NCBI GenBank assembly: GCA_029267415.1
Contig: JAJUIY010000004.1
Coordinates: forward strand, 1 to 37,657
Length of the DNA: 37,657 bases
Direction of reading: 5' to 3'
Source of the DNA: Alcaligenaceae bacterium
GTDB lineage: Bacteria; Pseudomonadota; Gammaproteobacteria; Burkholderiales; Burkholderiaceae_B
The notes under the pieces are model-generated. The model was not told where the DNA came from, did not search any database, and saw only the letters and a program-made list of their open reading frames with translations. Positions 1 through 37,657 of this stretch are shown here, in pieces. The position numbers were made by a program, and so were the translations under genes. How positions within the stretch are numbered: the first letter of the stretch is position 1; each line of letters starts with the position of its first letter.

Positions 1-1
1 C

Positions 2-2725
2 TACGATGTGACGGACCCCACCCGTGTCGATCCTGAACTGGGTGGTGAAGACGCCCTGCATGCCTTGGCCATGGCAGCCCGGGCTCGTGGTATGGGCCTG
101 TTCGTGGATCTGGTTCCTAACCACATGGCCGCTCATCCCGATAACCCTTGGTGGCACAGCGTGTTACGCGAAGGGCGCGCCAGCCCGTATGCCGATTGGT
201 TTGATATCCAATGGGATGGCGGCCCCCCAGAGTTGAAGGGTAAAGTATTGCTGCCGGTGCTGGCCGAGCCGTATGCCAGCGTAATCCGCAATGGCCTGGT
301 TCGGCTTGCTCATGGCGATGAACAGTTTCATATCGATGTCCAGGGCATGCGGCTGCCCGTAGCGGCAGAGTCATTGTTGCCCGCAGGTCACTTTTCGGTG
401 GACGAACATTTGGCGGCGCATGAACCTTCAACGGCGGCGGGACGCCAGGCGTTGCATGGCTTGCTTGAGCGGCAACATTACCGGCTGGCTTGGTGGCAAT
501 GTGCCGGCGAACAAATCAATTGGCGTCGCTTTTTTGAGGTGAGCGACCTGGTCGGGCTGCGTGTAGAGCGCGATGATGTTTTTAGCGCGGTGCACGCGCT
601 GCCGTTGCGCTTGTTTGAGCAGGGCGTCATTGACGGTGTGCGGGTTGATCACGTAGATGGTCTAGCGCAGCCATTAGCGTACTGCCGCCGCCTGTCGCAG
701 GCTTTGCATGGCCGGGCGGGACGCCGCCCGGAAACACTAGCGGGTACGCCGCCGTGGCGGCTGGTAGAGAAAATTCTGGCCCACGATGAACGTCTGGACG
801 AACGCTGGGCTGTGGACGGCACAACCGGCTACGACTTTATGGACAAGGTAACCGGCGTGCTGCATGATCCCGACGGGGAGGCGCCGTTGACCGCCTGCTG
901 GCATCGTCTCGCACGCGACGCGCGGCCTGTACACGCATGGCGCCGGGCGGCGCGAGCACGTATGGTCAGCCATCACTTTTGTGCGGAGCGTGACGCATTG
1001 CTGGCGCTGCTTTGCACATTGACGGGCGCTGACCTCCAGACCCATGATGTCACGCGACGCAGCCTTGGTCGGGCCCTTGACCGCCTGCTGATTGAGTTCG
1101 AGGTGTATCGCACCTATGCAAGTCTGGATGAACGCACGGCGCATGACACCACGTGGCTGAAACGCGCTCGGGATCGGGCGCGCGCATGGCTGCTTGAAGA
1201 CCATGATCTTGCCGGTGCGCGCGCATTGGAGTTTGTGTCTGATTGCCTGCTAGGGCGAACAAAAAAGCTGACTGAGACATCAGTGCCCGCTGCACCCCGA
1301 CTAAATGATGCTCACTACCACGACCTCGCCATGACGGTACTGGGCGAGGCTGCCTTGCAAAGCGGCAAGCGTGCGCAGCTGGCTTTGGCGTTGCAACGCT
1401 TTCAGCAGCTTACCCCCCCATTGGCAGCCAAGGCGCTGGAAGATACGGTGTTTTACCGCTATGGACGCTTATTGTCGCGTAACGACGTCGGCTCCGACCC
1501 CGCCTGCTTCAGTGTTTCGCCCGATGACTTCCACGCATGGAACGTACACCGCGCTCGTCATACCCCGAGGACAATGAACGCGACGGCCACGCATGACCAC
1601 AAGCGCGGCGAAGACGTGCGGGCCCGCCTGGCCGTGATCAGCGAAGTGCCCGAGGTGTGGGACGATGTCAGCACGCGCTGCCTGGCCGCCATGGGGCAGC
1701 AGGCCACTATCAATTATGGTGTTCCGGCGTCACAGTGCTATATGCTGCTGCAAACTATTGTGGGCGCTTGGCCCCCCGATTTGCAGACCACGGACGAGGC
1801 CGGCATGGCTCACTATATGGACCGCTTGCAACAGTGGCAGCAAAAGGCGTTGCGCGAGGCCAAGCAAGAGAGCTCGTGGTTATGCCCGGATGACATGGTG
1901 GAGCAGGGCTATGCCGACCGAATCGAGTTTTTGCTGTGTGACCCGGAAAGCGAGAGCTGCCGCCTGCTGTCCGGGTTTGCGGCCGCGCTTGCCCCGGCCG
2001 GTGCCCTGAATAGCCTGGCGATGGCTGTATTGCGTTGCACGTTGCCTGGTATTCCGGACTTGTATCAAGGCACCGAGCTGTGGGATTTCAGCTTGGTGGA
2101 TCCGGATAACCGCCGACCTGTTGACTTCGCATTACGTCAGACGCTACTGCATGACTTCGTCACCAACGGGTTGTACGACGCACTTAACCACGGCCACGGC
2201 GGCGGGCACAGCGCAGGACCCAACAATAAGCCAGACGTTGTCGTTAACAACGGGCTCGACGACGAAGGCGGCGACACAATGCCGTTGTTGCTGGCGGGCT
2301 GGCAAGACGGCGCGGTCAAGCAGGCAGTGATTATGCGATGCCTGCAATGGCGAGGTCGTCAACCCGACCTGTTTGATCAGGGTAGTTATGAACCGCTGCC
2401 AGTACAAGGCAAGCTGGCGGACCACCTGTTTGCCTTCATGCGGCGTACGCCGACACATGCCATGATCGTGCTGGTGTCCCGACTGGGCTGCAAGGCGCTT
2501 CGGACGACGAACGGACGGGTGGAGCCGTTTCTGGATCGGCCACTGATACCGGCCCGCTTATGGCAGGATACCCAGATAAAGCTTCCGCACGGCATCCAGC
2601 ACGGCCAATGGTATGACGTGCTGACGGGGGCCAGGCGGGAAGCGGCCGGTAGCAGTTTGCAGGTCGGGGGGGTGTTGACCTGCCTTCCGGTTGCGGTGCT
2701 GGTGGCACCCGGACCGGATCTGTAG
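2..2725 (+). CDS. treY: malto-oligosyltrehalose synthase (TreY), 5' end outside the window
   Basis: Open from the window edge (YDVTDPTRVDPELGGE...). GH13 TreY-type motifs VDLVPNHMA, GVRVDHVDGL, MNATATHDHKRGEDVRARL, PGIPDLYQGTELWDFSLVDPDNRRPVD. Confidence 0.93.
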   Translation, partial: YDVTDPTRVDPELGGEDALHALAMAARARGMGLFVDLVPNHMAAHPDNPWWHSVLREGRASPYADWFDIQWDGGPPELKGKVLLPVLAEPYASVIRNGLVRLAHGDEQFHIDVQGMRLPVAAESLLPAGHFSVDEHLAAHEPSTAAGRQALHGLLERQHYRLAWWQCAGEQINWRRFFEVSDLVGLRVERDDVFSAVHALPLRLFEQGVIDGVRVDHVDGLAQPLAYCRRLSQALHGRAGRRPETLAGTPPWRLVEKILAHDERLDERWAVDGTTGYDFMDKVTGVLHDPDGEAPLTACWHRLARDARPVHAWRRAARARMVSHHFCAERDALLALLCTLTGADLQTHDVTRRSLGRALDRLLIEFEVYRTYASLDERTAHDTTWLKRARDRARAWLLEDHDLAGARALEFVSDCLLGRTKKLTETSVPAAPRLNDAHYHDLAMTVLGEAALQSGKRAQLALALQRFQQLTPPLAAKALEDTVFYRYGRLLSRNDVGSDPACFSVSPDDFHAWNVHRARHTPRTMNATATHDHKRGEDVRARLAVISEVPEVWDDVSTRCLAAMGQQATINYGVPASQCYMLLQTIVGAWPPDLQTTDEAGMAHYMDRLQQWQQKALREAKQESSWLCPDDMVEQGYADRIEFLLCDPESESCRLLSGFAAALAPAGALNSLAMAVLRCTLPGIPDLYQGTELWDFSLVDPDNRRPVDFALRQTLLHDFVTNGLYDALNHGHGGGHSAGPNNKPDVVVNNGLDDEGGDTMPLLLAGWQDGAVKQAVIMRCLQWRGRQPDLFDQGSYEPLPVQGKLADHLFAFMRRTPTHAMIVLVSRLGCKALRTTNGRVEPFLDRPLIPARLWQDTQIKLPHGIQHGQWYDVLTGARREAAGSSLQVGGVLTCLPVAVLVAPGPDL

Positions 2726-2748
2726 ACCGGGTTGGCGCGGTGCGCGGA

Positions 2749-4038
2749 TCAGGGGTAAAGGCCGCGAATTTCGTGCGCTTCAAGAATCCGCGAGCACGCC
2801 GTAATGAAGGTGGCGGTGCGCATGGTGACCTTATGTTCGGCGGCGGTGGCTGAAATTGAGGCGTAAGCATCACGCATGATGGCCTCAAGCCGTTCGTTGA
2901 TTTCGCCTTCGGTCCAGTAGAACGAGGCCGAGTTCTGGACCCATTCGAAATAACTGACCGTGACGCCACCCGCATTGGCCAGAACGTCGGGTACGACCGT
3001 GACGCCGTTGGACGCGAGGATATCGTCCGCTTGTGGCGAGGTGGGGCCGTTTGCGCCTTCAACGATAATACGGGCCCGGACGCTGGGGGCGTTCTTGGCC
3101 GTGATTTGGCCTTCCAGCGCGGCCGGAATCAGGATTTCAGTTTCCAGTGCCCAGAACTCATCGGGTGTTACGGTGTCGGCATCGGCAAAGCCGGCAACAC
3201 CACCGGTTTCACGGGCGTGCTCGGACAGGGCCGGGATGTCTAGACCGTTCTCGTGATAAACCGCGCCGGTGTGGTCGTAAATAGCCACCACTTTGGCGCC
3301 GTGCTCATGGAACAGCCGGGCAGCCGTACCGCCAACGTTGCCAAACCCTTGTACGGCAACCCGCGCACCGTTGATGGCGATGCCCGCATCACGCATGGCT
3401 TCCGATGCCACAACAAACACACCGCGACCCGTCGCCTGCACGCGGCCAAGGCTGCCGCCAATGCTGATGGGCTTACCGGTGACCACCCCCGGCGATGTAA
3501 CGCCGACATTCATGGAGTAGGTGTCCATCATCCAGGCCATGGTCTGGGCATTGGTGTTGACGTCGGGGGCGGGGATGTCGTCCATGGGGCCAATGACCAG
3601 GCCGATTTCGCTGATGTAACGACGGGTGATGCGCTCGAGTTCGCGCTGCGAGTGCTGTCGGGGGTCAATTCGGATGCCCCCTTTGGCACCGCCAAACGGC
3701 ACATTGACGGCCGCTGTTTTTACCGACATCCAGGCAGACAGCGCCATGACTTCGGATAGCGTGACATCTTGGTGGTAGCGGACACCGCCTTTACCGGGGC
3801 CACGCGCCATATTGTGCTGGACGCGGTAGCCCTCGAAATGGGCGATGGTGCCGTCGTCGAGCTCGACGGGCACGTCGACCACCAGAATGCGTTTTGGCCG
3901 CTTAAGGGTTTCGACCCATTTCGACAGCTTACCCAAGTAGGGCGTGACCCGGTCTACCTGTTCCAGATAGTCGCCCCAGGGGCCAAGTTCGTCCGGGTTA
4001 AGGTAAGATGGCAGCGAATGCGCTGTTTGTTCAGGCAT
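2749..4038 (-). CDS. gdhA: Glu/Leu/Phe/Val dehydrogenase (glutamate dehydrogenase)
   Basis: ORF 2749..4086; internal start [15 protein letters not shown] preferred. Motifs [53 protein letters not shown]. Confidence 0.93.
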
Positions 4039-4214
4039 GCTTCGGACCTCTATAAACTTTAGAAATAAAATGGCCCCGGCGCACAAAAAAAGTGCCCCCG
4101 AGCCCGGTAATATTTTGACGACAATCGGCCATTTTAGTCTCGAATTGGTGCAAAACGCACCCTTTCCAGTAAAACAGACCCTAAATTGGGGTCAACACCC
4201 ACGTTCGGGACACC

Positions 4215-4892
4215 CTACATGCCGCCGTAGGTGCGCAAGCCTTCCAGATCCAGTACTTTTACGGCCCCATATTCAACGCGCAACAATCCTGCCTGCTCCA
4301 ATACGCGCAAGGCCTGGTTGGTGCGTTGACGCGAAATGCGGGCCAAATAGCCAATCTCTTCCTGGGTAATGTCCAACCGCATACTTTTGCCCGGGTACAG
4401 CAAGGGGTTAAACAGCTCGGCAATGCAGCGAGCCACCCGTGCGTCCGGTGCCAGTAAGCGGTCGTACTCCGCCTTGCCAATAAACTGGGCTACTCGCTCG
4501 TTAAGCTGATGCAGTAAATAGCGATTAAAGGCAATGCTGCTGTCCAGCAGCCAGTTGAAGGTCGTTTCGGGAACTCTGAAAACCGTGCAGTCGCGCAAGG
4601 CCACCACATCGTATTTTCGGATTTCTCGTTTCAGCAGCGACCCTTCTCCAATCCATCCACCGGCGGGAACCCCTGTCAGTGACGCGGTTTTGCCATCCGC
4701 CGTGGAAACGGAGACTTTAACCAAGCCACTGCCCACTCCTAACCATGACTGTGCGCGCTCACCTTTGCGCTCGATCAAGGCGTCAGCGCGGTACGACGTT
4801 TTGGTGACGTCATGCAACACGCGTTCTTGGTGTTGCGGGTCCAGCACATGAAACCATGCCGCGGTGTCCTCAAATTCTTTTTTTGCGCGCAT
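4215..4892 (-). CDS. Crp/Fnr family transcriptional regulator
   Basis: Cyclic-nucleotide-binding-like N-terminus and C-terminal HTH (ITQEEIGYLARISRQRTNQALRVLEQAGLLRVEYGAVKVLDLEGL). Confidence 0.85.
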   Translation of the reverse strand: MRAKKEFEDTAAWFHVLDPQHQERVLHDVTKTSYRADALIERKGERAQSWLGVGSGLVKVSVSTADGKTASLTGVPAGGWIGEGSLLKREIRKYDVVALRDCTVFRVPETTFNWLLDSSIAFNRYLLHQLNERVAQFIGKAEYDRLLAPDARVARCIAELFNPLLYPGKSMRLDITQEEIGYLARISRQRTNQALRVLEQAGLLRVEYGAVKVLDLEGLRTYGGM

Positions 4893-5156
4893 GTGGATTC
4901 ACCCGGATGAAAGCGTTGCATTAATGTCGGAAGTCATGGTGGTAGTTTTACCCGAAACCGCGTGTTGACGCATGTGTGCCAAGCACAAACTAGCTCTGCC
5001 CCGGTGTACAACGCGCTTTGCGGCCCGGCGGCGAGCGCTTTCGCCTTGATCACAAGTTTCGCATCGCGCTTACACGCAGCCCCATGCGAAGTCGCGGAGA
5101 GTGACGGATGAAATCAGGGCGGGAGACGGGGTCTGCGACCGTCGCAGGAAGGCGCC

Positions 5157-5177
5157 CCGCGCTGTCAACACAGCGGG
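5157..5177 (-). terminator. possible terminator hairpin downstream of the PaaK-like gene (no U-tract)
   Basis: Inverted repeat CCGC-GCTGT-CAAC-ACAGC-GGG with one bulge, about 25 nt beyond the stop of the 5202..6461 gene. Confidence 0.35.
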
Positions 5178-5201
5178 AGCGGTGCGAAGATTCAGACGGG
5201 G

Positions 5202-6461
5202 CTAGCCCAGCTGATGGTCGCGTGCGTCTTCGATCACCTTGCCGTCATTGGGCAGGCTGTCAATGGGCACAACTTCGATCTCGGCGCGCATTTTGGTGAC
5301 TTCGCGCATGGCGTCAGCCACGTGCTGTGTCAGCATGTTATCTGTGTTGGGTGCTTCAATCTTTAGCGTCATTTGGTCATTGGCCATTTCGCCACTTACC
5401 ACCAGGCGCACGCGACGAATGTCGGGAAAGCGTTTGGCAACTTGGTCAACCTGGCCCGGATGCACGAACATGCCGCGTACTTTTACGGTTTGGTCGGCTC
5501 GTCCCATCCAGCCTTTGATGCGGGTGTTGGTGCGGCCGGTGGGGCAGGACCCAGGCAGAACAGCCGAAAGGTCGCCGGTACCGAATCGAATCAGGGGATA
5601 TTCAGGCCGCAGGACCGTGACCACCACTTCACCCACCTCGCCTTCCGGCACCGGGTCGCCCGTACCGGGACGCACAATTTCAACAATGACGGACTCGTCA
5701 ACCACCAAGCCTTCGCGTGAGGCGGTCTCGTAGGCGATCAGGCCCACATCTGCCGTGGCATAGCATTGGTAGGCCTGGATGCCGCGTTGGGCAAACCAGT
5801 CGCGCAGGGCGGGTGGGAAGGGCTCGCCACTGACCATGGCTTTACGCACGCTGGAGATGTCGGTGCCGGATTCTTGCGCTTTTTCTACCAGAATGCGCAG
5901 AAAACTGGGGGTGCCAATATACGCGTCGGGGCGCAGGTCGGCCATGGCCGCCAGTTGCTGCTCGGTTTGGCCAGTGCCGGCCGGAAACACGGTACACCCC
6001 AGCGCCAGGGCGCCGCCTTCAAGAATGAAGGCACCCGGTGTCATGTGGTAGCTGAACGCGTTGTGTGCGAGGTCGCCTTCGCGAAACCCGGCGGCGTATA
6101 ACGCCCGGGCCGTTCTCCAGTAGTCCGCGCTTGTTCCTTCGGGTTCGTAGATGGGCCCCGGGCTGGCAAACAAGCGCCCCATGGACCGACCCTTACGCAC
6201 CGCTGCAAAGCCGCCGAATACATCCCCCCCTTGGGCCCGGCTGGCGCGCTGACGCTCCAGTAGTTCGGTCTTGCGGGTAACGGGCAACCGGGCCAGCGCG
6301 TCGCGTGATTGGATTTGTGCCGCGTCGACGCCGGCCAGAATGTCTGCGAACGCCGTGCTATTGGCCTGGGCATGCCTGACCTGACGGCTCAGGGCCTCCA
6401 TTAACTGGGCTTCGCGTTGCTTGGGGCTGCGGGTTTCAAGGTCGTCCAGAAATTCACTCAT
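5202..6461 (-). CDS. phenylacetate-CoA ligase-like (PaaK-type) AMP-dependent ligase
   Basis: PaaK-like features: EGTSADYW, YQCYATADVGLIAYE, PLIRFGTGDLS, IKGWMGRADQTVKVRGMFVHPGQV. Confidence 0.85.
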   Translation of the reverse strand: MSEFLDDLETRSPKQREAQLMEALSRQVRHAQANSTAFADILAGVDAAQIQSRDALARLPVTRKTELLERQRASRAQGGDVFGGFAAVRKGRSMGRLFASPGPIYEPEGTSADYWRTARALYAAGFREGDLAHNAFSYHMTPGAFILEGGALALGCTVFPAGTGQTEQQLAAMADLRPDAYIGTPSFLRILVEKAQESGTDISSVRKAMVSGEPFPPALRDWFAQRGIQAYQCYATADVGLIAYETASREGLVVDESVIVEIVRPGTGDPVPEGEVGEVVVTVLRPEYPLIRFGTGDLSAVLPGSCPTGRTNTRIKGWMGRADQTVKVRGMFVHPGQVDQVAKRFPDIRRVRLVVSGEMANDQMTLKIEAPNTDNMLTQHVADAMREVTKMRAEIEVVPIDSLPNDGKVIEDARDHQLG

Positions 6462-6494
6462 AATTAATCTACTGTAGGTAGTGGGCTGTCATGC

Positions 6495-6540
6495 AAAAAA
6501 GCGTGGCTGGCAGGCTCTGTGCCCTCAGGCAAGCCAGCGT
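6495..6540 (-). terminator. possible intrinsic terminator/attenuator between livF-like and PaaK-like genes
   Basis: On the minus strand, GCTGGC...GCCAGC overlaps the livF-like stop and is followed after about 5 nt by T6 (A6 at 6495-6500 on +). Confidence 0.4.
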
Positions 6541-7349
6541 TTGCGTCGTTTATAACTTTTGACGTTGCGAAAGCTGATTCGCTCGTCGCCGCCCACGCCA
6601 AGATAGAACTCTTTCACATCTTGGTTGGTGGCCAGGTCGTGCGCGTTACCGTCCATCACGATACGACCGCTTTCAAGGATGTATCCGTAGTCGGCGTACT
6701 TCAGGGCCATATTGGTGTTTTGTTCGGCCAGCAAAAAGGTGGTGCCTTCCTTTTGGTTCAGTTCGAGCACAATGTTGAATACTTCTTCGACCAGCTGCGG
6801 CGCCAGCCCCATTGAGGGCTCGTCCAGCAGGACCAGTCGGGGATTTGACATCAGGGCGCGCCCAATCGCGCACATTTGTTGCTCCCCGCCAGAAGTGTAC
6901 GCTGCCTGGCTTTTGCGGCGGTCTTTCAGGCGCGGAAAATAGTTGTAGATTTTTTCTAGGTTGGCCGCGATTTCACCGCGGTCTTTGCGGGTGTAGGCGC
7001 CCGTCAGCAAGTTTTCTTCGATGGTCAGGTGGGCAAAGCAGTGACGGCCTTCCATTACTTGCACAACGCCGCGCTTCACCAGTTCGGACGGGCTGAGGTT
7101 TTCGATGCGTTCGCCCAGGTAATTGATGTAGCCTTTGGTGACCTCGCCACGCTCGCCTCTAAGCAGGTTGGAGATGGCCCGCAATGTGGTGGTCTTGCCA
7201 GCGCCGTTACCGCCAAGGAGCGCCACAATGCCTTTCTCGGGCACCGTAAGTGACACACCCTTCAGAACCAGGATGACGTGGTTGTAGATGACCTCGATGC
7301 CATTGACATCGAGCAGTGTCTCGCGAGCTGAATCAGTCATGTCATGCAT
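6525..7349 (-). CDS. branched-chain amino acid-type ABC transporter ATP-binding protein (LivF family)
   Basis: Walker A GGNGAGKTT, signature TSGGEQQMCAIGRALM, Walker B LVLLDEPSMGL. Confidence 0.9.
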   Translation of the reverse strand: MHDMTDSARETLLDVNGIEVIYNHVILVLKGVSLTVPEKGIVALLGGNGAGKTTTLRAISNLLRGERGEVTKGYINYLGERIENLSPSELVKRGVVQVMEGRHCFAHLTIEENLLTGAYTRKDRGEIAANLEKIYNYFPRLKDRRKSQAAYTSGGEQQMCAIGRALMSNPRLVLLDEPSMGLAPQLVEEVFNIVLELNQKEGTTFLLAEQNTNMALKYADYGYILESGRIVMDGNAHDLATNQDVKEFYLGVGGDERISFRNVKSYKRRKRWLA

Positions 7350-7372
7350 AAATAATTGAACACAGAGGGGGT

Positions 7373-7397
7373 GGCCCCGCGGACAAGCCGCGAGGCC
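7373..7397 (-). other. strong intergenic hairpin between substrate-binding protein and LivF-like genes
   Basis: GGCCCCGCGG-ACAAG-CCGCGAGGCC: 10-bp stem with one mismatch, 5-nt loop, just downstream of the livK-like stop. Confidence 0.6.
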
Positions 7398-7413
7398 GGG
7401 CCCGGAGTAATGA

Positions 7414-8739
7414 TCAGCTTTCGCAGTCGCGACGCTCGATGTTGTTGTCCGCGGCGTACTTGTCGGCGAATTCCTTGATCAGAGGATCAATGATCTCGCG
7501 ATCGCCTTCGTACCAATCGCTGTTGATCTTCCACTCAGTGCCGTCCCATACGGACATGCGGGCCGTGTAGGTTCCCATGTGGTTCTTGCAACTGGTCTTG
7601 TGTGGCTGCAGGATGCCGGTGAAGCCAAGCTCTTCCAGGCGTTCTGCCGTCAGATCCAGGTTTTCCAGTGCCCATTGGGCCTGTTCGCCGGTGATGGGTT
7701 TGCCAATACCGAACTCTTCCTGAGCAATGCGCACCGCTTCGGCGGTCAGCATGCCGGTGATCAGACCGCGTACATACAGGACGTCACCCACCGTGCTGCG
7801 ATCTTCTGCCGTGCCTTTACCTTGGTCGTACAGGGTTTCCAGGATGTCCTGGATAACCTTGGCGTCACGGTTGGCCGAGGCTTGTAGCGCGACGGCGTTG
7901 TAACCTTTGGCGGCTTCTTCAACCCCTTTGACGTCGGACTCGGAGCCGGCCCACCAGAAGCCATAGATTTTGTCACGCGGGTAGCCGACCGATTGGGCTT
8001 CTTTGAGCGCGGTGGCGTTCATGACACCATAGCCAACGTAGAGCACGTAGTCGGGGCGGTCGCGGCGCACCTGCAGCCAGGTGGACTTTTGGTCCAGGCC
8101 CGGAGCGGTAACAGGCAGCTTGTTAAGTTTGAACCCGTGCATCTCGGCGCGTTTTTCGAATACTGGCATGAACTCGTGGCCGAAAGGTGCGTCCATAAAG
8201 ACATAGCTGATGGTTTTACCCTTCAGATTGTCCAGACCGCCTTCACGTTCGCCGAGGGCCTGAATCATGACGTCGGCCGCGACGAAATAGTTGGGGATAA
8301 CCGGGAACACCCACTTGAAGACTTCGCCGTCGGCCGCAGCCGGTGTGCCATAGCCTGCAATCACTACAGATACCTTGTCTTCAGCAGCCTTTTTGAGCAG
8401 AGCCGCCGTGACGCCGGTTGAAATGGGCTGGACGATGGCGGCGCCGCCATGTTGGTTTTTCATGCGCTCGTAGCATTCGATGCCTTTGGCGGTATCGAAG
8501 GCAAACTCGCATTCTTCGATGCGGAACTTGACCCCGTTGATACCCCCGCGCTCGTTGACCAGCTTGAGGTAGTCGACCGTGCCGTCCGCGACAGGCACCC
8601 CGTTGGGGGCGTAAGGCCCGGTTCGATACGCGAAGATCGGGGCAAACTGTTCGGCTTCTTGTGCCATGGTCACGCTTGGTACGGTGGCGATGCCCGCCGC
8701 AATACAACTTGCGGCCAGCAACTTGGAAATGCGTCTCAT
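7414..8739 (-). CDS. ABC transporter periplasmic substrate-binding protein (LivK/Peripla_BP_6 type)
   Basis: Signal peptide MRRISKLLAASCIAAGIATVPSVTMAQ. Periplasmic-binding fold motifs (GGINGVKFRIEECEFAFDTAKGIECYERMK). GGAGACAACC before the ATG. ORF runs to 8781. Confidence 0.88.
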   Translation of the reverse strand: MRRISKLLAASCIAAGIATVPSVTMAQEAEQFAPIFAYRTGPYAPNGVPVADGTVDYLKLVNERGGINGVKFRIEECEFAFDTAKGIECYERMKNQHGGAAIVQPISTGVTAALLKKAAEDKVSVVIAGYGTPAAADGEVFKWVFPVIPNYFVAADVMIQALGEREGGLDNLKGKTISYVFMDAPFGHEFMPVFEKRAEMHGFKLNKLPVTAPGLDQKSTWLQVRRDRPDYVLYVGYGVMNATALKEAQSVGYPRDKIYGFWWAGSESDVKGVEEAAKGYNAVALQASANRDAKVIQDILETLYDQGKGTAEDRSTVGDVLYVRGLITGMLTAEAVRIAQEEFGIGKPITGEQAQWALENLDLTAERLEELGFTGILQPHKTSCKNHMGTYTARMSVWDGTEWKINSDWYEGDREIIDPLIKEFADKYAADNNIERRDCES

Positions 8740-8804
8740 GGTTGTCTCCTTAGTATTTATAAGGGCGTTTGCGCCAGGCAAGACACCGCGGTTGAAAGTT
8801 TCCG

Positions 8805-9878
8805 TCAGTGCGGGAAAGGCCAGACACGTAATTTGTGTTTGGCCGTGGACCAGAGTCGGGCCAGACCGTGAGGCTCGACAATGAGAAACCAGACGATAAG
8901 TGCGCCGAAAATCATGTGCTCGATATGCGCCGCGATGGCGGTGCTGAGCTGCAGATTAAAGAGGTCACTGATCTCGGGGAGTATCAAACGCAGGGCGATG
9001 GGCAGTACGACCATAAAGGCAGCACCGATGAAGTTACCCAGAATTGAACCTAGCCCGCCGATAATGATCATAAACAGCAGTTGCAGCGACATGTTCAGGT
9101 TAAAGGCGTCGGGCTCCCAGGCACCTAAGTAGAAAAACGCCCACAGCGCGCCGGCAATGCCCACCATGAAACTGCTGACGGCGAAGGCGGAAAGCTTGGC
9201 ATAAACAGGGCGGATGCCGATAATTTCGGCCGCCACGTCCATGTCGCGGATGGCCATCCACTCGCGCCCGATCGCGCCGCGCACCAAATTTTTTGCGGCC
9301 AATGCAAAAAGGATCAGCACGGTAAGGCAGAACAGGTACTTGGACGTGTAGGTGTTCAGCGGGATGCCCAGCACGCTGACGTCGGGGGCAGTGACAGAGA
9401 TAGATGGGCTGTGCATGGTTAGCCATTTGACACGATAGAACATCCAGTCGGCGAAAAATTGTGCCGCCAGCGTGGTGACGGCCAAATAAAGGCCCCGTAC
9501 CCGAAGGCTGGGAAGGCCGAACAAGACACCAAACAACGCGGCACAGACACCGCCCACCAGCAGAGCCACGATAAGTGGCGTGCCGGGAAGGCGCATCAGC
9601 ACGTTGTAGGCGCCGTACGCGCCTACCGCCATGAAGGCGCCCGAGCCCAGCGAGATTTGCCCGCAATAACCGATAAGGATGTTGGTGCCCAAGGCGGCCA
9701 GCGATAAGATCACCACCGGGATCAGAATGGTGGCGAGCAGATAGTTGCTGACGACCAAGGGAAGCAAAAAGGCAATGGCCAGCACGGCCAGCATGGCGAT
9801 GCGATCTTGCCGGATCGGGAAGATCTGTTGATCTGCCTTGTACGTTGTCTTGAACTGACCATTCTCTCGGTAAAGCAC
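8805..9878 (-). CDS. branched-chain amino acid-type ABC transporter permease (LivM family)
   Basis: Hydrophobic LivM-like protein (LIGYCGQISLGSGAFMAVGAYGAYN, GGLGSILGNFIGAAFMVVLP). GTG start preceded by AAGGAG; the ORF track extends further upstream. Confidence 0.88.
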   Translation of the reverse strand: MLYRENGQFKTTYKADQQIFPIRQDRIAMLAVLAIAFLLPLVVSNYLLATILIPVVILSLAALGTNILIGYCGQISLGSGAFMAVGAYGAYNVLMRLPGTPLIVALLVGGVCAALFGVLFGLPSLRVRGLYLAVTTLAAQFFADWMFYRVKWLTMHSPSISVTAPDVSVLGIPLNTYTSKYLFCLTVLILFALAAKNLVRGAIGREWMAIRDMDVAAEIIGIRPVYAKLSAFAVSSFMVGIAGALWAFFYLGAWEPDAFNLNMSLQLLFMIIIGGLGSILGNFIGAAFMVVLPIALRLILPEISDLFNLQLSTAIAAHIEHMIFGALIVWFLIVEPHGLARLWSTAKHKLRVWPFPH

Positions 9879-9934
9879 CCAGTACTCCTTACAGAAACTT
9901 GATGTCGACGCTGACTTGGTGGTGTGGTGCGCGC

Positions 9935-10864
9935 TCAGACACGGTCGATGATTTTTTCGCCAAACAAGCCTTGTGGACGCACCAGCAAGAACAGCAGTGC
10001 CAGCACGTATGCGAACCAAACTTCAATGCCCCCGCCCACAAAGGGACCAAGGTAGATTTCAGATAGTTTTTCGCCGGCACCCACGATCAGCCCGGCGATA
10101 ATGGCGCCCGGAATAGAGGTAAGGCCACCCAGAATTACTACTGGCAATGCGCGCAGCGCCAGGTTGGAGATTGAAAACTGCACCCCCAGCTTGCTGCCCC
10201 AAACCATGCCGGCTACCAAGGCGCTAAGCCCCGCAACAAACCAGACGATGACCCACATGCGCGACAGCGGGATGCCCACTGATTGCGCGGCTTGGTGGTC
10301 GTCGGCCACGGCGCGCAGTGCCCGCCCAGTTTTTGTTTTTTGAAAGAACAGCACCAGCGCCAGAACCAGCAGGGCAGCGATGACGGCGGCCGACAGTTCG
10401 CCGGAGTCGATCAAGACCCCGCCTTCGAACATGTTTTCAAACAAAAAGATGGGGTCGTCGGGCATGCCGACGTTGATGGTATAGACGTTACTGCCGAACA
10501 CAATTTGACCGAAGCCTTCCAGGAACAGGCCGATGCCGATGGTGACCATAAGCAGCGAGGCTTCGGGTTGATTGACCAGGTGGCGCAGGGCCAGACGTTC
10601 GACCAGCCAGGCGAACACGAACATGAATGCGGCAGCCACGACGAAGGCCAGAAGATTGGCCAGCAACATGCTTTCGATGCCGAACCACGCGGGAATCCAT
10701 TGAGAGAACCGTGCCATGGCCAGTGCGGCAAACAGCACCATGATGCCCTGCGAAAAGTTGAACACGCTGGATGCTTTGTAGATAAGCACAAAGCCCAGGG
10801 CAACCAGCGAATAAAGCACGCCACTCATCAGGCCGCCGAACAGGGTTTCCAGAAAAAATGCCAT
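9935..10864 (-). CDS. branched-chain amino acid-type ABC transporter permease (LivH family)
   Basis: LivH-like (GVLYSLVALGFVLIYKASSVFNFSQG, VILGGLTSIPGAIIAGLIVG). Likely start MAFFLETLFGG; ORF extends to 10906. Confidence 0.88.
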   Translation of the reverse strand: MAFFLETLFGGLMSGVLYSLVALGFVLIYKASSVFNFSQGIMVLFAALAMARFSQWIPAWFGIESMLLANLLAFVVAAAFMFVFAWLVERLALRHLVNQPEASLLMVTIGIGLFLEGFGQIVFGSNVYTINVGMPDDPIFLFENMFEGGVLIDSGELSAAVIAALLVLALVLFFQKTKTGRALRAVADDHQAAQSVGIPLSRMWVIVWFVAGLSALVAGMVWGSKLGVQFSISNLALRALPVVILGGLTSIPGAIIAGLIVGAGEKLSEIYLGPFVGGGIEVWFAYVLALLFLLVRPQGLFGEKIIDRV

Positions 10865-10880
10865 GTTGGTATTGCTCCAG

Positions 10881-11720
10881 TCAGCCGCTTGTGCCCAGGT
10901 AGGCACGGATTACGTCTTCGTTTGCCTGTACTTCTGCCGGGGGGCCGTCGCCGATTTTCTTGCCATAATCGAGCACGACGACGCGATCGGAGATGTCCAT
11001 CACCACGCTCATGTCGTGTTCGATCAACACGATGGTGGTGCCATATTCTTCGTTGACATCCAGAATGAAGCGGCACATATCTTGTTTTTCTTCGAGGTTC
11101 ATGCCGGCCATGGGCTCGTCCATCAGGAGCACGGTGGGCTCCATGGCGAGCGCCCGCCCAAGGTCGACCCGCTTCTGCAGACCATAAGGCAACTGCCCAA
11201 CGGGAACCTTGCGGTAGGCTTCGATTTCAAGCAGTTCGATGATTTCTTCTACAAAGCGGCGGTGCTGCAACTCTTCGCGTTCGGCCGGGCCGATACGCAA
11301 TGCCTGCAAAAACAGATTGCTGCGCATTTTCATGTTGCGGCCGGACATGATGTTGTCGAGAACACTCATGCCGTTGAACAGGGCCAGGTTTTGAAATGTG
11401 CGCCCGATTCCGCGGGCCGCTACCTGGTGCGGGCGGATGCGGGAAAACGGCTGCCCGCGAAAGGTGATGCTGCCTTCGGTGGGTGTATAAACGCCGTTGA
11501 TGCAGTTGAGCATTGAGCTTTTGCCGGCGCCGTTGGGGCCAATGATGGCGCGGATTTCGTGTTCACGGACATTGAAGCTGATGTTGGTAAGCGCCTTCAC
11601 GCCGCCAAAGCGCAGGCTTATATTACGGACATCGAGAATAACGGGGCCAATGCGGCGTCCGGTTGCTGTCGCCAGTTCGGTATCGGGGCTCAGCGTGGCG
11701 TGGTTGATGCTGCAATTCAT
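10881..11720 (-). CDS. branched-chain amino acid-type ABC transporter ATP-binding protein (LivG family)
   Basis: Walker A GPNGAGKSS, IGRTFQNLALFNGMSVLDN, LDLGRAL-type signature, Walker B VLLMDEPMAGMN. ATG overlaps the stop of the preceding gene. Confidence 0.9.
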   Translation of the reverse strand: MNCSINHATLSPDTELATATGRRIGPVILDVRNISLRFGGVKALTNISFNVREHEIRAIIGPNGAGKSSMLNCINGVYTPTEGSITFRGQPFSRIRPHQVAARGIGRTFQNLALFNGMSVLDNIMSGRNMKMRSNLFLQALRIGPAEREELQHRRFVEEIIELLEIEAYRKVPVGQLPYGLQKRVDLGRALAMEPTVLLMDEPMAGMNLEEKQDMCRFILDVNEEYGTTIVLIEHDMSVVMDISDRVVVLDYGKKIGDGPPAEVQANEDVIRAYLGTSG

Positions 11721-13672
11721 TATGCTGTGCTCCTGACGGGCGGAAATACCTTGGCTTCCAGTATTTTGAGCGTTGCCGAAACCTTGCCGGTGCGCCCATC
11801 TTCAAACTTGACGGCGGTTTCGATGAACTGCTCGGTACGGCCGTCATACAAGGCATCGATCAGAACCTTATATTTTTCGGCAACAAACCCGCGACGCACT
11901 TTGCGGGTTCGGGTAAGTTCGTCGTCGTCCGGGTCAAGTTCTTTGTGAAGCACCAGAAAACGCCGGATCTGGACTTCATGCATGCCTTCTTCCGTGGCCA
12001 GGTCGGCATTGACCTGTTCCACGCAGCCCTTGATCATTTCAAGGACCTCGGGTTTGCCGGCCAGATCGACATAGCCCGCGTAGGGCAAGCTTTGGCGCTC
12101 GGCCCAGTTGCCCACGGCGTCAAATTCGATATTGATGAAGGCGCAGACTTCGTCGCGACCGTGCCCGAAGCACACGGCCTCTTTGATTTGAGGGAAAAAC
12201 TTAAGCTTGTTTTCGACGTAGTTGGGGGCGAACATGGCCCCGCTGAGTAGTTGGCCGACATCTTTGGCGCGATCAATGATGCGCAGCTGCCCGTTGGAGT
12301 CGATGATGCCGGCGTCACCCGTATGGAAATAGCCGTGTTCGTCGAGGGCCTCGGCCGTGTCTTTGGGGCGCTTGTAGTATTCCTTAAGCACCGACACACC
12401 CTTCACCAGTATTTCGCCGGTATCGGAAATTTTAAGTTCGATGCCCGGCGCGGGCCGGCCCACCGTGGTGAGGTCGACCTCGCCATCGCGCTGCAGGCAT
12501 ACATAAGCACAGGTTTCGGTTTGGCCGTAAAGCTGTTTAAGGTTGACGCCGATGGAACGGAAGAAACGGAAGAGGTCGGGGCCGATGGCAGCACCCGCGG
12601 TGTACGCCACGCGTATGCGCGACAGGCCCAATGCGTTCTTGAGCGGGCCATAGACGAGAATATTCCCAAGCGCGTAGGCCATGCGGTCTTTCAGCGAGGT
12701 GGGTTTGCCATCCAGGATGTCGGCGCCCACGCGTGCCGCGAGAGCCATAAAGCGCGCATAGAGCCATTGTTTAAATCGTGAGGCGTCTTCCATCCGTATG
12801 GATACGGCGGTAAGCATGCCTTCAAAAATCCGTGGAGGGGCAAAGTAAAAGGTTGGGCCAATTTCGCCCATGTCGATAGAGACGGTTTCGGCGGATTCGG
12901 GGCAGTTGATAGTGAATCCCGCCACCAGCCATTGCGCCACCGAGAAAAAGAAGTCGCCCATCCATGCGGGCGGCAGGTAAGAGAGTACTTCGTCGGACGC
13001 GTTCAGCTTGTCGACTTCGATGGCCCCCTTGGCCGAAGCGACAAAGGCTGCGTGCGTTTGGCATACGCCTTTGGGCCGGCTGGTGGTACCGGATGTGTAG
13101 GAAATGATGGCGACGTCATCGGGTTGACCGGCGGCAACCAGCTGGTCAAAGCGATCGGGCATGCTGGCGGCACGTTCGCGCCCCAGTTCCATGAGCGCTT
13201 CGACACTGCGTAAACCGGGTTGTTGATAATTTCGCAGACCGCGCGGGTCGTTGTAGAAGAGGTTGTCGAGCCCCGGTACGCCCTCGTCGCCGGACAGTTC
13301 GCGTAATTCGAGAAACTTGTCCATTTGCTCTTGGTCTTCGGCGAAAGCAAAGCGCACGTTGGCATCGCGCAGCACGAAGCCCACTTCTTCTGTGATGGCA
13401 TCTTGATACATGGGTACCGGCACGCCGCGCAATACCTGTACGGCAATAAACATTAGGTAAAGCTGGGGCCGGTTGTCGCCCAGTATGGCCAAATTTTCGC
13501 CGGCCTCGAAGCCCAGGGCATCTAGCCCAAGGGCCATGTGGCGCACATCTTCCAAGGCACGCTGCCATGACCAGGTTTGCCAGATACCGTATTCTTTTTC
13601 ACGCAACGCCGGATCCTGCGGGCGTTGCCGGGCATGCTGCACCAGCAGGCGCGGAAGCGTGGTCTCCTGCAC
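11720..13672 (-). CDS. AMP-dependent acyl-CoA synthetase (long-chain fatty acid-CoA ligase-like)
   Basis: AMP-binding motif ISYTSGTTSRPKG, GYFHTGDAGIID, RIIDRAKDVGQLLSG. GTG start (VQETTLPRLL) after GGGGAG; ORF extends to 13726. Confidence 0.88.
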   Translation of the reverse strand: MQETTLPRLLVQHARQRPQDPALREKEYGIWQTWSWQRALEDVRHMALGLDALGFEAGENLAILGDNRPQLYLMFIAVQVLRGVPVPMYQDAITEEVGFVLRDANVRFAFAEDQEQMDKFLELRELSGDEGVPGLDNLFYNDPRGLRNYQQPGLRSVEALMELGRERAASMPDRFDQLVAAGQPDDVAIISYTSGTTSRPKGVCQTHAAFVASAKGAIEVDKLNASDEVLSYLPPAWMGDFFFSVAQWLVAGFTINCPESAETVSIDMGEIGPTFYFAPPRIFEGMLTAVSIRMEDASRFKQWLYARFMALAARVGADILDGKPTSLKDRMAYALGNILVYGPLKNALGLSRIRVAYTAGAAIGPDLFRFFRSIGVNLKQLYGQTETCAYVCLQRDGEVDLTTVGRPAPGIELKISDTGEILVKGVSVLKEYYKRPKDTAEALDEHGYFHTGDAGIIDSNGQLRIIDRAKDVGQLLSGAMFAPNYVENKLKFFPQIKEAVCFGHGRDEVCAFINIEFDAVGNWAERQSLPYAGYVDLAGKPEVLEMIKGCVEQVNADLATEEGMHEVQIRRFLVLHKELDPDDDELTRTRKVRRGFVAEKYKVLIDALYDGRTEQFIETAVKFEDGRTGKVSATLKILEAKVFPPVRSTA

Positions 13673-13779
13673 GTATTGTCTCCCCGATTTTTTATCGTCA
13701 CGCCGGCATGTTTGCTTGCATATCAAGCGGTTGCCGGGTTGAGGTTTAAATTAATACTAAGACCCCTTTCGGGATTGCG

Positions 13780-13797
13780 TTGTCGCTCAAGCGACAA
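13780..13797. promoter_or_regulatory. perfect inverted repeat upstream of the CoA-ligase/ABC operon (candidate operator)
   Basis: TTGTCGCT-CA-AGCGACAA, 8-bp arms, about 110 bp upstream of the GTG at 13672. Confidence 0.4.
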
Positions 13798-13915
13798 TTG
13801 AGGGTGCTTTTGACATGGGTTTAACCCCAAGTCGCCCGGCGGTGGTGAGGCCGGTGACGTGCCTCGCGGGCGATCGGGCGTTCGGCCGAGCGGCGAGGTT
13901 GTCGGCCAAAAGGGG

Positions 13916-14368
13916 TCAAACGGGGCGGCGATGGTAAGCCAGGGCGATGTGGGCAAAAGCGATTTGCAGTTCTTGCGTGCCCCCCTGAAACACTACAGGG
14001 CGGCCTTTGCCGGTGAAGCAAACCAGCCGCTTCGACGCCACCATGGGAATAAATTTGGCAAACTGTATGTCGGACCATTGCACCGAGCGGCGGGTTACCC
14101 AGGTTTGGTGGATGCCTTCAGCGGTAATCGTGGTAACGGAAGTTTGCATGAACCGCGCGATGACCGCAAGGGCCAGAAAGGTGATGGTGACGCTGGCGGC
14201 GATGGCGGGCTGGACGGCCTGCCGGCTGGTGCCTATGGCCGTGTGCATTAGTTTGGCACCGATTATCAGCACTACACACCATGCCACCACTTTGACCCAG
14301 GCGGGCCACGCGGTACCGCGAATGGGCAAGGGTCCCAATGTTTGCATCAGGGTTTCGTGACGGTTCAT
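13916..14368 (-). CDS. small membrane protein of unknown function, possibly bacterial PH-domain-like
   Basis: C-terminal part of ORF 13916..14614 starting MNRHETLMQTLG. Two hydrophobic segments, then a soluble tail (TTITAEGIHQTWVTRRSVQWSDIQFAKF...). Confidence 0.55.
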   Translation of the reverse strand: MNRHETLMQTLGPLPIRGTAWPAWVKVVAWCVVLIIGAKLMHTAIGTSRQAVQPAIAASVTITFLALAVIARFMQTSVTTITAEGIHQTWVTRRSVQWSDIQFAKFIPMVASKRLVCFTGKGRPVVFQGGTQELQIAFAHIALAYHRRPV

Positions 14369-14423
14369 AGTAGGCAGTGCGGCGGGCAGTTGCAGGGCGA
14401 TTTTGTCATGGCGTCGGGCTGGC

Positions 14424-15326
14424 TTATTTGCGCGCCGCCAGGGCGTTGCCGGCACGGCTGTCAGCGCGTCGCCCAATTTCGGCAGAAATCCACTGCCCAG
14501 TGTCGACCACCGCATCCAGGTTGATGCCGGTGTCAATGCCCATGCCGTGCAACATATACAGCACGTCCTCGGTGGCGACGTTGCCGGTGGCCCCTTTGGC
14601 GTAGGGGCAGCCACCCAGCCCGGCCACCGAGCTGTGGAAAATGGAAATGCCGGCCTGCAATGATGCCAGAATATTGGCCAGCGCCTGCCCGTAGGTGTCG
14701 TGGAAGTGTCCGGAGATGGATGCGGGGTTGGCGATTTCAGTGACCGCTTTCATGACACGCTCGACCCGTTTTGGTGTACCGGTACCGATGGTGTCGGCAA
14801 TGTCGATCTCGTCGCAACCCAACGCCTGCATGCGGCGCACTACGTCCAGGACATTGTCCACCGGGGTAGGGCCGTCGTAGGGGCAGTCAAGCGCACAGCT
14901 GATGCTGCCGCGCAAGCGTAGGCCGGCCTGTTTGGCGGCCTCGGCCACAGGTTCGAAGCGGGCGATGGACTCTGCAATCGAGCAATTGATGTTTTTCTGC
15001 GAGAACGCTTCGCTGGCGGCACCAAAGATGACGACTTCGTCGACGCCGGCAGCAACGGCGGCGTCAAAGCCACGCATGTTGGGCGTCAGTGCCGAATAAA
15101 TAATGCCGGGGGCCCGCGTGATACCTGCCATGACTTCAGCGCCGTCTGCCATTTGGGGCACCCATTTTGGCGAGACAAACGAGGCCGCCTCGATATTAGG
15201 AAAACCGGCGGCCGACAGCCGGTTGATCAGTTCAACCTTGGTGGCGGCGGGAATCATGCTTTTCTCGTTCTGTAGACCGTCGCGGGGCGCGACTTCAACA
15301 ATTTTCACCTTGCTGGGCAGTGTCAT
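14424..15326 (-). CDS. mvaB: hydroxymethylglutaryl-CoA lyase
   Basis: VEVAPRDGLQNEK, SFVSPKWVPQMAD, SVAGLGGCPYAKGATGNVATEDVLYML. Confidence 0.92.
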   Translation of the reverse strand: MTLPSKVKIVEVAPRDGLQNEKSMIPAATKVELINRLSAAGFPNIEAASFVSPKWVPQMADGAEVMAGITRAPGIIYSALTPNMRGFDAAVAAGVDEVVIFGAASEAFSQKNINCSIAESIARFEPVAEAAKQAGLRLRGSISCALDCPYDGPTPVDNVLDVVRRMQALGCDEIDIADTIGTGTPKRVERVMKAVTEIANPASISGHFHDTYGQALANILASLQAGISIFHSSVAGLGGCPYAKGATGNVATEDVLYMLHGMGIDTGINLDAVVDTGQWISAEIGRRADSRAGNALAARK

Positions 15327-15570
15327 GATGGATCCTGTAATGCGTTACGGCGCGTTGATGCCATATAGGGGTGTCTGATGCCGGGGCCAACATTGGACGC
15401 GTTGTCTCCACAGGTCAACCACGGCCCCGTTCACTTTCAAGATTTAATCATAGCGCGACGCCGACCGTCGCGGGACGGTACCGCGGTGGCCGCAGCACGG
15501 CTGTACTCGGAGGCGTGTTGTGCCAAAACACGTCTGCCTTGACACACCGGCCCTTACTGCGCCAAGGCGG

Positions 15571-16848
15571 TCAGGTCCGTTGATATTGGCCGTCTTCGAG
15601 GCGGTGGACAGCTTGTGCCATTTCAAGCTCCAGCAGGGCGGCCGTTAATGTCGCCATTGGGAACCCCGTGCGCAGTTGCAGCGTGTCAGGGTGTGCGGGG
15701 TCGTGTCCCAAGGCCTGCAGCACCGTTTTGGCGTCTTCACTCAGTTGTTCGAATTGTGTCTGATATTTTGGCTGGGCCGAGGCGGATGCCGGCGTGTCGC
15801 GTGCGGCGGCAGGCTGCATGGGTTTGCCTTTCGAGCTCGCCCCGTCTGCGGGGGTGTGGGGCGCAGACTTTCGCCGGGTCGTGTGGGGCTGTGCCCCATC
15901 TACCCTGTCGGCATTCCCTTGCGACGCCAGTGGCAGCTTCCCCTGCATAGGGCGCGACAGTTCATCATGAATATCCTGTCCGGATTCCACGAGCTTGGCA
16001 CCTTCACGGATCAGGGCGTGGCACCCACGCGAGAGTGGCGAATGGATGGACCCCGGAATGGCGAAGACCTCGCGGCCAAGCTCGCCGGCCATGCGCGCGG
16101 TAATCAGCGATCCGCTCTGGCGGGCGGCTTCAACCACCAGAATGCCTTTGCACAGCCCCGCCACCAGCCGGTTGCGTTTGGGAAACTGCCAGCGCAACGC
16201 GCGGGTACCAAGGGGAAATTCACTGATCAGCAGGCCATGGCGCGCAATGCGATGCGCTAAGTCCCGATTGGCCGCCGGGTAGACAATATCAATACCGGTA
16301 CCCAGCACAGCAATGGTGCTGCCGGATTCTGTGCCGGCGTCCAGGGCACCAGTATGCGCGGCGGTATCGATGCCTTGTGCCAGCCCGCTGACAATGCACC
16401 AGCCCTGTGTGGCAAGGTGGCGCGCGAACGCGTGGGCATTTTCCAGCCCGCCAGGGGTGGCGCTGCGCGCCCCTACGATACCCAGCGACGCTCTGGACAA
16501 TAGGCTGATGTCGCCGTGCGCAAATAACAAAAGCGGTGGGTCCCAGGTGTCGAGCAGCGTTTTGGGGTATTCGGGGTCAGCGAGGGTCAGAATACGGCGG
16601 TCAGGCGCGTCAAGCCACTGCAGGCTGCGCTCGATCTGGTCTTGTATGTCGTCCGAGGGCTCGCGACGTAATTGCTGGGCCATGGTGGTGGGCAGCAGCT
16701 TGTTCAGGGTACCCAGTGAGGCCGAATAGATGTCTTGCGGAAGGCCAATGGCTGCCAGCAGCGATCGCGCCTGTACCGGACCCAGGCCGGGCTCGAGCAT
16801 CAGGCGTAACCAGGCACGCAGTTCTTCTCGGGAGGATGTGACAGGCAT
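15571..16848 (-). CDS. dprA: DNA-processing protein DprA
   Basis: LGIVGARSATPGG, CIVSGLAQGIDTAAH, GTGIDIVYPAANRDLA, EFPLGTRALRWQFPKRNRLVAGL. C-terminal winged-helix-like segment. Confidence 0.93.
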   Translation of the reverse strand: MPVTSSREELRAWLRLMLEPGLGPVQARSLLAAIGLPQDIYSASLGTLNKLLPTTMAQQLRREPSDDIQDQIERSLQWLDAPDRRILTLADPEYPKTLLDTWDPPLLLFAHGDISLLSRASLGIVGARSATPGGLENAHAFARHLATQGWCIVSGLAQGIDTAAHTGALDAGTESGSTIAVLGTGIDIVYPAANRDLAHRIARHGLLISEFPLGTRALRWQFPKRNRLVAGLCKGILVVEAARQSGSLITARMAGELGREVFAIPGSIHSPLSRGCHALIREGAKLVESGQDIHDELSRPMQGKLPLASQGNADRVDGAQPHTTRRKSAPHTPADGASSKGKPMQPAAARDTPASASAQPKYQTQFEQLSEDAKTVLQALGHDPAHPDTLQLRTGFPMATLTAALLELEMAQAVHRLEDGQYQRT

Positions 16849-17012
16849 ACCTTAGTTTTGCACAATGGGGCCGGCCGTGGGCATGCGTCGTGTTGTAAAT
16901 GTCATGGTGAAATTGTGGAAGAGCTTTGCGAAGACGCCGCCGAGCGGGGAATTCGGGGGTTTTTGTTTTATCATAGATACTTACCCTAGTTTTGTTTTCT
17001 TGGACAAGTTCA

Positions 17013-17552
17013 ATGGCATTGCTACCTATTCTTCGTTATCCGGACCCACGTTTGCATAAGACCGCGGCCCCGGTAACCGAGGTCGATGATCGTATCCGCA
17101 CGCTGGTTCGCGATATGGCGGAAACGATGTATGCCGCACCCGGCATCGGGTTGGCCGCAACACAGGTCGATGTTCACGAACGCGTCATCGTGATCGACGT
17201 TTCCGAAGAAGGGGACGACCTGCTGGTGCTGATCAACCCCGAAATCATCTGGAAAAGCGATGAAAAGCAGGTGTTTGAAGAGGGCTGCCTGTCCGTTCCT
17301 GAAATCTACGACGAAGTCGAGCGCGCCGCGCGCATTCGTGTCCGCGCGCTGGACGAACACGGCAAAGAGTTCGAGCTTGACGCCGAGGGCTTGCTGGCCG
17401 TGTGCATACAGCACGAGATTGACCATTTGGATGGCAAGGTGTTTGTCGAATACCTGTCACGGCTGAAGCAAGAGCGTATCCGCACGCGCTTGCGTAAACG
17501 TGAACGCGAACGTGTGCGCGAGCAGCGTGAACGTGAAACCGTTAAAGTCTGA
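17013..17552 (+). CDS. def: peptide deformylase
   Basis: [41 protein letters not shown]. Start [14 protein letters not shown]. Confidence 0.96.
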
Positions 17553-17568
17553 CGTGCCGGATGCCTTG

Positions 17569-18522
17569 ATGCGAGTTGTTTTTGCCGGAACCCCCCAGTT
17601 TGCCAAGCAGGCGCTGGACGCCATTCTTGATGCCGGATATACGGTTCCCCTGGTGCTGACCCAGCCCGATCGTCCAGCCGGGCGGGGCATGCGCCTTACT
17701 GCCAGTCCCGTAAAGCAGCGGGCCCAGCAGGCGGGTATCCCCGTGTGCCAGCCGCGCAGCCTGCGGCTTGATGGCAAGTACCCTGACGATGCCGCCGACG
17801 CCCGACAAGCGCTTGAGCAGGCGCGGCCCGATGTGATGGTGGTGGCCGCCTATGGCCTTATATTGCCCCAATGGGTACTGACGCTGCCCGCCCACGGTTG
17901 CCTGAATATCCATGCCAGCCTGTTGCCGCGCTGGCGCGGAGCCGCCCCAATCCACCGGGCCATTCAGGCTGGCGACACCCAAACCGGCATTACTATCATG
18001 CAAATGGACGAGGGCCTGGATACGGGCGATATGGTGCTTATCCGGGAAGTGCCCATTACCGCACAGCACACTAGTGGCACGCTGCATGACGAACTGGCCG
18101 ACGTGGGCGCGCAAGCCATTGTGCACGCCCTGCACGCGCTGCAAAGTGGCCCGCTGCCTGCTACACCACAGCCTGAAACCGGTGTCACTTATGCTGAAAA
18201 GCTTTCGCGTGCCGAGGCGGCGCTTGATTTTTCACAGCCGGCCCCGCAGCTCGAACGCTACATCCGCGCTTTCAACCCATTTCCGGGAGCAACCATGACG
18301 TTGGCCGGCATTGACGGCCCGGTCAAGGTGTGGCGAGCGCAGGCGCAGGATGCCGATCGCAAACCCGAGGCCGCGGGGCCCCAGCCCGGCGAGGTTATCC
18401 AGGCGTCGCGGGACGGCATTGACGTGCAAACGGGTGCAGGGGTGTTGCGGCTGCTTGAGTTGCAGCGTCCGGGAGGGCGTCGCCAGCCCGTGGATGCCTT
18501 TGTGCAAGGCTGGGCCCCATGA
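17569..18522 (+). CDS. fmt: methionyl-tRNA formyltransferase
   Basis: [56 protein letters not shown]. Directly follows def. Confidence 0.96.
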
Positions 18523-19166
18523 GCCGGCACGACTCCGGTGTGCCCGACAATGACGCCCGCGAAGCGTCCCGTATTACGTTAAGCCATTATTCACGCACGG
18601 CGCAGCGTTTTGCTGAAGGCACGTGGGACCATGACGTCAGCCAGAACATTGATGCCTTGTTGCGCCATATTTCGGCGCCGCCACCGCTGAATATTCTGGA
18701 TCTCGGCTGTGGGCCCGGGCGCGACTTGGTGGATTTCACCCAACGGGGGCACCGCGCCATTGGTGTGGACGGTTCGGCAGAGTTTGTGGCCATGGCTCGC
18801 GAAAATAGTGGATGCGAGGTCTGGCACCAGGATTTCCTGGATCTTGACCTGCCGTCCGGCTATTTTGATGGCGTATTTGCCAATGCGTCGTTGTTTCATG
18901 TGCCCAGTCGCCACGCTCCAGACGTGCTGACGCGCTTGTTCCATGCGCTGAAACCGGGTGGCGTCTTGTGTTGTTCGAACCCACGCGGCAATAACGAGGA
19001 GGGCTGGCAAGGTGAACGCTATGGCACTTGGTACGATTACCCCCGCTGGAGCCAATTAGTGCGCGCCGCGGGGTTTATTGAGCTGGAACATTATTATCGC
19101 CCCGACGGTCTGCCGCGCGAACAGCAGCCTTGGCTGGTCACCGTATGGCGCAAACCGGAACCTTGA
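18519..19166 (+). CDS. class I SAM-dependent methyltransferase
   Basis: Motif [32 protein letters not shown]. Overlaps the fmt stop by 4 nt. Confidence 0.82.
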
Positions 19167-19168
19167 CT

Positions 19169-20554
19169 ATGCCTGCCAAGCGTGTCGGCCGTGTTGCACA
19201 CCCTCCTGGGCCCAATCGCGTGGCCTTGTCTGCCAGCATCCTGGCTGCGGCGCAGTGCGTGCAGGGTGTGTTGGCGGGACGATCATTGTCCGATTGCCTG
19301 GCAACTATCGAGGTGGCATTGCGTCCGTCGGCCCAGGCCATCAGTTTTCACGTCATGCGTCGCTTGGGCTTTGCTCGTGCCGTCCAGGCCCGGTTGGTGG
19401 CGCGTCCACCGGGCGACAAGCTGGTCAACAGCTTGCTGTTGGTGGCCCTGGCGTTGCTGGATGCGGCCATCAAGGGCGAGCGTGAGCAGGCCGATGGCTC
19501 CGCCCCGGCCCGTGGTACGCCCGTGTACGCGGTACACACGGTGGTCGATCAGGCCGTCAATGCGTTGCCCCGCACGTCGCAGCGCTACCGGGGTTTGCTG
19601 AACGGCACACTGCGCAATTTCATTCGTCAGCACGATGCCCTGCAAGCGTACGTGGCCAACAATGACGAAGCCGTGTGGAACTACCCGCATTGGTGGATTT
19701 CTGCCGTGCGCAACGCATGGCCCCGGCAGTGGCAAGATATCTTGCACGCCGGCAATGTGCCAGGCCCTTTGGTGTTGCGCGTAAACCAGCGCCGGACAAC
19801 GATGCATGATGTGATCAACGCGTTTGACCAGGCCGGCATTGACGCCCGCGCATTGAATGGTCACGCGGTTTGGCTGCCGGAGCCGCGTCCGGTACAGGCC
19901 CTGCCTGGTTTCCAGCAAGGGTGGTGGTCGGTCCAAGACCTTTCTGCGCAGCGCGCCGGTGCATTGCTGCCCCTTGAGTCCGGCATGCGGGTGCTGGACG
20001 CATGCGCGGCGCCGGGAGGCAAAACGGCCCATCTGCTTGAGCAGGCTAACCTCCGGTTGCTTGCGCTTGATGCGGATGCCTCGCGCCTGCAGCGGGTGCA
20101 AGAAAACCTTGACCGGCTGGGCTTGAGTGGCTCGACGGTCGAGCTCTTGTGTGCAGATGCTGCAAAGCCCGAACAATGGTGGGATGGCGAGCCCTTCGAT
20201 GCCATTTTGGCCGATGTGCCATGTACTGCATCGGGCGTTGTACGTCGCAATCCCGATATCCGCTGGCTCCGCCGCAAGTCCGATGTATTGCAAACGGCGG
20301 CGTTGCAACGCCGCATCGTCGACGCACTGTGGGGTACATTACGACCGGGTGGCCATTTCCTGTATGTGACGTGTTCGATATTTCCACAAGAAGGTGAGCA
20401 ACAGGCGGCCGCGTTCGCGAAGCGTCACGGTGACGCCGTGCGCTTGCCTGCTCCTGGCCAAGTGTTACCCTTGCCCCATGCAGACGGTCCGGTCGGCGAC
20501 GGCTTCTTTTATGCGCTGTTCGCCAAGGCTAACCCCGGTCCTGAACCTTCTTGA
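19169..20554 (+). CDS. rsmB: 16S rRNA (cytosine967-C5)-methyltransferase
   Basis: N-terminal NusB-like domain; VLDACAAPGGKTAHLLE, ILADVPCTASGVVRRNPDIRW, YVTCSIFPQEGEQQ. Confidence 0.93.
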   Translation: MPAKRVGRVAHPPGPNRVALSASILAAAQCVQGVLAGRSLSDCLATIEVALRPSAQAISFHVMRRLGFARAVQARLVARPPGDKLVNSLLLVALALLDAAIKGEREQADGSAPARGTPVYAVHTVVDQAVNALPRTSQRYRGLLNGTLRNFIRQHDALQAYVANNDEAVWNYPHWWISAVRNAWPRQWQDILHAGNVPGPLVLRVNQRRTTMHDVINAFDQAGIDARALNGHAVWLPEPRPVQALPGFQQGWWSVQDLSAQRAGALLPLESGMRVLDACAAPGGKTAHLLEQANLRLLALDADASRLQRVQENLDRLGLSGSTVELLCADAAKPEQWWDGEPFDAILADVPCTASGVVRRNPDIRWLRRKSDVLQTAALQRRIVDALWGTLRPGGHFLYVTCSIFPQEGEQQAAAFAKRHGDAVRLPAPGQVLPLPHADGPVGDGFFYALFAKANPGPEPS

Positions 20555-21159
20555 TGGACAGCAAGCAATCTGGACAGGCGGCAATGCTCCGAATTCTGTT
20601 TTTCCTCGTCCTGTGTGTTTCGATGGCAGTCAGCGCTCCCGGCAGCCTGGCCGATAATGAAGCGCAGGTGCTGCGGGTCGATCCTGTGGCCCGCGACGGC
20701 CGGCTGTACATCGACGCCGATGTGCAGCTTCAGCTCGATGGCGACTTGCGTAATGTGGTGCAGCGCGGTGTGCCGCTTTATTTCACGGCTGACCTCGAAA
20801 TTGTGTCCAAGCGCTGGTGGTGGTTTGATAAAACCGTGACGAAAGAACAACTTACCTGGCGCATTGTGTACAACGCCCTGACACGTCAGTGGCGCGTGGG
20901 TACGGGGGAGTTGTCCCTGCCCGAGGCGTCATTGGACGATGCCTTGGCCCGGGTCACCAAAATTCGGGGCTGGGATGTGGCCGATCTGCGTGATTTCACT
21001 TATGACGACACCTATTATGGCCGGTTGCGGCTGCGCCTGGACACGTCCTTGCTGGCGCGGCCGTTTCAGGTTGATGCCCTAAACAGCAGTGCTTGGTCCT
21101 TAGCGACACCATGGAAAGATTTCTCTTTTTCGATCTCGGTCGGCGAGCCCAGGCCCTGA
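20551..21159 (+). CDS. DUF4390 domain-containing protein
   Basis: Signal peptide; VQRGVPLYFTADLEI...RWWWFDKTV and position between rsmB and the ntrY-like gene. Confidence 0.8.
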   Translation: MMDSKQSGQAAMLRILFFLVLCVSMAVSAPGSLADNEAQVLRVDPVARDGRLYIDADVQLQLDGDLRNVVQRGVPLYFTADLEIVSKRWWWFDKTVTKEQLTWRIVYNALTRQWRVGTGELSLPEASLDDALARVTKIRGWDVADLRDFTYDDTYYGRLRLRLDTSLLARPFQVDALNSSAWSLATPWKDFSFSISVGEPRP

Positions 21160-23486
21160 TACGCTGGGCTTCTCGTTTTGCGCTGGCGGTTGCCGCCGTC
21201 AGTGCTGTGGCGTTACTCGGCCTGCTGGTTTGGTCTACCGGCAACGCATCGCGTTACGCGCATTACTACGATCTGTTGCTGGTGCTCAACGGGATTCTGG
21301 CCGTTGCCCTGATCGTATGGGTCGGCGCCTTGTTTGGCCGTTTGGCACGCCAGGTCCGGCGCCGTCAATTTGGCGCGCGTCTGACCGCGCGGTTCGCTGT
21401 TTTTTTCACATTGATCGGTATCCTGCCGGGCGCACTTATCTATGTGCTGTCGGTCGAGTTCATGTCGCGCTCGATCGAGTCGTGGTTTAACGTTCGGGTC
21501 GATAGTGCCCTTGAGGCCGGGCTGAATCTGGGCCGGGCTGCGCTGGATTCGCAATTAAGTGAACTGACGGTCAGGGCGCGCGACATGAGCATGCAGCTTG
21601 AGCGCAGCAGCGAAACCGAAATGCCCTACCAGCTGACTCGACTGCGCGAGGCCAAGGACGTGGCCGAGGCCATGGTGTTTACCTCCAACGGACGATTGGT
21701 GGCGTTTTCATCCTCGGAATTTGGCGGTTTGCTGCCCGACTTGCCGCCGCCGAACGTCATGAACCAACTGCGTGTGGCCAGCGCCTATAGTGCGGCCGAA
21801 GCCGACGACTTTCAGGATGGTGCATCCCCGGGCCGCGGGCTTTTCTTGCGGGTGGTGTTGCCGATCAATCCCGCCGACCCGCTGGCTGCCATGCTTGGTA
21901 AATCGTCTGATGCGCGCTGGCTGCAGGTGATCCAGCCCGTGCCCGATTCGATCGCGCACAACGCCAACCAGGTGCAGCAAGGCTTTCGCGACTATCAAGA
22001 GCTGGCGCTCTCGCGGCTGGGCCTGCGCAAACTGTATGGCATTACGCTGACGCTGGCGTTGATTCTTGCGGTTTTTGCGGCCGTGGTGGTGGCGCTGGCC
22101 GTCTCACGCCGGTTGGTGCGCCCACTACTCGCGCTGGCTGCCGGTACGCAGGCGGTGGGGGTTGGTGATTACCGGCCCTTGCCGGAACCTCCCGTGAAAG
22201 ATGAAATCGGGCAGCTGACACGCTCTTTCAATGCCATGACCCGCCAGCTGGACGAAGCGCGCCGCATGGTCGAGTCCAACCGGCACGAACTGGAGCGTTC
22301 CAATATTTATCTGGAATCGGTGCTCAGCCATCTTTCGTCGGGCGTGCTGGTGTTTGATGAAAGCTTTCGGGTAACCATGTTCAACCAAGGGGCGCAGTCG
22401 ATTCTGAATGTCGATTTGCGTATGGTAAAAGGGCGTCCCCTTGAAACCGTCGAGGGGGCGGTGGCCCTTGCCCAACGGATTCGTGAATCGTTTGCCGAGC
22501 ACATGGCCGTGGGCTCTGAGCGGCCATACTGGCAGCAGCAGTTTGAGCTCGAACGCGAGCCGGCTTCCGATAATGAATCCAAACGCCATATCGTAACCTT
22601 GCTGGCACGCGGTACGCATTTGCAGGTGGACGGGCGGGGCAACGGTTATCTGGTCGTGTTTGACGACATCAGTGAAGTGATTTCTGCCAACCGCGCCGTG
22701 GCCTGGGGTGAAGTGGCACGTCGGCTTGCCCACGAGATCAAGAACCCGCTCACACCAATTCAACTGTCCGCTGAACGGCTGTCCATGAAGCTGGCGCCGC
22801 GGTTGGATGAGAAGGATGCGGCTATGCTCGAACGTGCGACCACCACCATCGTGAACCAGGTGGCGTCCCTCAAGCAGATGGTGGACGATTTCCGCGAGTA
22901 CGCCCGTACACCGCCAGCACAAATGCAGCGTGTCAATATCAATGAGCTGGTGTCCGATGTGCTCTTGTTGTACGGCTGGGATCCGGTGGATGGCATGGTG
23001 CATAGTCGCGAGCATGCTGTGCACCTTCATGTGTCATTGGACGAATCTATTCCATGGGTGCAGGGGGATCCCACGCAGTTGCGCCAGGTGATTCATAATT
23101 TGCTCGTTAACGCGTGCGACGCCGCCGAGCGGGAAAACCCTGACGACGGAGCACAAGTGTGGGTCACCACTACCTTGACGTCGTCCGGGGGCAATGGCGA
23201 CGGCAACCAGCTTGCCGCACGCCTGACAGTATCGGATAATGGGTCGGGGTTTGCGCCACAGGTACTGACCCGGGTTTTCGAGCCCTATGTCACGACCAAG
23301 TCGACCGGAACGGGGCTTGGGCTTGCTATAGTCAAAAAATTGTTGAAGAACACGACGGGCGCATCGATGTGGCAAATCGCCGCGATGGCGGCGCACGGGT
23401 TTCAATTCTCCTTACCCGGCTTGAACCCGCCACCAGCAACACCGATGCCGTGCCGGCAAGCGGTAACAGGCAAGAACTATAAGTGA
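21111..23486 (+). CDS. NtrY-like sensor histidine kinase, apparent frameshift near the 3' end (A6 at 23334-23339; expected ending lies in -1 frame, stop 23480-23482)
   Basis: TM segments, HAMP, PAS, HisKA (RRLAHEIKNPLTPIQLSAERL), HATPase (NLLVNACDAAE, DNGSGFAP, TGTGLGLAIVKK). Start uncertain; ORF track starts at 21093. Confidence 0.9.
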   Translation: MERFLFFDLGRRAQALIRWASRFALAVAAVSAVALLGLLVWSTGNASRYAHYYDLLLVLNGILAVALIVWVGALFGRLARQVRRRQFGARLTARFAVFFTLIGILPGALIYVLSVEFMSRSIESWFNVRVDSALEAGLNLGRAALDSQLSELTVRARDMSMQLERSSETEMPYQLTRLREAKDVAEAMVFTSNGRLVAFSSSEFGGLLPDLPPPNVMNQLRVASAYSAAEADDFQDGASPGRGLFLRVVLPINPADPLAAMLGKSSDARWLQVIQPVPDSIAHNANQVQQGFRDYQELALSRLGLRKLYGITLTLALILAVFAAVVVALAVSRRLVRPLLALAAGTQAVGVGDYRPLPEPPVKDEIGQLTRSFNAMTRQLDEARRMVESNRHELERSNIYLESVLSHLSSGVLVFDESFRVTMFNQGAQSILNVDLRMVKGRPLETVEGAVALAQRIRESFAEHMAVGSERPYWQQQFELEREPASDNESKRHIVTLLARGTHLQVDGRGNGYLVVFDDISEVISANRAVAWGEVARRLAHEIKNPLTPIQLSAERLSMKLAPRLDEKDAAMLERATTTIVNQVASLKQMVDDFREYARTPPAQMQRVNINELVSDVLLLYGWDPVDGMVHSREHAVHLHVSLDESIPWVQGDPTQLRQVIHNLLVNACDAAERENPDDGAQVWVTTTLTSSGGNGDGNQLAARLTVSDNGSGFAPQVLTRVFEPYVTTKSTGTGLGLAIVKKLLKNTTGASMWQIAAMAAHGFQFSLPGLNPPPATPMPCRQAVTGKNYK

Positions 23487-23492
23487 GGCTAT

Positions 23493-24212
23493 ATGGCCAG
23501 AATTCTGGTTGTCGATGATGAAATTGGTATTCGCGAACTTTTATCGGAAATCCTGTATGACGAAGGGCATACGATAGAACTCGCAGAAAACGCTGCGCAA
23601 GCGCGCGCTGCCCGGTTGCGCTCGCGGCCCGATCTGGTGTTGCTGGATATCTGGATGCCCGACACCGACGGGGTCAGTTTGCTGAAAGAATGGAGCTCGC
23701 AGGGGTTGCTGGATATGCCGGTCATCATGATGAGCGGGCATGCCACGGTCGACACCGCCGTGGAAGCCACACGCATTGGCGCCGTCGATTTCCTGGAAAA
23801 ACCAATCACATTGCAAAAGCTGCTTAAAGCGGTCGAGTCAGGCTTGGCACGACCAGTGGTGTCGCCCGCCATGCTTGCCGCTGCCCGTGGCGAGCCTCTG
23901 GTTACCACCCCCAGCCACGAGACACCGCGCCCGGCGCCGGCGGCAGCGCCGTCCGCACCGGCACCCAAGGCGGATACCAATGCGCCGGCTGCCGAGAACG
24001 ACGGCTCCATGGTGGGCGGTATATCCCTTGACCAGCCTTTGCGTGAAGCACGCGACGAATTCGAACGGGTGTATTTTGAATATCACCTGGCGCGCGAAAA
24101 CTACAGCATGACACGCGTTTCGGAACGTACCGGGCTGGAACGCACGCATCTGTACCGAAAACTTAAACAGTTGGGTATTGATGCCTCGGCCCGACGCCGT
24201 AACCAGCGCTAA
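23493..24212 (+). CDS. NtrX-like response regulator, receiver plus Fis-type HTH, no AAA+ domain
   Basis: Receiver ILVVDDEIGIRELL, LVLLDIWMPDTDG, EKPITL; Pro/Ala-rich linker; C-terminal YSMTRVSERTGLERTHLYRKLKQLGID. Confidence 0.88.
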   Translation: MARILVVDDEIGIRELLSEILYDEGHTIELAENAAQARAARLRSRPDLVLLDIWMPDTDGVSLLKEWSSQGLLDMPVIMMSGHATVDTAVEATRIGAVDFLEKPITLQKLLKAVESGLARPVVSPAMLAAARGEPLVTTPSHETPRPAPAAAPSAPAPKADTNAPAAENDGSMVGGISLDQPLREARDEFERVYFEYHLARENYSMTRVSERTGLERTHLYRKLKQLGIDASARRRNQR

Positions 24213-24251
24213 ACCGGCGCATACCGTGGCCGGTACTATACATACGCCACG

Positions 24252-25199
24252 CTAATTAGAGCCCGCGGTGCCCGATGACGACGGGGGTGTGCCGCCGCGG
24301 TTGGCTCGGCCAATACTGCTGATCGAAATTTTTGTTTCACCGGATGCCGTGCGGTGTGCTGCCGCGCGCCAGGCATGGCCGTACGCCACTTCAACTGTAA
24401 GGTGTATGGTGCCGTCCATATGACGCTGCCGTTCAAGGCTGTCCAGCAGACGTTGCCGCCAAGCACGCCCAGGCAACCCGGTACGCCGATCCATGCTGGG
24501 GTTGCCACCCAGCAGGCGTATGTCTTGTAGTAATTTTTCAGCCGACCGATAGGTAAGAGTAATGACTTCCTGATCCATTACGGGATCCTGGAAGCCATGT
24601 TCAAGCAGCAAGTCGCCGTAATCGTGCATATCCACAAACTGCGGAATGTCGGTGTCCAACTGGGCGTCGCGAATGGCCTGGCGCAGTTCGGCCAGCGAAC
24701 CGGGCCCAAGGCTTGAAAACATGGCCAGCATACCGGGGCGAAGCAGGCGGCGCCACTCCGCAATGACGCGGTGGGGTTCCGGGTGCCAGTGCAGCGCCAT
24801 GTTTGACCACACCAAGTCAATACTTTCGGCATCCAGGCCCGTGGTGGCCATGTCGGCCAGCACAAAGTTGACCGGCGGAGTGGGCTTGTTGCGCAGACGC
24901 TGCCATAGGCCCGGCCGGGCCGCATACCGTTGGCGGGCGGTTTCCAGCAGGGGAGCGCAGAAGTCGAGCCCGATGTAGTCCAGGTCTGGATATTGGGCGC
25001 GAAGCGGCTCCAGTGCGTGGGCGTTGCCGCAGCCCGCATCCAGAATGGCGCCTGGCTGAATGCGGATGTAGCTGAGCCGTTGCAACATACGCTGGGCAAT
25101 TTCGCCATATAAGAACTGTGCCGGGTCCAGGGGGTTGCGCCGTGCAAATTGCTGCATGACGTGGTCTGGATTAAGGCGTAGCGGGGCAAGCTGGGACAT
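24252..25199 (-). CDS. BioC-like class I SAM-dependent methyltransferase
   Basis: ILDAGCGNAHALEPLRAQYPDLDYIGLDF; WSNMALHWHPEPHRVIAEWRRLLRPGML is BioC-like. Start MSQLAPLRLNP; ORF extends to 25280. Confidence 0.8.
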   Translation of the reverse strand: MSQLAPLRLNPDHVMQQFARRNPLDPAQFLYGEIAQRMLQRLSYIRIQPGAILDAGCGNAHALEPLRAQYPDLDYIGLDFCAPLLETARQRYAARPGLWQRLRNKPTPPVNFVLADMATTGLDAESIDLVWSNMALHWHPEPHRVIAEWRRLLRPGMLAMFSSLGPGSLAELRQAIRDAQLDTDIPQFVDMHDYGDLLLEHGFQDPVMDQEVITLTYRSAEKLLQDIRLLGGNPSMDRRTGLPGRAWRQRLLDSLERQRHMDGTIHLTVEVAYGHAWRAAAHRTASGETKISISSIGRANRGGTPPSSSGTAGSN

Positions 25200-25271
25200 A
25201 AACGTCTGGGTGGCTGTGGCGCAATAGCGCGTGCTGTGATGAGATGCAGATTTAACTGCAAGGATTCCATT

Positions 25272-26051
25272 ATGGCCCATCTGCGGACGTTGTGCGAATT
25301 AAAGCGTTGGCGGATGCGGCGCGTAGAAGGGCCAGTCGGCGTGCCGCCCCCGACGCCATGGCGAGGCCTACTGCCCATGCCCTGCGCGTTGTGTGGAATG
25401 ACCACACGCGGAGCGGGGCTGTGCCGCCTATGTCACGACATGGTGCAGGGCAAGCAGGGAAACGGGGTGCGCTGCGCACGCTGCGCGTTGGTACTGCACC
25501 CGCAAGAGACATGCCCGGACTGCCTCGTCACGCTTGGCTCGTTCGATCGCGTGATTGCCGCGTTTGACTACGATGCCCCTGCCAGCTTGCTTATACATCG
25601 GCTCAAGGCGCAGCGCCGCTTCACCGACGTCCCCTTGCTGACCAACTTGCTGGCCAATGCGATCGCTTCGGCCTGGCCGGATTTACCGGTAAATTTGTGG
25701 CTGGTGCCGGTGCCCGCCAGCGCGCGCTCAATCCGCCAACGTGGGTTCAACCCCGCGGCCGACGTGGCGCGTTTGCTGGCGCGTCGTCTGAAGATGGCTT
25801 ACCGTCCGTCGTTGGTGCGGCGGGTTACCGACGGCGTCAAGCAGGCCACGTTGGGGCGCGAGGCCCGGTTGATGGCCACCGCGCGCTTGTACCACCTTGC
25901 GGGCAACGTGCAGGGGGCGCACATTGCGATCGTTGACGATGTGCTGACCACAGGTAGTACTATGCACAGCATTGCACGAATGTTAAAACGTGGCGGCGCG
26001 GCCTCGGTGCACGGGCTTGTGCTGGCCCGCACCCAGCGCCGCCATGGCTGA
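25272..26051 (+). CDS. comF: ComF family phosphoribosyltransferase-like protein
   Basis: Zn-binding CALCG...CRLCHDM...CARCAL...CPDC; RQRGFNPAADVARLLARR; PRPP loop VAIVDDVLTTGSTM-type (IAIVDDVLTTGSTM). Confidence 0.87.
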   Translation: MAHLRTLCELKRWRMRRVEGPVGVPPPTPWRGLLPMPCALCGMTTRGAGLCRLCHDMVQGKQGNGVRCARCALVLHPQETCPDCLVTLGSFDRVIAAFDYDAPASLLIHRLKAQRRFTDVPLLTNLLANAIASAWPDLPVNLWLVPVPASARSIRQRGFNPAADVARLLARRLKMAYRPSLVRRVTDGVKQATLGREARLMATARLYHLAGNVQGAHIAIVDDVLTTGSTMHSIARMLKRGGAASVHGLVLARTQRRHG

Positions 26052-26074
26052 CCCTTGTCTGATTTCCCCGCTCT

Positions 26075-26545
26075 ATGTTTCACATCATTTTGGTATCGCC
26101 CGAAATACCACCCAATACCGGCAATGTTATTCGTCTTGCTGCCAACACCGGCGCGCAGCTTCATCTTGTAAAACCGCTGGGCTTCAGGCTGGACGACGCC
26201 AAGCTGCGTCGAGCGGGGCTAGACTACCATGAATGGGCGCGGATGCAGGTGCATGAAAATCTGGAGCAGGCACTGGCCGCAACCGGCGCCACCCCGGACC
26301 GTTGTTTTGCCATGTCCACGAAAACGTCGCGTTTGTTTAGCCACGTTCCATTTCAGGCGGGTGATGTTTTTGTGTTTGGGTGTGAAACCGCCGGGTTGAG
26401 TTCGGCGCAGTTGGCACACTTTGCCCCCGAAAACCGCTTGCGCTTGCCTATGCGGCCCGGGCAGCGCAGTTTAAATCTTTCCAACGCGGTGGCGGTGACG
26501 GTATTTGAGGCCTGGCGCCAGTGCGGTTATGCCGGTGGCCAGTAA
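26075..26545 (+). CDS. trmL: tRNA (cytidine(34)-2'-O)-methyltransferase
   Basis: SPOUT family: [63 protein letters not shown]-type motif ([18 protein letters not shown]). Confidence 0.94.
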
Positions 26546-26609
26546 CCATGGCCGGTGGTGTGGCGCTATGTAAATGACGGCAGACCTGGCCTCTGGATGT
26601 GCGTAGCGG

Positions 26610-27689
26610 CTATGCCTGCGGCAAGAAAGCGGTGCTGGTTTCCGGTTTGGCATCGCGGGCCAGTAGGCGGGCGACGGCCTCATGGGGGGCCAACCCATTG
26701 AACAACACCTGGTAGACAGCGTCGGTAATGGGCAGATCTACACCCAGACGCTGGCCGAGTTCTAGCGCAGCCCGTACACAACGAACGCCCTCCGCCGTCA
26801 TGCCATTGGCCAAAATGTCATCAAGTTTCCGGCCTTGCCCTATGGCCAGGCCCACTTGCCGGTTACGGGATAAATCGCCGGTGGCGGTAAGCACCAGATC
26901 ACCCAGGCCAGTTAACCCGGCAAAGGTATCGGCGCGTCCGCCCAGAGCCAGCCCAAGACGCTGGATTTCGGCCAGCCCGCGGGTAATAAGGGCGGCGCGT
27001 GCATTGTTGCCCAGTTTAAGACCGTCGGAAATGCCGCACGCAATCGCCATAATGTTTTTAAGTGCGCCGCCAATTTCGACCCCGATAATGTCATCGCTGG
27101 AATAAATGCGTGCGGCTTCGCCGTGCAGGGCACGGGTGGTGCGATCGATGGTGGCGAGGTTATGCGTGGCAATGGTGAGCGCAACGGGAAGGCCCTGGGC
27201 CACTTCATGTGCAAATGATGGCCCGGATAGCACACCCAGGCCCAGCCCGTGTCTGGCATGCGCGTCCAGTTGAGATTGCACCGTTTGGTGGGCAAGTTGA
27301 CTGGTTTGTGGATGCAGGCCTTTGCATGTCCACACTACGCTGAGGCGTGAAACCGTGTCATCGCACGGTAAGCGTTCAGACAGCCGGCGACACGTTTCTT
27401 CCAGGGCCGACACCGGTACGCCCAGAATAATCAACCCCGAAGTGACCGACGGCGTTTGCACATGGCGCAAGGCCTGGTCGAAGTGCGCGGTGGCCCGCAA
27501 CGCCGGGGGCAAGCTGATGCCAGCCAGGTAAGGCTTGTTTTCGTGAAGCGTGTTGATGGCATCGGCTGTGTCAGGATTGCGCGCCCACAACAGCGTGTCG
27601 TGCTGGCGGCTGGCCAGCACGGCCAGCGCCGTGCCCCAGCTTCCCGCACCCAGCACGGCAACGTGCAAGTCCGGTTGCGGCGCGCTCAT
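26610..27689 (-). CDS. gpsA: NAD(P)H-dependent glycerol-3-phosphate dehydrogenase
   Basis: [65 protein letters not shown]. Confidence 0.95.
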
Positions 27690-27706
27690 GAGGGCTCCGG
27701 TGAGGC

Positions 27707-28240
27707 TTAGCGGTTAACGCCAGGCGGCAGGATGAGGTCAGATTCTTCTTGCTGACCTTGTTCGCCCTGCTGCTGTGCGGCTTCAGCGCGACGCTGTTCG
27801 TACAGTGCCTGGAAGTTGACTTCGGCAAGGTGCAGAGCAGGCAGCGATGTACGCGTAATGGCGTCGGCAACGTTGGCGCGCAGATAGGGGTACAGCATGG
27901 TCGGGCAAACAATGCCGATCAGCGGGTCAAGCTGCTCGTCGGGGATGTTGGCCGCTTCAAAAATGCCGGCCTGGGTGGCCTCGACCAGATACAGAACCTT
28001 GTCGTTGATGCGGGTGGTAACCGTAGTGGTTACGGTAGCTTCAAACACCGTTTCTGCCAGACGCTTGGCGCCTACGTTGAGGGAGACCTCGACTTTGGGC
28101 GTTTCTTGCTCGAGCAAAATTTCCGGGGCGTTGGGCATTTCGAGCGACAGGTCTTTCACGTAGGTACGCTGAAGGCTGAAGCTGGGGCTGTTGCTTTGAT
28201 CCTGATTGCCGGCTTGGCTGTTGGCTTGGTTCTCGGCCAT
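27707..28240 (-). CDS. secB: protein-export chaperone SecB
   Basis: [65 protein letters not shown]. Confidence 0.96.
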
Positions 28241-28266
28241 TGGGTTTCCTGTTGTATAAAACGTAA

Positions 28267-28533
28267 TTAAGAGGGTTCCCCTTCGAGCAGGGGAATAAGC
28301 TTGCCTTCGCGGTCGAGCGCGGCGAGCTCGTCGTAACCCCCGACGTGGGTGTCACCAATATAGATTTGCGGCACGGTACGTCGACCGGTGCGCTCCATCA
28401 TAGCAGCGCGCTCCTGGGCATCCAGGTCGATGCGGATTTTGTTGATTTCATTGACCCCCCGTTGTTTGAGCAACATTTCGGCGCGTACGCAAAACGGGCA
28501 TACCGCGGTGGTGTACATGGTTACTTTAGCCAT
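28267..28533 (-). CDS. grxC: glutaredoxin 3
   Basis: [17 protein letters not shown] with CPFC active site, [18 protein letters not shown]. Confidence 0.94.
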
Positions 28534-28575
28534 AAATTCCTTCCTGTTGGTCTGTCAAATGCAGTGGGCGCCAAA

Positions 28576-28989
28576 TTAGCCCTTTTTGGACAGCGGCAGA
28601 CCTTCCTGTGTCCAGCTGCGCAAGCCGCCCTGCATGCTGAAGACTTGTTCGAAACCCAGCTTGCGCAGCGTACCGGCGGCGGGGCCCGTACGTGTTCCGT
28701 TGTCGCAAACGAGGATAATAGGTTTGCTTTTGGGTAGCGAGTCAGCCTTGGCCTCGAGCTCGTCACCGGGGATGTTCCGTGCCTGTGGGACCGAGCCGGT
28801 CTTGAACTGGTCAGCGCTGCGGATATCGACGAAAATGCCATGCTGACGGTTGGCAAGCTGGATGGCGTCCTGGACGCTAAGCTGGGCGCCGCCCTTGCCA
28901 CGACGCACCGAGTGCATGATCAGCATCGCCCCCGATACCACGGCGATGATCACAAGGAGAATATTGTTCTGCTGAAGTAGAAAGTCCAC
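28576..28989 (-). CDS. rhodanese-like domain membrane protein
   Basis: N-terminal TM; IFVDIRSADQF, IILVCDNGTRTGPAAGTLRKLGFEQVFSMQGGLRSW. Putative active-site Cys present. Confidence 0.88.
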   Translation of the reverse strand: MDFLLQQNNILLVIIAVVSGAMLIMHSVRRGKGGAQLSVQDAIQLANRQHGIFVDIRSADQFKTGSVPQARNIPGDELEAKADSLPKSKPIILVCDNGTRTGPAAGTLRKLGFEQVFSMQGGLRSWTQEGLPLSKKG

Positions 28990-29077
28990 GATGGTTCCCG
29001 AATATCCCTTTAAAGAAGGTCTGAATCATACAATTATAAAATGGACTGCAGTTTTCAACTTTTAGGCGATTTTTATC

Positions 29078-29830
29078 ATGTATAAACTTGTTCTGATGCG
29101 CCACGGCGAAAGCCAGTGGAACCTGGAAAACCGTTTCACTGGGTGGGCAGATGTCGACCTGACCGAAACCGGACGCGAGCAGGCTCGGCGTGCCGGCGAA
29201 TTGCTGAAAGAAAAAGGGTATCAATTCGACCTGGCGTTCAGTTCAGTACTGAAGCGCGCCATTCGCACTCTTTGGATTGCGCTGGATACCATGGATGCCA
29301 TGCATACACCGCTAGGCTATAGCTGGCGGCTCAACGAGCGCCATTACGGCGCCCTGCAAGGCCTGAACAAAGCCGAAACGGCCGCCCAATATGGCGATGA
29401 GCAAGTGCTTATCTGGCGTCGTGCGTACGACATCGCACCCGACCCGATCGCGCTGGACGATCCACGCCATCCGCGCTTTGACAGCCGCTACGCGCGACTG
29501 GATCCGGATAGCCTGCCGTCCACCGAGTGCCTTAAAGACACCGTTGCGCGCGTATTGCCGTTCTGGAAAGAATCCATTGCGCCTGCGGTTCGCTCGGGTC
29601 GTCGTGTGTTGATCGCGGCGCACGGCAACAGCTTGCGTGCGCTTATCAAGATCATCGACGAGATTTCCGACGAGGATATCGCCAAGGTGAATATTCCCAC
29701 CGGGCAGCCGCTGGTTTACGAGCTCGACGAAAATCTGAAGCCCATCAAGCATTACTACCTGGCCGATCCCGCCGAAATTGAAGCGGCCACGGCGGCTGTG
29801 ATCGCTCAGGGCAAGGCCAAGCAGGGATGA
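29078..29830 (+). CDS. gpmA: 2,3-bisphosphoglycerate-dependent phosphoglycerate mutase
   Basis: [60 protein letters not shown]. Confidence 0.96.
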
Positions 29831-31269
29831 AGCGCGGCGCGCTGGCCGGTGCTCTTCTGGTGTGCGCAGGCCAGCTTTTCGCTGCGCCCGACGCCCACTT
29901 GGCCGCGCGCCAGGATCAGGCGCGCCAACAGCAAGCCGAGCTGCGCGCCCGCATCAAAATTCTTCAAGATCAAATCGAGCAACAAGAGGCGTCGCGCAAG
30001 GCCGCCGATACGGCGCTGCGCGAATCCGAATCTGCCATCTCGGACATTAGCCGCGAGCTGGCACGCTTGAACGATCAAGCAACGCAGCTCGAGAACGAAC
30101 TGGCCGAATTGCAGGCCCAAACACAGCGCGGGCAACAAAACCTTGCCGAACGCCGACGCGAGCTGGGCAATCAGCTGCGCGCACAGTACACCAGTGGTCT
30201 TTCGCCGTGGATGGCGCTTCTTTCGGGTGACGATCCACATACCATTGGCCGTGATCTTCGCTATTTAGGGTATGTGGCCGAGGCCCAGGCGCAGGCCGTG
30301 CGTGACGTCAATGAAGCCGTTCAACATCTTGAGCACTTGCAGCAGCGTACCCGCGAAAAGAGCGAGGAAATTGCTGAATTAGAACGTCAGACCGTGCAAC
30401 GTCGCGACGCCCTGCAAAAACAAAAACAGGAACGTCAGATCGTATTGCAGCGCATCGAGACGGCCCTGAACGAGCAGCGGGGCCATGCCAAGCAACTGGC
30501 TGCCGACGAAACCCGCCTGGGCAACCTGATCCGCGATATCGAGGCCGAAATTGCGCGGCAGGCCGAGCTGGCCCGAAAGGCAGAAGAGGAACGGTTAGCG
30601 GAGGCACGTCGTCAGGCCGAGCAGGCACGCGAAGCGGCGTTGGCCCGGCAAAAAGCCCTTGAGCAAGAGCAAGAACGCGCACGCGCTGCCGAACAAGCAG
30701 CACGTGAAGCCCGCGAACAGGCTGAACGTGAGCGCCTGGAGCGTGAAGCCGCTCAAGCGCGTATGCAGGTTGAGCGCGCCCGTGCCGAAGCCCAAGAGGC
30801 CGATCGCGCGGCCGAGGCGCGTCGTAAAGAAGCCCGAACATTGCGTGGTGAAGTGCCCGGTGCGGGCCAGCCGGGAGCCATGACGGGGCTCAGCAAAGGA
30901 TTGCCCCGTCCGCTTGACGGCGAGGTGCTGGGCCGTTTCGGGGCCGAACGCCCCGACGGTGGCATCTGGCGCGGCGTCGTCATCCGCGCGCCCGCGGGCG
31001 CGCATGTCCGGGCCATTGCATCCGGTCGTGTCGCGTATGCCGGTTGGTTGGGAGGCTTTGGTAATATCATGATCGTCGACCATGGCAACCAATACATGAG
31101 TGTCTACGCGTACAATCAGAGTCTGCTGAAAGAGGTTGGCGATCCGGTCGGAGCAGGTGATGTTCTGGCCGCCGTGGGGGCCACGGGTGGCCAGGTCGAG
31201 CCCGGTCTCTATTTCGAGATCCGCTATCAGGGTAAGCCGGTAAACCCACTACTTTGGTTGCGGCCGTAA
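29827..31269 (+). CDS. envC: EnvC-like murein hydrolase activator (coiled coil plus degenerate LytM domain)
   Basis: Long coiled coil and C-terminal LytM/M23 fold ([39 protein letters not shown]). Confidence 0.85.
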
Positions 31270-31337
31270 TTTCGTTACTATTTGCCTGACACACCGGCAC
31301 GTGTTGCGTCAACCGGTCACTACAAACAACTCCAGGA

Positions 31338-32870
31338 ATGTGCATGAGCACTCGTAGGTTCGGCGGTTTAAGTTTGGTACTACTGGGCGCCTTGGGCGGT
31401 TTGCTTGTCAGCTTGGGCATCACAGCCGTGGCCCAGCGTGGCGAGCCCTTGCCCTTGCGCGACTTGCAGCAGTTTGCCAATGTGTTTTCCGCTATCAAAA
31501 GCAGCTACGTAGAGCCCGTTTCCGACGAGCAATTGATTCAGGACGCCATTCGCGGCCTGTTCAGCGAGCTCGACCCTCACTCTGCCTACCTTGATGCCGA
31601 AGCATTCAAGGAAATGGAAAGCATCACGCAAGGGGGCTTTGGCGGTTTGGGTATTGAAATCGGTAGCGAAGATGGCATGCCCAAGGTAATTGCGCCCATC
31701 GAAGACACTCCGGCGGCTCGTGCCGGCATCATGTCTGGCGACCTCATCACCCACATCGACGGCGAACCCACCAAGGGCATGTCGCTCAGTGAAGCCGTCA
31801 AGCGCATGCGTGGCGAGCCCAAAACCTCTATTGTGCTCACCATCCAGCGTCAGGGTCGCGACAAACCGCTTGTGATCCCCATTGTTCGCGATCACATCCA
31901 GGTACGCAGTGTGCGGGCCAAAATGCTCGAAAACGACATCGCCTATATTCGCATCGCCCAATTTCAAGAACGAACCGAAGCCGACCTGGCGCGGCATGTT
32001 GCCGATTTGGCCAGGCAGGGTGCCCGTGCGCTGGTTCTGGACTTGCGAAACGACCCCGGCGGGCTGCTCGACAGCGCCATCGGCGTGTCGTCCATGTTCA
32101 TGGAAGGGGGTGGTTTGGTGGTGTCCACCAAAGGTCGCATCCCTTCAGCAAACCGCGAATACTTCGCGCGGCGCAGCAGTGCAGCACAGCAACACTTGCA
32201 GCGGCCCTTGTCCGGCAACAATAGCCCTGCCGGCACGGTGGCCAGCTGGGCCGAAACAGTACCTATGGTGGTGTTGGTAAACGTGGGGTCGGCATCAGCC
32301 TCTGAAATCGTCGCGGGCGCCTTGCAAGATTACGGACGTGCCACCGTAATTGGCAACCGCACCTTCGGCAAGGGCTCGGTTCAAAGTGTGCTTCCGCTCG
32401 GCGAAGACACCGGCATCAAGCTCACAACCGCGTTGTACTATACGCCCAAGGGACGGTCTATTCAGGTAACCGGTGTCGAACCCGACATCATTGTTGACGA
32501 TACCCCTCAGGGCAACCTGTTCCGTCTGCCTCGCGAGGGCGATTTGCAGCGGCATCTTCTGAACGGCGCAGTCCCTGAAGTGGTGTCGCCCGATGACGAA
32601 GTGATCGACCCGGAGCCCGACCCTGAAACGCAGCCGGCCATGTTCGAGTTCGGTGGTGATGATGATTTCCAGCTTCAGCAGGCTATCAATCACCTGGAAG
32701 GGCGGCCCGTGAAGCGAAATGATCCCAAGCAGGTCGTCCACACCGACACGGCAGAAAAAAAAAGTCCACTGACTAGCCCTGCACCCGAGAACCGGGCACC
32801 TACCACGGACGATGCGGTCGAACGCTACCGTGTTACACCCGAAGGTTTGCAGCGAATCGGTAATGAATGA
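31338..32870 (+). CDS. S41 family C-terminal processing peptidase (CtpA-like)
   Basis: N-terminal hydrophobic segment, PDZ (GGLGIEIGSEDGMPKVIAPIEDTPAARAGIMSGD), catalytic GSASASEIVAGALQDYGRATVIGNRTFGKGSVQS. Confidence 0.93.
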   Translation: MCMSTRRFGGLSLVLLGALGGLLVSLGITAVAQRGEPLPLRDLQQFANVFSAIKSSYVEPVSDEQLIQDAIRGLFSELDPHSAYLDAEAFKEMESITQGGFGGLGIEIGSEDGMPKVIAPIEDTPAARAGIMSGDLITHIDGEPTKGMSLSEAVKRMRGEPKTSIVLTIQRQGRDKPLVIPIVRDHIQVRSVRAKMLENDIAYIRIAQFQERTEADLARHVADLARQGARALVLDLRNDPGGLLDSAIGVSSMFMEGGGLVVSTKGRIPSANREYFARRSSAAQQHLQRPLSGNNSPAGTVASWAETVPMVVLVNVGSASASEIVAGALQDYGRATVIGNRTFGKGSVQSVLPLGEDTGIKLTTALYYTPKGRSIQVTGVEPDIIVDDTPQGNLFRLPREGDLQRHLLNGAVPEVVSPDDEVIDPEPDPETQPAMFEFGGDDDFQLQQAINHLEGRPVKRNDPKQVVHTDTAEKKSPLTSPAPENRAPTTDDAVERYRVTPEGLQRIGNE

Positions 32871-33642
32871 TGAACAGCTGATGCGCTACGCCCGGCATAT
32901 TTTGCTGGACGAGTTTGGCATCGAAGGACAAGAAAAGCTTTTGGGCAGCCGGGTACTGATTGTCGGCGCCGGCGGCCTGGGTTCCCCTGCGGCGCTGTAC
33001 CTGGCCTCGGCCGGGGTGGGTCATATCGTGCTTGCTGACGACGACGTGGTCGACGTGTCCAACCTGCAGCGTCAAATTCTGCATACCACCGCGCGTGTCG
33101 ACCAGCCCAAGGCCACGTCGGGCCAGCAGACACTGGAAGCCATCAACCCGCATATCCGTATCGAGCCTTTGGTGCAGCGCCTTGACGGCGAGGCACTGTC
33201 GCAACAGGTGCGCCAGGCCGATGTGGTGCTGGACTGCTGCGATAATTTCGCGACGCGACATGCGGTTAACCGGGCGTGCGTGCAGCATGGGAAGCCATTG
33301 GTGTCGGGGGCGGCCATCCGGTTTTCAGGGCAAATCAGTGTGTTTGATATGCGCGACGCCGACGCGCCGTGTTACCACTGTCTGTTTCCCGAGGCCGATG
33401 ACGTCCAGGAGCTACGCTGTGCCACAACGGGGGTACTGGGCCCTCTGGTAGGTATTGTGGGCAGTACCCAGGCCGCCGAGGCCATCAAAGTACTGACGGG
33501 CATGGGTAAGCCCCTGGTGGGCCGTCTGCTTTGTCTGGATGCGCTTACGATGGAATGGAGCACCATTCGTTTCAGGCGTGATCCTGGTTGCCCAGTATGC
33601 GCCACGCGGCCGGTACCTGCAACAGCTGCCCCAACGAATTGA
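32863..33642 (+). CDS. HesA/MoeB/ThiF family adenylyltransferase
   Basis: RYARHILLDEFGIEGQEKL, VLIVGAGGLGSPAALYLASAGVG, DDDVVDVSNLQRQILH, DPGCPVCA zinc motif. Overlaps the upstream stop. Confidence 0.92.
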   Translation: MNDEQLMRYARHILLDEFGIEGQEKLLGSRVLIVGAGGLGSPAALYLASAGVGHIVLADDDVVDVSNLQRQILHTTARVDQPKATSGQQTLEAINPHIRIEPLVQRLDGEALSQQVRQADVVLDCCDNFATRHAVNRACVQHGKPLVSGAAIRFSGQISVFDMRDADAPCYHCLFPEADDVQELRCATTGVLGPLVGIVGSTQAAEAIKVLTGMGKPLVGRLLCLDALTMEWSTIRFRRDPGCPVCATRPVPATAAPTN

Positions 33643-34327
33643 CACGGATATCCACGTACGGTGCGCGCCCTCGGTAGTGCGACGAAAACGGTGTGCCCGG
33701 GTGGAAAATATGGATGGTACGCATGCCCAGTTGGTGAGCGGCCTGCAAGTTGCGTAAAGTATCTTCCACCAAGACGACGTCGCGCGCGGGCACATCAAGG
33801 CGCGCCAGCACCTGCTTCATCATCGCGAGCGACGGCTTGGGCCGGATACGGCCCTGCAGGTTCATGTGGTCAATTGCCCATAATGCTTCAAATTGGGGCA
33901 GTAGCCCAAGGGTGTCCAGCACCACGCGCGCATAGCCTTCAGGCGCGTTCGTCAGTAGTATTTTTCGGCCGGGAAACTGCGCAAGCTTTTGCGACAGCCC
34001 GGTTTCGGCGTGTACTAGCGGCCGAGCGTCAAAGTCGTGGCTCAAACGTAAAAACTCGTGGGGATCAGCGTTGTGATGGCGTACCATGCCGATAACGGTG
34101 GCCCCGTAGCGTTTCCAGTATGCAATGCGCAGTTTGTCGGCCGTTTCCAGGTCGCAACCCGCCATGCGCGCTACCGCCTGCTGCATGGCCGTGTCAATGT
34201 GCTGAAATATGGCCCGCGACGAATCATGCAAGGTGTTGTCGAGGTCAAACAGCCACACTTTGGGTGCGTGTATGCCCGCGCGATAGCGGGGCCGATGCAG
34301 CGGGCGCGTGCGACGCAGCGGCGTCAC
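33572..34327 (-). CDS. HAD-family pyrimidine 5'-nucleotidase-like hydrolase
   Basis: VWLFDLDNTLHDSS (DxDxT), KILLTNAPEGYARVVLDTLGL, DVVLVEDTLRNLQAAHQLGM. Confidence 0.88.
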   Translation of the reverse strand: MTPLRRTRPLHRPRYRAGIHAPKVWLFDLDNTLHDSSRAIFQHIDTAMQQAVARMAGCDLETADKLRIAYWKRYGATVIGMVRHHNADPHEFLRLSHDFDARPLVHAETGLSQKLAQFPGRKILLTNAPEGYARVVLDTLGLLPQFEALWAIDHMNLQGRIRPKPSLAMMKQVLARLDVPARDVVLVEDTLRNLQAAHQLGMRTIHIFHPGTPFSSHYRGRAPYVDIRVNSLGQLLQVPAAWRILGNQDHA

Positions 34328-34330
34328 GAC

Positions 34331-35227
34331 TTAGTGCGTAATCATGGTGCCCACGCCTTCATCCGTCAGGATTTCCAGGAGCAGGCTGTGGGGAACCCGA
34401 CCATCAATGATGTGTACGGAATTGACCCCGTATCGGGCGGCGTCAACCGCCGAGGCAATTTTTGGGAGCATGCCACCGGAGATTGTTCCGTCGGCAAAGA
34501 GCGTATCGATGGTGCGTGCCGACAGGCTGCGCAGCAGCTCGCCGCCCTTGTCCAAAACGCCCGGTGTGTTCGTCATCATGATCAGTTTTTCGGCACCCAG
34601 TACCTCGGCCATCTTGCCGGCCACCAAGTCGGCATTGATGTTATAGGCTGTGCCGTCTTCACCGTAGCCGATCGAAGAAATGACCGGAATGAACTGGTCG
34701 TCTTGAAGGGCCCGGACCACGGCGGGTTCGATGCGAGTAATATCGCCCACGAAACCGATATCGAGCCATTCGCCGGGGCGCTCAGCGTCTTCGACCAGTT
34801 TCTTGGTTGCCTGGATAAGGCAGCCATCTTTGCCCGTAAGGCCCACCGCCTTGCCACCGGCCTCGTTGATCATCATGACGATATCTTGTTGAACCTGGCC
34901 GCCCAGCACCCATTCGACCACTTCCATAGTTTCGGCGTCGGTAATGCGCATACCCTGTACAAACGCCCCTTCTTTGCCAATACGCTTGAGGGCCTGGTTG
35001 ATTTGTGGCCCGCCGCCGTGCACGATGACAGGCTTTAGACCCACCAGCTTGAGCAAGACGACGTCGTGGGCGAAGCTGCGCTGTAGTGCTTCGTCGGTCA
35101 TGGCGTTGCCGCCGTATTTGACCACAACGGTTTTACCGTGAAAGCGGCGAATGTACGGGAGTGCTTCAGATAATACTTCGGCTTTGACCGTGGAAGAGTG
35201 TGAAGATGTGGGGTTGGCTGTGCTCAT
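34331..35227 (-). CDS. argB: acetylglutamate kinase
   Basis: [65 protein letters not shown]. Confidence 0.96.
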
Positions 35228-35247
35228 GACTATTGTTGTTTGCAGAC

Positions 35248-35739
35248 TTAACCGGCCAGGGCCTGGTTGACCGTGGCGATGAAGGTTTCCTTGTCGTAGT
35301 TGCCCAGATAACGCTTGATAATATGCCCTTGCTTGTCGACCAGGAACGTGGTGGGCGTCATTTTGACGTCGTTGAAGGCCTTGGCCAGGCTGCCGTCCGT
35401 ATCCATGCTGACGTGAAATGGCAGCTGGCGTGATTCGGTAAAGTTACGCACGTACGATTCTGGGTCGTGCTTCATGGCGACGGCAATGGTTTCAAAGCCC
35501 TTGGGAGAGAACTGTTTATAATAGTTGATGGTGTCGGGCATTTGTGCAACGCAGGTGGTGCAATCGGTTGCCCAAAACTTGACCATCACAACCTTGCCGC
35601 GAAGGTCATTGGTGGTGATTTGTTGTCCGTCGAGCGTGGTGAAGGTGACATCCGGCATTTTGTTGCCCGAGTCGGCCGAGCATGCGGCCAGCACCAGTGC
35701 GGTAAGCAGTGCAGAAAAAAGAAGACATAAACGTTTCAT
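35248..35739 (-). CDS. TlpA/ResA-like thioredoxin-fold lipoprotein
   Basis: Lipobox [20 protein letters not shown] (CxxC); [14 protein letters not shown]. Start [15 protein letters not shown] extends to 35799. Confidence 0.88.
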
Positions 35740-35760
35740 GGTTGTCACGCAGAGTAATAC

Positions 35761-35784
35761 GCCCGGCAGCCAAGCTGCCCGGGC
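35761..35784 (-). other. intergenic hairpin between BON lipoprotein and TlpA-like genes
   Basis: GCCCGGCAGC-CAA-GCTGCC(C)GGGC: about 10-bp stem with one bulged C; no U-tract follows on the minus strand. Confidence 0.5.
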
Positions 35785-35811
35785 CGGGGTAACGGCCAAT
35801 GCGCCGTGTGT

Positions 35812-36516
35812 TTATTGCACGGGCAAGGCCTGAACTTCAGATTCGGGGGCTGTTTCAGCCGGGGTGGACGCCGGAGCGGACTGTTGGGGCTGAGCGCTAT
35901 TGTCCAGAGGGTCAATGAGGCTTTCCGGCGACACAATATGGAAAAGCTTGACGACTTTATTGACGCCCCGGACACCGGAGGCGGCAATCGCCGCACGCTG
36001 CCCTTCGTCGTTGGTTACTTTGCCCAGTAAGTAGACGACGCCTCGTTCAGTGGTTACGTTAATTGTACGACTAGGCACTTCGCGTGTGTTGATCAGTGCC
36101 GTCTTGACCTTTGATGTAAGCCAAGTATCGTTGCTTCTGACACTGATCGGGGTGACTTCGCCTACCCGCAGTTCGTTCACCACGCGCTGTACTTTTTCGA
36201 CCTTTTCAGCCGCCTCACCGGCTTGCTGTTTGGCTTGTTCCGTGGGGACGTCGCCTGTCAGCAGTACCAGGCCGGCATACGAGGCGGCATTGACGCGTGC
36301 CGTGCCTTCGAACAGGCGCCGCATTTCGGCCGCCACTTTCATTTCGATTGCCTGATCTTCGACCTGTTCGCCCACGGTACGGCGGTCGGTGGCCACGATG
36401 GCCGTGGTAGCCGCCGTGCCGCCTACCACAAGGGCGCCGCAACCGGACAAAATTGAGGCACACAGCACCGCGGAACCCAGCAGTACCCGGCGTGTTGAAC
36501 GAAATGGTGTCTTCAT
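35812..36516 (-). CDS. BON domain-containing lipoprotein (DolP/YraP-like)
   Basis: Lipobox ILSGCG; two BON-like repeats (VNAASYAGLVLLTGDVPTEQ..., INVTTERGVVYLLGKVTNDEG...). Adjacent to diaA-like gene as in yraP loci. Confidence 0.87.
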   Translation of the reverse strand: MKTPFRSTRRVLLGSAVLCASILSGCGALVVGGTAATTAIVATDRRTVGEQVEDQAIEMKVAAEMRRLFEGTARVNAASYAGLVLLTGDVPTEQAKQQAGEAAEKVEKVQRVVNELRVGEVTPISVRSNDTWLTSKVKTALINTREVPSRTINVTTERGVVYLLGKVTNDEGQRAAIAASGVRGVNKVVKLFHIVSPESLIDPLDNSAQPQQSAPASTPAETAPESEVQALPVQ

Positions 36517-37109
36517 TACAGCGGATCTCCCAGAAGAAGAGCGTCGATCCCGTCACACAGTGCATGCAGCAACAAGATATGGACTTCTTGTATACGCATG
36601 GTGCGGTCGTGCGGGACGCATAAGTGGACATCAGTGTCGAGAAGCAAATCGGTGATCAGCCCGCCACCCTTGCCAGTCAGTGCAACAATGGACATTTCGC
36701 GGTCGTGGGCGGCCTCGATAGCATGCACAACGTTGTGCGAGTTGCCGCTGGTGGAGATGGCGACCAGGACGTCCCCGGGTTGACCCAATGCTTCCACTTG
36801 CCGTTTGAAAACGGTGTCAAAGCCGTAGTCATTGCCGACAGCCGTAAGAATGGACGTATCCGTGTTGAGTGCGATGCCGGCCAATGGAAGCCGGTCGCGT
36901 TCAAAGCGGCCAACTAGTTCAGCAATGAAATGCTGGGCGTCGGCGGCCGAGCCGCCATTGCCGCAGGCCAGAATACGGCCATTGTTGATCAGCGTGTTGA
37001 ACAGCAGGTCGACCGCCTGGGACAGCGGTGCTGCCAGCTCGCGTGAACTGGCTTTGAAAGTATCAATAGCATCGTTGAAGTGCGATGCCATGCGGGACGT
37101 CATATCCAT
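36516..37109 (-). CDS. SIS-domain phosphoheptose isomerase-like protein (DiaA/GmhA family)
   Basis: ILACGNGGSAADAQHFIAELVGRFERDR, AISTSGNSHNVVHAIEAAHD, RIQEVHILLLHALCDGID. Start MDMTSRMASHF; ORF extends to 37262. Confidence 0.9.
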   Translation of the reverse strand: MDMTSRMASHFNDAIDTFKASSRELAAPLSQAVDLLFNTLINNGRILACGNGGSAADAQHFIAELVGRFERDRLPLAGIALNTDTSILTAVGNDYGFDTVFKRQVEALGQPGDVLVAISTSGNSHNVVHAIEAAHDREMSIVALTGKGGGLITDLLLDTDVHLCVPHDRTMRIQEVHILLLHALCDGIDALLLGDPL

Positions 37110-37310
37110 AAACTCTATTGTCTCATGTTCGGGGCGTATCGCTATTATGAAACGTAATTTTGAAACGTGCATGCCGGCGCCGCGCCGAATGTCGAGAGGG
37201 GGTTGCTGCCCGCCGCAGGCGCCTGGGTAAAGTCCGCCCTGTCGTGACGGGTATTTGGCCATGGTGGCGTGGACCGAACCCCTGGTTTGACGGACCCGGT
37301 GCGCGGCAAG

Positions 37311-37358
37311 CCCCGCCGTTCAGGGCGGGGAAGGATAGCGCGGACGGCGTAGCCGTCC
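37311..37358. repeat. two adjacent hairpins typical of an IS200/IS605-family element end
   Basis: CCCCGCC-GTTCAG-GGCGGGG (37311-37330) and GGACGGC-GTA-GCCGTCC (37342-37358), directly downstream of the tnpA-like ORF. Confidence 0.6.
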
Positions 37359-37365
37359 CTGTGAT

Positions 37366-37657
37366 TCAGTGAGGCGTCCGTTGCTGTTCAATGTATTGGC
37401 GAACGATGGCAATCGGCGCACCACCACAGGATGAGGCGAAGTAGGATGGCGACCAGAGTGCGCCCTTCCAGCAGCGTTTCTGGATGTCTGGCCGCTCCTT
37501 ACGCAGCAGGCGGCTGGAAACGCCCTTGAGGCTGTTCACGGGGTTGGAAACGGCCACCTTCGGAGGATATTCCACTAACAGATGAACGTGATCGTCCTCG
37601 CCGTCCATCTCGATTAGTTGCGCCTCGAAGTCAGCGCAGGTCTTGGCGAAGATCGAG
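37366..37657 (-). CDS. tnpA: IS200/IS605-family TnpA (Y1/HUH) transposase, 5' end outside the window
   Basis: Frame open through the right edge (...SIFAKTCADFEAQLIEMDGEDDHVHLLVEYPPKVAVSN). HUH (HVH), SPSYFASSCGGAPIAIVRQYIEQQ with catalytic Tyr region. Confidence 0.88.
   Translation of the reverse strand, partial: SIFAKTCADFEAQLIEMDGEDDHVHLLVEYPPKVAVSNPVNSLKGVSSRLLRKERPDIQKRCWKGALWSPSYFASSCGGAPIAIVRQYIEQQRTPH

Follow-up and report, generated by a model that had tools for sequence, protein, structure and literature searches.

The window, by which we mean the whole stretch of 37,657 nucleotides of Alcaligenaceae DNA that was analysed, holds an ntrY-like sensor kinase gene that leaves the kinase reading frame at a short run of adenines close to its 3' end. 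The question is whether this shift is a recoding signal or a phase-variable switch, whether it is a mutation that inactivates the kinase, or whether it is an error in the assembly. We consider it highly probable (about 0.94) that ntrY/plrS had an ancestral tract of A7 from which a single A has been lost, in an isolated event that is not programmed: either a consensus error in the draft assembly, or a slipped-strand deletion that the sampled strain underwent recently.

The kinase gene and its two reading frames

The features of the locus, with the basis for each, are the following.

19130-20554, plus strand: rsmB (NCBIfam NF008149, above the cut-off)
20551-21159, plus strand: DUF4390 protein, homologue of PlrP (Pfam PF14334)
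21093-23486, plus strand: ntrY/plrS-like sensor histidine kinase ORF in the annotated frame, with an aberrant tail of 48 amino acids (Pfam HAMP, HisKA and HATPase_c)
23324-23332, plus strand: extended -10-like element TGCTATAGT, candidate core of an internal ntrX/plrR promoter (motif in 25+ loci, rare-codon hotspot, Bordetella promoter)
23331-23342, plus strand: GTC AAA AAA TTG, place of the lost A (in frame in every relative read; seven adenines in the congener, L035/L118)
23339-23482, plus strand: -1 frame tail, canonical HATPase_c end (relatives, codon alignment with the congener, reference proteins)
23340-23486, plus strand: out-of-frame tail LLKNTTG...KNYK (found in no relative)
23493-24212, plus strand: ntrX/plrR-like response regulator with receiver and Fis-type HTH, without AAA+ domain, intact (domain search)

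The A run (A6) lies at 23334-23339. In the annotated (0) frame the kinase ORF closes with LLKNTTGASMWQ...KNYK and the stop TGA at 23484-23486, and its last 48 amino acids are garbled and do not resemble a kinase. Read from 23339, the -1 frame gives IVEEHDGRIDVANRRDGGARVSILLTRLEPATSNTDAVPASGNRQEL with the stop TAA at 23480-23482, and it is this product that contains the canonical HATPase_c ending (IVEEHDGRIDVANRRDGGARVSILLTRL); ntrX starts at 23493. The sequence, the coordinates, both frames and both stops are as given in the original prediction, and its claim that the -1 frame is the real end of the kinase is backed from several sides. When the tail is compared with two independent reference proteins it aligns in the -1 frame only, with scores of 118 and 90, while no other frame scores above 16, and the Pfam match to HATPase_c ends at profile position 93 of 111 in the window versus 107 of 111 in an intact relative. 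The codon alignment with the congener, given below, agrees.

Both domains and position place the gene in the NtrY/PlrS family. HAMP, HisKA and HATPase_c are all recognised by Pfam, the last of them cut at 93/111 in the annotated frame, and the gene stands 3' to rsmB and the DUF4390 gene and 5' to an NtrX without AAA+. No single frame holds an intact C-terminal end of the ATPase domain; as it stands in the assembly, the gene belongs to the family but carries a frameshift. The PlrSR system of Bordetella (PMC13001219) is alike in having a HAMP-PAS-HisKA-HATPase_c kinase and the gene order rsmB, plrP (DUF4390), plrS, plrR, and an NtrX without the AAA+ domain, which is the betaproteobacterial type, is shared by the window and PlrSR. 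The two differ in that the last ~48 codons of the kinase are out of frame in the window, and in the gene beyond ntrX, which is trkAH in Bordetella and a BioC-like methyltransferase here. The latter lies on the opposite strand (24252-25280) and scores 155 bits, where the curated cut-off is 185. PlrP, whose homologue is found at 20551-21159, has been proposed as a third, periplasmic component of PlrSR.

The adenine run in related genomes

We looked for ntrY in 61 related genomes and in the GTDB contig collection and read the site in 116 loci of the gene (53 distinct ones at 88% protein identity); two loci, L034 and L040, were left out as the text pattern for the site did not fit them. In all 116 the frame of the G2 box runs on without a shift into a kinase ending of the kind seen in the window's -1 frame, I[IV][ED]EH or a close variant of it. 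Orthologues ending in LLKNTTG had been named beforehand as what would speak against a frameshift, and this tail is absent from every one of the loci read. A comparison of the length of the A run had also been proposed. Seven adenines stand at the same place in several other genera and in the same-genus genome G001 (contig DAHVSI010000054.1, a MAG labelled Castellaniella sp.), which is the closest relative available; ntrY was found in no further genome of the genus, and the search of a second congener genome, G002, gave no match. The window, with its six, is therefore short of one A relative to its relatives, just as the original prediction had it.

The tail itself was compared codon by codon with that of the NtrY of the congener. 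Of the 28 codons with which the -1 tail begins, 10 are identical, 14 synonymous and 4 non-synonymous, and 20 of the 34 nucleotide changes in the first 34 codons fall at third codon positions. By this pattern the -1 frame still shows purifying selection against the congener, and the tail either remains under selection as the end of a kinase or was so until a very short time ago, which is what is expected if the loss of the base is an error or very recent. The equivalent of the 0 frame is open as far in 18 of 119 relatives, and in the congener it meets a stop after 24 codons. We regard the fact that it stays open to nearly the same point in the window as mildly unusual and not meaningful, and the 0-frame tail does not represent a conserved product.

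Two forms of the kinase would be made if the A6 run were a site of programmed -1 ribosomal frameshifting or of transcriptional slippage. An in-frame A_AAA tetramer is present, and slippage by -1 at GTC AAA AAA would lead into the canonical kinase sequence, but C_AAA_AAA fails the X_XXZ_ZZN heptamer rule, and the weak tetramer that is left is of a kind described as less efficient (PMC4066793). Inspection of the sequence just upstream of the A run showed no Shine-Dalgarno-like element, and no stimulatory hairpin was found downstream, where the RNA folds no better than shuffled sequences (z of -0.9, -0.1 and +0.4). With the shift common to 0 of the 116 relatives, no canonical heptamer, no stimulators and an alternative tail without conservation, recoding is unsupported and we hold it to be very unlikely. 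The A-rich slip site and the -1 direction are shared with the A_AAA_AAG-type sites of dnaX and IS elements (PMC4066793), whereas the heptamer rule, the stimulators and the conservation of such sites are missing in the window. The singleton frameshifts of the GeneTack survey (PMC3711429) are alike in being confined to one genome, in having intact homologues and in that the shift is backed by protein similarity and Pfam, and no difference from them is apparent. It is even more doubtful that the species truly has A6 and makes a full-length NtrY by low-level -1 slippage, with the dose of the kinase uncoupled from NtrX; if that were true, NtrX would be served by a promoter of its own beginning at the same spot as the A run.

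The A tract could also be thought of as a contingency locus for phase variation, and the recurrence of A7 at the site in several genera would fit this. In many relatives, however, the run is broken by AAG or CGC codons, and relatives that are out of phase number 0 among the 116 read. Seven is short for a contingency tract, and A/T runs of 7 occur at about 93 per Mb in the genome, so the tract is not exceptional; we find phase variation highly improbable. Among the causes first proposed for the shift, a sequencing or assembly error and an inactivating mutation thus stand, while programmed -1 frameshifting, regulated transcriptional slippage and phase variation have gained no support.

Assembly error or real deletion

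The assembly is a draft of 2.50 Mb in 304 contigs, 93% complete, and it probably is a metagenome bin; the frameshift site is situated mid-contig. We tested for indels in 408 kb (the window and 52 contigs); the references were ORFs of two complete genomes in the same family, each of which was used in part. The matched coding DNA came to 143.5 kb, and in it only the frameshift in ntrY was upheld, which was detected independently with both references; the event is thus isolated. Other candidates were rejected. Two in L160 are upstream extensions of stop-to-stop ORFs, and those on the minus strand of the window were judged to be shadow ORFs: the ORF at 13916-14614 has no Pfam match and the HMGL-like ORF that overlaps it is intact, and the others are antisense to rsmB, fmt and their neighbours. 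Candidates of low identity were set aside in L147 (second piece 24% identical), L164 (23%) and L168 (weak score). A plasmid search gave no match.

An isolated event is about as well explained by a single rare error of assembly as by a single real mutation; the clean sample and the mid-contig site speak somewhat against a generally error-prone assembly, not against a single error. If the base was lost in sequencing or assembly, the organism truly has A7 and its kinase is intact. To this we give close to an even chance, given a draft in so many contigs and of probable metagenomic origin, the A7 state of the congener and a tail that is well preserved in the -1 frame, and set against these that no further indel was upheld in the coding DNA tested, so that the assembly is not generally indel-prone. 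A real and recent slipped-strand deletion, by which NtrY was inactivated in the strain, has a chance slightly below even. The homopolymer of seven in the congener and the otherwise clean assembly are consistent with it, and in Bordetella plrS is dispensable in vitro, where Delta-plrS strains grow, and plrR has its own promoter (PMC13001219), so such a loss would be tolerable; on the other hand, the rest of the gene is without decay, and the gene is intact in the congener.

If the deletion is real, the kinase would retain its sensor, HAMP, PAS and HisKA parts and the N-G1-F-G2 motifs of the ATP site, and it would probably be inactive because the C-terminal end of the ATPase domain would be gone. 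The window lacks one base relative to its relatives and its ntrX is intact, and expression of ntrX probably continues from a promoter of its own inside the 3' end of ntrY. Singleton frameshifts are generally put down to recent indels or sequencing errors (GeneTack survey, PMC3711429). For now, the gene should be marked as frameshifted, and its annotated C-terminus should be disregarded. Flagging it is useful to keep the tail from being annotated as a new kinase C-terminus, or the shift as a recoding event; otherwise the deletion is of little importance.

A candidate internal promoter of ntrX

Directly 5' of the A run, inside the G2 box of ntrY, lies TTGCTATAGTC, which holds the extended -10-like element TGCTATAGT, and more than 25 loci, spread over several genera, have the pattern TGCTATAGTNAANAA there. 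It uses ATA, a rare Ile codon, which stands at the G2-box column in 16 of 52 cases versus 12.5% overall, a count for which the individual codons were chosen after viewing the alignment. By the rare-codon score, which is a less biased test, the G2 box is one of two hotspots in the gene, with a z of about 4; the second is the extreme 3' end, the expected place of the ribosome-binding site of ntrX. A plrR/ntrX promoter in the 3' end of plrS has been shown by reporter fusions in B. bronchiseptica (PMC13001219), and we think that the rare-codon patch with TGCTATAGT probably forms the core of that promoter.

The ntrY genes of Bordetella and Achromobacter (e.g. L025, L068 and L098) have another conserved rare-codon string there, TTAGGATTGGCAAT / ACTGGGTTAGGATTGGCAAT, and no clear -10 element can be read in ACTGGGTTAGGATTGGCAAT. 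Because two different, lineage-specific motifs occupy the place, pairwise synonymous-codon identity did not reveal the patch, and the site is missing from the hits of a consensus promoter scan because the scan demands a -35 hexamer.

The conserved sequence upstream of the A run is the more useful by-product of the analysis, as a base-level candidate for the ntrX/plrR promoter reported in Bordetella, and it suggests that this internal promoter is common in the Alcaligenaceae.
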